Source of the DNA: a virus
Reading direction: 5' to 3' (one strand)
IMG/VR virus record: IMGVR_UViG_3300029893_000006
Coordinates: 1 to 63,417 of that record
DNA: 63,417 nt
The translations under genes were made by a program, and so were the position numbers. A model generated the notes under the pieces. The model saw nothing but the letters and a program-made list of their open reading frames with translations. It was not told the DNA's origin and did no database searches. Shown piece after piece: positions 1 through 63,417 of this stretch (position 1 is its first letter; each line of letters begins with the position of its first letter).

Positions 1-99
1 GGCACAACCAGGGTATCCGGGCTTATAGCCAACAGATTGCCCTTATCGTCCTTCCATTCCATCATGGCGTTACGGACCTTCTCAACGTTATCGGCATTG
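1..99. repeat. Terminal direct repeat, left copy
   Basis: These 99 bases are identical to 63319-63417. They lie inside the major capsid gene, whose reading frame continues without a break from the left end into the right copy. An exact repeat of this length is what a k-mer assembler leaves on a circular or terminally redundant molecule. I read it as an assembly overlap and not as a biological terminal repeat. The unique genome length is therefore 63,318 bp. Confidence 0.95.
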
Positions 100-611
100 A
101 GCTTCAAGGTAGACCCAAGTGAATCAGGATCACCGTAATTGCCAAACGTTGCGCTGTTGGTAGGACTATAGGGATGTGCTGCGCTACACAATGCCTTTCC
201 ATCCGGCCCGGGATAAAGGTCATTAAAAGCATTGTTGAACACGGAAGCAGCATAGAACTGCCTGGTATAATAAACAGTCCTCACCAGGATTCTTACCCGC
301 TTCTTGATCTCGCCGTATTGATCGTCCTCGGGAAGTTCTCTCTCGATTTCAAGGCCCTTGGAATATTTCTTATGCCGATAGGTCGCCAGGAAGCCTTTGT
401 GGATGTCCTCGTAGGCTACCTGACGCCCAGATTCATCCCAAGGGGTCATAAGGCCGAGAGAGCCGATTCCTAAGTGTTGCTCTATCGCCTTGGTTGAAGT
501 TTCCACATTAAAGATTACCAAAACATAGTCTTTGAGCTTTTTCTTATGTTTATCGAAGATTCTGCGTAAGATCGGCAGCATAAGCTCCTGCCAGTTTTCA
601 GAGAGCATCAT
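1..611 (-). CDS. Major capsid protein, exon 1, 5' part (crosses the contig junction)
   Basis: This is the N-terminal part of the major head subunit, resembling the Mu gpT-like capsid family. The start is the ATG at 611, preceded by GAGGTGA seven bases upstream. The frame is open to the window end and continues at 63318 down to 63081, giving 283 codons for exon 1. Visible family-like segments include LYPGPDGKALCSAAHPY and FGNYGDPDSLGSTL. The gene follows the decoration gene at 660-1388 and lies in the scaffold/portal operon. The last 24 residues are encoded in exon 2 (62737-62811) after a group I intron, for a 307-residue spliced protein. The family assignment rests on recalled sequence resemblance; the capsid role is well supported by gene order. 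Confidence 0.85.
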   Translation of the reverse strand, partial: MMLSENWQELMLPILRRIFDKHKKKLKDYVLVIFNVETSTKAIEQHLGIGSLGLMTPWDESGRQVAYEDIHKGFLATYRHKKYSKGLEIERELPEDDQYGEIKKRVRILVRTVYYTRQFYAASVFNNAFNDLYPGPDGKALCSAAHPYSPTNSATFGNYGDPDSLGSTLKLNADNVEKVRNAMMEWKDDKGNLLAISPDTLVV

Positions 612-638
612 CTTTCGTTCACCTCGCTAAAATTTGAA

Positions 639-678
639 TTGGAAAAGGAAAAGCACCCCTTATCCGAAGAGGTGCTTT
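639..678 (-). terminator. Stem-loop between decoration and capsid genes
   Basis: On the minus strand a 9-bp stem (AAGCACCTC / AGGGGTGCTT) is followed by TTTTCCTTTT. The left arm forms the last codons and stop of the decoration gene. It resembles an intrinsic terminator but sits upstream of the capsid gene, so it probably sets transcript ends or mRNA stability and does not stop all transcription. Confidence 0.6.
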
Positions 679-1388
679 GAAGCACGGATCATTACATCCA
701 TCCACAGGTTGGCCGGATCAAGTGCCAAGCAGACCAGAGGGCCTACCGGATTGCCGCTGGAGATCGCTGCGGCGTCCCCATCTACTCTGGCATGGTCTTT
801 TAGCACAATACCGGCTTTTCCAACGTTAATGCCGTCGTTAGCCTCGCTAGCTCCGCCAAACACGATAAACTTGGTAGTTGTATCGCATTGGTTGGGGAAA
901 GGATATGTGACAGTCCATGTCCCCACACTGGCAGCGTTGGAATAGGCGGATACCGTCCTGATAGCGCCTTTATTGGTGCCTTCATAGACGTAAAGCATTG
1001 CCCCACGGAAAACATTGGCAGTAGTCAGGGTTGCTTCCGCCGCCGTTACCGTTGTGCCGTCAGAAGCACCGCCAGTTGCCGTATAGTCCCGGTTGCCCAT
1101 ATCCGCAATACTTACCCTGAAAATAGTATTGGGATTGTCATAGACCAGGCCCTTGGTTAGCCCGGCAGCCGGATTATCGGCCTGCTTTACATCATGGGCC
1201 ATAACGCCTAAAATACCGGAAACGCTGGCAGCAGTTGCCCTGACCACCTTGCCGTATTGGAGTACAACCATATCCCCCATTTTAAACTCTGTGTTGGGGG
1301 TAAGCTCATAAGGAACAGGGTTCGGCGCAAATCCCATCTTATGGAACAAAGGCTCGAACCCTGCCGTTACTCTTGCAGGAGTAAACAT
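660..1388 (-). CDS. Head decoration/stabilisation-like protein
   Basis: This 242-residue protein lies directly upstream of the major capsid gene and downstream of the scaffold gene, the usual place for a head decoration protein. It is rich in Ala, Gly, Thr and Val with predicted beta structure (for example GDMVVLQYGKVVRAT near residue 38) and has no signal peptide or membrane segment. The start at 1388 has the same GAGGTGAA leader as the capsid gene, suggesting both are made in large amounts. Its stop overlaps a stem-loop. The function is inferred from position and composition; no catalytic motif is seen. Confidence 0.65.
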   Translation of the reverse strand: MFTPARVTAGFEPLFHKMGFAPNPVPYELTPNTEFKMGDMVVLQYGKVVRATAASVSGILGVMAHDVKQADNPAAGLTKGLVYDNPNTIFRVSIADMGNRDYTATGGASDGTTVTAAEATLTTANVFRGAMLYVYEGTNKGAIRTVSAYSNAASVGTWTVTYPFPNQCDTTTKFIVFGGASEANDGINVGKAGIVLKDHARVDGDAAAISSGNPVGPLVCLALDPANLWMDVMIRASKHLFG

Positions 1389-1421
1389 CTTTTACTTCAC
1401 CTCGCTTAAGATTGTTTGGAA

Positions 1422-1450
1422 ACTAAAAAGCCCCGAATATATCGGAGCTA
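1422..1450 (-). terminator. Stem-loop between scaffold and decoration genes
   Basis: Minus-strand AGCTCCGA and TCGGGGCT pair over 8 bp and are followed by TTTTT. It looks like an intrinsic terminator placed inside a co-directional operon, as do hairpins after neighbouring head genes. Confidence 0.65.
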
Positions 1451-1454
1451 CTTA

Positions 1455-2435
1455 TTACATTCTGCCGCTTCTCCGTTCCCTTTGAATTTTGGCTTTTTCC
1501 GCTATGACCTCTTTAAGCGGCACTCCCATCATTGCGGCTATCTGCTTTTGGAACGGATCGACTTCGTCTGCCGCCATTTCAGAGATGCTCTTGCCTGAGT
1601 AAGAGCCGCTCTGCACCTTGACCTTGCTCTGCTTCTTTATATCTGCCAGGGTTTTATTGATGGCCCCGCTTTTAATCGCTTCGGCCAGTTCTCCACTTAG
1701 TATTTTCTGCCCCAAGATATAATTCTTGGCAGCTTCAAAGGAACAGGCCCTGCCATTCTGCGCAAAAGCGTCAATCTCCTTTTCGTATTTACGAACATAA
1801 GGATTATTGATATCCCTGGCCTTGTCGTTAATATAATCAAGCGTCCTCTGGTAGCTTGGCAGTTGTCCTTCAACGTTGGCCAGCCTCGCTTTAAGTTCCC
1901 GGTTCTCACGTAAGATTCTTACCTGCTTTCTGGCTTCATCCTCGTCCACCATGTTATCTTCGGCGTATTTCTTAACTTCTTCTTCTTCTTGCTGCCGGTC
2001 AGCGTATTCGTCAAGTTGCTGGAGTGTCATGCCAGTTTTCTGCTCCAGGCGCCGTCCAATAGCACGGTAGGGATCACGAGCTAAACGTTCGTTGATCAAG
2101 GCTTCTACCTGTTCTTTTGTAAAGAGTTTTTCTGCCGTTTCTTCCTTAGTAACTGGCGGGGTTTCCTTGGCGTCTTTTACGGTGCTTTTTGGTACTGTTT
2201 CCTTTGCTTTAACCTTGGGTTCGCCCTCGTCTTCTGGTTCGTCCTCTTCATCCTCAATAGCACCCTGGGCTGCTAATTTTTCAAAATCCTCTTCATCAAC
2301 ATCTTTACCATCGTCATCATCGCCATCAACATCGTCTAAATCTGCTTTATTTGGATCGTCATCTTCGACATCTTCAAGATTATCTGCAAACAACTGCAGG
2401 TCAAGGTATCTTTTTTCTTCTTCATACACAAACAT
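1455..2435 (-). CDS. Capsid scaffolding-like protein
   Basis: This 326-residue protein sits between portal and capsid genes, the standard place for a scaffold. The N-terminal 110 residues are extremely acidic with long Asp/Glu runs (DDVDGDDDDGKDVDEEDF). The middle is a long charged helix or coiled coil rich in Glu, Arg and Gln, and the C-terminus ends in basic RERRSGRM. An acidic disordered head, coiled coil and basic tail are typical of phage scaffolds, whose basic end binds the coat protein. No protease motif is seen. The leader upstream of the start carries three tandem stem-loops (2452-2536). Confidence 0.75.
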   Translation of the reverse strand: MFVYEEEKRYLDLQLFADNLEDVEDDDPNKADLDDVDGDDDDGKDVDEEDFEKLAAQGAIEDEEDEPEDEGEPKVKAKETVPKSTVKDAKETPPVTKEETAEKLFTKEQVEALINERLARDPYRAIGRRLEQKTGMTLQQLDEYADRQQEEEEVKKYAEDNMVDEDEARKQVRILRENRELKARLANVEGQLPSYQRTLDYINDKARDINNPYVRKYEKEIDAFAQNGRACSFEAAKNYILGQKILSGELAEAIKSGAINKTLADIKKQSKVKVQSGSYSGKSISEMAADEVDPFQKQIAAMMGVPLKEVIAEKAKIQRERRSGRM

Positions 2436-2451
2436 TTGTTTCTACCTCCAT

Positions 2452-2536
2452 CCGTGTCTTTCCACGTCGTCTTTTATTCCGTGTCTTTCCACGTCGCCAG
2501 GCTATTAAGCCGGTTTAACCTCGTCTTTCCGAGTTG
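2452..2536 (-). other. Three tandem covarying stem-loops in the scaffold leader
   Basis: Three small hairpins lie at 2452-2469, 2479-2496 and 2519-2536 on the minus strand, just upstream of the scaffold start. All have the same six-base loop GAAAGA. Copies 1 and 2 have the stem CGUG/CACG; copy 3 has CUCG/CGAG. Two base pairs differ and both are compensated, so the structure is kept while the sequence changes. I know no family with this exact form. Confidence 0.7.
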
Positions 2537-2557
2537 TCGGCCCAAAATATCAGGGCA

Positions 2558-2586
2558 ATAAAAAACCCACTTGTTATGCGGGTTCT
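2558..2586 (-). terminator. Intrinsic terminator-like hairpin after the Lys-rich gene
   Basis: The minus-strand stem AACCCGC / GTGGGTT (7 bp, one wobble) is followed by TTTTTTATT. It lies between the 76-residue Lys-rich gene and the scaffold gene. Confidence 0.7.
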
Positions 2587-2598
2587 TGAAGCTGTGAA

Positions 2599-2829
2599 CT
2601 ATTTTTTCTTCTTGGCTTTGGCTTTGCCTTTCTTCTTTGAGTTACCACCACCCTTTTTACTTTTACTTTTACCGGCCTTGCTGTAGGCTGCTGCCGCTGC
2701 AATCTCTTTGGCGTGCGCAAGGCTTTTCGGCCTCGTAGTGCCTATTTTGCCGGTCTCTTTGTAACTGCGGATCATTTCGGCAATATTGTCCTGAACGGCA
2801 TCCTTGGAACTGCCGCTTTTAAGAGGCAT
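2599..2829 (-). CDS. Small Lys-rich phage protein (DUF6496-like)
   Basis: This is a 76-residue protein with N-terminus MPLKSGSSKDAVQDNIAEMI, an alanine-rich helix and a C-terminal tail that is almost all Lys, Gly and Ser. The N-terminal pattern recalls short phage proteins of the DUF6496 type, which are small basic proteins of unknown role found near head genes. The tail could bind nucleic acid or the acidic scaffold encoded just downstream; that is inference. It lies 20 bases downstream of the portal gene. Confidence 0.7.
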   Translation of the reverse strand: MPLKSGSSKDAVQDNIAEMIRSYKETGKIGTTRPKSLAHAKEIAAAAAYSKAGKSKSKKGGGNSKKKGKAKAKKKK

Positions 2830-2849
2830 GTTTAACCACCTCCCCCTTG

Positions 2850-4964
2850 CTAACTTTGTGGCAGAATTGAATTGATAACCTGCTCCTGCATGGCCGGAGA
2901 AAGTTTGGAGAATTGCTGTGCAAGCTGCGGATTAGCTCTAAAAACCTCCTCAATGTCAGCCACGGGATCATAACCTTCCCCGGCAGGCGGCATACCCTGC
3001 TGCTGAGGCAATCCGCTTGTTATGCTTCCGATCAAGCCTTCCAATGCCCCCAAACCGGCACCACCGCCACCGGCAGCAGGTTGGCCCCCAGGCTGTCCTC
3101 CGCCTGGTATTTGACCCTGCCCTTGTAGCATCATAGCCTGTTGCTGTGCCTTCTCTTGCATTTTCTCCAAAAGCTCTTTGAACGGCGGGAACTTGCCGTT
3201 ATCCAGCACATACCAGAATATCTCCTGATCAATGAGCTGCGCCATGTAAAGCTCCTTCGCCATGTCCATGTAAAAGATTCTGTCTGTAGGCAGGCTTGTT
3301 GAGACTTTGCACTGCGTATCGTACTGCGGACAGTAAATCTCGTAATGTTCGCCCTCTATCATACCGAACTCGCTGGCCCAACCGCCTCTTTCAAAATCTT
3401 GAAGAGGCATAGATTCATCAAAGTCATAAATATAAACTCTTTGCAACATTCCGGGATCAAAAATACCGTAAACGGTCTGAGCAACATCATCGCCCAAAAT
3501 ACGGTAAGCTCTTCTGCTGGTGTAAAACTTGGATATGAGATTATTCATATAGTTGCCGCAATCTTCATAAGCCGTGACCATGGCTTTTTCTTTGCTGCGG
3601 AGCCTTACCTGCGCCCTGGAAGCAAGTAAATCCAAAGCCCTGAAAGCTGTAACACTACCTGGTGTTCTTCCCTGGGAAATGTCAAACCGGCCTACCAGTG
3701 TTTCTGATACTTTCTGTAACCGTTCCATTTCGCCCTGGAGCGACGGAGGAACGCTTGTTCCCTGGAGGCGTTTTATGCCATTTATATCTTTGACCGGATA
3801 CCACATGCCCGGAAGAGTGCCGCGCTCCTTGACGTTCTTCTGCTGTTTTGGCGTCAGCGCAGATTCATTGTAAATCGTCTGCCCCATGGCATGATGAACG
3901 TGGCCCTCGATGATGATCTCTGCTGTTTTGTTTCTGATGATCTGCGGGTTTTTCAGGAAATACATTTCCCCGAAGCCCCAAATAGAATTTTCCCGTGGAT
4001 AACACTGCCGGAAAATGAACGGGAATTTAGTATTCTCACCAGGATCATGATAAACATAATTGGCATGTTTAAGGTATTGGCTGTTCCCCTCACCGGCCCA
4101 CCAGATCACATGAAGCCCAGGGCCCAAGTCCTCTTCGTCTTCGTCTAAGATTATGGGCCTGCCTTTGTACCATGTCTCCACAATAAGCGCCTGCTCTTCA
4201 CCGCTTTCCGAAGTCTCCATTGGTATTTCATCACCAATAAGCATATCGTAGCGGACAGTATCCGGCATGACTTTGCCGCCATGCTCAGGAAATTCTTCTT
4301 TGATGTATTCCAGCGTTCTCCAGAAAGCTTTATGTATCCTGCGGCCATCCTCTATGCTGTCACGGCAACGGGCATCGGGATAAACCACCTGCGGATGCGA
4401 CGCTATCCACCTTATATCGCCATGCCACCTATTGGGGCCTTTGCCGCCTGTCCAGGTCGGGTCCCAATAGATATGCCAGATCCCGGTTCCATAGAGAAAG
4501 AACCACCGGAGCCACTTTTCCCGCTCTACAGCGATCCGGTTTTTATATGCAATAAATTCTTTCAGGTCTGTCATTATAAGGGCGACTTCATCATCGCCTT
4601 TTTCTACCGGGTAGTCTACGATATCAATGTCCTGGCTGAACTCGGAAACAAAACCTTCTACAAGTGCGAAAGAAATATTCTCTACAGCGTTCGGCCTGGC
4701 CCTTTTCTGCGCCTGGGTGCGGAGAACCCTGCCGTCCTCACCTTTCAGGCTCCAGTGATCGCTCTTGTAGAGCTTATACATCTCCTCCATTTCTTCCATG
4801 TAGAACTGCTTGGCCATACGGTCTGCTTCGAACCAGTCATAGCACTTCTTCACGGCCTGGGTGCGCATCTGCTGGAGATCGAAAGGTATTTCTAAAACTG
4901 TCGTGGACAGATCTTCAGTTGTAGCTAAAGAAGGCGCCTCGGCATCATAATTGGTAAAGGCCAA
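2850..4964 (-). CDS. Portal protein (P22-like)
   Basis: The 704-residue length fits portals of P22-like short-tailed phages. The sequence is rich in aromatic residues in the first 250 positions (for example WLRWFFLYGTGIWHIYWDP, residues ~147-165). A Gln/Gly-rich C-terminal tail (residues ~610-680, GGGQPGGQPAAGGGG) could form the barrel or internal crown. The portal is the dodecameric ring at the capsid vertex through which DNA is packaged and ejected. Its position upstream of the scaffold and capsid genes supports the call. The assignment rests on length, composition and gene order. Confidence 0.85.
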   Translation of the reverse strand: MAFTNYDAEAPSLATTEDLSTTVLEIPFDLQQMRTQAVKKCYDWFEADRMAKQFYMEEMEEMYKLYKSDHWSLKGEDGRVLRTQAQKRARPNAVENISFALVEGFVSEFSQDIDIVDYPVEKGDDEVALIMTDLKEFIAYKNRIAVEREKWLRWFFLYGTGIWHIYWDPTWTGGKGPNRWHGDIRWIASHPQVVYPDARCRDSIEDGRRIHKAFWRTLEYIKEEFPEHGGKVMPDTVRYDMLIGDEIPMETSESGEEQALIVETWYKGRPIILDEDEEDLGPGLHVIWWAGEGNSQYLKHANYVYHDPGENTKFPFIFRQCYPRENSIWGFGEMYFLKNPQIIRNKTAEIIIEGHVHHAMGQTIYNESALTPKQQKNVKERGTLPGMWYPVKDINGIKRLQGTSVPPSLQGEMERLQKVSETLVGRFDISQGRTPGSVTAFRALDLLASRAQVRLRSKEKAMVTAYEDCGNYMNNLISKFYTSRRAYRILGDDVAQTVYGIFDPGMLQRVYIYDFDESMPLQDFERGGWASEFGMIEGEHYEIYCPQYDTQCKVSTSLPTDRIFYMDMAKELYMAQLIDQEIFWYVLDNGKFPPFKELLEKMQEKAQQQAMMLQGQGQIPGGGQPGGQPAAGGGGAGLGALEGLIGSITSGLPQQQGMPPAGEGYDPVADIEEVFRANPQLAQQFSKLSPAMQEQVINSILPQS

Positions 4965-5004
4965 TATTAATCACCACCTTTCAACTCTGCCACCAAATAA
5001 AAAA

Positions 5005-5066
5005 TGGGGAGACAGAGAACACAAAAACCGCTGTTTATGCGGTTCTTCTGCTCTCGGCCTCCCCAA
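5005..5066 (-). terminator. Large hairpin with terminator-like core before the portal gene
   Basis: The core AACCGC / GCGGTT is followed by TTTTTGTG on the minus strand. Outer arms (GGGGAG and CTCCCC) can extend the structure. It lies in the 150-base gap between the 96-residue gene (5115) and the portal start, where no reading frame was supported. Confidence 0.65.
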
Positions 5067-5114
5067 GACGTTTCATAACGCTATGGAAAACGGTATTTAG
5101 TTTTAAGGGTAGCT

Positions 5115-5405
5115 CTAGAGGATTTTGATCTGCCCGACTACTTCTTCCAACTCAATGCAGATATTTAATAAACTATCATTGGCTTCAAATAATTCGTTCC
5201 GTGTAAAATCAAGAACACTTGTTATTTTGTTTTCTGCCCCGGCCTTTTCACAATCTTCGCTTTCCAGCCTTGGGACAAACAAAATCCCGTGCAGCCTGTA
5301 TATAAGCTCCTTTGTTCTCATAACTTCACGACCTAAATCTTTTATGCTGGCATCAAGTAAGGCTGGTGCTTTCATTTCTGTCTTAGCAACACACGCTTCC
5401 GGCAT
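5115..5405 (-). CDS. Hypothetical protein (Cys/Glu-containing, helical)
   Basis: I do not recognise this 96-residue protein. It is mainly helical and mildly acidic, with hydrophobic heptads near the C-terminus (NDSLLNICIELEEVVGQI), suggesting a short coiled coil. The start ATG has an excellent site (AAAGGAGGGGAG) and follows the upstream gene at 5406-5588 directly, so the two are probably translated together. Confidence 0.7.
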   Translation of the reverse strand: MPEACVAKTEMKAPALLDASIKDLGREVMRTKELIYRLHGILFVPRLESEDCEKAGAENKITSVLDFTRNELFEANDSLLNICIELEEVVGQIKIL

Positions 5406-5588
5406 CTATCTCCCCTCCTTTCCCTCCGGAATATTGAAACGGACCTTTTCATAAACGATCTTTGCTTCTTCCGGCAGGCTGTTCCTTACTTGCAGGTCCG
5501 TTATGATCCCGTGACCCAGCTCCCGTATTTTCTGAATCAATCTTTTCTCGTTAGGGTGGAGGAGCATGGCTTCTTTTTCCTGGCTCAT
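5406..5588 (-). CDS. Hypothetical small protein
   Basis: This 60-residue protein is not recognised. It starts MSQEKEAMLLHPNEKRLI and contains a predicted amphipathic helix. The AAAGGAGTGACCCT sequence upstream gives a plausible ribosome site. It lies between the DHH phosphoesterase gene and the 96-residue gene, with its stop adjoining the next start. Confidence 0.65.
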   Translation of the reverse strand: MSQEKEAMLLHPNEKRLIQKIRELGHGIITDLQVRNSLPEEAKIVYEKVRFNIPEGKEGR

Positions 5589-5606
5589 AGGGTCACTCCT
5601 TTAACC

Positions 5607-6494
5607 TTAAGCTATCTTCTTAAACGGCAGCTCCTTGCAGTTAAAACCAGCCGCCTGCTTATGGCCGCCACCGCCGTATTTCTCCGCTATCTCGGATACA
5701 TCAATACCTTTGACAGTGTATAGAGACACGGTAAAAACGTTCCCATCGAATACAAAGGGCATCATAATATCGTATTTATTTGCTAAATCACTAAAAAACT
5801 GGCTGGAAACACGGCCCACGTTACAGGCAATACATTTATGCCCCTCAAACTCAGTTTCAAAAGCATAGGCTTTTAGCATCTCCTGATTATGAACATGCTG
5901 ATATGCCAGGACTACCTCGCCTGTGGCTTCAATAGGCTTGGTGTCTTTCATGGCATCTTCCCATATCTCAGATGTCGGATCGGTATCGTAAACAAGCATA
6001 CCTGCGCAGAACTTAGCCGTTCTTTCCTCAAATACCCACGCCCATATATCACGATCACCAATCAACCGGGTAAACATCGGAACTTTGGTTATCATTGCAT
6101 CTTCAAACTTCTTCTGTTTTCCCGGCCTACCTCTGTCGGTCAGCTCGAACAAATAAATGTAAGTGAGGACGCAACCGGCTACTCCTACTTTTTGGATTCC
6201 ACGAATTTGCGATGTATCAAAATCTTTGTAGCGTTTTATGGCCGATTCGTGGTGATCTATCCATACTACATTATTGGTTATTTGAAGAAGCTCTGTCATC
6301 TGCTCCGGCAGAATAGAGAAGTCCACGATGTAGACCAGCTCGTTTTTCCTGATTTTATCCATCGGGAATGTGTCTTTATAGTCAATCTCGAATAGCTCCG
6401 GTTCTTCTCCGTATGGATCGTCTCTATACGCCCACTTGTTTACCCAATAACCGGCGCATCTGCCGTCAAGATCGTTATGGTGAAAGCATTTCAC
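5607..6494 (-). CDS. DHH/DHHA1-family phosphoesterase
   Basis: This 295-residue protein has the DHH superfamily signatures: HNDLDG at residues 6-11, YIVDFS near 55-60, the namesake WIDHHES near 78-84, and the DHHA1 glycine loop GGGGHKQAAGF near residues 277-287. Family members are Mn-dependent phosphodiesterases such as nanoRNases/oligoribonucleases and RecJ-like exonucleases. A phage copy could recycle short oligonucleotides after host RNA or DNA breakdown; that role is inferred. The start is GTG at 6494 behind GGGGGAG. Unusually, it sits in the packaging operon and not with replication genes. Confidence 0.85.
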   Translation of the reverse strand: MKCFHHNDLDGRCAGYWVNKWAYRDDPYGEEPELFEIDYKDTFPMDKIRKNELVYIVDFSILPEQMTELLQITNNVVWIDHHESAIKRYKDFDTSQIRGIQKVGVAGCVLTYIYLFELTDRGRPGKQKKFEDAMITKVPMFTRLIGDRDIWAWVFEERTAKFCAGMLVYDTDPTSEIWEDAMKDTKPIEATGEVVLAYQHVHNQEMLKAYAFETEFEGHKCIACNVGRVSSQFFSDLANKYDIMMPFVFDGNVFTVSLYTVKGIDVSEIAEKYGGGGHKQAAGFNCKELPFKKIA

Positions 6495-6581
6495 TACTTT
6501 ACTCCCCCTGTTGCTTTTTTATTGTTCTTACTCCATTTGTTTCGGCTCTGGCCAAACCATTTCGGCCAGGGCCTGTCCAAT

Positions 6582-6869
6582 TTAAAAGTGAATTTTATTA
6601 TCCTTCAATACCTGATACATACAGTGTGATAAACGAGATATTGTAGTATCATCCTGCTCAAAAGCACAATGGTCAAATATGCCGTGAAACAATTCATGCA
6701 AAAATGCTTCATTTGTGCAATCTGGAGACATACCCTTCTTGATTCTAATTTCCTGTTTGGAATAGACGATACAACCTTTCATATTCCAATCATCTTCAGA
6801 CACTTCACCAATGTCAACAAATTTTACATCGTACACAATCCCGCCAATTTTAACCTTGTCGGGTATCAT
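6582..6869 (-). CDS. Putative zinc metalloprotease (HExxH, ImmA/SprT-like)
   Basis: This 95-residue protein contains HELFHGIF near residues 58-65, a classic HExxH zinc-protease motif, preceded by NEAFL, in the arrangement of small ImmA/IrrE- or SprT-like phage proteins. The start ATG overlaps the stop of the upstream PGDYG-like gene (ATGA), so translation is coupled. ImmA-type proteases cleave repressors and SprT-type ones act on protein-DNA crosslinks; which applies here is unknown. At under 100 residues it is a minimal domain. Confidence 0.7.
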
Positions 6870-7405
6870 CGATATAGCTCCACCTCTTCCACTTCCACGC
6901 CCTTTTCGCCCAAGACACCCAGCACATTCAGCTTCATATACTGGCCCTGGCTCATATACTCAATTTCGGGGGGTAAAAACTCAGCAGGAATAATAAATTT
7001 TCCTTTGTTTTCTTCGGCCTGGACAGTCGGAAGCTCCTTTGCCTCCTGCTGCTCATCTACCGGCTCATAAGTTTTCTCAAAAACATCCGGCTTGCAGGGA
7101 TATTGCTCACCGTTTACTCCTGTAATTATCCAGTCCCCCGGACTTGCCGTCATTGTTCCTTCCAGGGTTTCAATTTGGGCCTCTTTGTCTGTCTGGTAAG
7201 CCTCAACAATTACCGGCTTTTTACGAAACTTCTTAACAATAACCGGTTCATCTAAAGGCTTCTTCTCTTCCTTTTCCGGCTCTTCCGTCTTTACTGGCGG
7301 CTGCATAGCATTAACTGCACTGGCCTGTTTCCTGGCTTGGTGACACGCCTGCAGTTCTCCCATACTCTCATGCGTTTTCCCGCAAGCACTACACTTATAC
7401 GACAT
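6866..7405 (-). CDS. Zinc-finger protein with PGDYG-like domain
   Basis: This is a 179-residue protein. Residues 1-20 form a short zinc-finger-like segment ([18 protein letters not shown]). After a Pro/Glu linker comes [11 protein letters not shown] and a block with [20 protein letters not shown] (residues ~105-125), which matches the pattern of the phage PGDYG domain of unknown function. It overlaps the next gene by 4 bases. No catalytic residues are evident. Confidence 0.65.
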
Positions 7406-7421
7406 TTGCCTCCACGCTCCT

Positions 7422-7613
7422 TTAATGTAAACTCGGATCGCTGTCCATGGGTATCAGGCTGAACTCGATTAAAGCCTTGCATAACGGACAGACTATTTTC
7501 AGACTGGCTTTAAAGATGAAAACCATCCCGCATATAGGACAGCATATCGTGAATTGGCCCTCTTCTTCTTCGTCTACCCCGCCATAGATGTTAACTTGAA
7601 CGGGCCTTATCAT
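7422..7613 (-). CDS. Small zinc-ribbon protein
   Basis: This 63-residue protein has two Cys pairs, CPIC near residue 25 and CPLC near residue 42, spaced as in a zinc ribbon. Its start overlaps the end of the next upstream gene by 23 bases. It is probably a nucleic-acid or protein binding domain; the specific role is unknown. Confidence 0.6.
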
Positions 7614-7911
7614 CAGCTATGATACTCCATTCTTCATCGGTTACATCATCATCTTCGCCTGTTTCCGGATCTTCGTCAAGCATGGCCCGGATCTCTTCAT
7701 CGGTCATAACCGGGACAGGATCGTCTATTAACCATTCAGGACAGCAAAATTCCCTGGGAGTGATAATGTCCATATAAACCTCTTTCCCGTAAAGAGTAAT
7801 GGGATGAAGTTTGCCGCAAACCGAATAGCCTTCTTCTCCAATAACGGCATCCATCATGGCGCTGTCATGCGTCCACCATCGGCAGTTATCGCAGCATTTC
7901 TTATCATTCAT
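7591..7911 (-). CDS. Cys-rich acidic hypothetical protein
   Basis: I place the start at the ATG at 7911 (MNDKKCCDNCRWW), which has GAGGGGG six bases upstream; an earlier in-frame start at 7965 lacks a good site. The resulting 106-residue protein has a Cys cluster (CCDNCRWW, a CGKLHP motif, FCCPEW) likely to bind a metal, followed by a very acidic tail. Similar CxNCxxW proteins are common in Firmicute phages and have no known function. Confidence 0.6.
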   Translation of the reverse strand: MNDKKCCDNCRWWTHDSAMMDAVIGEEGYSVCGKLHPITLYGKEVYMDIITPREFCCPEWLIDDPVPVMTDEEIRAMLDEDPETGEDDDVTDEEWSIIADDKARSS

Positions 7912-7961
7912 CGATATCCCCCTCATTTCGTTAGGTGCAGGAAAATCTTTCTTAACACGGA

Positions 7962-8444
7962 TCAACTATAAAACCCCCTGTCGTCGTCCCCGGATCGCTT
8001 CTCCTTTTCGGCCTCGTCCTCCGGTTCCAGAGTATCATCTTCCGCGCCCGTGAAATCTTCCGGATGGAAAACAGGCTTGGGTTGCTTCTGCGGTTCCGGT
8101 TGCGTCTGCTCAGTCTGCTTCTTTTGTTCCAACGGTTCCAATTCCCCGGTTCCCCATAGAGTTCCCCACGGCTTTTTAATCTTGACCACCTCGAACGGCG
8201 CTTCCGCGTCCAGCCTTACCGGCGGATGTGCTACTGCCATGACGTTCAGCCAGATGTTACCGGATAAAAAAACTAAAAGCCGCTCTTTGAGAGACAGCTT
8301 CCAGCGGGTTGTGTAGATACCATCGTTATAGTAGGCCGGTAGATCGCCGTCAGCACCTGAATTGCCGGGAATAAGGTTGATGTTGGCCGGAAGGCCCGGA
8401 GCGATCTCTTTTTGTGGTTTCAATCTTCTTCCCCCTTTTGACAT
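7962..8444 (-). CDS. Hypothetical phage protein with acidic tail
   Basis: I favour the start at 8444 (MSKGGRRLKPQKE), giving about 160 residues; an upstream start at 8543 would overlap the previous gene by 86 bases. The core (WKLSLKERLLVFLSGNIWL near residues 51-69) looks folded and is of a type seen in many phages near structural genes. The second half is Gln, Pro, Glu and Lys rich and disordered. The function is unknown. Confidence 0.6.
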   Translation of the reverse strand: MSKGGRRLKPQKEIAPGLPANINLIPGNSGADGDLPAYYNDGIYTTRWKLSLKERLLVFLSGNIWLNVMAVAHPPVRLDAEAPFEVVKIKKPWGTLWGTGELEPLEQKKQTEQTQPEPQKQPKPVFHPEDFTGAEDDTLEPEDEAEKEKRSGDDDRGFYS

Positions 8445-8457
8445 ATAACATCTTTTC

Positions 8458-8790
8458 TTACTCAAGAAATATGCGTATTCTATAAGTATTGGCCCGATGA
8501 AGCTTTTTTGAACCCATTGTTGGAACATATCTTTCCTGCTCATAGCATCCGTTTGCTCTCACATAGAAATACCTGTTCTTATCCCCCAAAAGCCTTTCTA
8601 TAGCCTGGAAAAGCCTTATCGGTGTATGGTGAAGCAGGATTACTTCTTTGTCTGGGGAATAGCCGTCAAATTTTATGCCGAAAACTATCCCCGCTATCTG
8701 CTCCTTAAAATAATCAATAAACTGTTTCTCAAATTCGTTGGAAGGTTTGTAGTTTTCGACAGGGACAATACTTTCAGCATTATGATTCAT
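8458..8790 (-). CDS. Hypothetical protein
   Basis: This 110-residue protein is not recognised. It is of mixed alpha/beta composition with several aromatic residues and has no motif or signal. It follows the 138-residue gene without a gap (stop at 8791, start at 8790), indicating translational coupling. Confidence 0.6.
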   Translation of the reverse strand: MNHNAESIVPVENYKPSNEFEKQFIDYFKEQIAGIVFGIKFDGYSPDKEVILLHHTPIRLFQAIERLLGDKNRYFYVRANGCYEQERYVPTMGSKKLHRANTYRIRIFLE

Positions 8791-9207
8791 TTAGAGGGCC
8801 TCCTTCACGGCCTGCCAGAGGGCGTCGCATAACTCAATAAAGTCCGTCCCATCATTATTTGTAACGTAAAATTTCGGCCCGTAAAGATTGTTTGAAGTTA
8901 TATACCACCCGCCGGATGTAGTGCAATTTATTGACCATGAACCGGGATCTTCTTCGGCAAGTAGTTCAATCATCTGGCCGATAGAAAGCAGGGGCAGGCA
9001 ATCTTCCATTTTGTCAATATCACCATAGCCATACCTGTAAACTTCTCCTTCCTCGTTTACATAAACGCACCATTCTGTGCAATATCTTCCCCGCCAATCC
9101 TTGCCATAAAACTTGTCCCCTTCCTCCGGTTTCCACCACGCTCTAAGCCTTTCCTTCTGATCCTCTGTAAGCTCCTGGAGCTGCTCTGCTGTGATATGCT
9201 TGTTCAC
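8791..9207 (-). CDS. Hypothetical acidic protein
   Basis: This is a 138-residue protein, acidic and rich in Trp and Tyr (RLRAWWKPEEGDKFYG near residue 22; SWSINCTTSGGWYITSNN near residue 90). It has no membrane segment and no recognised domain. The start overlaps the stop of the upstream Cys-containing gene by 4 bases. Confidence 0.6.
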   Translation of the reverse strand: MNKHITAEQLQELTEDQKERLRAWWKPEEGDKFYGKDWRGRYCTEWCVYVNEEGEVYRYGYGDIDKMEDCLPLLSIGQMIELLAEEDPGSWSINCTTSGGWYITSNNLYGPKFYVTNNDGTDFIELCDALWQAVKEAL

Positions 9208-9512
9208 TTAACTTCTCCCCCTGATTGATGCACCCAAGTTCCGGGTATCTTTTGCATTGCCAGCACCTTGCTCGGGTTACTCCCGATTTTATGATCCCCG
9301 CACCAGTCCGTATCCGCATACACTACCGGGTAGCCCTGTATCGTAGGGGCATGTCTGCGGCAACGTCCCTTTTCTTCGTCCTTCGGCGCATAATGAGCAC
9401 ATGTAGCACAGCAAAAGCCTGTCTTACGGTCCCATCTGTCCATGATGCTTTGTCCCCCTTTTTGTTGTGGTTTATCCCACCAGAATTTTTTGATTGTTTC
9501 CGGTATTTGCAT
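9204..9512 (-). CDS. Cys-rich hypothetical protein (CxxC)
   Basis: This 102-residue protein has Cys/His residues (CCATCAHYAPKDEEKGRCRRH) that could hold a zinc ion. The ATG at 9512 follows AAAGGGGACAG; a second start at 9443 (MDRWDRKTG) also has a good site, so the first 23 residues are uncertain. The function is unknown. Confidence 0.6.
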   Translation of the reverse strand: MQIPETIKKFWWDKPQQKGGQSIMDRWDRKTGFCCATCAHYAPKDEEKGRCRRHAPTIQGYPVVYADTDWCGDHKIGSNPSKVLAMQKIPGTWVHQSGGEVK

Positions 9513-9529
9513 TACTGTCCCCTTTCTTT

Positions 9530-9772
9530 TTAAAACACCGGCACTATTTTGCAGTACCGTTCTCCTTTCTGATCTTTTTCCACCAAGTCTGCAACCGTAA
9601 ACGTTTCTCTATAGGCTCCCTTCCTCTGCTCGAAAATGCTTCTTTTCGGCTCCGGGATATACTCCACTACTATCATGTCAGGACGGCTATAAACGACAAC
9701 AGCTTCCCTGCGACTACCCTTTTTGAAACTGTCACTTTTTGGCCTTTGGGAAACACTGGCTTCACTCTCCAT
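9530..9772 (-). CDS. Hypothetical small basic protein
   Basis: This 80-residue protein, MESEASVSQRPKSDSFKKGS onward, has a beta-strand-rich middle (EAVVVYSRPDMIVVEYI) and is not recognised. A terminator-like hairpin (9776-9804) separates it from the upstream gene, so its expression may depend on read-through. Confidence 0.5.
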   Translation of the reverse strand: MESEASVSQRPKSDSFKKGSRREAVVVYSRPDMIVVEYIPEPKRSIFEQRKGAYRETFTVADLVEKDQKGERYCKIVPVF

Positions 9773-9775
9773 AAA

Positions 9776-9804
9776 AGTAAACCGGCAAGGGCAGGCCGGT
9801 TTTA
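9776..9804 (-). terminator. Intrinsic terminator-like hairpin
   Basis: Minus-strand AAACCGGC and GCCGGTTT form an 8-bp stem with a loop of about 8 bases, followed by ACTTTT. It lies directly after the 77-residue gene downstream of the large terminase. Confidence 0.65.
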
Positions 9805-10041
9805 TTATTCCTCCATCAAACTTCTAACAATGATATTGTTTTCATAACCAATTTTATCTAAAACATCTTCCACCATACGCTTTGCGGCTTCAAGCTTTTG
9901 GCCTTCCAGAGTTGCTTCAAGTATATTGAATATTTTCGCTTTCCCATAATTGTATATACTATCCTGAACAACTCTGGCAATTTCAACTACCTTTTCTTTT
10001 TTAATTATTTTCTCATTAGCATAAGTTACTGGCTCTTCCAT
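9805..10041 (-). CDS. Hypothetical helical protein after terminase
   Basis: The likely start is the ATG at 10041 (MEEPVTYANEK) with AAAGGTGAAG upstream; a longer frame from 10113 would overlap the terminase gene. The roughly 78-residue product is mainly helical and charged. No domain is recognised. Confidence 0.6.
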   Translation of the reverse strand: MEEPVTYANEKIIKKEKVVEIARVVQDSIYNYGKAKIFNILEATLEGQKLEAAKRMVEDVLDKIGYENNIIVRSLMEE

Positions 10042-10093
10042 TCTTTTCTTCACCTTTCTTTCCTTTGCTCTTGCTTTGCTATGCCCTTGCCGA

Positions 10094-11647
10094 TCAATAA
10101 AACCCCGGCTCATCGCTTACATCCTCGTCCTCATACTCATCCAACCCCTCCTCGCTGTCAAAGTCCCATTCTCTCTGCCCTTCTCCAGGCAGACCGCCAG
10201 GAACCAGCATTTCTGCAAGATCTCTTAGTACCGGCCTGCTCATACAGAAATACCTATCAACATCTTGTGGATGGTGTTCGCTGGAACTGGAAATATCTTC
10301 AGGGTTAGTTTTAGACTGCTCACATGCCGGATAAGTCCTGATTGTGTTCGGGCAGGCATAGGTAAAACGTAAAGAAGGGATATAGTTTCCCTGACTGTCT
10401 TTTATCGGCATAAGCCATTGATGGAGTCTTCTCCAGCCATTAGAGAGGTCATTGTCTGCTTTTCTCATGTATAACCCGTAATTCGCAAATATTTCCGCTG
10501 TGCTTTCACCTGTCCCGCTCTGCTTATTCCAACATGAAGGATCTGCTACAATATCTATAAGGTCCTCCTGTTCTCCGGCAGGGTTTTTGCTTAATCTTAA
10601 AATCTCTTTTGCTTGCTCTGGGTCGGTAACATGTTGCGGATAATATTCTCTATAGCAAACTGCCCTTCCATCTGGGAATACAGCATACCATTTAAAACAA
10701 GCCCTGGAACCAAAACCGGCATCGTAAGCACCATAAAGCTGGCAATATTTTGGTGGATACCAACCGGGTACGGGTATAATATGCAATTCTGGATTCCATT
10801 CTGGGAAAAAAGCACCTTTTCCAACCGTAAAAGCTTCTTCGGCAGTCTCTGGATACTCTGCTTTGTAAGTATTTGGCAGGTCTTTTTTTGTCTGCTCTCT
10901 CCATTCCAGAGTTCGCCTTGGATCTGCGTTCCACGGTAAAAAAATAGGATAAAACCCATTTTCTTGTCTTACTGCACCATTCCATATTTTTTCAAACAGC
11001 GTCCCGATTCTTCCGGTAGAAAGACCAATCACCTGACCACCTGTCGGACGGTTTACCGTAGGATATGCAGCAGTCCATATCTCTTCCGCCCACTGCTGGA
11101 AGGCCCACTCGTCAAGAAGCACTAAAGAGGCAGTAAAGCTCCGGCCTGCATTTGGACTGCTAGTAAATGAAGTAAAAGTTGACGGTTCCCCAGCAGGATG
11201 AATAAGTTCCAAAGAGGTAGTAAAAGGTACATAAACCGGCAAATAAGGATGTTCTTTCTTTCCTTCAACACATAACCAATCCGGCAAATGACGAAAGATA
11301 AAGCCAAGCCTGCGAGAAAGCTCTTCCGCTTCGTTCTCTGTCCTTGAAAGAGCTGATACAGAAAAGCCTGGATTAAAAAGCATCTTCCAGGCTATGTACG
11401 CGAGTGCAAGCCACGTCAACCCAAGCTGCCTGGCTTTGAGAACAATGATAAGACGAAGATTTAAAAATATATCTAAGACAAATTTTTGGTCCGGCCACAT
11501 TTTAAATGGTATAACCACGCCCGGCATGTCTTTATCTTCAATTTTCACAGCCTGCGAAATAAAATCGTGGCAACTTCTTTTATACAATTCTTTAGCCGCA
11601 AGACGGCGTATGGCTTCCTGTTTTGTTGTGGCTATTGTATTAATCAC
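10094..11647 (-). CDS. terL: Terminase large subunit
   Basis: This 517-residue DNA-packaging motor and nuclease docks on the portal, drives DNA into the prohead and cuts concatemers. The Walker A-like motif is KARQLGLTW (residues 71-79), in the terminase variant without the GKT signature. Walker B is LVLLDE (residues 175-180). The RNase H-like nuclease domain begins at YGAYDAGFG (Asp309), with a second acidic residue in IVADPS (Asp369). The order small subunit then large subunit, and then portal further downstream, is standard. Confidence 0.95.
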   Translation of the reverse strand: MINTIATTKQEAIRRLAAKELYKRSCHDFISQAVKIEDKDMPGVVIPFKMWPDQKFVLDIFLNLRLIIVLKARQLGLTWLALAYIAWKMLFNPGFSVSALSRTENEAEELSRRLGFIFRHLPDWLCVEGKKEHPYLPVYVPFTTSLELIHPAGEPSTFTSFTSSPNAGRSFTASLVLLDEWAFQQWAEEIWTAAYPTVNRPTGGQVIGLSTGRIGTLFEKIWNGAVRQENGFYPIFLPWNADPRRTLEWREQTKKDLPNTYKAEYPETAEEAFTVGKGAFFPEWNPELHIIPVPGWYPPKYCQLYGAYDAGFGSRACFKWYAVFPDGRAVCYREYYPQHVTDPEQAKEILRLSKNPAGEQEDLIDIVADPSCWNKQSGTGESTAEIFANYGLYMRKADNDLSNGWRRLHQWLMPIKDSQGNYIPSLRFTYACPNTIRTYPACEQSKTNPEDISSSSEHHPQDVDRYFCMSRPVLRDLAEMLVPGGLPGEGQREWDFDSEEGLDEYEDEDVSDEPGFY

Positions 11648-11652
11648 CCGTT

Positions 11653-11690
11653 AACCACCTGTTTTAGGATTATCACCTGTTTTAGGATTA
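11653..11690. repeat. Tandem direct repeat between terminase genes
   Basis: The 17-base unit CACCTGTTTTAGGATTA occurs twice in tandem within the 205-base gap between the terminase genes. No coding role is seen. Confidence 0.8.
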
Positions 11691-11780
11691 AAACGGCACA
11701 ACAGTTTTCATTTTTCCCCATTTTCCCCGCGCTTTTAAAACCATTTTGAAAGACCCTCTCAATCTCGTAAAAATCACAAT

Positions 11781-11820
11781 TCGTCCTTTTGGGACGTTTT
11801 AAAACGTCCTTCCGGGACGA
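11781..11820. repeat. Clustered inverted repeats between terS and terL
   Basis: The 18-bp perfect palindrome GGACGTTTTAAAACGTCC lies at 11792-11809. It is flanked so that half-sites CGTCC and GGACG alternate four times (CGTCC-tttt-GGGACG ... CGTCC-ttcc-GGGACG). Hence either two small hairpins or one central dyad can form. It could be a terminase recognition (pac/cos) site, a regulator site or an RNA structure; the sequence alone does not decide. Confidence 0.75.
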
Positions 11821-11852
11821 CAAATAATACTAATAATAAATAGGTGCAGCGT

Positions 11853-12446
11853 TTAATCTTCTTCACTTGCCGCCAACCGCCTCAATTCATCTAATGTAAG
11901 CCCGGAAAGATCAATCTCAATCGGTCCACCACCGGGACCAGAAATTTCTTGTTTTTCTACAAACATTCCTAGATGCTTCGCTATGTTCTCCAGCGCCTTC
12001 ATTCGGTCGTGGAGCTTGAATTTGAAAACGCCTTTCTCACTAATCGAAACTTCCTGCACCAGCGTTCCGTCTACATGCTCCGAATCCTTCAATTCAATTA
12101 CTGGCCGAAAATCAAAAACCGGCTGGCCGTCTTCTGTGTATCCGACTACGCCCAACTGTGTCCTCCATGAAAGAAAGTCTTTTATATCCAACCCGGCAAT
12201 TTTCATCCATTCTTCTACGACTTTCTCCGGGGTGATGGTGTTTTTGGCAAGAATCTGCCGGCGATTCTGAATCGCTTCCTGAATCTTAACATCTCTTAGC
12301 AACCTGACTGCTGAGGCTGCTGCTGCATTATCCGTTTTCGTAGCAGGATAAGCGGCCTTATAAGCCCTGGTAGCATTCAAGTCCACGAGATATTCTTCCA
12401 CGAATTTCTCCTGCTTCGCTGTCAATTTCTTCTTCTTTCCTGCCAT
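11853..12446 (-). CDS. terS: Terminase small subunit (Terminase_2 family)
   Basis: This protein of about 197 residues starts at the second ATG (12446) behind AAGGCGGTGAAG. The N-terminus LTAKQEKFVEEYLVDLNATRAYKAAYP is the helix-turn-helix signature of Terminase_2 small subunits, here spanning residues ~7-34. The middle contains a beta-rich region and the C-terminus ends in LSGLTLDELRRLAAS, a likely contact to the large subunit. It recognises the packaging site and loads the large subunit, which is encoded 205 bases downstream. Confidence 0.9.
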   Translation of the reverse strand: MAGKKKKLTAKQEKFVEEYLVDLNATRAYKAAYPATKTDNAAAASAVRLLRDVKIQEAIQNRRQILAKNTITPEKVVEEWMKIAGLDIKDFLSWRTQLGVVGYTEDGQPVFDFRPVIELKDSEHVDGTLVQEVSISEKGVFKFKLHDRMKALENIAKHLGMFVEKQEISGPGGGPIEIDLSGLTLDELRRLAASEED

Positions 12447-12496
12447 CACACTTCACCGCCTTCAAAAAGTTACCTAAAGCCACTAAAACAGTAGAA

Positions 12497-12524
12497 ATTT
12501 TAAGTATTGTTTATCTAAAGTAAA
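12497..12524 (-). promoter_or_regulatory. Candidate promoter for the terminase/head operon
   Basis: The minus-strand sequence TTTACT (12524-12519), a 16-base spacer and TAAAAT (12502-12497) lie about 50 bases upstream of the small terminase start. The match is modest, and late genes could instead use an activator-dependent promoter. Confidence 0.35.
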
Positions 12525-12575
12525 CTTTAAGGGCATAAAAACCCTTCTATCGTTATTTTTAGCCTCGTTTACTTT

Positions 12576-12624
12576 TTGCCACATATAGCTGGCTGGCTGT
12601 ATAATTAAAGTGACTATAAGTAAA
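12576..12624 (+). promoter_or_regulatory. Promoter of the plus-strand operon with repressor operator
   Basis: TTGCCA (12576-12581), an 18-base spacer and TATAAT (12600-12605) form a good sigma-A promoter for the genes at 12660-14662. Directly downstream, 12610-12624 read on the minus strand is TTTACTTATAGTCAC. It matches the lysogeny-switch operator consensus GTYACTTATAGTAAC at 13 of 15 positions. This suggests the prophage repressor shuts this operon off. Confidence 0.65.
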
Positions 12625-12659
12625 CTACATTAATAAATAAAAGGAGGCCCCGGAAGAAA

Positions 12660-12971
12660 ATGAACCTAAAAGAAAAGCTTCAAAAAGCCAATCCCGGACT
12701 GAAAGTTTATCCCTTCCCAGGCTACGGGATGGCCTTCACCTATGACAGCTTATTCGAGAATGACTATGTAGTTCGGATTTACGTCGCTCGCGAAGCACAA
12801 GTTCTTTTTCGTGACGCTTATTCCAGGCCGCCTTGGTGGGCAAAAGATGTTCCAGCTATCGCCCGCACCAGGGACGGCAACTTCTGGTTCTATCATGAAC
12901 CAGACAATCTCCCACCGATGTGGTTTTGGAACGGAACCGCAAACAACAAAATTAAAGCCTGCCAAGGCTGA
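12660..12971 (+). CDS. Hypothetical protein, first gene of plus-strand operon
   Basis: This 103-residue protein begins MNLKEKLQKANPGLKVYPFP and contains many aromatic residues (YSRPPWWAKDVP; NLPPMWFWNGT). The ribosome site AAAAGGAGG lies upstream. No family is recognised. It opens an operon of small proteins on the strand opposite to the structural genes, an arrangement typical of early host-takeover or anti-defence loci. Confidence 0.65.
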   Translation: MNLKEKLQKANPGLKVYPFPGYGMAFTYDSLFENDYVVRIYVAREAQVLFRDAYSRPPWWAKDVPAIARTRDGNFWFYHEPDNLPPMWFWNGTANNKIKACQG

Positions 12972-12989
12972 TTGAAAGGAGTGTTGTTG

Positions 12990-13208
12990 ATGTATCGCAT
13001 CCCCCGTTACAAAGTTACCCTGGTTCGTGATTCCTCGGTTCCCTCTGAAATTAAAAACGTTTCTACTCCTGCGGAAGCGGCTCCCCTGCTTCGCGCTTAC
13101 CTCGAAGGCATTGACCGGGAGCATTTTGTTGTTCTGCTCCTGGACATAAAAAACAAGATCAAGTGTCGTGCTGCCAGGGATAAATGGTTAGCCAAAAAAG
13201 GAGGTTGA
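12990..13208 (+). CDS. RadC-like JAB domain N-terminal fragment
   Basis: The start is the ATG at 12990 behind GAAAGGAGTG. The 72-residue product matches the beginning of RadC/JAB proteins: VSTPAEAAPLLRAYL followed by the strand REHFVVLLLDIKNKI. Full RadC proteins continue with the metal-binding His-x-His and Ser/Asp residues; here the frame ends shortly after that strand with CRAARDKWLAKKGG, so no catalytic centre is present. It is either a truncated remnant or a small protein that has reused the domain's N-terminal half. Confidence 0.6.
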   Translation: MYRIPRYKVTLVRDSSVPSEIKNVSTPAEAAPLLRAYLEGIDREHFVVLLLDIKNKIKCRAARDKWLAKKGG

Positions 13209-13212
13209 TATC

Positions 13213-13317
13213 ATGCTCCGCTTATTCCCCGGCCTTATCTCTCTTGTAGTAGCTATCATTATCATCCTGGGCTGCTACATCGTAAACGAAACGCTGAAGG
13301 AGGTACTAATCCGATGA
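13213..13317 (+). CDS. 34-residue membrane peptide
   Basis: This short reading frame has ribosome site AAGGAGG eight bases before the ATG at 13213. Its stop overlaps the next gene's ATG (ATGA). The product starts MLRLFPG and has one hydrophobic helix, LISLVVAIIIILGCYIV, so it should insert in the cytoplasmic membrane. The coupled spacing on both sides argues that it is real. Confidence 0.6.
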   Translation: MLRLFPGLISLVVAIIIILGCYIVNETLKEVLIR

Positions 13318-13700
13318 AAATTATTAGGAAAACCAAAATTGTTGAATGCAAGGACATTTCATTATACTTCGAATTTAAAAATATGCCAGGAGCCGGTTTT
13401 GCCTTCCCTTGCGATGAGCAAGGTAATGTTGACACCAAAAACCTTCCACCAGAAGCACTTGGCAATTACAAAAAATGCTTATCTGGTGAGCATGATGTAA
13501 TTTGCAAAGGTGTTCGTATACTCCGTTGGAATGTTCGTGAACCCGCCGTTGGCCTTTGCGAATGCGGAAAAGAAGTCGAACTTTCCCATTTCACGAATAC
13601 CTGCGAATGCGGAGCTGACTACAACTTTGCAGGCCAGCGTCTTGCTCCCCGGGAACAATGGGGAGAGGAAACAGGGGAGCATTGGACTGAGTGCTACTAA
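13314..13700 (+). CDS. Hypothetical protein with zinc-ribbon C-terminus
   Basis: This 128-residue protein starts in overlap with the upstream membrane peptide. Residues ~85-105 hold two Cys pairs (LCECGKEVEL ... TCECGADY), a zinc-ribbon arrangement. The N-terminal half is beta-rich. It is a possible nucleic-acid binder or metal-stabilised scaffold; the family is unknown. Confidence 0.65.
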   Translation: MKIIRKTKIVECKDISLYFEFKNMPGAGFAFPCDEQGNVDTKNLPPEALGNYKKCLSGEHDVICKGVRILRWNVREPAVGLCECGKEVELSHFTNTCECGADYNFAGQRLAPREQWGEETGEHWTECY

Positions 13701-13716
13701 AAAGGGCAAGGGACTG

Positions 13717-13757
13717 TCCCGTGAAAGCCGGGACCAGGGGGAAATTCTTTCCCCTGC
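13717..13757 (+). other. Hairpins between plus-strand genes
   Basis: Two consecutive stem-loops, one with arms GTCCCG/CCGGGAC and one with AGGGGGAA/TTCCCCT, lie just upstream of the ribosome site of the 13792 gene. There is no T-run, so they are more likely processing or translation elements than terminators. Confidence 0.5.
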
Positions 13758-13791
13758 TCCGCTCAACCTACGATGAAAGGAGGTCTGACCC

Positions 13792-13977
13792 GTGAACTTT
13801 GAAAACGTCAAAGGCGAACTCAAGGGCAATATTCTACACTTGGAAATCGACGTTACAAAGCGTCTCGGACCCAGTGCAAGCGGCAAAACAACTATCGTTG
13901 CCACTACAAGCGGCAATCAGCCAATCCCAGGAACTGACGTTATACTCGGTCTTAACTGCTATACTAAGCGCCGCTAA
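13792..13977 (+). CDS. Hypothetical small phage protein
   Basis: This is a 61-residue protein. The GTG start at 13792 follows AAAGGAGGTCTGACCC. The sequence MNFENVKGELKGNILHLEID, then a GPSASGKTTIVATTSG segment, is of a kind seen in small phage and plasmid proteins. The SGKT string is not a P-loop in a folded ATPase because the protein is too small. The function is unknown. Confidence 0.65.
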   Translation: MNFENVKGELKGNILHLEIDVTKRLGPSASGKTTIVATTSGNQPIPGTDVILGLNCYTKRR

Positions 13978-13985
13978 CTCCTGCC

Positions 13986-14014
13986 AGGGGGAGCCTTGCC
14001 AAAGGGCTCCCCCA
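13986..14014 (+). other. GC-rich hairpin between plus-strand genes
   Basis: GGGGGAGCC and GGGCTCCCCC form a 9-bp stem with a loop of about 8 bases. No U-tract follows, so it is probably an mRNA stability or processing element. Confidence 0.6.
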
Positions 14015-14046
14015 AGCAAGATATTTGAAAGGAGGTTTATGGGAAA

Positions 14047-14223
14047 ATGGCTTACCAAGCCAAATACGAAAATGGCGGCTGGAACTTATACAAGAATGGT
14101 AAGCTCGTAGGCCGCCATAAAGACGAAAGAAAGGAGGCTAATGCTGTTGAGAGAGATAGTCGAACTGTATCTGAAAGTCCCGCCAGACGTGAAACGCTGG
14201 CTACACGAATATGCCCAGCGTGA
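14047..14223 (+). CDS. Possible 58-residue protein
   Basis: The ATG at 14047 lies 11 bases after AAAGGAGG. The N-terminal half (MAYQAKYENGGWNLYKNGKL) looks like a normal small protein. The C-terminal part overlaps the RHH gene at 14141 by 83 bases in another frame, so the true end or existence is uncertain. Confidence 0.45.
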   Translation: MAYQAKYENGGWNLYKNGKLVGRHKDERKEANAVERDSRTVSESPARRETLATRICPA

Positions 14224-14302
14224 GGGTATGACAATGACTAATGTTGTCTTAGCAGCTCTCCATGAATATCGGGAGCGACATGATGTGGAAGAAGGAATTT
14301 AG
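14141..14302 (+). CDS. Ribbon-helix-helix (CopG/Arc-like) regulator
   Basis: This 53-residue protein starts at an ATG with AAAGGAGGCTA upstream. The pattern is an N-terminal beta strand (IVELYLKVPPDVKRWLHEYA) followed by two helices (REGMTMTNVVLAALHEYRER). It is that of ribbon-helix-helix DNA-binding proteins such as CopG or Arc, which dimerise and insert paired strands in the major groove. It may autoregulate this operon. It could also be an antitoxin, but no toxin partner is recognised beside it. Confidence 0.7.
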   Translation: MLLREIVELYLKVPPDVKRWLHEYAQREGMTMTNVVLAALHEYRERHDVEEGI

Positions 14303-14353
14303 CCCCTGCATGAAGAATATAATATGTTTACCAAAAAGAAAGGAAGTGCCAAA

Positions 14354-14662
14354 ATGTTTGATAACTTACAAGAGCTTACCGGCCAAGAATCAGGTATCGT
14401 GATCTATGACGGCAAAGAGGGTATCCTGTGTAACTGGAGTAGCATCAACGGCTATCCCCGCATATTTGCAACCGGCCTTGTCGGGATGGGGGAGGAAATC
14501 CCCGAAGTTAAGGGCGAATATTACGATGATCTGTCGGGATTGCTTGATAGAGTTAATATCACTATAGTCGCCCAATATGACGACGACAAACTGCCAAAGA
14601 ACGGTACTGTCTACCGGATTAGCGATGACGTTATTGTAATCGCGCCGGATGACTGGGCGTAA
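14354..14662 (+). CDS. Hypothetical acidic protein, last gene of plus operon
   Basis: The start at 14354 (MFDNLQELTGQES) follows AAAGGAAGTGCC; an earlier ATG at 14324 lacks a site. The product of about 102 residues is acidic (many Asp/Glu) and beta-rich. Small acidic early phage proteins are often DNA mimics or inhibitors of host enzymes, but nothing in the sequence proves that. A bidirectional terminator follows. Confidence 0.65.
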   Translation: MFDNLQELTGQESGIVIYDGKEGILCNWSSINGYPRIFATGLVGMGEEIPEVKGEYYDDLSGLLDRVNITIVAQYDDDKLPKNGTVYRISDDVIVIAPDDWA

Positions 14663-14689
14663 AATAAGATATGAGCGGAACTAAGAGGG

Positions 14690-14724
14690 TAAAAGCCGGG
14701 GACTAACCCCCGGCTTTTTCTTTT
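14690..14724. terminator. Bidirectional terminator between convergent genes
   Basis: AAAGCCGGGG and CCCCGGCTTT form a 10-bp stem, with T-runs on both sides. It ends the plus-strand operon (stop at 14662) and, on the other strand, the regulator gene at 14703-15173. Confidence 0.9.
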
Positions 14725-15173
14725 ATGCGCTCCATCAACCAATCTGCACCAGGGCCCCTTAATGCAAGCGTCCTCTCCACTGCCGCCCAAACTGCCTCAG
14801 CCCTTCTCAGTTCGTCCGGTGTCGTATGGCCTTTTACAGCCTTTTTCATTTCCCTGGTTGACAAATGACGATCTGCCGCCTGCGCTATCCAGTAATGCGG
14901 ATCATTAGTCCTTGCGGCAATAGAATGGTGGCAGAATGAAAGCTCAGATATCCTAATTTCCGGGCCCGGAAAAGCAGAATACGTTTTCCGCAGGTCTGAT
15001 ATATACCTCTCAGAATAGCCAACGTCAGCTGCAAACTTCCTGGCTTTGCACCCCATGACGTTGCAAGCGTAATAAGCCAGTTCTGCTTGCGCCCAGGCCG
15101 TGGCGTCACCGGCCATGCGGTATTCTATAAATTCCTGTAGAACTTCATCATAACTTCGGAAATCGCTTTCCAT
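14703..15173 (-). CDS. Putative HTH DNA-binding protein
   Basis: This is a 156-residue protein. Residues ~42-65 (CKARKFAADVGYSERYISDLR) have the form of a helix-turn-helix with the recognition helix YSERYISDLRKTY. The rest is helical and charged, and the C-terminus forms part of the bidirectional terminator. It is the last gene before the convergent plus operon and could regulate late genes or replication. Two dyads (15258-15287, 15308-15323) lie upstream and could be its targets. Confidence 0.6.
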   Translation of the reverse strand: MESDFRSYDEVLQEFIEYRMAGDATAWAQAELAYYACNVMGCKARKFAADVGYSERYISDLRKTYSAFPGPEIRISELSFCHHSIAARTNDPHYWIAQAADRHLSTREMKKAVKGHTTPDELRRAEAVWAAVERTLALRGPGADWLMERIKEKAGG

Positions 15174-15185
15174 ATCCTCACCTGC

Positions 15186-15222
15186 CCCAAAAGAGTGAGG
15201 CCGCCCACCTTGGACGGCCTCT
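15186..15222 (-). terminator. Hairpin upstream of the HTH gene
   Basis: Minus-strand GAGGCCG and CGGCCTC form a 7-bp stem extendable inward, followed by ACTCTTTT. It is a plausible weak terminator for transcription coming from the 15393-15905 gene. Confidence 0.55.
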
Positions 15223-15257
15223 TGTTATGTATTCTTAACCGTATCTTTTTTCCCTGC

Positions 15258-15287
15258 GGGAGGAACTATGTGCACCTAGCCCCTCCC
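15258..15287. repeat. 30-bp imperfect palindrome
   Basis: The arms GGGAGGAACTATGTG and CACCTAGCCCCTCCC pair at 12 of 15 positions around the centre GTGCAC. On the plus strand it is followed by TTTT, so it may stop read-through from the plus operon. Alternatively it is a protein-binding site. Confidence 0.7.
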
Positions 15288-15307
15288 TTTTACGGTTTTC
15301 GTTATTT

Positions 15308-15323
15308 GCTTGTCCAGACAAGC
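15308..15323. promoter_or_regulatory. Perfect dyad GCTTGTC-CA-GACAAGC
   Basis: This 16-bp perfect inverted repeat lies in the 219-base gap between the HTH gene and the ArpU/RinA-like gene. It is a candidate operator. It does not match the CI operator consensus of this phage. Confidence 0.55.
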
Positions 15324-15392
15324 TTACCGGTATCATAATATATCGTAATCCTAAACCATTTGTTGCAAACTGTTGCATTGTAAAAAAAATTT

Positions 15393-15905
15393 TCATTCAC
15401 CAACAAATAACTTTCTTTCCTCGGCCATACATAAGGCCAGGTCCTCTATTTCCTGCCACCAGCGCCAAAAGGTGGTCCGGTCTGCAATATAACATTCTTC
15501 TTCCGGTAATCCGGTCTTTTTGGCGATTGTGCTTGCATACTTGATATGAATTTTGTCAGTCCAACCTGTGCCATGGAACCTGTACGCCCTTCTCAGCGAC
15601 AGTATAAGTAACTGCTTGTCGGTTAATTTTCTCTCAACGTCCTCTACCAGCTCCAGCCATTTTTCCGTTTTCTGCAACATAGCCAGATCCCTTCCCATTT
15701 GCCCTGTGGGATCGCTAATTTTGGAAGAAGGCATCTTGGATAGTTTCAATATGCTGCCTGGGTAAAGCTTGGAGAGTATCTCTGATTTTTTGGCTTCGTA
15801 TTTTTCCAGCCTGTCGTGATAATGCAAAAGCCAACCCTTAACCTCTTTTTTTCTTTTCTGCTGCTCATCTAACTGTTCTTCCTGCATCTGCTTTTCTTCC
15901 ATCAA
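15393..15905 (-). CDS. ArpU/RinA-like late transcription regulator
   Basis: This 170-residue protein has a charged coiled-coil N-terminal half. Its C-terminal half ends in a sigma-region-4-like helix-turn-helix (KLTDKQLLILSLRRAYRF; then DRTTFWRWWQEI). This layout and the place at the end of the early operon, before the packaging genes, match ArpU/RinA-type activators of late genes in Firmicute phages. Family membership is by pattern, and no exact signature was matched. Confidence 0.6.
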   Translation of the reverse strand: MMEEKQMQEEQLDEQQKRKKEVKGWLLHYHDRLEKYEAKKSEILSKLYPGSILKLSKMPSSKISDPTGQMGRDLAMLQKTEKWLELVEDVERKLTDKQLLILSLRRAYRFHGTGWTDKIHIKYASTIAKKTGLPEEECYIADRTTFWRWWQEIEDLALCMAEERKLFVGE

Positions 15906-16132
15906 CTTCCCTCCCCCGGCAATGTTCCCGCTATGCCCGGCAGGGGCCTCTGCTTCATTATCTTTTCCAGTTCCCTCTGCTCCCTGGTAAGTTCATCCCT
16001 GGGGACTAAGACAACCGTGATCTGCGGTTCTGGAATCTTTACCCTGGGAATACGGTATATCTTGATTATGCGCTCATATATGTCAGGCTGGTTAAACATT
16101 ACATAATGAGCGATTGTGAAGGATTGGATCAT
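15902..16132 (-). CDS. Hypothetical protein
   Basis: This is a 76-residue protein of no recognised family. It has a basic amphipathic beginning (YERIIKIYRIPRVKIPEP) and a Glu/Arg helix. Both ends overlap neighbours by 4 bases (upstream 16129, downstream 15905), so it belongs to a tightly coupled translation unit. Confidence 0.65.
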   Translation of the reverse strand: MIQSFTIAHYVMFNQPDIYERIIKIYRIPRVKIPEPQITVVLVPRDELTREQRELEKIMKQRPLPGIAGTLPGEGS

Positions 16133-16386
16133 GGCATCACCTTCTTTTGCCCTACTGGTATAACTGTCTTAGCCGCCCACCATCCATAAAAATTTTTCGT
16201 TAGCACTATCTGATACCCGTTAAAATACGTATAGTATAAATTTGAGCCAACTCTTTCATAACCGTCCCATAAAGCTTTCCTGACACATTTTCTAACTGTC
16301 TCCCTGCTCGGTTTTTTAGGATTAACCCTTTCCAACCACCTTTTATAAAAATGTCTGGTGATAATTATTTTCTCTTTTGGGTTCAT
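16129..16386 (-). CDS. Hypothetical basic protein
   Basis: This 85-residue strongly basic protein starts MNPKEKIIITRHFYKRWLER, then a helix and two aromatic strands (YYTYFNGYQIVLTKNFYGWW). The ITRHFYKRWLERV start recalls small phage or RelE-type proteins that bind nucleic acid, but no residue set proves RNase activity. Confidence 0.6.
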   Translation of the reverse strand: MNPKEKIIITRHFYKRWLERVNPKKPSRETVRKCVRKALWDGYERVGSNLYYTYFNGYQIVLTKNFYGWWAAKTVIPVGQKKVMP

Positions 16387-16413
16387 CAGTTCCCCGCCTT
16401 CCGCTTTTAGATT

Positions 16414-16851
16414 TCAAAGTAATTCAACTTCAATTTCTACCCTGGGCGGATCTCCATAATCTTTAGTAACGTTCTGCCTGATAACCCTGGAATCATCGGT
16501 ATAAATTATCCCTTTCAGCGCATCACCTAACGACCTGGTAAGTTTGTCCAGGTCCGGCTTAACTGTGTGATAAGGTCTCTTAGTTGCACTGGCTGACTTG
16601 GGCCTGAAAAAATAGAACTTAGCACTGAGTATAACTGCTCCATCATGTATCCCCCATTCCGGCCGGTGCTCTTGTGCTGCTGAAGCTATAAGCTCCTGCC
16701 AGGGTTTAGTTTTAGTATTGTCGCTTGTTGTAGCAGCTCGATATTTCCCCTGGTTTCTATCGTAATAAGTAAACGCCTTGGTGCTGCCCTTCGGCTGGGC
16801 AATTCCATAAACGGTGAACTTAATGGTTTTGTTTAGTGTCGAGTGGATCAA
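16414..16851 (-). CDS. rusA: RusA-like Holliday junction resolvase
   Basis: This 145-residue protein has the RusA family pattern: an N-terminal strand FTVYGIAQPKGSTKAF, the central motif KPDLDKLTRSLGDALKG (residues ~97-113) whose Asp residues bind metal, and IYTDDSRV just after. It resolves branched DNA made in replication or recombination. The family is usually about 120-150 residues, so this copy is complete. It overlaps the upstream HTH gene by 32 bases. Confidence 0.9.
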   Translation of the reverse strand: MIHSTLNKTIKFTVYGIAQPKGSTKAFTYYDRNQGKYRAATTSDNTKTKPWQELIASAAQEHRPEWGIHDGAVILSAKFYFFRPKSASATKRPYHTVKPDLDKLTRSLGDALKGIIYTDDSRVIRQNVTKDYGDPPRVEIEVELL

Positions 16852-17170
16852 CTTCCTTCTCTCTCCTTCTCCAGCAAGTATTTCCTTCTCTCCAAAAATA
16901 ACCAGGTTCAGTAAAGATGTTACACCAATTCTTTTTTAAATTAGCATGGATACAGCCCTCGCATTGCCTGACAAGTTTCGAACCGTATCTTTTTTCCCTT
17001 TTGTAGTTGCTAGGCAAATCCCGTGCCATGCGCCACTGCTGTATTATTCTCGGGACATATCCCAGTTCTTTGGCTATTTCCGAATCAGTCAATCCCTTAT
17101 CGTAAAGCTCTTTTCTTCTAGCCTCCTCTTCAGGAGGCAGGCGGTAATTTTGTTTTACTCTTATGCTCAC
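16820..17170 (-). CDS. HTH protein with Cys cluster
   Basis: I choose the GTG at 17170 because AAAGGGGAG lies ten bases upstream; an earlier frame start at 17200 would lie inside the leader element. The 116-residue product has a helix-turn-helix (LTDSEIAKELGYVPRIIQQWR) and four Cys residues (CEGCIHANLKKNWC ... CWRRR). It is probably a DNA-binding regulator. Its leader carries the first copy of the two-copy element (17192-17268). Confidence 0.7.
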   Translation of the reverse strand: MSIRVKQNYRLPPEEEARRKELYDKGLTDSEIAKELGYVPRIIQQWRMARDLPSNYKREKRYGSKLVRQCEGCIHANLKKNWCNIFTEPGYFWREGNTCWRRREKEVDPLDTKQNH

Positions 17171-17191
17171 CTGGATATCACTCCCCTTTAT

Positions 17192-17268
17192 AATTTTCAC
17201 GGAGAGCTAAAAATTTTGACCGTGGAGAAACTTTACTGCTCCTTCTGGTAGGTTTATATTAAGTAACC
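17192..17268 (-). promoter_or_regulatory. Two-copy leader element, copy A
   Basis: This segment shares fixed-spacing blocks with 35881-35960: plus-strand CGGAGAGCTAAA (17200-17211), GTAGGTTTA (17248-17256) and TTAAG (17259-17263). The blocks lie exactly 48 bases apart in both copies. On the transcribed strand, CUCUCC can pair with the downstream ribosome site GGGGAG. A riboswitch-like leader or an activator-dependent promoter are both possible. Confidence 0.6.
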
Positions 17269-17310
17269 CTACAGGGCCAAAATATTAGCTCCTGTTTAGA
17301 AAATTTAAAC

Positions 17311-17856
17311 TTATTCTTTCCCCGGTTGTTTTTGGTAAACTACCTTTAACTGCTGCCTGCCCAGCCTCATTGCTTCCCGGTGTGCTTCTGGACCTTCCCC
17401 AACATAATAGTCAATACGGTTGCCCTTGATAGCTGGCCCTATATCCTCGGCCCTGCGCCAACCAAAACCCTCAATCCATACCCAGGAATGAAAGGGTATT
17501 ACTTCCGGATCTACAGCTATAGTCCGGCCTGGTGTTGCCTCGTATCCCAAGTATGTGATCCCATCGTTCCAGGGATAGCCGCACTTCCTGGTATAAAAAG
17601 TTAACTCAAAAATTCCCATTTCCCAATCGTCCAGCCATTCCTCAATTCTTTTGCGGAGTTCTGCCTGCTTTTTCCTTAACTCCTCAAGCTTGTCCCGCAG
17701 GAAATCGTTTTCCGCTTCCAGGAGAAGTTTTTCAATCTGAAGCCGTTCCATCTCCCGGCGTAACTCTGCATTGGCTGCAATTACAGCACCAGTAATAACC
17801 AACATAGTGATTAACAGGGCCAAAGACCAGCAAGTAAACAGCTTATTATTTTTCAA
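17311..17856 (-). CDS. Membrane-anchored coiled-coil protein with 3D domain (peptidoglycan-active)
   Basis: This is a 181-residue protein. Residues 8-29 form an N-terminal signal anchor (WSALLITMLVITGAV-like). Residues ~30-75 are a Leu/Glu-rich coiled coil. The C-terminal half is a 3D domain: AVDPEVIPFHSWVWIEGFG then RAEDIGPAIKGNRIDYYV, with the three conserved Asp residues typical of MltA/RpfB-type barrels. The fold cleaves or binds cell-wall glycan outside the membrane. It is encoded among replication-region genes, far from the lysis genes. It may act in superinfection control or wall remodelling; that is inference. Confidence 0.8.
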   Translation of the reverse strand: MKNNKLFTCWSLALLITMLVITGAVIAANAELRREMERLQIEKLLLEAENDFLRDKLEELRKKQAELRKRIEEWLDDWEMGIFELTFYTRKCGYPWNDGITYLGYEATPGRTIAVDPEVIPFHSWVWIEGFGWRRAEDIGPAIKGNRIDYYVGEGPEAHREAMRLGRQQLKVVYQKQPGKE

Positions 17857-18110
17857 GTCTCTCTCCCCTTTCTTATGCTCTTCGCCACCACAAATCTATC
17901 CTGGCACTCTAAGCACTCATACACATAAACCACATGCCGCCAGCTACGCTCTTTTTCCTCAACTTTTTCGGTAAGCATACTGCCGCAGTTAGGACACTGC
18001 TCAACCATACGTCCGTTCCTCCTTTCCAGGCTGTCTGCAACGGCTCCGGCCCAAAGGCCGCCGAAGAAGCCAGCTAATATCCCAATAAACATGAACATCC
18101 AACCAGACAC
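17853..18110 (-). CDS. Small membrane protein with zinc ribbon
   Basis: This 85-residue protein has an N-terminal hydrophobic helix (MFMFIGILAGFFGGLWAGAV) followed by two Cys pairs (CPNCG; CLECQ). The GTG start follows AAAAGGAGTG. Its stop overlaps the start of the 3D-domain gene by 4 bases, suggesting both act at the membrane. Confidence 0.65.
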   Translation of the reverse strand: MSGWMFMFIGILAGFFGGLWAGAVADSLERRNGRMVEQCPNCGSMLTEKVEEKERSWRHVVYVYECLECQDRFVVAKSIRKGRET

Positions 18111-18124
18111 CTTTTACACTCCTT

Positions 18125-18601
18125 TTATGTTTCTTTGTTTACTTTAAGTAACCTGCTGGGGTTAAAAAAAATTACTATCATGCTGGGGAAGGGTGCACTG
18201 TTGCTTGCACCACTGAATTTCAACCGGCCTTTAAGAAACCTAACTTTAACATTTTGTCTTGGCTGGTGCTTATCTTCATCCCAAATAAAACTGTGAAACC
18301 ATCGCGTATCTGTCCTTGCCGGTAGTAAGCAAACTACCATTGCATCTTTTAACGATTCCTCATAAGCTTTTTGAACCCATTTGCCAATTTCGCGACCATA
18401 AGGAGGATTCATCCAGCATACCCCGCGCCAATCCTGTTTAAGTCCATCTGTTTTTTTGTCATAATACTTTTGGCATTTTCTGTTTTCTGCAGTTGCACAA
18501 ACATCGAGGACAAACCCAAATTCCTCGTTTAGTTCATCAAATAACCATTGTGGCGTTTCCCACTCGTCTGTATTTGAGGTAAATAAGCTTATATCAACCA
18601 T
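18125..18601 (-). CDS. Phage N6-adenine DNA methyltransferase (Dam-like, PF05869 type)
   Basis: This 158-residue protein has the small phage Dam family pattern: DEWETPQWLFDELNEEFGF at the N-terminus, a SAM-binding region with LDVCATAEN, and the catalytic motif WMNPPYGR (residues ~62-69). It methylates adenine in duplex DNA, probably to mask phage sites from restriction. A second, C5-cytosine enzyme is encoded at 22076. A sequence close to the repressor operator lies at its 3' end (18138-18152). Confidence 0.9.
   Translation of the reverse strand: MVDISLFTSNTDEWETPQWLFDELNEEFGFVLDVCATAENRKCQKYYDKKTDGLKQDWRGVCWMNPPYGREIGKWVQKAYEESLKDAMVVCLLPARTDTRWFHSFIWDEDKHQPRQNVKVRFLKGRLKFSGASNSAPFPSMIVIFFNPSRLLKVNKET
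18138..18152 (-). promoter_or_regulatory. Possible extra repressor operator
   Basis: The minus-strand sequence GTTACTTAAAGTAAA matches the switch operator consensus GTYACTTATAGTAAC at 13 of 15 positions. It lies inside the end of the methyltransferase gene and about 30 bases upstream of the 17853-18110 gene. It could be a chance match in AT-rich sequence. Confidence 0.35.
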
Positions 18602-18603
18602 CC

Positions 18604-19368
18604 TTAATCCCCCTTCACCCTCAAGCTTTTACCCTCAAAATTAACCACATCGTTTACATGGTTAAATCGGTCAATTACCCCTTCGCTGTAAAGCCCCTTC
18701 AATTCCTTGCTCGTCAGGTTGGTAATAAAGATAGTGCTTCTTCTACGCTCATGCCGCTCTGAGACAATAGCCTCAAACTTTGTCATTACCCACCCTTCGG
18801 AGCTGTGCTTACCTAACTCGTCCACCACCAGAAGGCGGCAATTCCGCAGTTCATTTTCAAACTTTAGCCATTCCTCTATTCCTCTGGCCTTCATCATAAA
18901 AATTTCGTCAAGCAAACTCTGCATCAGGATTTTCCTGCCGGAATAGCCATAAAATATCGCTTCCTGGAGAATTGCTACAGCCAAAGTTGTTTTCATCGTC
19001 CCCGGAGGGCCTTTAAGAATAAGACCCCTGCCGGTTTTAGTGTTTTTTTCTAAATGCAACAGATAGTCCGTAATCTGCTTGTATTGCGTTCTGATTTGCT
19101 CCGGTATTCCCCTGGCTTGAATGTTCTTGATATTTGCATCGTAAAAACGTTCATATATACCGGCTTTTCTTAAACATTCCTGCCACCTGCGCTTAATCTC
19201 CTGACATTCAGCATTATAAGGCTCCAAGTATTTATAGCAGGTAGAGATTAAATCCCGTATGTCTCCTGACTTGTCACATCTGCACTCAAATCCGGTCTTT
19301 TGGTTCTTTACTCCAATCGTGTTCGCTTGGTCTGTAACCCGGCTTAGGAGCTGACCCAGCTTTTCCAA
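18604..19368 (-). CDS. DnaC/DnaI-like helicase loader ATPase
   Basis: This is a 254-residue protein. Walker A is GPPGTMKTT (residues 120-128), with Met replacing the usual Gly or Ala. Walker B is LLVVDELG (residues 179-186), and a sensor-like IFITNL follows. The N-terminal 45 residues contain two Cys that may hold zinc. DnaC-type loaders open and place the host replicative helicase at the phage origin. The TTG start at 19368 lies 83 bases inside the initiator gene, so the two are coupled. Confidence 0.85.
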   Translation of the reverse strand: MEKLGQLLSRVTDQANTIGVKNQKTGFECRCDKSGDIRDLISTCYKYLEPYNAECQEIKRRWQECLRKAGIYERFYDANIKNIQARGIPEQIRTQYKQITDYLLHLEKNTKTGRGLILKGPPGTMKTTLAVAILQEAIFYGYSGRKILMQSLLDEIFMMKARGIEEWLKFENELRNCRLLVVDELGKHSSEGWVMTKFEAIVSERHERRRSTIFITNLTSKELKGLYSEGVIDRFNHVNDVVNFEGKSLRVKGD

Positions 19369-20230
19369 CCTTATCCCTCTCTTTCATCTTGTTTTCAAGA
19401 ATAACTACCTGCTTCCGGAGCTTTGATGGTGACAGGATATTTGCTCTCCAAAAACTATCATCCATGCAAAAATCTATTATCGCTTTGATCTCGTTCCAGG
19501 TATAGCCCTTAGTTCCCCCGGGAGGTCCCAGCCTGTGAAGCCTGTCCATTTCCAGTGCCCACTTCTGCATTAGGCTGTCGTCCTCTTTATCATCAGGAAC
19601 CTTTGCCCTGGGGTTATTTCCCATGATCATACCTCTTAAATAATTCGCACCCCTATAGGCAGCACTCTCCTTCTTAAATACAGGCTCTTCTGGTGTTTTC
19701 TCACCGTCCGAACCAGGGAGTTCGGACAAGAGATCTTTAGTACTTTTCTTTTCTTTTTCTTTTCTTTTATTTACTTTACTTTCCTTTACTTTGTTATTTT
19801 CTGTTATAACTTTGTTATTTTCTGTTATAACAGTGTTATCTGATGCCGACTTTTCGGACTTTCCCCATCTTAACGCCATCCCCTTCTTGCCCGCCTTAGA
19901 TTTCTTTTCCCTTGAAGCATGAAAGGCTGCCTTACGCCTACGAAGGCTCTCACTCCAGAACTTTTCCCCGTCGCTAACAAAGAGTTGCTCTGTTATACAA
20001 GTGTTAATAACATTTTGTAACAGTGTTATATCAATGTTATAACCAGCCGCTATACCTTTAATTTTTGAATGGTAAAGGCAGGTCTCATTAGATTCAAACA
20101 TCATTTCAACCAACGCCCAATATAAACCATAACCTTCCCATCCATGTTCTGCTCTGAACATAAGTATTTTTTCATCATTTCTTGCATTGCTATCATGGCT
20201 AAAGTAATAAACATCCTTATTGTTAGCCAT
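19286..20230 (-). CDS. Replication initiator (DUF4373 / DnaD-like)
   Basis: This is a 314-residue protein. The N-terminus matches the DUF4373 (Lin1244/Lin1753) pattern: YYFSHDSNARNDEKILMFRA, then GWEGYGLYWALVEMMFES, a winged-helix DNA-binding domain. A Lys-rich middle contains the seven-residue repeat VITENNK twice. The C-terminal third (YTWNEIKAIIDFC) resembles DnaD-type tails that recruit the helicase loader. The gene itself holds candidate origin repeats at 19800-20043. Confidence 0.8.
   Translation of the reverse strand: MANNKDVYYFSHDSNARNDEKILMFRAEHGWEGYGLYWALVEMMFESNETCLYHSKIKGIAAGYNIDITLLQNVINTCITEQLFVSDGEKFWSESLRRRKAAFHASREKKSKAGKKGMALRWGKSEKSASDNTVITENNKVITENNKVKESKVNKRKEKEKKSTKDLLSELPGSDGEKTPEEPVFKKESAAYRGANYLRGMIMGNNPRAKVPDDKEDDSLMQKWALEMDRLHRLGPPGGTKGYTWNEIKAIIDFCMDDSFWRANILSPSKLRKQVVILENKMKERDKVGKAGSAPKPGYRPSEHDWSKEPKDRI
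19796..20043. other. Candidate replication origin (iteron-like repeats inside the initiator gene)
   Basis: GTTATAAC, a perfect 8-bp palindrome, occurs at 19803-19810, 19824-19831 and 20036-20043. AACAGTGTTAT occurs at 19829-19839 and 20019-20029. A 21-base AT-rich unit is repeated in tandem at about 19790-19831. Phage origins often lie within the initiator gene. The repeats also encode a short peptide repeat, so the origin role is inferred. Confidence 0.4.
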
Positions 20231-20687
20231 TTATTACCCTCCACTCCATAAACTCTTTGACCGTCTTATCTCTTTTTTGTCGATTGCACGTTCGGCAAGA
20301 GGTAACTAAATTTTCTAGCTCATTAGTGCCATTTTTTGATAATGGAATTATATGGTCAACTTCTAAATTTCCGCCTTTTTTATTACAATAAAGGCATGTA
20401 TAATTATCTCTTTCAAAAACTATCCTTGATATTTCTTTCCACAATGGCAAGTTAAAATTATACATTCTTTTTTTAAGGAATTTGGTTAGAAACTCATTTA
20501 CTTCGTCATATATATCATGTTCATAATTAACTCTTTGTTTGGAGCACCAGTTAACAAATGATTCTTTAAACATGCCAATTTTTTTATATAATTCTTTATG
20601 ATTTTCTAAATCTTCTATAACTCCATCTTTTAAAAGAGATACATACAACCGATAAAAACCAGGATATTTATCCTGTTCTCGTGCCAT
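20223..20687 (-). CDS. HNH endonuclease
   Basis: This 154-residue protein has a C-terminal HNH domain: YTCLYCNKKGGNLEVDHIIP (residues ~96-115), NELENLVTSCRTCNRQK after it, with two CxxC pairs holding zinc and the DH / N / Cys-rich catalytic core. The N-terminal 90 residues are helical and unlike standard HNH proteins, perhaps a targeting domain. It is probably a free-standing homing endonuclease, inserted between the initiator and the GreA-like gene; it overlaps the initiator by 8 bases. Confidence 0.9.
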   Translation of the reverse strand: MAREQDKYPGFYRLYVSLLKDGVIEDLENHKELYKKIGMFKESFVNWCSKQRVNYEHDIYDEVNEFLTKFLKKRMYNFNLPLWKEISRIVFERDNYTCLYCNKKGGNLEVDHIIPLSKNGTNELENLVTSCRTCNRQKRDKTVKEFMEWRVING

Positions 20688-20691
20688 TTAG

Positions 20692-20910
20692 TCACCCTCT
20701 CAGGAGCTTTTCCTGAATTTCTATAACTTCTACAGTTACCGGTCCGCCCGGGGCCTCTACCTGGAACTTGTCCCCCTGCTTTTTCCCAAGCAGCGCTTTT
20801 CCAACCGGCGCTTCGATGCTGATCAGATGATCCCCCGTATACTCGCTTAATCAACGGCAGAAGTTTCTGCCGTTCAGTCTATATCTAACTACCGTGCCCA
20901 ACTTGATCAT
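20692..20910 (-). pseudogene. GreA/GreB C-terminal-domain protein with in-frame UGA
   Basis: The frame from ATG 20910 gives 19 residues (MIKLGTVVRYRLNG...), then UGA at 20853-20851, then 52 more residues in the same frame. These carry the GreA C-terminal signature ISIEAPVGKALLGKKQGDKF and VEAPGGPVTVEVIEI. Initiation looks intact: GGAGGTGAAAG precedes the ATG, which overlaps the upstream stop. An 8-bp hairpin (20853-20874) ends exactly at the UGA. It is either a recently broken gene or one read through. GreA domains bind the RNA polymerase secondary channel; without the N-terminal coiled coil this form would not stimulate cleavage. Confidence 0.75.
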
Positions 20911-21815
20911 ACTTTCACCTCCGGCATCTCATTCCACTCCCGCCCGTCCAGCACCCGGCCAGCGGCTTTTTTGCCAACTTTAAGCATGTGGTCACCATCG
21001 AAAACGAGATCCTTTTCCAATCCAAAATTGCTTTCAGGACAATATTCGCCCCACTGCTTAAAGAAAAATGGCACCCCTGCACTTACAGCCTGGTCTCTCA
21101 GGCTCCGCACCCAATTCGGGTGCACCGGCCGGGCGTTGAGGCCGCTTTCTCCGCCCGCAACAACCCAGTCCAGATAAACGTCTGTGTGCGTACAATCCGG
21201 ACAGCATTTTTTATTCTTCTTCCACAGATCAGGCCCGCATCTTGTAGCCGGAGAACCGCAGCCTTTACATATCCCTAACCATTTCGATAAGTCGATTGCC
21301 GATAATAACGGTTCGCAACTCACGAACCGCACCGCCGCTGGTATCTGCAACAGAATCGGTATGCGCTCGTCGGCCCGTTGTTGGTTTTCGGCGGTTACGC
21401 CAAGCCATATATGATCTGCTGCAAAATCGTCATACCAGTGTTCGTACCATTTAGAGAACTCAAGCATTCTGCTTGGGCGCTTAGTAAGTATAAGAAATGT
21501 GTTCCATTTACACTCAAGTATTAAGTCCCACACGTCGCTGATAAACTCGAAGGGCACGTCTTCATGGAACAAATCCCCCATTGAGCAAATAAATATCTTT
21601 TTGCCTTCCCCCTGTAAAGCAGGTTCCATAGTACTAACCCGCTCCGGATGTAGCGTAACCCGAAACGGCTCATCTGCCGGATAGCCATACCGCCCGGCCA
21701 GTCTTTTGCTCATCCTGGCCGCGTAACAATTGATACACCCTTCGCTGACCGGGGAGCATCCAGTGACAGGGTTAAATACACGGTCACACCACTCTATTTT
21801 CGTCGTCGCCATCAT
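20907..21815 (-). CDS. DUF5131 (phage Gp37/Gp68) family protein
   Basis: This 302-residue protein has the family's N-terminal signature IEWCDRVFNPVTGCSPVSEG, then CINCYAARMSKRL, followed by IFICSMGDLFHEDVPF and LILTKRPSRM. The Cys pattern CxxxxxxxCxxC resembles a radical-SAM-like iron-sulfur site, but the family's reaction is not known to me. A zinc-like insertion (CKGCGSPATRC ... CCPDC) lies near residues 180-210. The C-terminus GVPFFFKQWGEY is also typical. The stop overlaps the GreA-like start. Confidence 0.9.
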   Translation of the reverse strand: MMATTKIEWCDRVFNPVTGCSPVSEGCINCYAARMSKRLAGRYGYPADEPFRVTLHPERVSTMEPALQGEGKKIFICSMGDLFHEDVPFEFISDVWDLILECKWNTFLILTKRPSRMLEFSKWYEHWYDDFAADHIWLGVTAENQQRADERIPILLQIPAAVRFVSCEPLLSAIDLSKWLGICKGCGSPATRCGPDLWKKNKKCCPDCTHTDVYLDWVVAGGESGLNARPVHPNWVRSLRDQAVSAGVPFFFKQWGEYCPESNFGLEKDLVFDGDHMLKVGKKAAGRVLDGREWNEMPEVKV

Positions 21816-21838
21816 ATCACCCGCCCTTTCTTATTTGG

Positions 21839-22072
21839 CTATTTTTCTTCCGCTTTCCCGGTAAAACCAGCTCGGATATTTCTCCGCTCCTCTCCTTTCT
21901 CTTTTATTCCCACTTTCCTCCAGTTCCAAAATGGCGCCACGACCAGTTCCCCGCTGTCCAGTTTGACCAGCTCGTTCCGCGGCCCTGGGCCTCTGCCCCG
22001 AGTTAGAACTACACCAGTCTGGCCGTAGAGTCTATGACTGTGGTCTTTGTTGACGTAACGGACACGGGTCAT
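21839..22072 (-). CDS. Hypothetical small basic protein
   Basis: This 77-residue protein has a small SH3-like barrel pattern: YGQTGVVLTRGRGPGPRNEL, then VKLDSGELVVAPFWNWRKV. Such barrels often bind nucleic acid or protein tails. It lies just downstream of the C5-methyltransferase gene, whose stop is 3 bases before this gene begins, so it may work with that enzyme. Confidence 0.6.
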   Translation of the reverse strand: MTRVRYVNKDHSHRLYGQTGVVLTRGRGPGPRNELVKLDSGELVVAPFWNWRKVGIKEKGEERRNIRAGFTGKAEEK

Positions 22073-22075
22073 GGT

Positions 22076-22900
22076 CTAAACAACCCCTTCCAGCGAAAGC
22101 TGCTTTTTGCTTTCAAGCCCTTCGTTTTCATCCTCAATGCCCGTCTCCATCCACCTAACCTGCCTTTTGCTCGGCTTCCTGCTGCTGCCTTTAAGTGCCG
22201 CTCCGGCCCCGGCCGTGTTAAGCAATGACTGTTTCAGCGCATCAAATGCTCCGAAACCCCCATCCTCCAACACCCGGCAGAAAGCATCTACAACCGGAAT
22301 TCCTTCAGGTGTAACCATGCTCAATATCCCCGGGACGTTTTCCATGATCATGGTCTTTGGCTGTATTTCCAGCACCAGGCGCGCAAACTCAAATACCAGG
22401 CTGTTTCGCGGATCCATCACGTCCCTTTTTCCGGTTATGCTGAAGCCCTGGCATGGCGGCCCTCCCATAACGCAGTCCACATCTCCCTGCTTGAAGCCCA
22501 GGGCACCAAGTATTTCCTGGCCGGTAATTTTGCGAGCATCGCCAAAGAAAAAGTTCCTGACCGGCGGATATTCCTTCATGTATGGATTGCCGCCGCTGAC
22601 CGGCATGGTATAAATACCGTTTTTACCCTTTTTGGCTATTTGCTTTTCCAGATAATTATTAAAGCGTTCCTTGTCTCCAGGCTCAATCCAGTACATATTG
22701 ACGGGATAGCTTCCCAGGTTGTAGAGATAAGTAAGTGCAGATGGGATATCGTTGTCCAGCCCGGCAATGACCTCGAAACCGGCCTGCAAAAAACCCAAAG
22801 TAAAGCCTCCCGCTCCGCAGAATAAATCTATGGCAATCGGACGCTTGGCTACGCGCTCCGGGACATAGAGACCGGAGCGGTTGAGGGTATAAGGTTCCAT
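22076..22900 (-). CDS. C5-cytosine DNA methyltransferase, lacking the usual C-terminal motifs
   Basis: The likely start is MEPYTLNRSG at 22900, giving 274 residues. Motif I is IDLFCGAGGFTLGF (residues 24-37). Catalytic motif IV is GGPPCQGFS with Cys150. Motif VI is ENVPG (187-191). After motif VI the usual QRRxR motif VIII, target-recognition domain and motifs IX-X are absent; the last 70 residues are charged and low-complexity. A family member is normally 320 residues or more. It may be inactive, or it may work with a separate recognition subunit. Confidence 0.85.
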   Translation of the reverse strand: MEPYTLNRSGLYVPERVAKRPIAIDLFCGAGGFTLGFLQAGFEVIAGLDNDIPSALTYLYNLGSYPVNMYWIEPGDKERFNNYLEKQIAKKGKNGIYTMPVSGGNPYMKEYPPVRNFFFGDARKITGQEILGALGFKQGDVDCVMGGPPCQGFSITGKRDVMDPRNSLVFEFARLVLEIQPKTMIMENVPGILSMVTPEGIPVVDAFCRVLEDGGFGAFDALKQSLLNTAGAGAALKGSSRKPSKRQVRWMETGIEDENEGLESKKQLSLEGVV

Positions 22901-22908
22901 GCTACTGT

Positions 22909-23136
22909 TCACGCTCCTTCGTAACCACAATCTTTACAACACAGGACAACCTTGTTCATATCAGTATCCGGATGAATTTCTTTATGAAAAACGTTTAGAC
23001 TGTTACATTCAGGACAGGTATACCGTTTATTGCTTCTTAAAAGCATATAATTTCCGCAGTTTGGGCAGGTAACTTCGTCGTCCAGTTCTCTTTCGAGCTT
23101 GCAGTAAGGACAATACTGTTTTGCTTGACCTGCCAT
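22909..23136 (-). CDS. Zinc-ribbon protein (four CxxC pairs)
   Basis: This 75-residue protein has four Cys pairs: CPYC, CPNCG, CPEC and CKDCG, in two zinc ribbons. It lies directly before the C5-methyltransferase gene. Zinc-ribbon proteins of this size bind DNA, RNA polymerase or partner proteins; the role here is unknown. Confidence 0.7.
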   Translation of the reverse strand: MAGQAKQYCPYCKLERELDDEVTCPNCGNYMLLRSNKRYTCPECNSLNVFHKEIHPDTDMNKVVLCCKDCGYEGA

Positions 23137-23142
23137 TATCTC

Positions 23143-23402
23143 TCACGCTCCTTCTTCTTTCCAGCGTTTTACTACGGTTTTCGGTGAAACTGTTGACAAC
23201 AAAACTTTTCCGCTTTTCAGTATGATTGCGCTTCTTACATCTTCCCAAACTATATTGTTTGAGCTATATAAATCTTTATCGTATTCATCTACTGCCGCTA
23301 TCTCGCTCGATAAAACAAAGCAACCACCAAAATTCCCGGTGTTTCTTCTCCGCAGATGTCGCAGTATAAGCTATACTTCCCGCCTTCTTTTTCTATTGAC
23401 AT
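23143..23402 (-). pseudogene. Frame-disrupted zinc-ribbon-like gene
   Basis: The ATG at 23402 follows GAGGAAGG. The first frame gives MSIEKEGGKYSLYCDICGEE and stops after 34 residues. In another frame, open through the same stretch, the sequence continues CFVLSSEIAAVDEYDKDLY and ends in KTVVKRWKEEGA at 23143. Joining the two frames near GAAACACCGGGAATTTT gives a normal protein of about 85 residues. It is a frameshift mutation, sequencing error or, less likely, programmed slip. Confidence 0.55.
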
Positions 23403-23521
23403 CCTTCCTCAACCTCGCTTTCCTCCGGCTTAAAGCGGTTTTTGGCTTTCAAACGTTGCATTTTGTGATAAACGCCAATAACCCAGGCAATCTCATCTTT
23501 TGCTGTCTGAATTCGCCGCAT
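23393..23521 (-). CDS. 42-residue hypothetical protein
   Basis: This short frame, MRRIQTAKDEIAWVIGVYHK onward, is helical and charged. It might start at a TTG nine bases upstream, behind GGAGGAG. It overlaps the next gene's start by ten bases. It is of the size and style of many small early phage proteins, and no family is known. Confidence 0.5.
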   Translation of the reverse strand: MRRIQTAKDEIAWVIGVYHKMQRLKAKNRFKPEESEVEEGCQ

Positions 23522-23534
23522 ATTTTGCAAAACA

Positions 23535-23822
23535 TCACTCTCCTCCTCCTTCCAGGAATTCTCTCGCATCGTTCATATCCTCAATAAACTTGGTATAATA
23601 ATCATTTATAGCTTCCTGTGGTGCTAGGCACGTAGAATATGCTTCCCAGGCATCAAAAAGATTTTCCAATATGTTATATAGTCGCCTATTTTCCTCTTCC
23701 AACTTCTGCACCCGATTAATCCAGTATTGAATTACCTCAATTAACCAACTCCGAATATGTGGAAATTCTTTTAGCGTCTTAAATTCTTTTAAGGTTTCTA
23801 TATCTTGTTTAGCATCTCTCAT
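23535..23822 (-). CDS. Coiled-coil hypothetical protein
   Basis: The start at 23822 (MRDAKQDIETLKEF) follows GGAGGAAG; the longer frame from 23867 would overlap the 39-residue gene. The product is 95 residues, mainly helical, with a heptad region (RVQKLEEENRRLYNILENL). The function is unknown. Confidence 0.65.
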   Translation of the reverse strand: MRDAKQDIETLKEFKTLKEFPHIRSWLIEVIQYWINRVQKLEEENRRLYNILENLFDAWEAYSTCLAPQEAINDYYTKFIEDMNDAREFLEGGGE

Positions 23823-23938
23823 CTTTCTTCTTCCTCCTTCTCCCACCCCGCATTCCAACTCCTGCACCCGGGCAAGGGCGGGACATCATGCTCGGCCTCC
23901 AACTTTTTAAAGTAAAACTCCTTTGCTACAGCCTCCAT
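23819..23938 (-). CDS. 39-residue hypothetical protein
   Basis: The ATG at 23938 follows GGAGGAGGAAAACAG. The product MEAVAKEFYFKKLEAEHDVP ends in a Glu-rich tail, and its stop overlaps the next start (ATGA). The good ribosome site and coupling support it despite the small size. Confidence 0.55.
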   Translation of the reverse strand: MEAVAKEFYFKKLEAEHDVPPLPGCRSWNAGWEKEEEER

Positions 23939-23969
23939 CTGTTTTCCTCCTCCTCTAAAATTCAACTTA

Positions 23970-24584
23970 TTATTCGTAAAAAGAATCGTCCATAAGCTCC
24001 CCGGTAAGCAAGTTTGTTATTATACCGCCCTCCACTTTGCAGCATCGGGGATAATATGCTTTTATCAGGGTTTCCAGATCATCAAGATAGTCCTTTCCAA
24101 TAATCCACTTTTCGCCGTCCCATTCACGACAGCCCATAGGAATTTCGTCCTTCAATGCATCCTTGAAAGCACTATTGTAAGGCCCCTCAAAGATTAACTT
24201 CGTTTTTGTAACTGTCAGGTAGGCCCATTTCGTTACTGCCACAGCCTTCACCCCCTCCCCCACAAATATCCCACATACATCCCCCAAAGGCCCTCTTGCC
24301 AGCTTCTTCCCATTCTTCTTCGATCCCCACATTTCCAAAGACAGCTTTCCTTCTTCTCCCAGGTCATAGATTTTTCCGATCACGTTCCCTGTAGTCCGGT
24401 TCATCTCTATTGCCATTTCTTCAGCAGAATAACCCAGCTTGTAAAGCTCAATCAAATAGTCCACCCCATCCGGCGTCCATGGCCGTTCCGGAGACAGGTC
24501 GTTTATGTCTATGTTGATCATCTTATAGAGGTTAGCTATTCCCTTGATATTGCCGCCTTCAACTGCTAATATTTGTCTTGCCAT
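23970..24584 (-). CDS. Hypothetical protein with HTH-like segment
   Basis: The start at 24584 (MARQILAVEGG) has GGGAGGACAGG upstream; the product has 204 residues. Residues ~35-65 (GVDYLIELYKLGYSAEEMAI, then NRTTGNVIGKIYDLG) resemble a helix-turn-helix of the RNA polymerase sigma-70-like or GcrA-like kind. The C-terminal part (CREWDGEKWIIGKDYLDDL) is a small folded module. It is probably a DNA-binding early protein. Confidence 0.6.
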   Translation of the reverse strand: MARQILAVEGGNIKGIANLYKMINIDINDLSPERPWTPDGVDYLIELYKLGYSAEEMAIEMNRTTGNVIGKIYDLGEEGKLSLEMWGSKKNGKKLARGPLGDVCGIFVGEGVKAVAVTKWAYLTVTKTKLIFEGPYNSAFKDALKDEIPMGCREWDGEKWIIGKDYLDDLETLIKAYYPRCCKVEGGIITNLLTGELMDDSFYE

Positions 24585-24598
24585 AGCCTGTCCTCCCA

Positions 24599-24955
24599 TT
24601 ACTTATCTAATTGCTTCAAAAGATACCCAGCCAATATGAGCTTTGCTCCTTCTGCGTTTATTTTTAGCTGAGGGTGTTCTTTAATCATTTGCGCCATTGA
24701 TTCTTTTATGCAATCTGTTAATGATATATGTGCCCTTGCCAGCTCCGTAGGAATTATGTTGCCGATTGCCAAAGTCATTGTTTGGCCTTTAATTATCCGA
24801 TCTGTAAGGGTGTTTTCTATTAAGCCGGAGCAATAAACTACAGCGTTTTCAGCCCTTACCGTTCCCTTGCCGGGGATTGTTATTGTTATCGGTTCAGGCC
24901 TTTCTTGTCCAAAATGCTCTATGATGATTTCTCTCGTCATTTTGTTATCTTCCAA
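24599..24955 (-). CDS. Hypothetical protein
   Basis: This 118-residue protein has a TTG start behind GAAAGGAGGAAG. The N-terminal half is beta-rich (PITITIPGKGTVRAENAVVY) and the C-terminal half helical. I recognise no family. It follows a strong terminator-like hairpin. Confidence 0.6.
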   Translation of the reverse strand: MEDNKMTREIIIEHFGQERPEPITITIPGKGTVRAENAVVYCSGLIENTLTDRIIKGQTMTLAIGNIIPTELARAHISLTDCIKESMAQMIKEHPQLKINAEGAKLILAGYLLKQLDK

Positions 24956-24979
24956 TATGTTCTTCCTCCTTTCAAAATA

Positions 24980-25022
24980 AAACCCCTAAGCCCAGGGGAT
25001 TAACCCTGGGCTTGGGGGTTCC
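24980..25022 (-). terminator. Strong terminator after the SMC-like gene
   Basis: AACCCCCAAGCCCAGGG and its complement form a stem of about 17 bp with one mismatch or bulge, followed by TTTATTTTG on the minus strand. It is the strongest hairpin in the early region and should sharply reduce expression of genes below it. Confidence 0.85.
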
Positions 25023-25023
25023 C

Positions 25024-27009
25024 TCAAGCACCCACAGGTTGCTTTACTTTCTGTGCTCTATATACTTTGCCATTATCCACCATAAAAACGGCCAACCCGG
25101 GAATGCCGGGATCAACAGGTTCCTTTTCGCCCCTGACCGAAAGAACGATTACCGTTTTATCATCTTCCAGGGAAAGAAGAGTATTAATGAGATTTACCCT
25201 GTTATCCGGATCAAGCGCCTCCGTGTCATCGACAACTATAATTCCAAATCCGGCCAGAGAGCTTAATACATCCTGAAGGGCCACGCCTATTAACAGCTTC
25301 TCGCCTTTCGACGGTTTCTTATAAAGAACATCGTTCTTGAAAACCTTAATTTCAAAATCGCCTTCAACCTCAAACACAACCCTAAACAGTCCGCCAGTGA
25401 GCTGCGCTACTCTTTCGCTGATCCTTTCCTGAACCGGATTTACGATTTCTTTCAGCAATTCCTGCTTTATGCCTCCGGGACTGAAAGCCTTAACCAGTTC
25501 TTCCAGGGCATTTACTTCCTCATCTTTCCTGTAGAATTTTTTAACGTTTTCTTCGTATTCTGTTTCGGCTTGGTCCGAAAGTTCAAGGGCCTGGCGCAAG
25601 TTTTCTCCTTTTTCGATTCTTGTCTCAAGTTCTGCTATTTTATTCCTGGTTTCTTCAACATCCTGCGGTTCGCCCAGGGAAATACGTTCCTGTTCTATCT
25701 CGGTCAAAGACGCCTCATAACCCTCTTTCTGTTTTTTTAAACTTTGCAATTTGGCTTCGACTTCTTCGCCTCTATTTATATTCTGGACTAATTGATCTTG
25801 TTGTTTTTTGAGTTCTCGGCATGTCTCTCGAAAGGCGTCAAGCGTTTTATCAACGGCGTCTTTGGCTTTTGCTTTATCTGTTTTCTCTTTTATGAACTGC
25901 TTCAGCATTTCTTTCAGGTCTTTTTCAGGATGGGGGCAGGTCAGCTTTTCGGGAGCAAGAGGGCAGGCTCCTTTAATCTTTTCCAGGCTGGCAATTACTT
26001 TATCCAGGCTGGCTATTTCTGCGTTCAATATAGCCTGCTGTTTACTGGCTTCCTCGGCCTCGGCATTTGCCTTATCGTACTTGTCATTGACTTTTTTCAG
26101 TTCCGCTTCCATTTGGCCGGTATCTATAATTACGGTATTCTTTATTTCTTGCTCTAGCTTGCTCAATTCATCCTTGACCCTTGTTTCTCTTTTATCCAGC
26201 ATTTCCCGCCTTTCGGCCATAAAGCTCTCATGCACTATGGTTGAGGCCAAAGATTCCTTTTCTTTTTTAACTGCATTGAGCTGTTCGATTACCTCCTCCT
26301 TGTCAGCCAGGGTAATGCCGTCCGGGAGATCAATTTTTTCGCAGGCTTCTTTTTTGTATTTAACCAGGCTGTCAAGTTCAGCCAATTCCTTTTTAGCGAT
26401 CTTTCTGGCTTCCCGGAAAGCTTTGTCCAGTGTGTCAAATATCTCTGCGCCGCCTGCCACCGCTTGGGGACAATATTTCTGGAATGTCAGAAGTATAGCT
26501 TTTGCAGTTTCTTTGCTCAGGCCATTCTTTTCAGTCCACTCTGCCAGGCTTTTAAGGATACTGTTCTTGTCAAATTCCAGACCCATCAGGGCAAAAAGCA
26601 TGTTCTTCTGATCGCCTGCAGGCATGTTCAAGAAGTTGCCGGTATTAAGGACTGCGGAAATAATTCCTTCGGTTGCTTTTAGTTGCTCGTAAAAAGTTTT
26701 TTGTTGAAGTGTAGAGTTGCCGCTCCACCCCTCCACTTTTAACCCGCCGGGATAGTCCCGTTTAATATTCCCGATACCCTCTACTTCCGCTTCCAGGACG
26801 GCCTTTTTCTGACCATAGCGGATAAGATCCTCTGCGCCGGAACCTTTTCTGTCGGTCCAGTTGCACTTTCCGGTAAAAAGAAACTCGATCCCTCCCTGGA
26901 TAGAGCTTTTGCCTGCCCCGTTGGGTCCAACAAAGATATTTACTTTTTCCAGGGGAATGTAAGTGTTGGCATGATTCCTGAAATTATTTAAACAAAGGCT
27001 TTTAAGCAT
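25024..27009 (-). CDS. SMC/RecF-like AAA ATPase
   Basis: The start at 27009 (MLKSLCLNNFRNHANTY) has GGTGGTGAA upstream; the product is 661 residues. Walker A is VGPNGAGKSS (28-37), typical of RecF/SMC/Rad50. Long coiled-coil arms flank a Cys-containing turn (ACPLAPEKLTCPHPE) that could be a zinc hook. The C-terminal lobe has FSPGGIKQELL and the Walker B-like IIVVDDTEALD. Together with the adjoining PD-(D/E)XK nuclease it resembles a phage DNA end-processing pair. It acts on DNA in the cytoplasm. Confidence 0.85.
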   Translation of the reverse strand: MLKSLCLNNFRNHANTYIPLEKVNIFVGPNGAGKSSIQGGIEFLFTGKCNWTDRKGSGAEDLIRYGQKKAVLEAEVEGIGNIKRDYPGGLKVEGWSGNSTLQQKTFYEQLKATEGIISAVLNTGNFLNMPAGDQKNMLFALMGLEFDKNSILKSLAEWTEKNGLSKETAKAILLTFQKYCPQAVAGGAEIFDTLDKAFREARKIAKKELAELDSLVKYKKEACEKIDLPDGITLADKEEVIEQLNAVKKEKESLASTIVHESFMAERREMLDKRETRVKDELSKLEQEIKNTVIIDTGQMEAELKKVNDKYDKANAEAEEASKQQAILNAEIASLDKVIASLEKIKGACPLAPEKLTCPHPEKDLKEMLKQFIKEKTDKAKAKDAVDKTLDAFRETCRELKKQQDQLVQNINRGEEVEAKLQSLKKQKEGYEASLTEIEQERISLGEPQDVEETRNKIAELETRIEKGENLRQALELSDQAETEYEENVKKFYRKDEEVNALEELVKAFSPGGIKQELLKEIVNPVQERISERVAQLTGGLFRVVFEVEGDFEIKVFKNDVLYKKPSKGEKLLIGVALQDVLSSLAGFGIIVVDDTEALDPDNRVNLINTLLSLEDDKTVIVLSVRGEKEPVDPGIPGLAVFMVDNGKVYRAQKVKQPVGA

Positions 27010-27010
27010 T

Positions 27011-28105
27011 TTATTCACCACCGTTCCCATTCTTTGTTTTTTTACTGTCAAACCTTGTGTAGCTTTTATCCACAAGAACGGAAGCTAACGCATCGGCATA
27101 TTTTTCCTGGAGTTTTTTCGTGAACCTTCTCTCGTCAACAGAAAGATATTTTTCGGGATCTTCGCCAAGATCCCTCATAATTTTGGTGAACTCCTTGACA
27201 TCGCTGATTGACTTGGATTCAGTTACGTAATACCCCCATTGTAAACCGTTCGTCTCTACAAACCCGTTAACATTACACCACTTTTTAAGAGCTTCTTTCC
27301 GGTCTGCCACCTGTTTTTCCAGCAGGACCAGTTCACCGGCCACCCTTAAAGCATCCTGTTCGTCCTTAATTATGCTACCTCCCAGGTTCTTTAGCGCAGG
27401 ACACATATCAACATAGCTACACCATGAACACCCTTCGCCCGGTCTTGGTGCAAACTCAACTTCGCTTTCAATTTGCCTTATAAGGCCGAATATCTTATCT
27501 TCCGTTGTAGCTACTTTCACGGGATCAATATCGACCTCCCGAACAACACCATGCCTCACGAACTCCAACCGGGCCTTGAAGGTATCAACTTGCGGGTATT
27601 CTTTCTTAACAATCCAGGCGTATATATGCAACTGGAAGTCGTTTTCCGTTTCGGCCTGGCTGCGAATAGCCCAATCTGTTTTATAATCCATTATGGTTGC
27701 CACATTGTCATCTATCTCTAAACGGTCAAGCACCGCCCAGAAAAGAATATCGTTGCTTAAGGGAAGTTTAATTTTTTCCTCAATGCCTACAGTCGTATTC
27801 GGGTTGAAAATGTGGCTGTTGGCGAAAGATTCAATAATACTCTCAATTTCCGTAAATCTGCTGGAACCTAAATGGTGGGGCTTCTTATAGAAAACCATTT
27901 GAGTGATTTCCGGCAACAGAGTAATATCTGTTTGTAGTCCGGATTTCAACAGCGCCCTGTCATATTCCGCAATAATTTCATGCACCAGCCTGCCGATTAT
28001 AAGGGCATCGGAAGGCTTCTCCGGGATTCTGTCGAGATATCTCAGTTTGAATGATCTCGGGCATGTTTCAAACTGATTAAACCTCGTATGACTGTAATGC
28101 CTCAT
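27011..28105 (-). CDS. PD-(D/E)XK nuclease (RecB/Cas4-like)
   Basis: This 364-residue protein contains an N-terminal FETCPRSFKLRY, GRLVHEI (helix with His), WAVLDRLEI and MDYKTDW (the D...xK core at residues ~168-174), and C-terminal Cys residues (CSWCSYVDMC) with the first Cys forming an iron-sulfur cluster as in AddB/Cas4-type enzymes. It degrades or trims DNA for recombination. The stop lies 1 base before the SMC-like start, so both are made together. Confidence 0.85.
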   Translation of the reverse strand: MRHYSHTRFNQFETCPRSFKLRYLDRIPEKPSDALIIGRLVHEIIAEYDRALLKSGLQTDITLLPEITQMVFYKKPHHLGSSRFTEIESIIESFANSHIFNPNTTVGIEEKIKLPLSNDILFWAVLDRLEIDDNVATIMDYKTDWAIRSQAETENDFQLHIYAWIVKKEYPQVDTFKARLEFVRHGVVREVDIDPVKVATTEDKIFGLIRQIESEVEFAPRPGEGCSWCSYVDMCPALKNLGGSIIKDEQDALRVAGELVLLEKQVADRKEALKKWCNVNGFVETNGLQWGYYVTESKSISDVKEFTKIMRDLGEDPEKYLSVDERRFTKKLQEKYADALASVLVDKSYTRFDSKKTKNGNGGE

Positions 28106-28138
28106 TTCCCTCTTCCTCCTTTTTTAATGGGTTGCTTT

Positions 28139-29362
28139 TCAGAAAAACGACCTTTCCACTTTTTTAGCTGCAGGTCTTTGCGTCGACTTTTCCGTATCTC
28201 CAAAGAGTGTGGACTGTGCAGGCACTCCTGCTGGCTCCTTCTGCTGTTTTCGAGCCTGCTCGTCTTTACGCCGCTGTTCAAGCTCTTTTTGGTATTGCTC
28301 CATACCGTCGCTTATTTTGTCGTAGTCAACCTCTTTTTCTTTTTTTCTGAAGTCTCTGGCCTGCGTTGCGGAAGCCTCCCCTGCTTGCTGCCGTCTTGCC
28401 ACTTCTTTTTTAAGATTCACCAGGAGTTGCTCTTTGTCCAGGTCGGGTTTGTTTAAAGTAGCCTTTCTTTTGGCTTCGGGGACAGAAAGGATATCCCAAA
28501 CTCGATGTAGTTCATTATCTATGGGGTCAGTCTCAGTTTCAGCTTTTCCCTCAGTCTCTGCATCCATTACCTTTTCTTTGTTGTTATTGATTAGGCTGGC
28601 AGGATAAAGATCATCAGGGGCTTCATCGTAGTCAGGTTCGGTTATTGTTACCTCTTCGGGTTTAATCCCGGTTTTCTCTTCGAGAAGGAACTGCGCAGGT
28701 GTTTTTCGTGAAGCAGCAAGTATCTGTTCCAACCTTACATGCTCATTGGCCAGATCCATGACGTAAACAACTTTTTTTCTGCCTTCAACCTGGACCTCTT
28801 TGGGCCGGATAATCAGCTTTAGAGGTATCCAGGCTATTTTCCCGCCAGTCAAAGTTCTGACAAAATCTATAGCACTGTTGAGATTTACTATGGAGTGATA
28901 ACTGGAAGTATCAATCTGCCAGATCCCAAGGCCGGGAACTTTATACAGCAGAAATTGGAGAGTGCCTACGGGACGGCAGTGTTTCTTTTCAGCCCATTCG
29001 CACTCCATAGGGTCACAGTCAATTTCAAGCATTTCGCCTGTTTCACGGTCTATTTGTGTTGCCTTTTCGCCGTCGCCTTTACAGAGAAGGCCGGTGCTGG
29101 AACCGTAACGCCGGTAAAACTGGCTAAAAAACTTAGTTGGATCTTCCACCGGAAACATAACATCAAGCTCCCGGGGCTTTTCGCCGTAGACCTCTTTAAA
29201 TGCCTGGGCCGCAAGCTCGGAAGTTTGTTCGTCTGCTTTGCAAACAAAGTAATCCACGGCGGCAGGGTATTCTACCCCTTTTGCATTTTCCTTCTTTATC
29301 CCCAGGCGTATCTTGCCGATTCTGGGGAGCCTTCTTACTTCGCTCAAACCTTTGATGGTCAA
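28139..29362 (-). CDS. Gp3-like / recombination directionality factor-like protein
   Basis: The TTG at 29362 behind AGGAGG is preferred, giving 407 residues. The N-terminal 240 residues match the pattern of the phage Gp3-like (often annotated RDF or hydrolase/metal-binding) family: LPRIGKIRLGIKKENAKGVE, AVDYFVC, a Cys/His group (CDPMECEWAEKKHCRPVGTL) and RPKEVQVEGRK. The C-terminal 150 residues are charged and disordered. Proteins of this family lie next to phage recombination genes; direct proof of an RDF role is lacking. Confidence 0.7.
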   Translation of the reverse strand: MTIKGLSEVRRLPRIGKIRLGIKKENAKGVEYPAAVDYFVCKADEQTSELAAQAFKEVYGEKPRELDVMFPVEDPTKFFSQFYRRYGSSTGLLCKGDGEKATQIDRETGEMLEIDCDPMECEWAEKKHCRPVGTLQFLLYKVPGLGIWQIDTSSYHSIVNLNSAIDFVRTLTGGKIAWIPLKLIIRPKEVQVEGRKKVVYVMDLANEHVRLEQILAASRKTPAQFLLEEKTGIKPEEVTITEPDYDEAPDDLYPASLINNNKEKVMDAETEGKAETETDPIDNELHRVWDILSVPEAKRKATLNKPDLDKEQLLVNLKKEVARRQQAGEASATQARDFRKKEKEVDYDKISDGMEQYQKELEQRRKDEQARKQQKEPAGVPAQSTLFGDTEKSTQRPAAKKVERSFF

Positions 29363-29402
29363 TTTAGTATTCCTCCTTTCACTTTTTAGGCAGGGGCCGG
29401 GA

Positions 29403-29783
29403 TTAAGCAAAAAGAACGGCGTTATCCAGTTTTATATGGCATGAATCGCACACTGTAGTTAAATTATCTAGATCATCTGTTCCTCCAAGTCTTACTGGTA
29501 CTAAATGGTGAATACAGAGGCGTTTTTGGTTTGTTCCGCAAATGGTGCACTGGTAATTGTCTCTTTTTAGAACTTCCTCTCGTATTTCTTCTGAGAGAGT
29601 AACATAGGGGTAAGCCCTACCCCCAAGATAGCGATGATTTCTCCTTCCCGTTGCTCTCCATATATTTGCACAACGTAAGCTGCAAAAACGTCCCCAGCCT
29701 CTCCGAACTTCTTTAGCTTCAACCATAAAGTGCTTACTGCACAATTCGCATATTCTTTTGGTGTTCTTCAAGTGTTTTCCCAT
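29403..29783 (-). CDS. HNH endonuclease with N-terminal zinc finger
   Basis: The start at 29783 (MGKHLKNTKRICELC) has GGCGGTGATT upstream. The 126-residue product has an N-terminal zinc finger (CELCSKHF ... CSLRC) and a C-terminal HNH nuclease: YQCTICGTNQKRLCIHHLVP, LDNLTTVCDSCH. It is a typical compact phage homing endonuclease. It lies just upstream of the Gp3-like gene. Confidence 0.9.
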   Translation of the reverse strand: MGKHLKNTKRICELCSKHFMVEAKEVRRGWGRFCSLRCANIWRATGRRNHRYLGGRAYPYVTLSEEIREEVLKRDNYQCTICGTNQKRLCIHHLVPVRLGGTDDLDNLTTVCDSCHIKLDNAVLFA

Positions 29784-29806
29784 AATCACCGCCCCCGCCA
29801 AAACTT

Positions 29807-30019
29807 TTAATTTTCCACTCCTAACGCTTCCTCAACAGTCATTACTTCCGGGTCTATATAACGAACCAGACATTCCCAATCATTGTGGAGAATCGCCTCG
29901 TTAACCCGGTAAACATCTTCTCCTTCGTAAATTTCCCCATCGCAACCGGCACAGTGAGCCATTATTTTTGCTTCCTGGGGATCGGCAAGGCCTTGGGAAA
30001 AGCGATTTAATTGTTCCAT
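29807..30019 (-). CDS. Hypothetical Cys-containing protein
   Basis: The start at 30019 (MEQLNRFSQGLADP) follows ATAAGGAGG. The 70-residue product has CAGCDGEIYEGEDVYRV and a later His/Cys (LHNDWEC) that together could bind one zinc, as in small LIM-like or DksA-like modules. It is followed by the HNH gene. Confidence 0.6.
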   Translation of the reverse strand: MEQLNRFSQGLADPQEAKIMAHCAGCDGEIYEGEDVYRVNEAILHNDWECLVRYIDPEVMTVEEALGVEN

Positions 30020-30048
30020 CTTCAATACCTCCTTATAGGCCATGATCA

Positions 30049-30087
30049 TTAATCTTCTTCATCCAAAGTAACTATAGCCAACGGCAT
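30049..30087 (-). CDS. Possible 12-residue peptide
   Basis: The short frame MPLAIVTLDEED has AGGA upstream and lies directly between two small genes. It is too short to judge and may be an incidental frame. Confidence 0.2.
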   Translation of the reverse strand: MPLAIVTLDEED

Positions 30088-30093
30088 ATATTC

Positions 30094-30180
30094 CTAGTTC
30101 TCGTTATTGCCCAATTCCTTCAGGACTTTTTCTTTGGCTTCTGGTGTCAGATCATCAAGATAAATCTCCACTTCTTTCAT
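30094..30180 (-). CDS. 28-residue hypothetical protein
   Basis: The short frame MKEVEIYLDDLTPEAKEKVL has ribosome site GGAGGCGAAAAG. The sequence has the composition of the small acidic peptides found in Firmicute phage early regions. No function is known. Confidence 0.5.
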   Translation of the reverse strand: MKEVEIYLDDLTPEAKEKVLKELGNNEN

Positions 30181-30207
30181 CTTTTCGCCTCCGGTTAATA
30201 ATGGTTT

Positions 30208-30306
30208 TTAAGTATACAACACAACATACTTTTTCTGCTTCGTACCACCAAGCGCAATGTTCTTCTTCACAATACCATGTGCCAGCCAGTTGACATCATC
30301 GGGCAT
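30208..30306 (-). CDS. 32-residue hypothetical protein
   Basis: The frame starts MPDDVNWLAHGIVKKNIALG and ends in YVVLYT. AGGT lies 5 bases upstream of the ATG. It occupies an otherwise empty gap and is plausible but weakly supported. Confidence 0.4.
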   Translation of the reverse strand: MPDDVNWLAHGIVKKNIALGGTKQKKYVVLYT

Positions 30307-30309
30307 ATC

Positions 30310-30567
30310 TTACCTAGCAACCGTCTCAGCCTCTTCCCTTACAACCTGCTTCAAATCGGCAATATGCTGGTTTGTTTTCATCAGTAAATCTTTTAATACT
30401 ATTGTTGTCCATTGGAAATCGTATGCGATTGTAGACTTCCCAGCCAGCCCTTTCAGCGTCTCCAAGTCCTCTACAGCCTGGTGGATGGAATCGCTGAAAC
30501 TTTCCCTGGCCTCAGTAAGCGTATAAAGTTCCTTGTTTTCCACTACGGCCCCCTCCCTTCTTCTCAT
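30310..30567 (-). CDS. Hypothetical helical protein
   Basis: This 85-residue protein is mostly helical and acidic (ARESFSDSIHQAVEDLETLK). The ATG at 30567 overlaps the stop of the upstream gene (ATGA); a GTG at 30543 behind GGGAGGGGG is an alternative start. The function is unknown. Confidence 0.6.
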   Translation of the reverse strand: MRRREGAVVENKELYTLTEARESFSDSIHQAVEDLETLKGLAGKSTIAYDFQWTTIVLKDLLMKTNQHIADLKQVVREEAETVAR

Positions 30568-31181
30568 TTTTTCCTGTAGTTCTTTACTTCCTGAATCTCT
30601 CCGGTTCCCGGTAATGACGGTAATTGCTCGTAATCATAAAACTGGCCGTAAACTACCGGGATTTTTCCGTTTGATCTGGTTTCTGCCACTTTGTAGGCCT
30701 CCATAAAAGCCTGATAATCGAACGCCCGGAAACCCTGACGGAAGGGAATCTGCTTCAGGCGTACAAGCGGCCTTTCGATAAATATACCGGCGACCATCGG
30801 CTTGCCAGCATCCTCAGCATCTTTGGCGCAATCCACCAGCTCTGCGATAGAAGCGTCTACGACATAGGACACACCGGCCATGAAGTCCCCGCACTCTCGG
30901 GATACCATATAGCCGCCCAGGTCGTTTATCTTGCAAGAATGGCTTTGCTGAATCTTTTCCATTACTTCTGGACTAAAACCGATAATCCGGTCCACGTAAA
31001 ATTCTCCAAAGATAACAGGAGTTTTACCATCCAACTGCGCAAGCAGTATCCTGTCGCCCCAACTCATTTTCTTGAGCATCTGGAGAGATATTCTCCTGGA
31101 AACACCGTGTTTCTCCGCTTCTTTTTTAAATTTTGCCTTGGAGTAGTATTGTTTGCCTACAAAGTGCAGCCATGTTGCCAT
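30564..31181 (-). CDS. Hypothetical early protein
   Basis: This 205-residue protein contains MATWLHFVGKQYYSKAKFKK, a mixed alpha/beta core with repeated strand patterns (PVIFGEFYVDRIIGF near residue 55; PVVYGQFYDYEQLP near residue 178), so two halves may be related. It is of a type seen in clostridial phages. It has no catalytic motif that I know. Confidence 0.65.
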   Translation of the reverse strand: MATWLHFVGKQYYSKAKFKKEAEKHGVSRRISLQMLKKMSWGDRILLAQLDGKTPVIFGEFYVDRIIGFSPEVMEKIQQSHSCKINDLGGYMVSRECGDFMAGVSYVVDASIAELVDCAKDAEDAGKPMVAGIFIERPLVRLKQIPFRQGFRAFDYQAFMEAYKVAETRSNGKIPVVYGQFYDYEQLPSLPGTGEIQEVKNYRKK

Positions 31182-31214
31182 GATTTACTACCTCCTTTCC
31201 GTCAAATTAATCTT

Positions 31215-31484
31215 TTATGCAACTTCCAGCCCCCTTTCTATAATCTCCCGGTAAGTCCGGGGGAGCGCTGTCTCAAGTTTGGCATGGACAAATTCAGAAG
31301 GATGATTCGCATAAGTCCAGCGCATAAGATTAAAATGATTAATAAGTTCTCTATCTTTCTGCCGGCGTTTGCGTTCCAGCTTTTCCTTGAGTATCAAGGC
31401 CAGGGTCGTCTCCATATACCCACGCACTGCCTCGTTTTCGGTCGTGCGGTAGATATGCCTGATTGTCTCATCTGTGTTTCTCAT
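31215..31484 (-). CDS. Hypothetical helical protein
   Basis: This 89-residue basic, helical protein contains LILKEKLERKRRQKDRELI. It overlaps the end of the 117-residue gene upstream by 17 bases and has GGGAG about ten bases before its ATG. No family is recognised. Confidence 0.6.
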   Translation of the reverse strand: MRNTDETIRHIYRTTENEAVRGYMETTLALILKEKLERKRRQKDRELINHFNLMRWTYANHPSEFVHAKLETALPRTYREIIERGLEVA

Positions 31485-31821
31485 TAGAAGTTCTCACTCC
31501 CTTTGTTTTAATGGCAGGGAGCCTGTTACCCGGCCATTCCCGATGATAATACTCCGGGAACGCTATTCCCTCCGGCTCCTGCGCCAGCTTGATCCCGTCC
31601 CTTATGCCCTGGAGATAGAACTCGTCTTTAATGATTCCTTCCAGGGCATCTTCCAAGGATTCAATCTCCCTTAACATCCGAAAGTTTTCAGGAATAACGA
31701 GTTGCTTCTTCAGCCGTTCAAGTTTATCCCTGATTGGCACAAAGTAAGGGTCATTACTCAACCGCTCCTCAATCTCCCCCGCCCTTTTCGCTACGAACTC
31801 CATCATCCACTTGTTTTCCAA
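31468..31821 (-). CDS. Hypothetical helical protein
   Basis: The TTG start at 31821 follows GGAGGGGAGAGC. The 117-residue product is charged and helical (FVAKRAGEIEERLSNDPYF; KLERLKKQLVI). It is divergent from the plus-strand XRE gene at 31886, so the 60 bases between them carry signals for both. Confidence 0.6.
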   Translation of the reverse strand: MENKWMMEFVAKRAGEIEERLSNDPYFVPIRDKLERLKKQLVIPENFRMLREIESLEDALEGIIKDEFYLQGIRDGIKLAQEPEGIAFPEYYHREWPGNRLPAIKTKGVRTSNEKHR

Positions 31822-31839
31822 GCTCTCCCCTCCTCTCTC

Positions 31840-31868
31840 TTGCTTTTTCTCCCCTGTTCAGGTAAGAT
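31840..31868 (+). promoter_or_regulatory. Candidate promoter of the plus-strand XRE gene
   Basis: TTGCTT (31840-31845), a 17-base spacer and TAAGAT (31863-31868) lie just upstream of the ATG at 31886. The spacing is ideal and the hexamers moderate. Confidence 0.45.
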
Positions 31869-31885
31869 TGACAGGGGGTGTTATT

Positions 31886-32269
31886 ATGGGAAAATTTCCT
31901 CAGCGCCTTAAGAAAGCTCTTGCAAGGGCTGACAACGTTACACATAAACACATTGCCGATCTGGTTGGTATCAGCAGAGCCAGCGTTACTCACTGGCTTC
32001 GTGGGAAAAACTCCCCCAACCCGGATCAACTTGCGATTATTGCTAAAGAACTGAAGGTGTCTGTTGATTACCTTTGCGGCCTGGACCAGGAGACCTGGAT
32101 TTATGAGCTGCCTCAGCGATTGGTAGAATTCGTTAAGGAAGAAGCCTTGAGCGATCCGGTTTATCTGGAGCTGGCTACTTATATTAAGAAGTCTGGTGTT
32201 TCTCCTGAGACTGTGAAGAGTATTGTGAAGGTGCTGGAGAGGGAACTGGCTAATAAAGCTGATTCCTGA
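31886..32269 (+). CDS. XRE-family HTH regulator
   Basis: The start at 31886 (MGKFPQRLKKALARAD) follows CAGGGGGTG. The 127-residue product has an N-terminal XRE helix-turn-helix: KHIADLVGISRASVTHWLRG, NPDQLAIIAKELKVSVDYLC. The C-terminal half is helical and may dimerise. It is alone on the plus strand among early minus-strand genes, so it is likely expressed separately from the lytic operon, for instance in the prophage or as a modulator of early transcription. Confidence 0.85.
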   Translation: MGKFPQRLKKALARADNVTHKHIADLVGISRASVTHWLRGKNSPNPDQLAIIAKELKVSVDYLCGLDQETWIYELPQRLVEFVKEEALSDPVYLELATYIKKSGVSPETVKSIVKVLERELANKADS

Positions 32270-32308
32270 TATCTAACAATGCATCAATGGCCGATTGTAG
32301 CTCTTCTT

Positions 32309-32497
32309 TTATTTCCGTTTGTTCGGCACATTAAGGTCAATTCTTTCAAGAGTGGATATAATGTCCTTAATGTCATCATCTATATTGCTTACCAGCACCG
32401 CCATATTATCAACAACTTCCAGGTTATCTTCCAATACAGCCATAACTGCTTTTAAGCAGTCTTTTTTTACGTTTTCTAATTCAGCATGGACACTCAC
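32309..32497 (-). CDS. Hypothetical small protein
   Basis: This 62-residue protein starts at a GTG behind GGGAGGGAAAACG. It is a single long acidic amphipathic helix (VMAVLEDNLEVVDNMAVLVS) ending in basic NVPNKRK. The function is unknown; it is among the first genes of the early operon. Confidence 0.6.
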   Translation of the reverse strand: MSVHAELENVKKDCLKAVMAVLEDNLEVVDNMAVLVSNIDDDIKDIISTLERIDLNVPNKRK

Positions 32498-32605
32498 CGT
32501 TTTCCCTCCCTTCTCCCCCCCCTCAAATTTGCTCCCATTTCAATTGAAACGTTCTCCTGAGTGCGTTTTAACTAATGTTTAATTAACAATACTTATAAGA
32601 CCGTT

Positions 32606-32773
32606 TCATTCGTTAACTGCCTCCCTGTAAATCTTCCGCATATCAATCCTGATACATTTGCCGGCTTTAATGTGGGGTATTCTGCGTTCCCGGCACATGA
32701 TGTAAAGCCGGTTCTCGGTAATGTTTAAAAGTTCACTGGCTTCTTTGATAGTGAGGAAACGCTTCTCTTCCAT
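32606..32773 (-). CDS. xis: Excisionase-like helix-turn-helix protein
   Basis: This 55-residue protein starts at ATG 32773 behind AGGAGG. The sequence FLTIKEASELLNITENRLYI, then RRIPHIKAGKCIRIDMRKIY, is the HTH_17/excisionase pattern: a winged helix whose ILNI-ENRLY turn reads DNA. Its place between the Cro-like gene and early genes, near the integrase, fits a role in excision. Other short MerR-like regulators share the fold. Confidence 0.8.
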   Translation of the reverse strand: MEEKRFLTIKEASELLNITENRLYIMCRERRIPHIKAGKCIRIDMRKIYREAVNE

Positions 32774-32787
32774 ACGAAACGAACCTC

Positions 32788-33009
32788 CTATGCAGTTGTT
32801 TTTTTGTAAACATCAGCAAATAATTCTTCAACAGAAACATAAAAATAACGAGCAATTTTAACTGCCTCCTTAAGGCTCGGCGTCTTTGTACCTTGTTCAA
32901 TATGGGTATAATAAGAACGTGAGATTCCTAAATCTTGTGCAATTTGTTTCTGTGAAAGATTTCTTTGTGTTCTTAAAGCGTATAATATTTTTCTCACTCT
33001 TAGTTTCAC
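32788..33009 (-). CDS. Cro-like XRE regulator
   Basis: This 73-residue protein starts at GTG 33009. It is one XRE domain: NLSQKQIAQDLGISRSYYTH, IEQGTKTPSLKEAVKIARYF. It is the first gene transcribed from the early promoter and faces the repressor gene, the classical Cro position. It probably binds the same four operators and turns down repressor synthesis during lytic growth. Confidence 0.85.
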   Translation of the reverse strand: MKLRVRKILYALRTQRNLSQKQIAQDLGISRSYYTHIEQGTKTPSLKEAVKIARYFYVSVEELFADVYKKTTA

Positions 33010-33023
33010 CCTTTCCTTAATCA

Positions 33024-33038
33024 GTAACTTTTAGTAAC
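33024..33038. promoter_or_regulatory. Repressor operator 1
   Basis: GTAACTTTTAGTAAC is a palindromic site of the form GTnACT-nnn-AGTAAC. It lies between the early promoter and the Cro-like start. Confidence 0.65.
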
Positions 33039-33051
33039 GTTTCTAATTTAT

Positions 33052-33080
33052 ATTATAGACACTTACAGTAACTTTGTCAA
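33052..33080 (-). promoter_or_regulatory. Early lytic promoter with operator 2 in the spacer
   Basis: The minus-strand sequence has a perfect TTGACA (33080-33075), a 17-base spacer and a perfect TATAAT (33057-33052). Operator GACACTTACAGTAAC (33058-33072) fills the spacer, so a bound repressor must block RNA polymerase. It should drive the whole early operon starting with the Cro-like gene. Confidence 0.9.
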
Positions 33081-33099
33081 CCCCTAAAAAAATTTTATT

Positions 33100-33114
33100 A
33101 TCACTTATAGTAAC
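33100..33114. promoter_or_regulatory. Repressor operator 3
   Basis: ATCACTTATAGTAAC is a third copy of the operator, lying between the two divergent promoters. Together the copies give the consensus GTYACTTATAGTAAC. Confidence 0.7.
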
Positions 33115-33119
33115 AGTAG

Positions 33120-33149
33120 GTTGCTATAAGTAACTTCTTAAACTATAAT
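33120..33149 (+). promoter_or_regulatory. Repressor promoter with operator 4
   Basis: TTGCTA (33121-33126), 17 bases, then TATAAT (33144-33149) is the promoter of the repressor gene. Operator 4 (33120-33134, minus strand GTTACTTATAGCAAC) covers the -35 region, allowing control of the repressor by itself or by the Cro-like protein. Confidence 0.8.
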
Positions 33150-33170
33150 GCAACTAAAAGGGGTGATAAA

Positions 33171-33800
33171 ATGACAAAAAAAGATATTTTTGCAATACGA
33201 TTAACAGAATTAAGAAAAGAATTTAAGCTAACTCAACAAAAGTTAGCAGAAAAAATCAATGTTTCCCGTTCTTCAGTAGTGCAATATGAAGCAGGAGAAA
33301 AAAGCCCGAGATATGATGTTCTTTTAAAAATCGCATCTCTGTTTGGAGTTTCTATCGATTTTTTACTTGGCAACATAGATATTAGGGCAAGATTTCCCGA
33401 AATGTTTGAACCCGAAGAAGTAAAACCTATACCCGTTCTTGGCGAAATTCATGCTGGAAAGCCTGTATTTGCTCAAGAAAATATAGAAAAATACATAACT
33501 GTTCCCGTAGAATGGATAAAAGGAGGCGAATATTTTTTGTTGCGTGTAAAAGGGAAAAGCATGGAGCCAGAAATTAAGGAGAATAGTTTGGTATTAGTAA
33601 AAAGACAGAATGATGTTTTGGATAGAGAAATTGCGGTTGTACTGTTGTCGGACGGGGAAGCGGTTATTAAGCGTGTTTTTAAAAATAACGGCAAAGTTAT
33701 TTTACAAAGTGATAATCCAGAATATAAACCAATAATACCTGAAAAAAACGAATTAATTGTTTTGGGACTGGTTAAAAAAACAATTAAGGACGTTAAATGA
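33171..33800 (+). CDS. LexA/CI-type phage repressor with S24 peptidase domain
   Basis: This is a 209-residue protein. Residues 8-66 form an XRE DNA-binding domain (KLTQQKLAEKINVSRSSVVQ). The C-terminal S24 domain has the self-cleavage pair Ala95-Gly96 in GEIHAGKPVF, catalytic Ser130 in KGKSMEPE and Lys167 in EAVIKRVF. It should hold the lytic promoters off by binding the 15-bp operators and cleave itself after RecA activation. The ribosome site is AAAGGGGTGATAAA. It lies 11 bases before the integrase and is co-transcribed with it. Confidence 0.95.
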   Translation: MTKKDIFAIRLTELRKEFKLTQQKLAEKINVSRSSVVQYEAGEKSPRYDVLLKIASLFGVSIDFLLGNIDIRARFPEMFEPEEVKPIPVLGEIHAGKPVFAQENIEKYITVPVEWIKGGEYFLLRVKGKSMEPEIKENSLVLVKRQNDVLDREIAVVLLSDGEAVIKRVFKNNGKVILQSDNPEYKPIIPEKNELIVLGLVKKTIKDVK

Positions 33801-33811
33801 GGTTGATATAA

Positions 33812-34894
33812 ATGTCCGGCCACATACAGAAAAAAGGCAATAATTATTATATTGTAATTGAACAAGGTTACGATAATGATGGTAAAAGGCTTCCCGCTAA
33901 ATGGATCAGTGTACGCAAAGAGTTAGGTCTTAACCGGCCAGCAAAGTCACCAGAAGCAAAAGCTCTCTTATATCGTCTTATGGTAGAAAAACAAAAAGGC
34001 GATATTATCATACCTGCTGATATTAGCCTTGAGGAATTCTTAACAACCTGGTTAGAAAAATACAGTAAAATGAAATCTCTTGCCAAGTCAACAATAATTC
34101 AGTATGAATTTGCCCTGAAGCACATTATTCCAGTTATGGGCAGGACAAAACTGCCCAATGTTACTGGCCTTATGATCCAGAACTTCCTTACCGAAAAAAG
34201 AAAACATTATTCGGCCAATTCAGTCCATGCCATTTGCAAGGTTTTCACGCTGGGATTCAAATATGCAGTAAAGTGGAGATATATCGCCAAAAATCCGATG
34301 GATGATGTAGTCAAGCCTACTGTTCCTCGACCTGCAATACATTTTTGGACTGAGGAAGAAGCAGAAAAGTTTCTATCTGCCGTAGAAGATCATCAGTACT
34401 CTTTGCTGTTCCTTCTGGCCCTTGCCACGGGAATGAGAAAAATGGAAATATTGCGGCTGAAACGGAAGTATGTCAACTTTAATAACAACACCATAACTGT
34501 AACGGATGCCAAAACTGCTTCCGGCTGGCGCACCATTGACGTTACGCCTGTTATAATGAAAAAACTCGAACAATATAAATCCAAAAGCAATGATGAATAT
34601 ATTTTTACCACGGCAAAAGGCAAGCCTTTAATCCCGCAACTAATCAACAAAATCATGGACAGAGCAATCAAAAAGGCCGGAGTAAAGAAAATTTCTTTTC
34701 ACGGCCTGCGGCATACCTTTGCCACCCTGATGCTTTCAAAAGGTGTTAATCCTGTTGATGTTGCAGACATGCTGGGCCATGCAAATGCTTCACAACTTTG
34801 GAATACTTATGCACATGTTATAGGCAAAAATAGAAAAGAGGCAGCCCGTAAACTGGACAACCTCTTTGAAAACTTTGGAGAGAAAACGGAATGA
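33812..34894 (+). CDS. int: Tyrosine integrase
   Basis: This is a 360-residue protein. The N-terminal ~70 residues resemble an arm-binding domain (KKGNNYYIVIEQGYDNDGKR), followed by a SAM-like core-binding domain (LAKSTIIQYEFALKHIIPVM). The catalytic domain has Arg209 (ATGMRKME), His297-x-x-Arg300 (HGLRHTF), His323 (LGHAN) and nucleophile Tyr333 (WNTYAHV). It integrates and, with an excisionase, excises the phage. It is co-transcribed with the repressor and ends at a terminator. Confidence 0.95.
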   Translation: MSGHIQKKGNNYYIVIEQGYDNDGKRLPAKWISVRKELGLNRPAKSPEAKALLYRLMVEKQKGDIIIPADISLEEFLTTWLEKYSKMKSLAKSTIIQYEFALKHIIPVMGRTKLPNVTGLMIQNFLTEKRKHYSANSVHAICKVFTLGFKYAVKWRYIAKNPMDDVVKPTVPRPAIHFWTEEEAEKFLSAVEDHQYSLLFLLALATGMRKMEILRLKRKYVNFNNNTITVTDAKTASGWRTIDVTPVIMKKLEQYKSKSNDEYIFTTAKGKPLIPQLINKIMDRAIKKAGVKKISFHGLRHTFATLMLSKGVNPVDVADMLGHANASQLWNTYAHVIGKNRKEAARKLDNLFENFGEKTE

Positions 34895-34905
34895 CCTGGA
34901 GAAAA

Positions 34906-34938
34906 AGAAAACCCCGAATAATCGGGGTTTATTGATGT
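34906..34938 (+). terminator. Terminator after integrase
   Basis: AACCCCGA and TCGGGGTT form an 8-bp stem, followed by TATTGATGTTTT. It ends the repressor-integrase transcript. Confidence 0.8.
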
Positions 34939-35127
34939 TTTAGCTTTACATCGGTGGCATATCGCCCTGATTTAATATTATGTATATTGATGCATGGTAA
35001 CAGTGATATACAGGGGATTTGTTTGTATAATGGTATTTAACTTATAGCAAACATTTATACTAATATATACTTAAAAATTCTCTCCTTGGAAAGAAGTCTG
35101 GAAAGAAAAACAATCCGCATTAGATGT
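34939..35127. other. AT-rich region beside integrase (probable attP region)
   Basis: This 190-base AT-rich stretch without a credible gene lies next to the integrase, where attP is normally found. I could not identify a core: no tRNA 3' end or clear direct repeat pair for arm sites is visible. The location of attP is inferred from position only. Confidence 0.35.
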
Positions 35128-35409
35128 TCATTCTTTTTTCCTCGCTTCCAGCAACAGAGCGATTCCTATACCCAACATACACAAGTTTAACCCTGTATTC
35201 GTAGCTATAGTTACGAAACGGTTTTCATAAACTGTCCTTTTTTCTCTTGGACTTAAAACCGTATACTGCGATAAAGAAGTTAGCCTATCGTATTTCATGT
35301 TTATTATGTAATTCGGTGTTGATTCCCATTTGCTATCATCCCACCTGAATAAAGTAATGAACACTAAAATTAGCAGCACCAATAAAAGGATTCTTGTTTT
35401 TTTGTTCAA
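35128..35409 (-). CDS. Small membrane protein (moron-like)
   Basis: This 93-residue protein starts at a TTG behind GGAGATAAA. It has two hydrophobic helices, near residues 6-22 (RILLLVLLILVFITLF) and 72-87 (GLNLCMLGIGIALLLEA), with a polar region between them that is probably outside the cell. It has its own promoter, follows a terminator, and sits beside the integrase, as lysogenic-conversion genes do. The function is unknown; superinfection exclusion is a reasonable guess. Confidence 0.65.
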   Translation of the reverse strand: MNKKTRILLLVLLILVFITLFRWDDSKWESTPNYIINMKYDRLTSLSQYTVLSPREKRTVYENRFVTIATNTGLNLCMLGIGIALLLEARKKE

Positions 35410-35486
35410 TTTATCTCCTTCTCTTATCTTAGTCTTGCCAAAATATTCTATTCTTCATCCTCTTCTTCCTGCTCCCCTGAGAAATA

Positions 35487-35515
35487 ATTACAATCCTATA
35501 TGGTGGCTATAACAA
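35487..35515 (-). promoter_or_regulatory. Promoter of the small membrane protein gene
   Basis: Minus-strand TTGTTA (35515-35510), 17 bases, then TGTAAT (35492-35487) lies just below the lysis-operon terminator. It would allow expression in the prophage. Confidence 0.5.
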
Positions 35516-35529
35516 CTTTAATTTTTTCA

Positions 35530-35572
35530 CAAAAAAATAAGGCCCTCCCAGGGGACATCAGGAGGGCCCTAA
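35530..35572 (-). terminator. Terminator at the end of the late operon
   Basis: AGGGCCCTCC and GGAGGGCCTT form a strong stem of about 9-10 bp followed by ATTTTTTT. It ends the late transcript after the holin-like gene. Confidence 0.9.
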
Positions 35573-35595
35573 AAGGTATATGTTTTAGAGGGGGA

Positions 35596-35859
35596 TCACT
35601 TGTTTAATGCTTCCAGTACATTCTTTGTTCCACTATAACCACCAATGGCGCTCAATCCTACCGCTAGACCCATGATAAGTGCTGTAAACCATTGTGCCCC
35701 GCCATAGTACGAATATCCAAAACTTGCTCCAATCCCAAGGCCAAGAGACAGAACAGGCGCATACTTCGGATTAAGATTCGTCGTTCTTTTAACTACTTCT
35801 ACAACTCCGACAATAAGTCCAACCGCACCAACGCCGGCAATCAGATCCAGGTCAGTCAT
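35596..35859 (-). CDS. Holin-like membrane protein
   Basis: The ATG at 35859 (MTDLDLIAGVGAVGLI) follows GGGGGGAGGTG; the longer frame would start inside the leader element. The 87-residue product has two or three hydrophobic helices rich in Gly and Ala (LIAGVGAVGLIVGVVEVV; APVLSLGLGIGASFGYSYYG; TALIMGLAVGLSAIGG). Its position after the amidase gene supports a holin that lets the amidase reach the wall. Its leader holds copy B of the two-copy element. Confidence 0.75.
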   Translation of the reverse strand: MTDLDLIAGVGAVGLIVGVVEVVKRTTNLNPKYAPVLSLGLGIGASFGYSYYGGAQWFTALIMGLAVGLSAIGGYSGTKNVLEALNK

Positions 35860-35880
35860 GTTTAACACCTCCCCCCTGCA

Positions 35881-35960
35881 AATTTTAACCGGAGAGCTAA
35901 AGAATTTAAGCACCTTGCCTCTTAACTGTCCCCCTTCGTAGGTTTACCTTAAGACACCTT
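35881..35960 (-). promoter_or_regulatory. Two-copy leader element, copy B
   Basis: It shares with 17192-17268 the blocks CGGAGAGCTAAA (35890-35901) and GTAGGTTTA (35938-35946), 48 bases apart in both copies. The transcript block CUCUCC can pair with GGGGAG (35869-35874) in the holin ribosome site. It fills the gap between the amidase stop and the holin start. Confidence 0.6.
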
Positions 35961-36668
35961 TCACCCCTCTGTTTGGTCAAATTTGTGGCCTGTTTTTTCG
36001 CCGATCTCGATAATAACGGCATTATAAAGATTTTTTATCATTGAAACAGCCTGCGCCCTGGTTAAAGAATCATCAGGTTTAAAGCTACCGTCAGGGGAAC
36101 CCTTGATAATTCCCTTCTCTTTGGCCCACTGGAGATCGTCAATATTCCAGTAATCATTAGGCACATCGGTAAATAATTGCAAGTGCTTCTTTACCATGGT
36201 TATAAAAAAAGTCCACCCTCCCGGTCTGCCCCTTAACACCCTGGGACAGTTTTTTCTTGTCCAGTGATGATGTTGAACCACAAAGTCAGGCGAAATATTT
36301 AAGGTATTGCAGAGAAAGGCTGTAAGCCGGTAAGCATTTTCCTCCGCCTTTAACTGTCTGTTCGTGTCCGTAAATTCACATATTTCAATGCCTATGCTTT
36401 TACGGTTCCCCGGGCCGTTTGTTCCGTCTCCTGTGTGCCACCCTGATTCGTTTAAAGGTAAATGCTGGACTATATGTAGGTCATCAACTGTGAAATGATA
36501 GGAAACAGGCAATCTTTCAGCGATAGAGTTCTTGCTTAAATAATTTCCGTGTGCTAGGGCTGTAGCATTTGGGTTGCCGGTGTTGTGAATTGTAATATAT
36601 TGAGGCGTCATAAAAAAACCCGGACGGTTGGCCCGGTTTTCCGGTATGATGTTTTTGATAATATCCAA
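35961..36668 (-). CDS. N-acetylmuramoyl-L-alanine amidase with SLH domain (endolysin)
   Basis: This is a 235-residue protein. Residues ~20-160 form an Amidase_2 (PGRP-like) domain with zinc ligands in ITIHNTGN (His28) and QHHHWTRKNCP, and the substrate-cleft motif VSYHFTVDD. Residues ~168-215 form one SLH repeat (YWNIDDLQWAKEKGIIKG; DGSFKPDDSLTRAQAVSMI) that binds secondary wall polymers. It cuts the amide bond between glycan and stem peptide. It has no signal peptide, so it needs a holin, and is followed by one. Confidence 0.92.
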   Translation of the reverse strand: MDIIKNIIPENRANRPGFFMTPQYITIHNTGNPNATALAHGNYLSKNSIAERLPVSYHFTVDDLHIVQHLPLNESGWHTGDGTNGPGNRKSIGIEICEFTDTNRQLKAEENAYRLTAFLCNTLNISPDFVVQHHHWTRKNCPRVLRGRPGGWTFFITMVKKHLQLFTDVPNDYWNIDDLQWAKEKGIIKGSPDGSFKPDDSLTRAQAVSMIKNLYNAVIIEIGEKTGHKFDQTEG

Positions 36669-36670
36669 CT

Positions 36671-36895
36671 TTAACAGCTCCCGTTAGCATCAAAATCCTT
36701 TTCTATTTGGCTAAAGTCTTGACCGCTGATCCTTGCCAGGATAATAGAGTTTAGTTTTAACTGGCGTGTCATTCCGGCTATGGCCCTTTCATGTTTGTTT
36801 GCAGAATCCTTTATAGTCGCATTTAAGGTTGTTAAGGCGTACCAAGCAATTACCGCCGCAAATCCAAAATTAGCCAACCATTGATATTCCTGCAA
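36671..36895 (-). CDS. Small membrane protein, possible second holin (BhlA-like)
   Basis: This 74-residue protein has one N-terminal hydrophobic helix (WLANFGFAAVIAWYALTTL) followed by a charged coiled coil (NKHERAIAGMTRQLKLNSII). This layout resembles BhlA/UviB-type small holins. Its place directly upstream of the amidase supports a lysis role. Confidence 0.65.
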   Translation of the reverse strand: MQEYQWLANFGFAAVIAWYALTTLNATIKDSANKHERAIAGMTRQLKLNSIILARISGQDFSQIEKDFDANGSC

Positions 36896-36920
36896 ATTGA
36901 CCGCCTCCTGACCTTGGAAA

Positions 36921-37733
36921 TTATGTTAGTATAAACTCAACCGGTTCACCGGTGATAAGCCCTATATTCTGCTTGCTTTTTGCCTGATTATAGAATTTCT
37001 CCACATGCCAGGCCGGAGTAATGAAGCTGATATTGTCCACCGGGATTGTCTTGGCCTGATCAGCCCAAACCACTTTCCACGTTGGCAGACCAATCAGCTC
37101 TCCGGCTAAATTAAAGGCCCCGCCCCCGCTATTGCCAGGGTTTACAGCCGCATCAGTCTGAATAAACTCGCACCCGCTGAAAATACGCTTCTCAAAACTT
37201 ACAATCCCTTTGGAGGCCGAATGAAGATACCCAAGGGGATTGCCGAAGCAGAAAACTTCATCCATCCAGATTGCTTCCTGCGCAAACTTAACTGGCTTGC
37301 AGTAGCTTTCAGGAATACCCTTGCATCGAATGATTGCTATATCCTGGCCAAAGTCTCCGGTTAATACTTCCGCATTAAAACCATAGGAAGGCAGCTTCAT
37401 GCAAAATACTTTGATATCGGAGCAAACATCCAATCCTACCGTAACTACATGAACGTTTGTAGCTATAAAGCCTGTCGTATCAAGCATAACCCCGCTTCCC
37501 AGGCTTGTTACTCCGTTGTGTGTCGCCAGGATTTTTACCACGGAAGGGGTTACTTCTTTAACCAGGTCCCAGGGCCTTGAATACACCCTGGAGATCATAG
37601 CAGTTGCCTGCGCCCTGTTAACGGGATCGTCCGGCTTGAAACTTCCATCAGGGAAGCCAGCAATCATTTTTCTCTTGAAGAGAATTTCCAGGGCCTTGTA
37701 AAACCAGTCTGTAGGCTTAATGTCGTTAAACAT
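36921..37733 (-). CDS. SLH-domain trypsin-like serine protease (HtrA-like)
   Basis: The start at 37733 (MFNDIKPTDWFYKALEI) follows AAAGGGTGATTAT; the product is 270 residues. Residues 1-50 form one SLH repeat (GFPDGSFKPDDPVNRAQATA). Residues ~55-255 form a trypsin-like protease with His95 (TNVHVV), Asp131 (GQDIAII) and Ser202 in NPGNSGGG. No PDZ domain and no signal peptide are present. Possible roles are processing of virion proteins, especially the giant protein encoded just upstream, or wall-surface proteolysis during entry; both are inferred. Confidence 0.9.
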   Translation of the reverse strand: MFNDIKPTDWFYKALEILFKRKMIAGFPDGSFKPDDPVNRAQATAMISRVYSRPWDLVKEVTPSVVKILATHNGVTSLGSGVMLDTTGFIATNVHVVTVGLDVCSDIKVFCMKLPSYGFNAEVLTGDFGQDIAIIRCKGIPESYCKPVKFAQEAIWMDEVFCFGNPLGYLHSASKGIVSFEKRIFSGCEFIQTDAAVNPGNSGGGAFNLAGELIGLPTWKVVWADQAKTIPVDNISFITPAWHVEKFYNQAKSKQNIGLITGEPVEFILT

Positions 37734-37791
37734 ATAATCACCCTTTCTTAAAATAGTGAGGGCAGGGTTTTTAGTCCCTACCCTCTTCCCG

Positions 37792-40700
37792 CTATTCAAT
37801 CGGTATCGGCTGTAAGCTGTAATGTACCCGCACCTGGTTGACAATTGTTAGTTCATAGAAGTCAAGCAGCTTTCTTTTTTCTTCCGGCGTATAATCTGCG
37901 CTTTCATGGATTTCTCTCATAATGCTGCGTACCCCTGCCAGTTCCCTTTGTAAAGAGCGCATATATTCAAGGTCCCAAAGCAGCGCCTGATCCTTTGCCG
38001 AAAGTTTAGGCGGCGTTTGACCTCTTTCAAGATAGCTCTGTTCCCTGGCGGCCAAAACTTCTGCCCTGTTCAGATCCTTGTAGAACCTGTCCACAGAAGC
38101 AGAGCCATAAGCCCCCGAGGTAGCTATAATATCCCCAAGGACAGGAATGTCCTGAATCGTCCCTTTAGGCCGCAACTTCCGGTCTGCAACGCCTGTGAGA
38201 TAAAGCAGCTCATCTACTGCTCTTATGACGTGCCTGCCCACCCCTGCCGTATAGCCTTGTATTAAAGCATCTATTCTCCTGGGTGACAACTTGAGCTTTT
38301 TACCCAGGAGCTTTGCAACTTCGCTGGTATAAGCACCATATTGAAACTCCGGTGCTCTCCCGGCTTCACTGGCAGGGACAACGGGAGCATCATTATAGAA
38401 TCTCAAGTTACCCCACTGCTCCAGTATAGGCCCTATGGCCGCAGGCATATAGTTTGGCACTGCTGTTTTCAGCAGATCCTCGGACAGATTGTTCCAGGAA
38501 GCCCTGTTTTTCTTATCAAGCTGGCGCATCAGGTTTTCAGGAAAAGCGCCAAAAATAATCCCCATCAAGAATGGCCTGGGAACTGTTAAAAACCATTTTG
38601 TTCTTGTGAAACTGCCGCCCACAGGGAGAGGGTAATTCCAGAAAAGGTTTTTCCGCCACTCTGGAAGCTCCTGATAATAAGGATTATTCCGGTTTAGTAG
38701 ATAAAGTAACACGGTAGGCAAGGTCAAAATCAAAAGCGCCCTTAAAATAAAACGTGCGGGATTCTTCTGGAAGGCTCTGCGCATCTTATCATGGCCCCTT
38801 ATCGCTGCATTGAAGAATGGAGTACTTCCTCGGATTATAGCTGTTTTACTGCCATGAACCTGGTGATCTACTGTTATATCACGACCGGCAAAACTGCCGG
38901 TTATCCAGTGTGCGCCTTTTCTGCGTGCCGCCATGTATTCCCCTACGTTGGTTGCATACTCTATCATGCTTGAAGCCCTGCCAAGAAGCCCGATGGGGTT
39001 AATCGCTATCTTCATCATTTCCTGCCATCTGCTTCTCAAAATATGATGGTATCCTTCGGTCAGATAGTCCTTATCGTAGGAAAGCTGTGTGCTCATACCG
39101 GCTCTATCAGCAAGGAAATCCCGGTAAACTTCATCGTTTTTGGCAATGTGGTATAAACCTTTAAACAATCCTAAAAGCGGCAGGTTTTGATATTCGCTGT
39201 AAATAGGAGTCTGCCACGCATCTCTCCAGGCGTTAAAACCGAGAAACCTGGGGTTCCATGTTGCTCCTATCCTTAACAGCTTCGCCGCAGGTCTGAGAAA
39301 AGTATCCACAAACCATCCAGCCGTCTCCGAATCAATGTGCATGATCGCATTGAAAAGCTGTTTGTCCTTGAACTCATAGAACTGCGGTTTTCCCTCACGC
39401 CATACCATAACCACGTTCTTGCGGACATCTCCAAAACGTTCGGGTCGAAAGATGTTTACAAGCGTTCCCATATCTACTTCTTTGCCCTGCGCCGCTTCGT
39501 TCAACAATTCGCCGAGAACATCTAACGCTGAGGAATCATCAACATCAATCCCCAGCATAGTGAGCAGCTCCCCAATCGTAGCTTTTGTAACCTTGACTGG
39601 TGTAGGTATGCTGGAGAACCATTCTCCTGTCCCACCGGCGATTTGCTCCATATCGACGAGTGCTTGCATGGCAAGGTTTTTGTCCGCCAATATAGTAAAG
39701 ATGTGGGTCTGCCTGATAATACTCTGCCATGGATCTTGAATCGGCAACATAGCGCCCTTGTAGGTGATTACTCCCTTGGAAATATTGGCGATATGCTGGC
39801 CTTCACTTTTTTTAACTTTGCGGTCATCCCGGACACGGTAGAAGGGAATGTATATATCAGGATATTTTTTAATTATGGTTTCATAGCCTTCTTCGCTTAA
39901 TATACCGCCTCTGACAAGCTGCCTTAAAACAAACCTGCAGAAGTCTCTCATCTCTTCTCTGGCCTTGTCATATTTCTTAAAATATTTGGAGGCTTCGACT
40001 TCTTTTACAAGCCTCCTGGCCGCTTCAAGCTGCGCCTTATCCATCCCGGAGATGACACCAAGCTCATCTTCTCGATAAATAGCCATTTTCGATACCAGGT
40101 AAGCGGTGAATTTGACAAAATGCGGAACGCCATCCTCATCCTTGCCCATCTGGTGAATCGGATCAGTTATTTCATAGAGCGAAGGGCCTATCTTTTTCTT
40201 TGTTCCGTATTCAATCTGCCCCCCGCCCCTGCGAATAAAGTTATGCGCCGCCATCTGCGCTCCTTTTGCCATCCGATACATCAGCCACGCATTTTTCTCC
40301 GGATCGACCACTTTCGTAGCTCCTTCACCGGCAACTTTGCGCCCACCGTAGAGTTGCTCCATGTAATAGGCTATCCTGGCCGAATCGTCAAATATGTTGT
40401 AGTAAACCTGCTCCCACCAATCTTTTACCTTTGACCAGGATATAGTTTTTTCCTTTTCGCTGCCGATAAAGGAATTAACCAGGGCAATATCCGGCTGGCG
40501 ATAGTACTTGTCAACTATGGCCCGGATTTCTTCCACCTTATCTAAAAGCTCCGACTGCGTATGAATCATCTTGTCAAAGTACTCATAGAATCCCGGCATA
40601 AGCTCTTTGGCCTTTTCCGGCTCGTTTATATAAAAGTTAATAAAGTCGGCTATACCCTCATGAACCTGGAGCTTGAAACTGGCCTCGGGCCGGACTTTCA

Positions 40701-43700
40701 AGAGCGTTTCTTGCACATAAGGAGAATTAAGCACCAGTTCCTGGGAAATACTATCAAACGCCTTTTCTCCCATTACCTTGTTTATATTCCTTTTCGAGAA
40801 CAACTTTAGCTCTCCGTCAAGAAAATGGCCCAATTCGTGCGCCAGAATTTCCAAATCCGCAAAGAATTTGGTTTTAATGCGTATATACTTTTCTTTAGAC
40901 CGGAAAAATCCCGCCATCGGCCCTCTGACATGGCCTTTATAGGTAGCGATTACTCTGTCTATTTTTCTCAATATATCCTGCTTTCTTGTGACCCGCTCCC
41001 ATGCCTGTTTGCCGGTTTCGCCCTCTCTTGCGCCCGTAGCTTTAGCAAATGCTCTGGCATCCTTCTTAGCAATGCTGTGCATTACTTCAGGCATGGAATC
41101 ATCCAGCTCCTCCTGCCACGGTTCTTTGTGAACTTTTAATAGTTCCTTTTCCGCTTTCTCTTCGGCCTTTTCAGCCGCAGCTTTTTCCGCAGAAACCCTC
41201 TTAGCCAGCCTCGTTAAATCCAACCTGCGCTTTTTTGTGATAAGAAAAGCGTTGTATTTCATTTCGATGTTTGCCGCATTGCCAAGAGCTTCTTTAATCT
41301 CCGGCAGGTAGCTTTCCAAAGGCCGGTTAAGCTGCCAGTTATACTGATTGCCAACAACAACCTTTTTAGACACTCCAGTTTTATCGCCCTGATGGACAGT
41401 GATAATGGCAAGGCCGCCGGTCTGCAGGTGCTGGAACATGAACCGAATAGCATCCAAGCGGCTTTCCTTGTCAGGTAAAACATTCAGTACGTTATTAAGG
41501 GACGCTGTTTCAGCGCCCCCTACCTGTTTTAGCCGCTCAAGGCTGGCCTTGTTGTATTCCGGTGATCGGGCCTCCGGGTCCCAAAGGATACATTCTATCC
41601 CGTTTTCCTTCAGGTATTCGATACCAAGATCATACCTGCCGCCTCCTACGTCGAAATGGAAAGCTGGTCTTTCGATTACTCCCCTATCAACCAGCTTAAC
41701 CAGGAGAGTGAGGCCGCCTGCTTTTTGCTTCTGAGATGTCCTCTCAGGCGCATGTCTCAGCTCTTTTGCCGGAGCCGAAACCTCTGTGCTTAGATATTCG
41801 GTTCGGTTGAGGAAAATGTCATAACTGCGTTCTTCAAGTTCTTGTTCGGCCTGCGCCTGCTGCTCCTTCTTTGAAAAATCTTCGGCAAGCTTAGTAGCCT
41901 CTTGTTTTATTTCATTACTTATGTCGCTTAACGGCACATTCCAATCAGCAAGTTTTGAAATAGCTAAAGCGGCCTTCTCCGCTGTCTGCATGGTATCGTA
42001 ATAGGTGCCGAAGCGCAACCCTGATTGAAGATGAGTAACCCTCCAAAGATCTCGTATATCCTTTTTCTCATTTTTCACACCTTTATTTATTGCTATGCCC
42101 GGAGCAACTTCTTTGCCGGTAACTTCAACCTTTTGCTTTATGCCGTCTATCATAAGACTTATTTCGATGACTCCAACGCCATAAGTCTCCGGCACATAAG
42201 CATCTTCAACCATTACTTCCCCTTCGAGCTGGTCGATCCCAAGCTCCTGAGCCAGTTCTTCTTTGCGCCTTCTCAGCTTTTTAAGTTCATCGGCGTATTT
42301 AAAGGGTTTTGCCGCTTCTGCTTTCAGTTCTTCAAGTCGCTTTGTGAGGGATTCGATAAATTTAACCCTGTCGGTATAATCCTTTTTTATGCCTTGAGCA
42401 CGGATCTCTAAGCTGCGGATAGTGTTGTACCCGGTCTCACCAAGCAGGACTTTATAAAAGTTGCTGCCCTCAAAGATTAACGCTCCACCATATTGATAAT
42501 GCAATCTTAAACTAAGGGGAAAGCCCGCAAATTCTCCCAGCGGAATAATTACTGCATTTAATTCTTCTTCTGAAATGCCCTCTTTATATTTCTCAGCATT
42601 AAAGAGGTGAGCGTTAATGCCTTGGAGTTTGTTTATTTCGTCTAAAAATTGTTTGGGGGTGTAAAAAGATTCCTGCCTAAATTTATCATACTTATGGAAA
42701 ACATTCTTTAAAGGACCCTCTACGCCTTGAATTATTTTACCGGCCTCTTTCCTGTCCTTGTAAACCTTGTCAAACAGTTTGATCTCAAACAAATCACCTT
42801 TGATATTTTTTGCTCTTTCCAAATCTTGTTTGGATTTTTCGGCCACTTTTTTTGCGCCTTCGAGCGACATAGAAGCAGAACTAATCTCCCGTTTTATAGC
42901 CTCTCTTTTGCCGATATAACCACTTTCAATGGCCGCAAGCTCGATTAGACGTTGCTCAATTTCCGTATATTCCATATATTTAGGATCGCCGGTTAATATG
43001 GCACTCATTTGCTTCGACGACATTTGTATCTCGTCGAAGTTCTCCATTTCCCTCATTTCCGGGTTAATGTTTCTGGTTTCTACCTGCTTGAAGTTCTTCT
43101 GTTTTATAGAAATGAGCTGCCACATGAAAATATCGAAAGTTCGTTCTGTGCCGTAAGTGTAGATAAACACTTCTTCGTTCTGGTTGCCTTGCCGGATACC
43201 TCTTCTTTCCCGTTGCTCTATCTCAGAGGGCTTCCAGGGACAATCCAGATGGTGGACCGCAATAACCTTGTCCTGGACATTCATCCCTTCGCCCATCTTT
43301 GAAGTAGATCCAAGCAGGATGCGGATATCGCCGCGCTTCACCTTCTCAAACAGCTCAAGGCGCTGCTTGTCTGTCTTGTAATCATGGATGAAAGCGATCT
43401 CGTCTGCAGGCACTCCTTTGGCCAGCAGTTTTCTGCGGATAACCTCATAGACGGTCTGCTGATCTTCTTCGAGATCCTCAAATACAACATCCTCGGCCTC
43501 TTCGTCAATATCAGCCTCTTCTTGCTCTTTGGATTTCCCTTTTGGTACGGAGAGATCTAGAAAGGCAAGCTGTGTGAGCCTGTCTTTTTCGTACTTCTTC
43601 CAAATATCAAATATATTGTTTATAGCCAGGTTGATCCGGCTGTCCTTGTAGTCCATAAGGCCCCGGAGAGGGGGATACAGGGCCACGAGCCTGCCATCAT

Positions 43701-46700
43701 TGACCACTTTCAGGAAGTTATCCTCTGAAGGGTCTACATGTCCTGCTTTAATCGCTTCGCACCTGTCGTCGAGCTCTTCGATGTAATCCATGATCTCTTC
43801 CGAAGGCTGTGCTGAAATAAGTATGCGCTGGCCTGTTGCTATCTTAGGCAACTTAATATGAGGGTTAAGCTCCAGGAATCTTTCATGGTTTACCACATCA
43901 GCGAAACTATGATAAAGCTGTAAAAGCTCCGGCAGGTTTACAAACTGAGCAAACCGGACTTTAGGCCGGAAACCCTTCCCTGATGGATTTAGCTCTGAGG
44001 CTGTTACCGCTCTGCCAAAAACACTGGCCCAGGCATCAAAGCTGTGCAAATCCCTTGCCTCCAGCTCCTGTGGCGCAAGATATCGCAGCAGGGCATACAT
44101 TTCCACCATGGAGTTAGAAATCGGCGTTCCGGAAGCAAAAACTATTCCGCTTCCGTCACGTAAGTTACGGACATAATCCGTTTTAGTAAACATATCAAAT
44201 GCCTGCATAGAGCCTTGAGGCGATCCCATGTTGCCAATGTTGTTCATACTGGTATTATAAAAAAGATTTTTGTAGTAATGGGATTCGTCCACAAATAGAG
44301 CGTCTATACCGGATTCCTCAAAAGTCATAAAACCGGCATCCTGCTGTCTTTCCAGTTTTGCCAAGTGCTCACGAAGTTTTTTCTCCAGGGCATTCCGGGC
44401 ATTTTCCATTTTGCGAACAATCGCTTTCCCTTCCTGTCCTAATGCCCTTCTCTGCTCCTGGATAGACCTCTCCAGATTTGCAAGCTCCCGGTTTATGATC
44501 CTCTCAACATATTCCCCGGACAAAGGAACCATCTTGAAGCTGGAATGGGGCATAATCACAAGATCCCAATCACCTGCAGCAATGCGCGCCAGAGCTTTCT
44601 TGCGCTTATCTGCTGCCATATCTTTTTGACTGTATGCCAAAATCTTAGCTGCTGGATAAAGCCTTCTTGCTTCTGCCGCAAACTGGCCGATGATGCTCGG
44701 TCTGGTTACAACAATAGGCTTATTAGCAATTCCCAAACGCTTCATTTCCATTGCTGAAGCGACCATGACAAAGGTTTTCCCCGAACCGGCAACGTGGTGA
44801 GCTAATGCCCCTCTTGATTGTACTATGCGCCATACCATGTCCTTTTGGTGCGGCCCCAGGGTAATTGCCGGGTTCATCCCCGGGAAGGTAAGATGGCTGC
44901 CATCAAAGTTTCGCATTACCGAATTGTTAAATTCCCAGTTGTAAACCTTAGCCAACCGTTCAGCCCTTTCGCTGTCGCTCCAGAGCCATTCCTTAAATTC
45001 TTGCTCAATCTCCCTTCCTTTTTCACGAAGGGCCAAAGTAGCAGCCTGGTGGGTTACAGTTTTTTCTTTTTCTCTGCCTTCTACAGGATCATAAGTTACT
45101 CGCTTAAACGTTGCATTGAGGCTGCGGCTGTTGAGCAAGGATTCGATTATATCAAGAGCGCTCTTTTCGATAGTAAATGAGCGCCCCGTTGATGTATCAA
45201 AACCACGAAAAACAAAACCCCACGTTTTCCTATTGGCCGTGGAGTTCCTAACGCTTGTCTTTACGCCTTTGTCCTTGAAGTCTATTCCCCAAATACCGCT
45301 TCTTGTCTCATGCGTTACTCTTACCTCATCCGCTTCCCAACTCTTAATGTCCAGTAAATGCACAAGGAAGTCTCTAACATCATCTTTACCTATCCAGGGA
45401 ACCCCAAGCTTAACGTATATCTTATCCGGTGTAAGATCAGCTGGCTGCACTTCTTTAAGTGCCTTTACATTTGCTTCATAGCTTTTATCATGTTTTGCGG
45501 CATCCTCAGCAATACGCAGTTTCTGCCGGACGTTTCCGGAAAGATACTCGTCTGCAGTAACCCATCCCTTTTCCGGATCTTTAAAGATAAAGCCTGTTAG
45601 TTCTTCTGCAACTTGATCAGAAGTTTTCCCGGTCAAGCTGGCAATATGGTTAATATCAACTACACCACGTTCATTTAGCGTAATGAGCAGCCCTTCCTTG
45701 CTGTTCTCTGCAGAGGTCTTAGTCTCATATTTCCGGACAGTGCGCTTCTTAAATACATCATTCTTTACATACTTTCCGGTTTCCGGATCTTGAACTTCAA
45801 GCCCTGCTATTCTGTAATAGGAATTATCTTCGGCAAACGCCCTGCTGTTAGCCGCAGTATTTATATAGCCATAGTTTTTAACAAAATCATCATAAACCTT
45901 GTTGAGCGTTTTCCTTAGCTTTTCTATTTCTGCTTCTGATCCGTCACTCAATTCCAGGTTAAGTAGTTCATTATAAATATCCCGGATCTTTATCATACCC
46001 CGAATTCTCTTTTCAACTGTGCCGCCTGGGGTAAAATTAAGAACCTTGTCGGCAGGCATCAAAACAAGCTGGCCGTTATCATCCAGTTGTGCAATCATCA
46101 GCTTGTTCTTCTGGATAACGATAGATCCCTCTTGTGTTTCAGGTGGCGCAATTAAAAAGTCTTCTATTTTCGGAGCTTCGGTCGCTTCGTGGACCGGCCT
46201 TTGCTTATAAGCATTCCTGGGGAGTTTTTCTGTAAGCGCATCTATTACAGATTGAGCCAGATCCCTGCCATCCGGCACAACGGCGTATTCACCGGCATAA
46301 TACATGCCCCGGATAAACGCTGTTTCTCCCATTACCATTTCAGGATGATCTACATAATACTCATTGATCGCTTCCCTGTTCTTTTCTACGGTTACATCTT
46401 TGTTTTCCAGCCATTCCTCACCGGCATAAGGCTCTCCCACGGCACGCTTACGCAAGAAAATTATATCGGTCACTACCTGGGTTTCCGCTATGCCTTTAAA
46501 AGCCTCGTTGTGCAAACGAACAGCACCAAGAAAATCGGCACGCTCATTTAGGTATTCCCGGAAACTTCTATCACGGCTGTCCATCGTGTAACGTGAGGTA
46601 ACAAACGCTACTATCCCGCCAGGACGAACCTGATCCACCGCCTTGGCGAAGAAAAAGTTATGCAGGTTATCGGCAATATTCTTGTAACGCACATCTTTGG

Positions 46701-49700
46701 CAGGAGGCGTCCGGTTAAACGGCACGTTAGATATTGCCAGGTCATAATAGTTTTCATTGAGCAGCTTTCTCTTGTCGTAAGGAACGTCAAATTCCTCGTA
46801 GCCCATGACATTGATATTGGCCCTGGGATACAAGAGCTTGGCAATATTCCCGGAAACCGTATCTATCTCAACCCCGGTGAGCCAGCTTTTCTTGGCAAGG
46901 TTTTCAGGCATCATACCAAAGAAATGGCCGATACCCATAGCCGGTTCAAGGATCCTGCCGCCATCAAACCCGATCCTTTGGAGCACTTCATACATAGCGT
47001 TAATAATTTCCGGTGACGTATAATGCGCAAAAGGCGTAGTTGCCCTTGCCGACATAAACTCTTCTTCGGTCAGCAGTTCTTTTAAAGCATTATACTGCTC
47101 CATAAGGCCATGCTTCTCCGCATAGGACTTATCAAATACGTCTTTGTAGAAGCCCCAACCAACGTATTTAATAAGAATAGCCTGCTCTTCGGGAGTAGCA
47201 GGCTGATTTCTTTCAACCAGGTCTTTCATTAAGCGGATTGCCCTGATATTGTCATTCAGTTTTTGTAGCTTGGAACGAGTATCAAGCTGATCTTCCGGCC
47301 TGATTCTGTAGTTCTCGCTGGTTATACTTCTTCCAGGGGTGGTAATTTCAGGGTCCGGAGATTCATGCCCAGCTCCGGTGCCTCCTTCTCGCTCGGCAGG
47401 TACATCCAGTTGTTTCTCGTCATCTCCCACGCCTGTTCGTACGTCAGTCCCTGGTCTTGCAGTTTTGCGATGTCCTCTATCGTCAGCCTTATCGCTTTCC
47501 TTACGGTCTGGTCGAGCTCCCCGCTCTCCTTCAGTTCTTTGTACATCTTCGGACGGAACTCTTTCCAGTGCCTCTTCACCGCGCTGGGTGCCATCAGGTT
47601 CTCTTCGATCCTCAAGACCCGTTACCTCCTCCCTTTGGGTAATACCAACCATTTCATTAATTTCGGCAGGGGTCATTTCCAGCATGGCCTTGGACTGGCC
47701 GTAAATGCCTCTTAAAAAGAGCTTGATTGCTGGCCCAAATTCCTCCAGCATAACCTCTGCCCATTCGTCATAAGAGGGATTCTCGGTAGCAAGGAGTTCT
47801 GCCCCTACAATAGCATAGTCAACAAGATCATCCATCGGCAGGCCGCCTGCCTTGCCGACAGCGAAGGAAAGCTCTTCCGGCATTTCCTCTTTCTGTGCTT
47901 CGGCTTCCCGCTTTGCCCTGCGAGCCGCAAGCCTCTTCCTGGCATCAGAAGCGGCGCCCTTGAGCCAGTCTATATTATCGGCAACCCTGCCTTCGGGGAC
48001 AGGAACTTTTTCTGCTTCCATTTTACCAGAATCTTCTGGTGGTTTCAATTCTTTTTTGGAAGGTTCTTTCACTTCCGGTTTTTCCTGTTCCCCAGCCAGT
48101 TCCTTAGCCAGTGCAATCCGGGCGTCACTTTGTTTTGCATACCAGAGTTTTTGAGGCTTACTCCATCTAAAACCGGCATTTCTAAGACGCTGGATTATCG
48201 CATCATCCGGTCTTTCTGGAAACTTAATCTCTACGCCGCCCTTTTCATCATTCAGCCTCCATGTGATACCGGAAGGCGTTTTCTCTGTAGGGGCAGGGGC
48301 CTCCTGTTTCTCCTTTTCCTGGATTGCTTTAAGCCTTATCTGTTCTGCCTCATATAGCCTGCGGTTCTCCTTGTTTGCCGCCGCAACAGCTTCTTCCCAT
48401 GATTCACGGATAGTGCCAAAGCGGACACCGTTGGCGTCCATCAGGGAATATCCTTTGCCGGTACTTGAAACGACAGGTCTAATCCTGATAGGAATACCTG
48501 GCTCCCCTTTGTATTCTTCCGGAGTAGTCCAATCTACATCTTTTTCCCACCATGGCTTACCGGGTTCACCGGCAGGCTTTTCTGGTTCCTCTTTTGGTTT
48601 TGTTCTTGCAGCGTCCTTTTCACCTGCCTCATAAAATTCATCAGCCAGGAAAGGAGGAAAGCCAGTATCTACCTCATCAAAGGGAATGTTTCTTTTGCTA
48701 ACTCCCTCTAACCCTGCTTGATAATACTTATTGAAGAACTCAACGAATAGTTTTGTATCAGGATCATCTGGTTTATCCAAGTCCACCATTATTCTTTCAT
48801 TTGCAGCCCATTTCTTTAAAGCAGCTTTACCACTGCGGCCAAGGTTGAGATCGTCAATGGTTCTGGCGGGTGCCTCCACAGGCTTCAGATCGGGATAATC
48901 GGCCAATACTTCAGGAGGTATGGGCTTGCCTTCGGCAAGGGCTCGCTCAACTAATGTTTTATGATCTGCCTCTTGTTCAACCGCATTGACTGCGCTTCGA
49001 TACTCTTTTTTGGCGATATTGTACGCTTCTTTAATTTCACGCGGAACTTTTGTTGAACGTAAAGACTTTTCTATAGCATCATCACCATATTTGTGTGGGG
49101 AAACATCAAGCAATTTTTTCTTTGCTTCTTTCAAAGCCTTTATTGCATTTTCAGCTTTAACCTGCAAAGGATGGTCTACAGGCAAAGGTATTATACCTTT
49201 TGCCATGTATTCCTTCCTGGTCATCTGCCACGGTTCCTTCGCCGGTACTTCGGCAGGCTTGGGTTCAGGCTTAACTTCCGGCTTCGCCTTTGCAATTTCA
49301 ACCGCCTTCATTTCTTCTGTGCGCTTTGCTATTTTTTCTTCCAATATTTTCTCTAAATCAGGATAACTGGCAACAGCCGCAGGCGTTACAACCCTGTCCG
49401 CGCGGATCGCTTCGGCTACAGCCTCATAGTGCTCTCTCTCAGCCGCATCCCGGGACACTCCTTCTTTAACCTTTTTGGCGACATATTCTTCCTGGGTCAT
49501 TTGATACGGATCACGGTAAACAGCAGTTGGCCCAATTTTATCCGGCCTTTCTGCTACCATTTTTACAGCTTCCGCAGGGGCCATACCAGCATTTATATTT
49601 TCAAAATACTTTGCTACGTTTTCTGTATTCAGCCTTGCCCCAACCTGCCTGAAAGTATCAACAATATTTTGGACTATGCTCCGGGCTTCTTTATGCCCAA

Positions 49701-51528
49701 GGCCCTGTTCTACCGCCTTCTGATAAGCTAAAATAGTAGCATCGTTAATCTCTTTTGTGCTTTTGGCAGTGCCTTCTCTTACAAGTTGCCGTAGCTGTGA
49801 AGGGCTTATGATAGGCCCTCCGGCAATGGGAGCTGTCATGGGTTGCAGTTTGCCCACATCGGTTGGTAAAACTTTAAATTCCGGAAACTTTGATGGGGCC
49901 TGCTGTCGCCGTCCAACATAGGGTAATTCGACTTTTTCTCCATATAAACCGGTAGCAGTAGTTGGAACCTGTCCAGTGGGAGGAATTTCGCCACGAGTAA
50001 CGGCCTGTAATCTCTGCACCTTTTCCTGCACTTCCGGCCTGGGCGCTCTCATAGGCCATTCTTTTGTATATGGAGCTTCTGGAATGATTGCAAATGCGCC
50101 GGTTTTGCCTATTTCATAGGCATCTACAGTATCTTTAATCCGGGCAATCATTTCCCTGCCTCTGGGTGTTTGCGCCCATTCCGTCTGTGAATATTTATAC
50201 AGATAATCTATTCTTGCCTGTAAAGTTTCTTCTGTCGGTTTTACTACTACAAATTCTATTGATGGTCTTTCACCCTTTTGGACCCTGGTTTCTCTCCAGT
50301 AAATATCCAGTCCCTTTTTAGTGGCAGGATCTTTTATTTCCCTGTATCCCTGGCGCACCATGCTTTCTTTATTAAAGTACGGCGACGCTTCCTTGATAAT
50401 CGCCCTGCCTCCGCCAAGAACAGCTCCGGTCAAAAAGCCCCAGCCAAAATCTTTAGTTAAATTTTTCGCTATCTCTTGTATCTTTTTTGCATCGGGAATC
50501 CCTTGAAGCTGTAAAGCATCTAAAAGCAATCTGCGGCCAGAAAAATTAATGCCTGATGTAAGGCCGCCGATAACCGCCCTTGCAGCAACCCTGCCGACAA
50601 TATCTTTAAGCGGCGAAGGGACAGGGCCCAACTCCTGCAAAACTTTCTGGCTGGCCATAGTTCTAAGCACACGTTCCCCTACTTTGCCTGTCAAAAGACG
50701 TCCCATAACCATATTTGTAGCAGGGGATACAATTTCATAACCCATGCGGCCTATACCGCCAGGAACCATATAACCTGTAATTACACCTATAATATCGGCA
50801 GTAAAGTCAAGTGCTTCGTTACCAGTAGAAGGCATTTCTTCATAAACGCTCTTTCCAGGGGCCGCTATTTGCCCCGCCATTTCGCTCATGCGGAGCAAAT
50901 ACTGCCCTGGCTTAGTCCGCTCAAAAGCCCTAAGCCTTTGGGACCATTCTTCAAGTGCCTGTGGAGTAGTAGGCTCCCATCCTTCTTCAAGCATTTCCTG
51001 TCTTTTTGCCTGAATACCAAAAATATCTTTGCCGCTCATAAGCCTTTTAAACCAATCAGGAGGCGTTTTGTCTATTTGTGCTTTTTCCTTTACATCTGTA
51101 GGAGTTGTAGGTGGCCGCAAATATTCCCATTTCCATTCATAGTCAAATGTAGGAGTTGTCGGAATAGAAGGGATAATCTGTTTTGCCTTTAGGTTTTCTA
51201 TAACCTGCTTTGCCGTTGGAGCTGCGCCTGTAACAACATCAGGCATTACTGTAGGTTTTATTATATCAGGTTCCGCATACCTGCCCATTTCTGTAGCAGG
51301 CACTTGTGGCACAAATGGTTTAGCCGGAACAACCTGCTGTACCGGTGCTGATTTTTGCCATAAATCAGGGGTGCTTATGGCCGTTGTGGGTATTACAGGG
51401 GTTTCTGGAGTTGTTGGCATAGTTCGTCTGGAAAGATCCGGCTCAAATACTGGCCGTTTCTTCTTTTTTTTGTTTTCTTCGTACGCTGCATAAAGCCCTA
51501 ATGGATCACTTCTGCGGTCAATAGCCAT
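37792..51528 (-). CDS. Giant polyvalent protein: methyltransferases, SNF2-type helicase, zincin, LPD38-like domain
   Basis: This is a 4,578-residue protein covering 22% of the genome. In order: a Pro-rich N-terminus; a hydrophobic Gly/Ala region (~210-340); long charged linkers with LPD-like modules (GFRWSKPQKLWYAK near 1110); an N6-methyltransferase with EPAMGIGHFFG (~1528) and NVPF (~1604) in place of NPPF; a DarB-like SF2 helicase with AGSGKT (~2249), DESHYY (~2413) and RRGIRQGNQ (~2778); a second methyltransferase-like fold with DVGGGRYDLG (~3293); a zincin motif HELGHFLD (~3564); and a C-terminal LPD38-like region (~3700-4578) with a hydrophobic segment near 4269. Such proteins are packed in the head and injected to block restriction. 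A separate gene is overprinted at 47322-47615. Confidence 0.88.
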   Translation of the reverse strand: MAIDRRSDPLGLYAAYEENKKKKKRPVFEPDLSRRTMPTTPETPVIPTTAISTPDLWQKSAPVQQVVPAKPFVPQVPATEMGRYAEPDIIKPTVMPDVVTGAAPTAKQVIENLKAKQIIPSIPTTPTFDYEWKWEYLRPPTTPTDVKEKAQIDKTPPDWFKRLMSGKDIFGIQAKRQEMLEEGWEPTTPQALEEWSQRLRAFERTKPGQYLLRMSEMAGQIAAPGKSVYEEMPSTGNEALDFTADIIGVITGYMVPGGIGRMGYEIVSPATNMVMGRLLTGKVGERVLRTMASQKVLQELGPVPSPLKDIVGRVAARAVIGGLTSGINFSGRRLLLDALQLQGIPDAKKIQEIAKNLTKDFGWGFLTGAVLGGGRAIIKEASPYFNKESMVRQGYREIKDPATKKGLDIYWRETRVQKGERPSIEFVVVKPTEETLQARIDYLYKYSQTEWAQTPRGREMIARIKDTVDAYEIGKTGAFAIIPEAPYTKEWPMRAPRPEVQEKVQRLQAVTRGEIPPTGQVPTTATGLYGEKVELPYVGRRQQAPSKFPEFKVLPTDVGKLQPMTAPIAGGPIISPSQLRQLVREGTAKSTKEINDATILAYQKAVEQGLGHKEARSIVQNIVDTFRQVGARLNTENVAKYFENINAGMAPAEAVKMVAERPDKIGPTAVYRDPYQMTQEEYVAKKVKEGVSRDAAEREHYEAVAEAIRADRVVTPAAVASYPDLEKILEEKIAKRTEEMKAVEIAKAKPEVKPEPKPAEVPAKEPWQMTRKEYMAKGIIPLPVDHPLQVKAENAIKALKEAKKKLLDVSPHKYGDDAIEKSLRSTKVPREIKEAYNIAKKEYRSAVNAVEQEADHKTLVERALAEGKPIPPEVLADYPDLKPVEAPARTIDDLNLGRSGKAALKKWAANERIMVDLDKPDDPDTKLFVEFFNKYYQAGLEGVSKRNIPFDEVDTGFPPFLADEFYEAGEKDAARTKPKEEPEKPAGEPGKPWWEKDVDWTTPEEYKGEPGIPIRIRPVVSSTGKGYSLMDANGVRFGTIRESWEEAVAAANKENRRLYEAEQIRLKAIQEKEKQEAPAPTEKTPSGITWRLNDEKGGVEIKFPERPDDAIIQRLRNAGFRWSKPQKLWYAKQSDARIALAKELAGEQEKPEVKEPSKKELKPPEDSGKMEAEKVPVPEGRVADNIDWLKGAASDARKRLAARRAKREAEAQKEEMPEELSFAVGKAGGLPMDDLVDYAIVGAELLATENPSYDEWAEVMLEEFGPAIKLFLRGIYGQSKAMLEMTPAEINEMVGITQREEVTGLEDRREPDGTQRGEEALERVPSEDVQRTEGERGARPDRKESDKADDRGHRKTARPGTDVRTGVGDDEKQLDVPAEREGGTGAGHESPDPEITTPGRSITSENYRIRPEDQLDTRSKLQKLNDNIRAIRLMKDLVERNQPATPEEQAILIKYVGWGFYKDVFDKSYAEKHGLMEQYNALKELLTEEEFMSARATTPFAHYTSPEIINAMYEVLQRIGFDGGRILEPAMGIGHFFGMMPENLAKKSWLTGVEIDTVSGNIAKLLYPRANINVMGYEEFDVPYDKRKLLNENYYDLAISNVPFNRTPPAKDVRYKNIADNLHNFFFAKAVDQVRPGGIVAFVTSRYTMDSRDRSFREYLNERADFLGAVRLHNEAFKGIAETQVVTDIIFLRKRAVGEPYAGEEWLENKDVTVEKNREAINEYYVDHPEMVMGETAFIRGMYYAGEYAVVPDGRDLAQSVIDALTEKLPRNAYKQRPVHEATEAPKIEDFLIAPPETQEGSIVIQKNKLMIAQLDDNGQLVLMPADKVLNFTPGGTVEKRIRGMIKIRDIYNELLNLELSDGSEAEIEKLRKTLNKVYDDFVKNYGYINTAANSRAFAEDNSYYRIAGLEVQDPETGKYVKNDVFKKRTVRKYETKTSAENSKEGLLITLNERGVVDINHIASLTGKTSDQVAEELTGFIFKDPEKGWVTADEYLSGNVRQKLRIAEDAAKHDKSYEANVKALKEVQPADLTPDKIYVKLGVPWIGKDDVRDFLVHLLDIKSWEADEVRVTHETRSGIWGIDFKDKGVKTSVRNSTANRKTWGFVFRGFDTSTGRSFTIEKSALDIIESLLNSRSLNATFKRVTYDPVEGREKEKTVTHQAATLALREKGREIEQEFKEWLWSDSERAERLAKVYNWEFNNSVMRNFDGSHLTFPGMNPAITLGPHQKDMVWRIVQSRGALAHHVAGSGKTFVMVASAMEMKRLGIANKPIVVTRPSIIGQFAAEARRLYPAAKILAYSQKDMAADKRKKALARIAAGDWDLVIMPHSSFKMVPLSGEYVERIINRELANLERSIQEQRRALGQEGKAIVRKMENARNALEKKLREHLAKLERQQDAGFMTFEESGIDALFVDESHYYKNLFYNTSMNNIGNMGSPQGSMQAFDMFTKTDYVRNLRDGSGIVFASGTPISNSMVEMYALLRYLAPQELEARDLHSFDAWASVFGRAVTASELNPSGKGFRPKVRFAQFVNLPELLQLYHSFADVVNHERFLELNPHIKLPKIATGQRILISAQPSEEIMDYIEELDDRCEAIKAGHVDPSEDNFLKVVNDGRLVALYPPLRGLMDYKDSRINLAINNIFDIWKKYEKDRLTQLAFLDLSVPKGKSKEQEEADIDEEAEDVVFEDLEEDQQTVYEVIRRKLLAKGVPADEIAFIHDYKTDKQRLELFEKVKRGDIRILLGSTSKMGEGMNVQDKVIAVHHLDCPWKPSEIEQRERRGIRQGNQNEEVFIYTYGTERTFDIFMWQLISIKQKNFKQVETRNINPEMREMENFDEIQMSSKQMSAILTGDPKYMEYTEIEQRLIELAAIESGYIGKREAIKREISSASMSLEGAKKVAEKSKQDLERAKNIKGDLFEIKLFDKVYKDRKEAGKIIQGVEGPLKNVFHKYDKFRQESFYTPKQFLDEINKLQGINAHLFNAEKYKEGISEEELNAVIIPLGEFAGFPLSLRLHYQYGGALIFEGSNFYKVLLGETGYNTIRSLEIRAQGIKKDYTDRVKFIESLTKRLEELKAEAAKPFKYADELKKLRRRKEELAQELGIDQLEGEVMVEDAYVPETYGVGVIEISLMIDGIKQKVEVTGKEVAPGIAINKGVKNEKKDIRDLWRVTHLQSGLRFGTYYDTMQTAEKAALAISKLADWNVPLSDISNEIKQEATKLAEDFSKKEQQAQAEQELEERSYDIFLNRTEYLSTEVSAPAKELRHAPERTSQKQKAGGLTLLVKLVDRGVIERPAFHFDVGGGRYDLGIEYLKENGIECILWDPEARSPEYNKASLERLKQVGGAETASLNNVLNVLPDKESRLDAIRFMFQHLQTGGLAIITVHQGDKTGVSKKVVVGNQYNWQLNRPLESYLPEIKEALGNAANIEMKYNAFLITKKRRLDLTRLAKRVSAEKAAAEKAEEKAEKELLKVHKEPWQEELDDSMPEVMHSIAKKDARAFAKATGAREGETGKQAWERVTRKQDILRKIDRVIATYKGHVRGPMAGFFRSKEKYIRIKTKFFADLEILAHELGHFLDGELKLFSKRNINKVMGEKAFDSISQELVLNSPYVQETLLKVRPEASFKLQVHEGIADFINFYINEPEKAKELMPGFYEYFDKMIHTQSELLDKVEEIRAIVDKYYRQPDIALVNSFIGSEKEKTISWSKVKDWWEQVYYNIFDDSARIAYYMEQLYGGRKVAGEGATKVVDPEKNAWLMYRMAKGAQMAAHNFIRRGGGQIEYGTKKKIGPSLYEITDPIHQMGKDEDGVPHFVKFTAYLVSKMAIYREDELGVISGMDKAQLEAARRLVKEVEASKYFKKYDKAREEMRDFCRFVLRQLVRGGILSEEGYETIIKKYPDIYIPFYRVRDDRKVKKSEGQHIANISKGVITYKGAMLPIQDPWQSIIRQTHIFTILADKNLAMQALVDMEQIAGGTGEWFSSIPTPVKVTKATIGELLTMLGIDVDDSSALDVLGELLNEAAQGKEVDMGTLVNIFRPERFGDVRKNVVMVWREGKPQFYEFKDKQLFNAIMHIDSETAGWFVDTFLRPAAKLLRIGATWNPRFLGFNAWRDAWQTPIYSEYQNLPLLGLFKGLYHIAKNDEVYRDFLADRAGMSTQLSYDKDYLTEGYHHILRSRWQEMMKIAINPIGLLGRASSMIEYATNVGEYMAARRKGAHWITGSFAGRDITVDHQVHGSKTAIIRGSTPFFNAAIRGHDKMRRAFQKNPARFILRALLILTLPTVLLYLLNRNNPYYQELPEWRKNLFWNYPLPVGGSFTRTKWFLTVPRPFLMGIIFGAFPENLMRQLDKKNRASWNNLSEDLLKTAVPNYMPAAIGPILEQWGNLRFYNDAPVVPASEAGRAPEFQYGAYTSEVAKLLGKKLKLSPRRIDALIQGYTAGVGRHVIRAVDELLYLTGVADRKLRPKGTIQDIPVLGDIIATSGAYGSASVDRFYKDLNRAEVLAAREQSYLERGQTPPKLSAKDQALLWDLEYMRSLQRELAGVRSIMREIHESADYTPEEKRKLLDFYELTIVNQVRVHYSLQPIPIE
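47322..47615 (-). CDS. Overprinted 97-codon gene inside the giant gene
   Basis: This frame lies inside the giant gene on the same strand but in another phase. It has a strong site AAGGGAGGAGG nine bases before its TTG start. The product (MRIEENLMAPSAVKRHWKEF ... ELDQTVRKAIRLTIEDIAKL ... QAWEMTRNNWMYLPSEKE) has the normal balance of hydrophobic, aromatic and charged residues of a folded helical protein. The giant frame over the same bases is low-complexity Arg/Asp/Glu/Gly. It ends just where the methyltransferase domain begins. I recognise no family with certainty. Confidence 0.65.
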   Translation of the reverse strand: MRIEENLMAPSAVKRHWKEFRPKMYKELKESGELDQTVRKAIRLTIEDIAKLQDQGLTYEQAWEMTRNNWMYLPSEKEAPELGMNLRTLKLPPLEEV

Positions 51529-51545
51529 TAATTGCCCCTCCTTTC

Positions 51546-52526
51546 TTATCTCGTAGAAACGCCTGGAATCCTAGGCCTTTGCTGGCCCTGGACCTTGGAC
51601 AAATTAGTTTGAGGGAAAAATGACGGTATAAACGTACTGCTATATCTTTCTACAGTTTTTTCTTGTTCCGCTTTTTGAATTGGTGCCTTGAGCAGAGCTT
51701 CCATTACTTCTTTCCTTGCTTTTTCCAGATCATTTAAGTATTTTTTGGACCAATCCACTCTTTGTGTTATTCCACCGAAAAATGAAATAGGATCTTTACT
51801 GGCGCCAACCGGAATAGGCCTTTGTTGTGCAATCATGGAATTAATAGCTTGTTCATATCGTTCTAAAGCTATCTGGAGTGCGTCTGTATCATTTAACATG
51901 TGAGCCGCCAACTGTGTTTTTACTGCCGGAGAATCCAGCGCGCTTTTGATGTCTTTCCAGGAACCCCCGTCAGCGATAATATCGTTAATAAAGTTACTGA
52001 TATATTGGCCTCCTACAGCATTAAGAAACTCTCTTTGCTGGTTTTCTGTAGTTAGCCAGGGATAAGGTTCTAGAGGATTATAAAGATCTTCTTTTGTTGT
52101 TTTTGTTCCTGTTCCGCTTGCCGCTTTCGCTTTCAAAGCATTGGCAATAGCATCCTGTGCAACCTTGTATTCCCATTCCTTCTCATAACGCTCATCAGCC
52201 AGCTTATCCCGTTCTAACTGATATTCCCATTCTTCCTGCGCTCTTTTCTCCGCTTCCTGCTGTTTGCGAAGTTCTTCCATGAGCCTTTTACCGGAAATAG
52301 TAGGAACTACCGGCCTTTGGGCCTGCTCCTGCCTCATCTGCTCAATGATCTGGCCCGCCCTTTCTTTCGGACTAAGTGGCATCTTAAATGCAGGCTCTTT
52401 GGCAGCAGCAAGGCCGGTAAATCCGGTAGGAATATGCTGTGAAATAGAAGGAGAAGCAAACTGCTGTCGCTTCTCCTGTGCTTTCCGTGAAGCTTCGATT
52501 AACCATGACATATCTTCAATAGCCAT
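51546..52526 (-). CDS. Internal virion-like coiled-coil protein
   Basis: This 326-residue protein lies between the 402-residue Gln-rich protein and the giant gene. It has a strongly helical middle with Glu/Arg/Gln runs (RKQQEAEKRAQEEWEYQLER) and a later helical domain. The stop is followed 18 bases later by the giant start. Position and composition suggest an internal or ejected virion protein, as in podoviruses; there is no direct motif. Confidence 0.55.
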   Translation of the reverse strand: MAIEDMSWLIEASRKAQEKRQQFASPSISQHIPTGFTGLAAAKEPAFKMPLSPKERAGQIIEQMRQEQAQRPVVPTISGKRLMEELRKQQEAEKRAQEEWEYQLERDKLADERYEKEWEYKVAQDAIANALKAKAASGTGTKTTKEDLYNPLEPYPWLTTENQQREFLNAVGGQYISNFINDIIADGGSWKDIKSALDSPAVKTQLAAHMLNDTDALQIALERYEQAINSMIAQQRPIPVGASKDPISFFGGITQRVDWSKKYLNDLEKARKEVMEALLKAPIQKAEQEKTVERYSSTFIPSFFPQTNLSKVQGQQRPRIPGVSTR

Positions 52527-52529
52527 CTC

Positions 52530-53729
52530 CTAATACCCCCTTCGCCACCAATCCTGGGCCGCTGCGTCTACCTGCGCCGTTGTCAATCCTGCCTTTTCTG
52601 CCTGCTGCCTTATTTCCTGTCCTCTTAATGCGGCTGCATCCCTTTCCGCCTGCGTAGTAGCCGCACTGTAAGCTTTTTGAGCCTCATAGAGCTGCTTGCC
52701 ATAATCAACAGCAGGGGCCAATGTCTGGCTTGCAGGCGTTGTAGGCTCCTGCTGCCATCGTTCAGATTCCGGCACAAGCTCGTAAGGCGCCCTGGCACTA
52801 TACCAGCCAAGCTCCTGCTGATCCTGCCACTGCGCCAGGTTGATGGCGTTCTGTAAATTCTTGGCTATGGCCTCCTGCCTTCTTGTTACATCGGATTCCA
52901 ACTGCCTGATCCCTTCAAGACCGTACTGAGACGCAGCGTTTATCCTGGCCGAAGCGAAGTTCTGCAAAGCCTGGTTTAACTGGTTCTGGAGAGCGGATAA
53001 ACGATTACCCAGCATCTGCTGCTGTGCCGTCAGATGCCCTTTGGCAAGCCTGCCCTCCATCTCCAGCCATATACCGGACTGGAGCAATCCCCTGCGGCTC
53101 ATTTCTTCCATGAGCGACCTGCGCTGCTCCTGGACGGTCTCCTTTAAGCTGGCCAGCGCCGCCTGAGTAGCAGGGTCTACGCCGCCCATCTGCTCCTCAA
53201 ACTGCCTGCGAATGGAAGCCTCGGCCTGCTCAATGGTGCTCATTAGCTGTGCATAAGCCTGCGCCACAAGGGGGGCAAGCTCTACGTTGCCGGCTGTTTC
53301 CTGCCAGATCCGCTGGAGTTCGTTAAAGATGGGGATGGCCTGGTTCATCACGTAGTCGGGGGAGAAAGTCGGCTGTTGTTGCTGTCTACCCGGCTCAACT
53401 ATACTTTCTGTTTTAGTCGTTTGCCCTGTTTGAGGTTCATATACCTGATAAGTTTGATAATACTGGCCTTCCTGTCCTGTGGGAGTGCGTTCAACTAAAG
53501 TTGCCGTGCCTATTTGGGGTGAAGTATCTTGAATTTTGTAGCCTGTTGCCTTATTTAATTCCTGCTGTGGGGTCAGCTTAGTTCCTTCCCAGGTATAAGT
53601 CGGTGCTGAAACAGTGCTGGGGTCTTTTGATACCTGCGCTCCCTTCGGAACTAACTGTGGGGCAGTTTCAGCCAATTTACCTAACTGTGTGGGACTAAGG
53701 CTGCTAATCCAGTCGTTTGAAGCTGGCAT
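52530..53729 (-). CDS. Internal virion-like Gln/Ala-rich protein
   Basis: The ATG at 53729 follows AAAGGAGTTG. The 399-residue product has an extended N-terminal half rich in Pro, Thr and Gln, then long helical regions (AALASLKETVQEQRRSLMEE; LSALQNQLNQALQNFASARI). This pattern is common in DNA-ejection proteins of short-tailed phages. Its end abuts the next gene. Confidence 0.6.
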   Translation of the reverse strand: MPASNDWISSLSPTQLGKLAETAPQLVPKGAQVSKDPSTVSAPTYTWEGTKLTPQQELNKATGYKIQDTSPQIGTATLVERTPTGQEGQYYQTYQVYEPQTGQTTKTESIVEPGRQQQQPTFSPDYVMNQAIPIFNELQRIWQETAGNVELAPLVAQAYAQLMSTIEQAEASIRRQFEEQMGGVDPATQAALASLKETVQEQRRSLMEEMSRRGLLQSGIWLEMEGRLAKGHLTAQQQMLGNRLSALQNQLNQALQNFASARINAASQYGLEGIRQLESDVTRRQEAIAKNLQNAINLAQWQDQQELGWYSARAPYELVPESERWQQEPTTPASQTLAPAVDYGKQLYEAQKAYSAATTQAERDAAALRGQEIRQQAEKAGLTTAQVDAAAQDWWRRGY

Positions 53730-53760
53730 AACTATCAACTCCTTTCCGCTTGATCAATTT

Positions 53761-54321
53761 TTAACCCGGAACAAATATCAGCCTTGCCGCCGCCAGAGCT
53801 GCCGCATAACTAGCATTGCTGGTTTTTAACACTACCCAGAGGTTTTCTCCGCTGGCAGGCATGGCTATTTCTCCAGACCTAACACGTATAAGCGCTGTTT
53901 CTTGCGTGGATACACTGCCGTATTCAGCAGATCCTTTCAAAATACAGGTTGCGGTTGCGGAAGCGTCGGCAATCGCCATACTTGCCTCCAGATACCATTT
54001 CCCTGCACCCGGGAAGTTAAGCGGGTTCCAGGCGAAATACCCGCCGACATCCTTGCCACTTGTGCTGGTAGTATTAACCGGATCGCCAAGCAGCACCAAG
54101 GGGATAGGCCATTCCCGCCACTCCAGTTTGTATAAAGGAGTGTCTCCGTTTTTAAGGGCTGCTCCCGGCAGTGTCCCGGCATTAATGATTGTCCCGCTTA
54201 TCCCTCTCGGGAAATTGGTCTTGTCAATAAAGTTAATGCCCTGCTGGATCAGGGTAAAGATAGCCGCTAATGCCTTTGGCGTGTATTCTTTCTTTGGAGG
54301 CCCTAAATCAACATAAGGCAT
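53761..54321 (-). CDS. Tail/virion beta-rich protein
   Basis: This 186-residue protein, MPYVDLGPPKKEYTPKALAA onward, has a beta-rich body with GlyTrp/Tyr pattern (GYFAWNPLNFPGAGKWYLEA) like a small jelly-roll tail module. It lies in the tail region right after the propeller gene. The function is inferred from position. Confidence 0.55.
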   Translation of the reverse strand: MPYVDLGPPKKEYTPKALAAIFTLIQQGINFIDKTNFPRGISGTIINAGTLPGAALKNGDTPLYKLEWREWPIPLVLLGDPVNTTSTSGKDVGGYFAWNPLNFPGAGKWYLEASMAIADASATATCILKGSAEYGSVSTQETALIRVRSGEIAMPASGENLWVVLKTSNASYAAALAAARLIFVPG

Positions 54322-54334
54322 AAAATCTCTCCTT

Positions 54335-56578
54335 TTACCGGAAAATGGTAGGCTTGATACCTTTGGCCATGTGTTCTATGCTTATCAACTGTATACCCAC
54401 GGGATTGTTCAATACTTCCTGGGCTATCTCCAGCGCAAGCCTCTGGCCGCCAACCACTCCGGCTTTACTGGCAAGAACCTGGATATTGTGAACCAGGTTG
54501 CCAACACCGGCAGGAATTACTACAGGCATTTCTCCGATATACTGCCCATTGACATAGAACCTCAATATAATAGTTGCTTCCGTAGCAGCAGGAGAAACCT
54601 GCAAAAGCATCTTATTGAGCCTCTTGTATATCTCCGGTGCGCCGAAGTCGATCTCCTTGCTTCGCCATTTCATAGTATAAGGCATTCCGTTATCGGAAAA
54701 GCCTGTCCCTATCTCTGTTACCTGCGTTTCTGTAGAACTTCCATAATAACTGGCTATTCTGCCGCCTTCCCTGAACGAAGTCCAGCAGGAAATATTCCAG
54801 CCTGTGTAAACCCCGATAAAAGCCTGTCTTAAAACGTCGTAAACGATTAAAGTGTTGTTGTAAATACTGCTACCTGATGGAGCAGCCACATAAAGTTTAT
54901 GATCATAGAACCAGCTTGCCACCTGGCTTAGACGCCTTGGATTCAAAGTGCGCCAGTAATTCCTTATTCTTTCGCTGATAAGAACGGCCTGGGTAAAATC
55001 TGTCAGATAGATACCATCATCGGAGACAAAGCATGAAGTATCGTTAATCTTAATAAGCGATCTCGGTGCATAAGCACCCCGGTCCGCATGAATACGCCTG
55101 ACCATGAAAGTTTCTATGCCGTCACCTGTCAGCATCCAGAGTGAATGACCTTTAGTTATGATCAGGTAATCACCATAGGTCATAATTCCGGTGATGGTGT
55201 CGCCGTCGTTTGGGCTGATGTCTATAAAGTTTAGAACCGGCCAGTCGTCAAAGTTAAGCAGTTCTGAAAAATAAAGCCTAGAGCCCAAGGCCAACCATAA
55301 TCTATTCTTATGCGCCGCCACATACCGGGCATGAGGAGGAGAGCCGCCTAAAAGCGCTATGGTAGTACCGTCATATTTGCGCGGAGCATTAATGCCGTTG
55401 ACGATTACCACATTATCTAGAAGGGTGTCAAAATAAAACTGGCCTTCGGCAGTAAAGTCAGAAGCCAGCAGAGTGGCGGCAGGCATCCCGTCGAAGATCA
55501 CCACCAGTTCATCAATGTTCGGGTCATCCTCACCGCTCCGGGTGAGGGTCAACCGTACCTGGACAAAATTATCCGCGGTATGCTGGAGAGTGCCGTCTAC
55601 CAAGGCATTCACCCAATCCGTCCACGGGCCAACAGAGGCCGGAGCACTGCGGGACTGGACAGCAATAACACTGTTGCCGGGCGTTTCGGCGGTTAAAGCC
55701 ACGTGGCCGGATGCCTTGTTGGTTGCGTTGCTGGCGTCAATGGCTGGGGAGGTCCAGACATAAGTGGCCTGGACATTCAAGTTGCCGTCGAAACGCATCA
55801 GATACGTTGTATCTTTATCCAATTCCAGCGGCGCTTCGTTTCCATTCTGGTAAGCTGCCGCTATCTCTGCGTTAGTAGGAGCACGGGATGAAATGCAGAG
55901 GTCGTCAATAAGGCCATCTAGCTGACAGGTGCCGTCGGCTTTGGAACCCCCGTAAACATAAGAACCAAAACTTATATCCGGCGCAATGGAGTTTGCAGCA
56001 ACTGCTTCACCGTTGAGAAACAGAGCCACACCTTCACTTGACCATCGCCAAACTACCCAATAAGCTTCTTCTTTAACCAGTGCAGATGGCCCAGCTATTT
56101 CGATAGTAGTTGCTCCGGTACCATACCGCAAACCGAGCCTTCCGTCAGTTTTTATTAGAACCTGCATATTGCGATTTATTGCTCCAGCGCCATCGAAGAT
56201 AAATTGCTCTGTAGTGCCGGGATTACGAAGAAGGGAAATCCAGCACTTAATACTCCCTTCAGAAGTATTCAAAACGCCATTAGCAGGAATAGTTAATGTT
56301 TCGCCGTATGTCGTTTCTATGGAAATTGCTTCATTAAACGCACCTTTATAGCTACGTAATCTAGTCGTGATTTGTCCAGCACCTGGCAATAATGCATCTA
56401 TAAAACAGCGTCGCCAGTAGGCAAAATCTGCTATACCGTAGCCTGCAAGCGTGCCAGAACAATGAATACGGGTAGTCATATTAGCAACCAGCATCCCATA
56501 GCCGGAAAGGTTCGCATTAACATATTGTTCTTTTTGATAGTTATAACTATGTTCGTTGAATAAATAGGCATTAAACAT
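54335..56578 (-). CDS. Tail beta-propeller protein with LamG-like domain (C-terminal half of a split tail gene?)
   Basis: The start at 56578 (MFNAYLFNEHSYNY) follows AAGGTGG; an upstream frame extension lacks a site. The product has 747 residues. Residues ~90-255 form a LamG/concanavalin-like sugar-binding domain (GSIKCWISLLRNPGTTEQFI; GLIDDLCISSRAPTNAEIAA). Residues ~290-370 are a second beta domain. Residues ~370-740 form a propeller (YDGTTIALLGGSPPHARYVA; AAHKNRLWLALGSRLYFSEL) of the tail-stopper kind. The first blade-like part expected before it is found instead in 59630-60619. Confidence 0.75.
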   Translation of the reverse strand: MFNAYLFNEHSYNYQKEQYVNANLSGYGMLVANMTTRIHCSGTLAGYGIADFAYWRRCFIDALLPGAGQITTRLRSYKGAFNEAISIETTYGETLTIPANGVLNTSEGSIKCWISLLRNPGTTEQFIFDGAGAINRNMQVLIKTDGRLGLRYGTGATTIEIAGPSALVKEEAYWVVWRWSSEGVALFLNGEAVAANSIAPDISFGSYVYGGSKADGTCQLDGLIDDLCISSRAPTNAEIAAAYQNGNEAPLELDKDTTYLMRFDGNLNVQATYVWTSPAIDASNATNKASGHVALTAETPGNSVIAVQSRSAPASVGPWTDWVNALVDGTLQHTADNFVQVRLTLTRSGEDDPNIDELVVIFDGMPAATLLASDFTAEGQFYFDTLLDNVVIVNGINAPRKYDGTTIALLGGSPPHARYVAAHKNRLWLALGSRLYFSELLNFDDWPVLNFIDISPNDGDTITGIMTYGDYLIITKGHSLWMLTGDGIETFMVRRIHADRGAYAPRSLIKINDTSCFVSDDGIYLTDFTQAVLISERIRNYWRTLNPRRLSQVASWFYDHKLYVAAPSGSSIYNNTLIVYDVLRQAFIGVYTGWNISCWTSFREGGRIASYYGSSTETQVTEIGTGFSDNGMPYTMKWRSKEIDFGAPEIYKRLNKMLLQVSPAATEATIILRFYVNGQYIGEMPVVIPAGVGNLVHNIQVLASKAGVVGGQRLALEIAQEVLNNPVGIQLISIEHMAKGIKPTIFR

Positions 56579-56694
56579 TCTAACTACCACCTTGAGATTT
56601 ATAAGTTGCCGCCAAGAATGGCCCTTGATGTACACCTCAAAACCCTTGAATGCAGCTTTGCGAGGTTCTTTGCAAAAACTTGCAGGTTACTTTG

Positions 56695-56724
56695 TAAAAA
56701 TAAAAAGAGCCTTGCGGCTCTTAA
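56695..56724 (-). terminator. Terminator after the tail-module recombinase
   Basis: AAGAGCC and GGCTCTT form a 7-bp stem with a four-base loop, followed by TTTTATTTTT on the minus strand. It is placed inside the tail operon, between the recombinase and the propeller gene. Confidence 0.8.
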
Positions 56725-56728
56725 GTTC

Positions 56729-57739
56729 CTATTGAATTAAGTACTTTTTGTGTGTAGTCCTTTTCCTTTCATCTGTTACCTGAGCATAAACCTGCGTAGT
56801 AACAGGAGATTCATGCCCCAACAATTGCTGTAAAACTGCCAGTTCTGCCCCGTTATTTAAAGTAAGCGTAGCAAAAGTATGCCTGAGCACGTGCGGATGG
56901 ACATTCTTTTCTATTCCGGCTCGAGCGGCTATGGCTTTTATTTCTCTTTGGATGCCTCTTCTAGATAATCTTCTGTACGGTTTTCTTTCGGTTACAAACA
57001 ATGCTGTGCAGTTATCACTTCTGGAGTTTAAGTATTTCTGTAAATGATAAGCTGCCCTAGTAGAAAGATAAACTTCTCGTTCTTTGCTTCCCTTGCCCAA
57101 TACCCTAATAGAAAGATTTTGCCAGTCAACATCTTCTTTATTTAGCTGGTACACTTCAGTAAGCCTGCCACCAGTAGCATAGAATACTTCAATAAATGCC
57201 CTCTCTCTCGGTGTTTTGCAGTGTTCTCTCAACATTTCCAGTTCCCCGATAGTTAGAGATTTCGGCATCCTTTTTTCGGTTTTAGGCGGTTTTATTTTTC
57301 GTGTAGGATCACGTTGAATTATCTCTTCTTCCGTAAGCCAACCGAAAAAACTTTTTAAGACAAACAGCTTCTTTGCCAAAGAACTTGGTTTCAAGTGGTT
57401 AAACTTACTTAAGAACATCCGAATATCATTTGTCTCAATTTCGTCAACTGGTTTTGGCATACTTTCAGCAAATATTCTTAACTCGATACCATAACCGCTC
57501 AACGTGTTGCGAGAAAACCCTTCTATCTTCTTAGCAGACAAAAAAGACTTCATTTTCTCAATAATATCTGGATGGCCTGCTTCTGGTTTTTTAGGTGCAA
57601 TATCGTATAATGATAGAATAGCCGACAACCTTGCCTCCAGTTTGTTTCTATCTACAGGGCCAAACAGTTCTTCTACTTCGTCTATTAGCTGAGAAACTAA
57701 AAAATAGCCGGTATCCTGGCTATTCTCAGTGTGTTTCAT
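56729..57739 (-). CDS. Tyrosine recombinase (XerC/D-like) within the tail module
   Basis: The start at 57739 (MKHTENSQDTGYF) follows AGGAGG. The 336-residue product has an N-terminal SAM-like domain and a catalytic domain with Arg192 (ATGGRLTE), His283-x-x-Arg286 (HVLRHTFA), His309 (LLGHES) and Tyr318 (QVYAQVT). It has the Xer-like HxLRHTFAT and GHES forms, differs clearly from the lysogeny integrase, and is not near the switch. It lies within a cassette between two parts of a tail gene, suggesting a role in tail variation or cassette mobility. Confidence 0.92.
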   Translation of the reverse strand: MKHTENSQDTGYFLVSQLIDEVEELFGPVDRNKLEARLSAILSLYDIAPKKPEAGHPDIIEKMKSFLSAKKIEGFSRNTLSGYGIELRIFAESMPKPVDEIETNDIRMFLSKFNHLKPSSLAKKLFVLKSFFGWLTEEEIIQRDPTRKIKPPKTEKRMPKSLTIGELEMLREHCKTPRERAFIEVFYATGGRLTEVYQLNKEDVDWQNLSIRVLGKGSKEREVYLSTRAAYHLQKYLNSRSDNCTALFVTERKPYRRLSRRGIQREIKAIAARAGIEKNVHPHVLRHTFATLTLNNGAELAVLQQLLGHESPVTTQVYAQVTDERKRTTHKKYLIQ

Positions 57740-57797
57740 ACAGTTGCCTCCTGTGGGCAAATTGTTAAACTGCTACACTTCTTAGACCAGATGTGTA

Positions 57798-57905
57798 TTA
57801 CTTAGTTTTCTTTAACTTCTCAACCTCTACTTTTAACCTCTTAATTTCCTCATTCTGCTTGGAAGCGGTTATCTTAACTTTGCCCATCTTCTTTTCAACC
57901 TTCAT
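57798..57905 (-). CDS. 35-residue Lys-rich peptide
   Basis: The frame MKVEKKMGKVKITASKQNEE ends in a Lys/Glu helix. The site AAGGCGGTG lies just upstream, overlapping the end of the Ig-like gene. It resembles small basic peptides at the ends of tail-fibre operons, and its function is unknown. Confidence 0.5.
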   Translation of the reverse strand: MKVEKKMGKVKITASKQNEEIKRLKVEVEKLKKTK

Positions 57906-57908
57906 GCC

Positions 57909-58382
57909 TTACACCGCCTTTACAAAAATATGGTTACGGATATTGCCGCTAATAACTTCGACCATATATTTCCCCGCGTCAGTTGCAGTAAATTCAAAGA
58001 TTGCTACATTATCAATGATATCAATTTCAGTTACGGGAGGGCCATCCACAAGTACATCAACCGCAGTAACGCCCGTACCCGCCGGCTCTAAAGTTATGAT
58101 AATGGTTGCTGTATCTATACCATCTGCGGTGATTTGGGCTTTGTCTGCGGTTATATTTAACGATTGCAAAAGTGAAGGTGGCGGTGTTGGGTCGTGGGCA
58201 TTGACTATTGCAGTTATTTGGTCTATGGTTGCCTGTGGTATGCTATCTGCCACATAGATATAAATTTCGTCACCGATACCTTGCACTGGGCTTGCACCGC
58301 CATTATCTAACGGGATGCCTGCTGCAAGGAGTTCGTCATGCAACTTGCTTAATATATGAGTTTTTGTATATATCAGTTTCAT
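57909..58382 (-). CDS. Tail protein with Ig-like domain
   Basis: This is a 157-residue protein. The C-terminal ~90 residues form an Ig-like fold (LNITADKAQITADGIDTATI; VAIFEFTATDAGKYMVEVIS), as seen in many phage tail and fibre proteins. The N-terminal 60 residues may be a trimerisation or docking part. It lies 1 base downstream of the fibre gene. Confidence 0.7.
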   Translation of the reverse strand: MKLIYTKTHILSKLHDELLAAGIPLDNGGASPVQGIGDEIYIYVADSIPQATIDQITAIVNAHDPTPPPSLLQSLNITADKAQITADGIDTATIIITLEPAGTGVTAVDVLVDGPPVTEIDIIDNVAIFEFTATDAGKYMVEVISGNIRNHIFVKAV

Positions 58383-58383
58383 G

Positions 58384-59199
58384 CTATCCCACCTTAATCA
58401 TCATGAATTCTGGAGTATATGCTGATATAACGCCTACGTCCAACGCACCACCAGAGTTCTGATATACCTGCGTCTCTACATAATCTCCTGCTGAAAGGTT
58501 GTACAGGGTTGAAACGGTCATGGCTGGATTAAAGGCCGTGGCATTCGTATTTCGGCGATCTAAAGCAATTGTAGTGACACCATTTAGGCGCAACCCTAAC
58601 TGTCTATATCCCGTTGTATTTGACCCCCACAGGATCGTTGCCGAAATAAAGTATTTGCCCGCCGTCTGGCAAGTTAGCCTGCTATTATTGGTCACAGGAT
58701 CGTGTATTCCATCAGTATCAAACCGTTCACTGTCGAACGATAAATAAGTTGTGGTAGCACTAGCTATGCTTTGAGCAACACTATGGTATACCCTTGCTGC
58801 GGGCACAAATCCCACAACCTGCCCTTTGCTGTCACGCAGGGCAAGCCTATCCGGAGTAGCCGTTGCAACTGCTCCGTGTGGCGCAGTATCGGACAAATGC
58901 GACTCAAGATCTGCCGCCGTAGCAAGTTCCTCATAAGTTCCAGCAGTCAGTCTGTTTTCCACAGGAACTCCATTTGAGTGACTGGTAGCCGTCGTTCCTT
59001 CCAATCCACGCTGGACACTAGAAAAAGTATTCGTAACGTTATCTTTTGCCCCAACCTCCATTATTTCGCTTTCTATTGTTATTCTGAAGGGTGGGCTAGG
59101 AAAAATTGAAGCATCGTTTACAGTAAACGAGGTTGCAGTTGCATCTATAGATTGCGAAAGAGTTGTCCTAGCATTATTTGCAGCTTTCAATCTTGGCAT
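58384..59199 (-). CDS. Tail fibre protein with C1q-like C-terminus
   Basis: This is a 271-residue protein. The N-terminus (TTLSQSIDATATSFTVNDAS; PFRITIESEIMEVG; VQRGLEGTTATSHSNG) is a beta-rich attachment module common in phage baseplate fibres. The C-terminal ~130 residues have a C1q/TNF-like jelly roll: KYFISATILWGSNTTGYRQL, YNLSAGDYVETQVYQNSGG. Such ends bind receptors as trimers. It is a probable host-range determinant. Confidence 0.75.
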   Translation of the reverse strand: MPRLKAANNARTTLSQSIDATATSFTVNDASIFPSPPFRITIESEIMEVGAKDNVTNTFSSVQRGLEGTTATSHSNGVPVENRLTAGTYEELATAADLESHLSDTAPHGAVATATPDRLALRDSKGQVVGFVPAARVYHSVAQSIASATTTYLSFDSERFDTDGIHDPVTNNSRLTCQTAGKYFISATILWGSNTTGYRQLGLRLNGVTTIALDRRNTNATAFNPAMTVSTLYNLSAGDYVETQVYQNSGGALDVGVISAYTPEFMMIKVG

Positions 59200-59211
59200 A
59201 TAATCGCCTCC

Positions 59212-59598
59212 TTAGTCTAAGGAAACATTCAAGGTTTCAGCCTTAATAATAGCCTGATCGCCAGTCAAAACTAATCTGCTTTCCCTTGCCGGACCATACC
59301 ATAGCAGGTTACCAAGAGAGGACGCATCACGCAAACCTATATGCGTTATTGTGCCCCAATCGGCTGTCGCTTCAGGAAAAACAATATTGGCAGAGTTAGT
59401 TATCGCTCCGTTGGAAGGAGCATTAAAAATAACTTGTTGCCTGGCATATCCACCACCAGAAACCTCCGTTCCCACGTCAGCATCAGTAGGATCACTGGTA
59501 TAAAGTGCGACATATATAGCAGTTGGTGAGGTATACGCAGTATTTCGAAAAACATGATTAAGTAATGCATTTTCAAGGTAATTGGAAATGGCACTCAT
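59212..59598 (-). CDS. Tail fibre-like structural protein
   Basis: This 128-residue protein matches the pattern of short phage tail proteins that begin with an alpha helix and then TAIYVALYTSDPTDADVGTE, with GGGYARQQVIFN and ADWGTITHIGLRDAS. These are small virion proteins often encoded beside fibres. The start has GAGGAGGTATAACTA upstream. Confidence 0.75.
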   Translation of the reverse strand: MSAISNYLENALLNHVFRNTAYTSPTAIYVALYTSDPTDADVGTEVSGGGYARQQVIFNAPSNGAITNSANIVFPEATADWGTITHIGLRDASSLGNLLWYGPARESRLVLTGDQAIIKAETLNVSLD

Positions 59599-59629
59599 TA
59601 GTTATACCTCCTCAGTGAATTACTCTCCA

Positions 59630-60619
59630 TTAAAACAGAATTCTAGCAAATCTTGGACTAGGGCGAAACACAGGCGCAAGACTGTTTATTTCCACATCAT
59701 CCACCCACATGGTGGCAGAAGCAGAGCCTGCATTCTGTATTTGTACTTTGGCAACTTGGCTCTGGGCATTATTTTCAGTATCCTTCATCGCCAATCCAGA
59801 AGGCGTCAAGCTCTGTCCTTCGATACTCACCCAAAAAGTACCGCTTCTAACCAAAACCTCTACTACGTACCAGGTGTTGGCGATGTAGTTTCTGGCTACC
59901 GGAAAGGCGGTCAAGGCCGTCCCGTTATGATATTTGAAATTACCGTCGGCGTCAGCCACCACAGCTTGAATTTCGGTGCCAGTAGGAGACTTGAAGATGA
60001 CCGGATAATGCACCTGATTTGTTTCGGCAAACCGGCAAGCCAACTTGATATAAACCTGGGAAGCGTTAAACCCAAACTCCCGGATAAGTTTCTGTGTTGT
60101 GCCCGTACCCTTGGCAGACTTGGCCCCTGTTTTGTAAACAGTATCGTCAATCGTCCAGCCGGAATCCCGGGTGTGGAAGTCGGCAAAGTAGTCGTTCTCA
60201 AAACCCGTGAAAACTATCATGGGCCAGACCTTGCCGTCAACCGTGGCGACAGTAGCTTGGTATTTGCCATTGTTGAACTCGCCCTGGGTATCGTAGTAAT
60301 TGGTAATATGCGGTTCGTCTACATATAGCTTCCCATCACTGGTACCAATCAGTAACCTGCTGGTGCCATCAGATTTATAATAAGCATCAAGGCCAGTAAC
60401 GGGATAGTTCCCTATCGTTTCGGCATACCTTTTTCTGCTCCCTTTACGGCAAAAAAGAGTTCCCTTCTCGTCCAGGGAGGCGTTCTCCAGAAGCGCGCTT
60501 TCGTTATCACCCAAGAGGGCAGGGTTGACAGCATCATTCATACCGCCGGACCAGTCTACAATACGCTCGTAATCTATTTCGCCAATTCTTAATCCTTTTT
60601 GACGTTTCCTGTTAGCCAT
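59630..60619 (-). CDS. N-terminal half of a tail propeller protein fused to a sugar-binding-like domain
   Basis: This is a 329-residue protein. Residues 10-100 (DWSGGMNDAVNPALLGDNES; GTLFCRKGSRKRYAETIG; LLIGTSDGKLYVDE) form the usual beginning of a tail propeller protein. Then follows a LamG/concanavalin-like domain (DTVYKTGAKSAKGTGTTQKL; NTWYVVEVLVRSGTFWVSIE), and the protein ends at RFARILF. The remaining blades are in 54335-56578. The gene begins just downstream of the connector gene. Confidence 0.7.
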   Translation of the reverse strand: MANRKRQKGLRIGEIDYERIVDWSGGMNDAVNPALLGDNESALLENASLDEKGTLFCRKGSRKRYAETIGNYPVTGLDAYYKSDGTSRLLIGTSDGKLYVDEPHITNYYDTQGEFNNGKYQATVATVDGKVWPMIVFTGFENDYFADFHTRDSGWTIDDTVYKTGAKSAKGTGTTQKLIREFGFNASQVYIKLACRFAETNQVHYPVIFKSPTGTEIQAVVADADGNFKYHNGTALTAFPVARNYIANTWYVVEVLVRSGTFWVSIEGQSLTPSGLAMKDTENNAQSQVAKVQIQNAGSASATMWVDDVEINSLAPVFRPSPRFARILF

Positions 60620-60641
60620 AGCCAGATCCCGCCCCTTCTCA

Positions 60642-61481
60642 TTACCAATTAGATTCCTGCTGAAATGCGTCCTGGTAGTTCTGCGTTTCTACCGCTAGCC
60701 ATCTCATCTGTTCACGGCTGTAATTCTCCAACCAGGGCTGCTGCCGGGGGTCATTGTCGTCACGGTAGGCCATCCATACAGCACCGGCTATTAAAGCGTC
60801 CTGGGAATGGCTGAAATAGGGCTTATCTTCGTTGTTGACCATTTCAGGCGGATCTTCATAATAAACAATGATAATCTCTGTATCAGTGCTTTGTATCGGC
60901 CTTATCTCGATTGCTCCGTTGACCAAATAATAGTATTGAGGCCCGCTGATCGTATCCGTATCTGTATCGTCATCAACAGGGATTTTGGAAGAACCGGGCT
61001 TAATTTCATATTTGTAAGTACCGTCAGTCCAGAAAAGCTCGTTCAGCATCAAGAAATCATTGGGGAAACTTAGCCTTCCCTCATCTCCCACAAGAATAAT
61101 GCTGCTCCCGGCTGCTTTGGCAGTAGTAAACGCCACAGTAACCGTTAAATGCTCATTGTCTGTAATAGTAGCTACAATTCTTTTTTCAGTGCCGATTTTG
61201 ATCGTATTGCCTACAGAAAGCTCGGTTAAAAAAGCTGTCCCCGTGCCTATAACAGCGTTAAGTGAACCCGCTTCCACTTTCACTGTCCCGGTTAGCGTCA
61301 AATCTGCTTTTAACGTAACCTCGCTGGTTTTCAGCCTTTCGGCAAGTATGGCAAGATCCTCCTGGGCTTTGTTAAGGTAGTCCTTAATCATGTCATTGGA
61401 CCATCTGGCCGGCACTGGTTCTTCCAGTATGTCCCTAACCCTTCCAATTAACTGTATAAGGGTTTTAACTGTCCTTGGCAT
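60642..61481 (-). CDS. Head-tail connector-like protein
   Basis: This 279-residue protein starts VKTLIQLIGRVRDILEEPVP, then WSNDMIKDYLNKAQEDLAIL, the helical pattern of head-tail adaptor proteins. Residues ~62-115 are a small beta domain (GSLNAVIGTGTAFLTELSVG; IGTEKRIVATITDNEHLTVT) that seems inserted. The C-terminal part is rich in Tyr/Asp. It probably bridges the portal and the tail propeller protein. Confidence 0.65.
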   Translation of the reverse strand: MPRTVKTLIQLIGRVRDILEEPVPARWSNDMIKDYLNKAQEDLAILAERLKTSEVTLKADLTLTGTVKVEAGSLNAVIGTGTAFLTELSVGNTIKIGTEKRIVATITDNEHLTVTVAFTTAKAAGSSIILVGDEGRLSFPNDFLMLNELFWTDGTYKYEIKPGSSKIPVDDDTDTDTISGPQYYYLVNGAIEIRPIQSTDTEIIIVYYEDPPEMVNNEDKPYFSHSQDALIAGAVWMAYRDDNDPRQQPWLENYSREQMRWLAVETQNYQDAFQQESNW

Positions 61482-61713
61482 AATTCTCTACCTCCTGCAT
61501 GAGAAGGTTTACAATAAGTTCTGCCGGCTGTTCGTTAAGGGGAAAATCATCGTTAAACTCTACCGGAATACGTGGAGCATTTCTTATCTCTTCCTGGCCC
61601 TGCTCAGACTTATAATAGGCAAGAAGCTCCTGCCTTGTTGCGGCAAGAGCTTTTGTCCTGTCCTGTCTAATGCCGTTTTTTTCTGCTATCTGGAAAAGTT
61701 GCCTCCTGTTCAT
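61465..61713 (-). CDS. Hypothetical protein between head and connector genes
   Basis: The ATG at 61713 (MNRRQLFQIAEKNGI) follows GTAGGTGGG. The 82-residue product is helical and resembles short head-tail joining accessory proteins (RTKALAATRQELLAYYKSEQ). Its end overlaps the connector start by 17 bases. The function is inferred from place. Confidence 0.55.
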   Translation of the reverse strand: MNRRQLFQIAEKNGIRQDRTKALAATRQELLAYYKSEQGQEEIRNAPRIPVEFNDDFPLNEQPAELIVNLLMQEVENYAKDS

Positions 61714-61724
61714 GCGCCCACCTA

Positions 61725-62093
61725 CTACTTCGTGTAGTAAACAACATACAGTTTTCCTGCCGTGAGGTTGGTAGCAGAAGCCTCTACCGTTACCGCTTCC
61801 CCCTCGTTTCCAACCAAAGGAACAGCCTGGAACTGCCTTACCTTGTCGGTGCCAATCGCAAAAGTTTCCTGCCATACAGTTGTTGAACCTTTTTTAATAA
61901 CAAGCGCCTCTGCGCCGCCCGTTCCGGTTGTCCCGGTCAGAACAATAGAGCCGATATAATGTTTTTTATCTGCTACAGCCGGTATTTCCACGGTAATCTT
62001 ATTACCCGTAGCAGATTCTGCCTTGCCAACACCAAAGGTTTTATCAACATCGTTTAAAACTTCGGTCGGAGTAAAATAAGCCAATTTATACAC
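61725..62093 (-). CDS. Beta-rich virion protein
   Basis: This 122-residue protein, MYKLAYFTPTEVLNDVDKTF onward, is beta-rich with many Val, Thr and Gly (IGSIVLTGTTGTGGAEALVI). It could form a small jelly-roll decoration or fibre knob on the head. A hairpin (62113-62141) precedes it. No family is recognised. Confidence 0.5.
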   Translation of the reverse strand: MYKLAYFTPTEVLNDVDKTFGVGKAESATGNKITVEIPAVADKKHYIGSIVLTGTTGTGGAEALVIKKGSTTVWQETFAIGTDKVRQFQAVPLVGNEGEAVTVEASATNLTAGKLYVVYYTK

Positions 62094-62112
62094 CTCCTTA
62101 AGATTAAGGAGA

Positions 62113-62141
62113 ATAGGCCCGATGGGTTAGATCGGGCCTAA
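62113..62141 (-). terminator. Hairpin between two head-region genes
   Basis: TAGGCCCGAT and ATCGGGCCTA form a perfect 10-bp stem with a 7-base loop. No U-run follows on the minus strand, so it is more likely an mRNA boundary or stability element than a strong terminator. Confidence 0.6.
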
Positions 62142-62148
62142 ATAATCT

Positions 62149-62661
62149 TTAGATTGCTTTTAATTCCACAGTAACGGCCAAACCCGCTACTGCCGTAAGT
62201 GTCCCTGCATCCTTCAAGCACAGCCTGTCACCGGCAGCTAATTGCTTATTGGCCGTTGTGCCTGTTAAAGCAGGGCTTTGAACAGTATTTGCCGCTCCTT
62301 TTAGGTTAATCTTGGTAGCTCCAAGTACTGCCACACCAGCATCAGGGGCTTGCGTGCCTGTGAGCTTTTCAATGTCAAGCGTCACGGCACCGGCATCAGT
62401 GCCAGCCGCTGTATGTGATTCTCTAACGGACACTACTTCACAGGCAAACGGAGCTATAAAAAATACCCCGTAGTTAGCGGCAGTAGCAGCAGCATCACCA
62501 GCCAGGATAGTGCTGACAGTAAATGTTTTAGGGACCTTATGGGTTCCCTCAACGAAAACAACACCGTCTTGGTTAATTATCGTTGTTTCTTCTCCTTCGG
62601 GTCCTACAGCGAACCCGTTTTCTATAGCAGAATAACCTTTGGAATGGCTGAATCCGGACAT
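62149..62661 (-). CDS. Head decoration/fibre-like protein
   Basis: This is a 170-residue protein. After a short polar N-terminus, residues ~44-168 form a beta-sandwich-like domain (VPKTFTVSTILAGDAAATAA; APFACEVVSVRESHTAAGTD; AGDRLCLKDAGTLTAVAGLA). It lies directly after the capsid gene and is framed by stem-loops, consistent with a high-copy head protein. Confidence 0.6.
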   Translation of the reverse strand: MSGFSHSKGYSAIENGFAVGPEGEETTIINQDGVVFVEGTHKVPKTFTVSTILAGDAAATAANYGVFFIAPFACEVVSVRESHTAAGTDAGAVTLDIEKLTGTQAPDAGVAVLGATKINLKGAANTVQSPALTGTTANKQLAAGDRLCLKDAGTLTAVAGLAVTVELKAI

Positions 62662-62683
62662 TTAAAATTCACCTTCTTTCAAA

Positions 62684-62714
62684 GATAAGGGGAGCTTGTC
62701 AAAGCTCCCCTTAC
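62684..62714 (-). terminator. Hairpin after the capsid gene
   Basis: AAGGGGAGCTT and AAGCTCCCCTT form an 11-bp perfect stem, then ATCTTT on the minus strand. It marks the end of the capsid cistron. Confidence 0.75.
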
Positions 62715-62736
62715 TTAGTTGATATGTTGATATTAA

Positions 62737-62811
62737 TTAGGGGTTAATTGCCCCCCAAATGAAGGTTGGCTCGTCCCAGCCAAAGCTGAACCTATTAACA
62801 ACCTTATACCT
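62737..62811 (-). CDS. Major capsid protein, exon 2
   Basis: This exon encodes the final 24 capsid residues (RYKVVNRFSFGWDEP, then TFIWGAINP and a TAA stop). It is out of reach of the exon 1 frame unless the 269-nt intron is removed, because an in-frame stop lies just upstream and unspliced translation ends at 63042. Joined to exon 1 after GAA GTG GGT it reads EVG-RYKVV, the C-terminus expected for this capsid family. Confidence 0.85.
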   Translation of the reverse strand, partial: RYKVVNRFSFGWDEPTFIWGAINP

Positions 62812-63080
62812 CATTTGTTATGCACAGGCTCTTTATCCTATGCTCCCCGTCTTTCGTCGGGGTATCGGAGCACCTTTTCACCCTCGTCTTTACGTTAGGG
62901 TGGCGGGGACTCGTGGAGGGATTATATTCCGTTAGCGGTTTCACCCTCTGCTCTCTGCGTGTGTCAATAACGTTACTTATTGACTTCCCTTCGGGTCGGC
63001 ATAGCTCTGTGCCTTAGCTTTCCCGTTTTTTCCCCGCTGTTTTATGCTGCAAGTTTCCCTGCAACCGGGCAAGTATGTTT
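62812..63080 (-). ncRNA. Group I self-splicing intron in the capsid gene
   Basis: This 269-nt intron has no reading frame. P1 pairs exon UGGGU with intron GCCCG around the U.G splice site at 63081/63080. P10 pairs UACUU of the P1 loop with exon 2 AGGUA. The intron ends in G (62812). The core reads P3 GCGGGG/CCCCGC (63037-63032, 62908-62903), P4 CGGG/CCCG, P6 AGGGA/UCCCU, P7 CGAG/CUCCG with the bulged C, P8 CACCCU/AGGGUG and P9 CCCCG/CGGGG. No homing endonuclease is encoded inside it. Pairings were found by eye; the subgroup is not assigned. Confidence 0.88.
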
Positions 63081-63417
63081 ACCCACTTCTGTATCGAAGT
63101 TCTCCCTATCCTGCTCCAGCTTGGCAACCCTGCGGTCAAACCAGTTAGCATACATTTTAGCCCTTTCCCTGTCCATCATAAACCAGGCATTAGGATTGGT
63201 CAGGAACGGCCACTCAATCACATCTAAAGCACCTTTCCAGATGTTAACGTTGTTATCGCTGGTATCCGGTTCTTTGTCTGTATCAGCAATAACCATAGCA
63301 GGTTTACGTAACTTGGGAGGCACAACCAGGGTATCCGGGCTTATAGCCAACAGATTGCCCTTATCGTCCTTCCATTCCATCATGGCGTTACGGACCTTCT
63401 CAACGTTATCGGCATTG
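63081..63417 (-). CDS. Major capsid protein, exon 1, 3' part
   Basis: This continues the reading frame from 1-611 across the junction (63319-63417 repeat 1-99). It encodes residues such as MVIADTDKEPDTSDNNVNIW and LTNPNAWFMMDRERAKMYAN, and ends at DTEVG at 63081 where the intron begins. Without splicing, translation would continue 12 residues (KHTCPVAGKLAA) into intron sequence and stop at 63042. Confidence 0.88.
63319..63417. repeat. Terminal direct repeat, right copy
   Basis: It is identical to bases 1-99, which closes the genome as a circle of 63,318 bp. See the left copy. Confidence 0.95.

Follow-up and report, generated by a model that had tools for sequence, protein, structure and literature searches.

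How does the major capsid protein of this phage end, when its reading frame closes before a C-terminal segment that is encoded further along the same strand? The window, which is the whole stretch of 63,417 nucleotides analyzed, corresponds to IMG/VR record IMGVR_UViG_3300029893_000006, positions 1 to 63,417. Its first 99 bases (1-99) are identical to its last 99 (63319-63417), and because of these identical ends the contig probably closes on itself, being circular or derived from a circularly permuted genome, so that the capsid gene would run from 63417 into the window start. The gene lies on the minus strand across the contig ends, from 611 to 100 and then from 63417 to 63081, followed by an intron and a second exon:

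1..611, minus strand: capsid exon 1, 5' part; the ATG at 611 gives the N-terminus
63081..63417, minus strand: capsid exon 1, 3' part; 63319-63417 repeats 1-99; Pfam PF10124 and PF25209
62812..63080, minus strand: group I intron, 269 nt, without ORF, terminal G at 62812
62737..62811, minus strand: capsid exon 2, 24 codons plus stop; contiguous with exon 1 in 11 relatives
Exon-2-encoded peptide: FSFGWDEPTFIWGAINP

The unspliced capsid frame reads ...RENFDTEVG, continues with KHTCPVAGKLAA and stops at 63042-63044, which is 12 residues past EVG, as an earlier note on this DNA had described, and gives a product of 295 aa. Exon 2 (62811..62737), which that note had placed 269 nt further on, does start 269 nt after the G codon of EVG, on the same strand and in phase, and encodes RYKVVNRFSFGWDEPTFIWGAINP plus a stop codon. 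Removal of the intron leads to a capsid protein of 307 aa that matches the Mu-like gpT family PF10124 with 69.6 bits and Phage_capsid_4 (PF25209) with 41.2 bits, both above the Pfam cut-offs. The last 24 residues of the capsid would be made only if the intron is spliced out. Automatic annotation would, as had been anticipated, end the capsid wrongly, with an ORF that finishes in GKLAA and an intron that is missed at the Rfam gathering threshold.

The proposed junction was compared with 11 capsid relatives from viral contigs (40-70% identity, 299-302 aa); a search of genome contigs with the capsid protein gave no match. All 11 relatives are uninterrupted and carry the codons flanking the junction next to each other, for example GAAGTGGCT directly followed by AAGTATAAA or GAAGTCGGG directly followed by GCCTATAAA, where the window has GAAGTGGGT before and AGGTATAAG after the intron. 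The spliced protein is colinear with these intron-less relatives at the exact junction codon, its C-terminal segment aligning in all of them, and the splice junction named in the note thus coincides with an exact empty site in 11 relatives. When exon 2 was compared with relatives at the codon level, differences were mostly synonymous in eight of nine comparisons (pN 0.23-0.35 versus pS 0.75-1.0), the weaker ninth being that with locus L004 (pN 0.43 versus pS 0.77). Exon 1 shows a codon-level conservation much like that of exon 2, and this pattern indicates that exon 2 is very likely translated.

Within the 269 nt, the following RNA elements were assigned, with the source of most assignments in brackets:

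63066..63085, minus strand: P1, exon UGGGU 63085-63081 with guide GCCCG 63070-63066, U.G at the 5' splice site (fold and read by hand)
63071..63075, minus strand: P10 guide UACUU, pairing with exon-2 AGGUA 62811-62807 (read by hand)
63046..63065, minus strand: P2 hairpin with GAAA tetraloop (fold)
63042..63044, minus strand: in-frame UAA, intron nt 37-39 (12 codons in), between P2 and P3
63031..63037, minus strand: P3 5' strand GCGGGGA, pairing with 3' strand UCCCCGC 62909-62903 (fold; pairs covary in relatives)
62992..63025, minus strand: P4 (CGGG/CCCG) and P5 (P4 from the covariance model, P5 read from the sequence)
62963..62984, minus strand: P6 hairpin GUCAAUAA/UUAUUGAC (fold)
62949..62955, minus strand: P7 5' strand, G, bulged A, GAGCA, pairing with UGCUCC 62872-62867 (covariance model and read by hand)
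62916..62948, minus strand: P7.1 (GAGGG/CCCUC) enclosing P7.1a (CCG/CGG) (fold)
62879..62902, minus strand: P8 CACCCUAACGUAAAGACGAGGGUG (fold)
62845..62862, minus strand: P9 hairpin with GAAA loop (fold)
62822..62843, minus strand: P9.2 hairpin GCAUAGG/CCUGUGC (fold)

The minimum-energy fold of the intron amounted to -94.7 kcal/mol, compared to a mean of -66.5 kcal/mol for dinucleotide shuffles (z = -5.58), and none of 200 shuffles was as low. Without constraints, folding draws P1, P2, P3, part of P4, P6, P7.1/P7.1a, P8, P9, and P9.2. The P3-P8 and P4-P6 domains with the P3/P7 pseudoknot characteristic of group I introns are present, as are the P7 bulge with the conserved G-C guanosine site (GAGAGCA/UGCUCC), the U.G pair at the 5' splice site in P1, the terminal G, and P10 (UACUU/AGGUA). 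P1, P10, and the terminal G thus lie where the note had put them, and the P3, P4, P6, bulged P7, P8, and P9 that it had drawn were recovered from the fold, the covariance model, and hand reading; the hairpin after P7 is a nested one, P7.1 enclosing P7.1a. This insert is situated between P7 and P3, as in IA introns, and we take it to indicate an IA1/IA3-like member of subgroup IA. A GCUAAG...UAUGC motif inside P5 resembles an 11-nt GAAA tetraloop receptor and, as P2 and P9 both end in GAAA loops, suggests tertiary contacts of the usual kind, L2-P8 and L9-P5.

The note had proposed a search with the Rfam group I model. This model, RF00028, gives a match at 62845-63090 on the minus strand, with E = 8.7e-6 on 601 nt or 9.1e-4 on the whole window, and its 30.1 bits are below the curated cut-off of 50. 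The gathering cut-off is a threshold of the model and not a structural feature, and clear relatives of the intron fail it too. With a score below threshold, RF00028 alone is unable to settle the case.

A 20-nt motif, reaching from P7.1 to the 3' strand of P3 and common to the window and its relatives, was used for gathering related introns. It returned about 100 viral contigs and, in slightly extended form, 39 genome contigs, mostly of Bacillales. The matches to a 17-nt P7.1 pattern in viral contigs were all in sequence that is apparently coding. From 37 aligned relatives, the window excluded, a covariance model (R1) was built on a hand-written structure. In this alignment, 94.5% of cells are paired and 28 of 40 pairs show two-sided changes; cells with two-sided changes number 271, compared to 75 in shuffles, and the support is destroyed when the partner strand is slid. 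R1 gives a single match to the window, with 132.5 bits and E = 6.5e-35. As the relatives had been selected by the motif, the score across P7.1 to P3' is partly obtained by construction; the part contributed by P4, P6, P7, and P8 is free of this circularity, and one part of the window P5 is unmatched to R1's three pairs. At two P7 pairs that are C-G and U-A in each of the 37 relatives, the window carries A-U and C-G, which are compensatory changes, and the guanosine-site G-C pair is unchanged. J8/7 reads AAAAGG, in contrast to the AAGAUA of the introns that Rfam recognizes here, and AAAAGG is common in the R1 set.

The empty sites in 11 relatives and the covariance model built without the window support the reading that the major capsid gene is interrupted by a group I intron that is complete and lacks an ORF. 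We are nearly certain that this element is an IA-type group I ribozyme in the capsid transcript, predicted to splice at the junction described. Guanosine, bound at the P7 G-C pair that neighbors the bulged A, would first attack behind the U of UGGGU. The end of exon 1 thus released would attack just behind the terminal G (62812) while exon 2 is held by P10, so that GGU would be joined to AGG and the 24-residue C-terminus restored. The UAA that lies between P2 and P3 would halt ribosomes on unspliced RNA and so keep them out of the ribozyme core. The sequence shows the anatomy, the family membership, the exact junction against empty sites, and the codon-level constraint on exon 2; catalysis and its efficiency are predictions, as is the role of the intron as a neutral passenger without regulatory function.

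Splicing might instead be partial and regulated, with capsids of 307 and 295 aa both made or with output tuned by splicing. The unspliced frame ends cleanly after 12 intron codons, which would suit such a scheme, but the scheme is improbable, since no sequence feature indicating regulation was seen and since introns of this sort often contain an in-frame stop, which is read as aiding folding and splicing (PMC3984707). Also, the capsid intron of mycobacteriophage LittleE is presumed to be very efficiently spliced (PMC3706429). We consider it very unlikely that the intron has decayed and that the phage, having lost splicing, uses the 295-aa unspliced protein ending in KHTCPVAGKLAA. The sub-threshold Rfam score would agree with decay, but the core helices are all intact, as is the terminal G, P7 carries a compensatory change, exon 2 is in frame with conserved codons, and the C-terminal segment past the junction is present in 11 of 11 relatives. 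Translational hopping of ribosomes over the 269 nt, without RNA splicing, would account for in-frame coding on either side of a non-coding gap, but is rejected as hardly conceivable for a gap that has the full anatomy of a group I intron and whose family is supported by covariation.

The intron belongs to a large set in phages and Bacillus. R1 matches all 39 genome loci and nearly all of the approximately 100 viral ones, and when RF00028 was run at R1 places it reported none of 31 (8 with an E limit of 1; 16 plus 7 with a limit of 0.1); some of these loci did give RF00028 matches to other introns, which indicates that the searches were working. BLASTN located the P8 core in Staphylococcus phage Twort, Lactococcus phage Tuc2009, and other phages; 20 nt are identical in Twort and Tuc2009, and all 24 nt of P8 in six viral contigs. 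Weak similarity to the intron was also seen in jumbo phages, in genes for RNA polymerase and gyrase. A further support for the intron reading is the gyrA gene of Bacillus phage AR9, which is annotated in three pieces, and two R1 matches fall in the two gaps between three GyrA-like frames, the first of which ends in GKQ, the second reading YHPHG...DAHGK, and the third starting with NFGSVYGD; RF00028 detects neither of these two introns. In bajarodcaudo virus 1 (L188), whose crAss-like capsid gene is split, an R1 match at 1418-1588 lies just before an annotated capsid piece. One viral contig (L046) has six R1 group I matches within about 4.7 kb (3037-7699). In the 39 genome contigs with R1 introns, mostly from Bacillales (L146-L184), several introns carry an ORF (MNRGYAGFYKG...) between P3' and P7', and, among those inspected, L148, L153, and L155 have a host gene that by eye resembles a ribonucleotide reductase of the cobalamin type; the literature was searched for such introns in cobalamin-dependent reductase genes, and no report was found.

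Compared to known systems, the introns of AR9/PBS1 gyrA, of jumbo Aeromonas/Yersinia phages, and of Bacillales ribonucleotide reductase genes are recognized by the same model R1 (110-168 bits). The AR9-gyrA-type introns share with that of the window the nested P7.1/P7.1a, an AAAA-type J8/7, and a similar 3' end (AUAACA..UG). They differ in their host genes, in an ORF in P8 in some of them, and in P7, which is mostly GCAUA/UAUGC or GCGUA/UACGC compared to GAGCA/UGCUC in the window. Introns recognized by RF00028 have the same overall fold, whereas the window scores below their cut-off. Group I introns in capsid genes were already known, and the window intron adds a member to this kind. Tuc2009 mp4, a major head protein gene, has one (PMC3706429), which is annotated in its own sequence record and, like that of the window, combines this location with the identical 20-nt P8 core. 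Unlike the window intron it carries orf38 and interrupts a different capsid, and R1 gave no match to it in the stretch searched. The LittleE intron, probably of group I, also interrupts a capsid gene, and RT-PCR and protein sequencing have demonstrated its splicing (PMC3706429), but it is 819 bp long, has an endonuclease ORF, and is located near the processed N-terminus. Within the R1 set, another Phage_capsid_4 gene (L047; similar contigs exist) has an intron (8563-8746), but at a different site, before most of the coding sequence. As far as we searched, the capsid lineage and the insertion site of the window intron are new.

The intron has no homing endonuclease ORF, its sense strand lacking any frame of at least 60 aa, and GIY-YIG and HNH_3 domains were not found. 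Two free-standing HNH genes, possible homing nucleases, are located far from the intron at 20223-20687 and 29403-29801 (-). The window also encodes two different tyrosine recombinases (33812-34894, plus strand; 56729-57760, minus strand) and a Gp3-like recombination directionality factor (28139-29410). A twister-sister ribozyme match (RF02681, 42.4 bits, cut-off 34) at 13699-13775 on the plus strand is situated apparently between two plus-strand frames, the neighboring called genes being mostly on the minus strand.

For this phage, the analysis corrects the capsid protein, at an intron site that is empty in all relatives found. Beyond this gene, a large and coherent IA-type subclass, with a GCRUA-type P7, an AAAA-type J8/7, and a nested P7.1/P7.1a as its proposed traits, may well exist in phages of many hosts and in Bacillales chromosomes while being hardly seen by the Rfam group I model; if so, split genes of phages and bacteria, those for capsids included, would in many cases be mis-annotated today. 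It has been suggested that phage IA introns are heterogeneous and that Rfam and GISSD have gaps (PMC11878797), and RF00028 served as the seed model of one recent database of group I introns (PMC11835236). The more useful by-product of this work is the blind spot of Rfam, an intron set with covariation support that was missed at all 31 places tested, and this set, together with the motif, offers concrete material for repairing the gaps in Rfam and GISSD.
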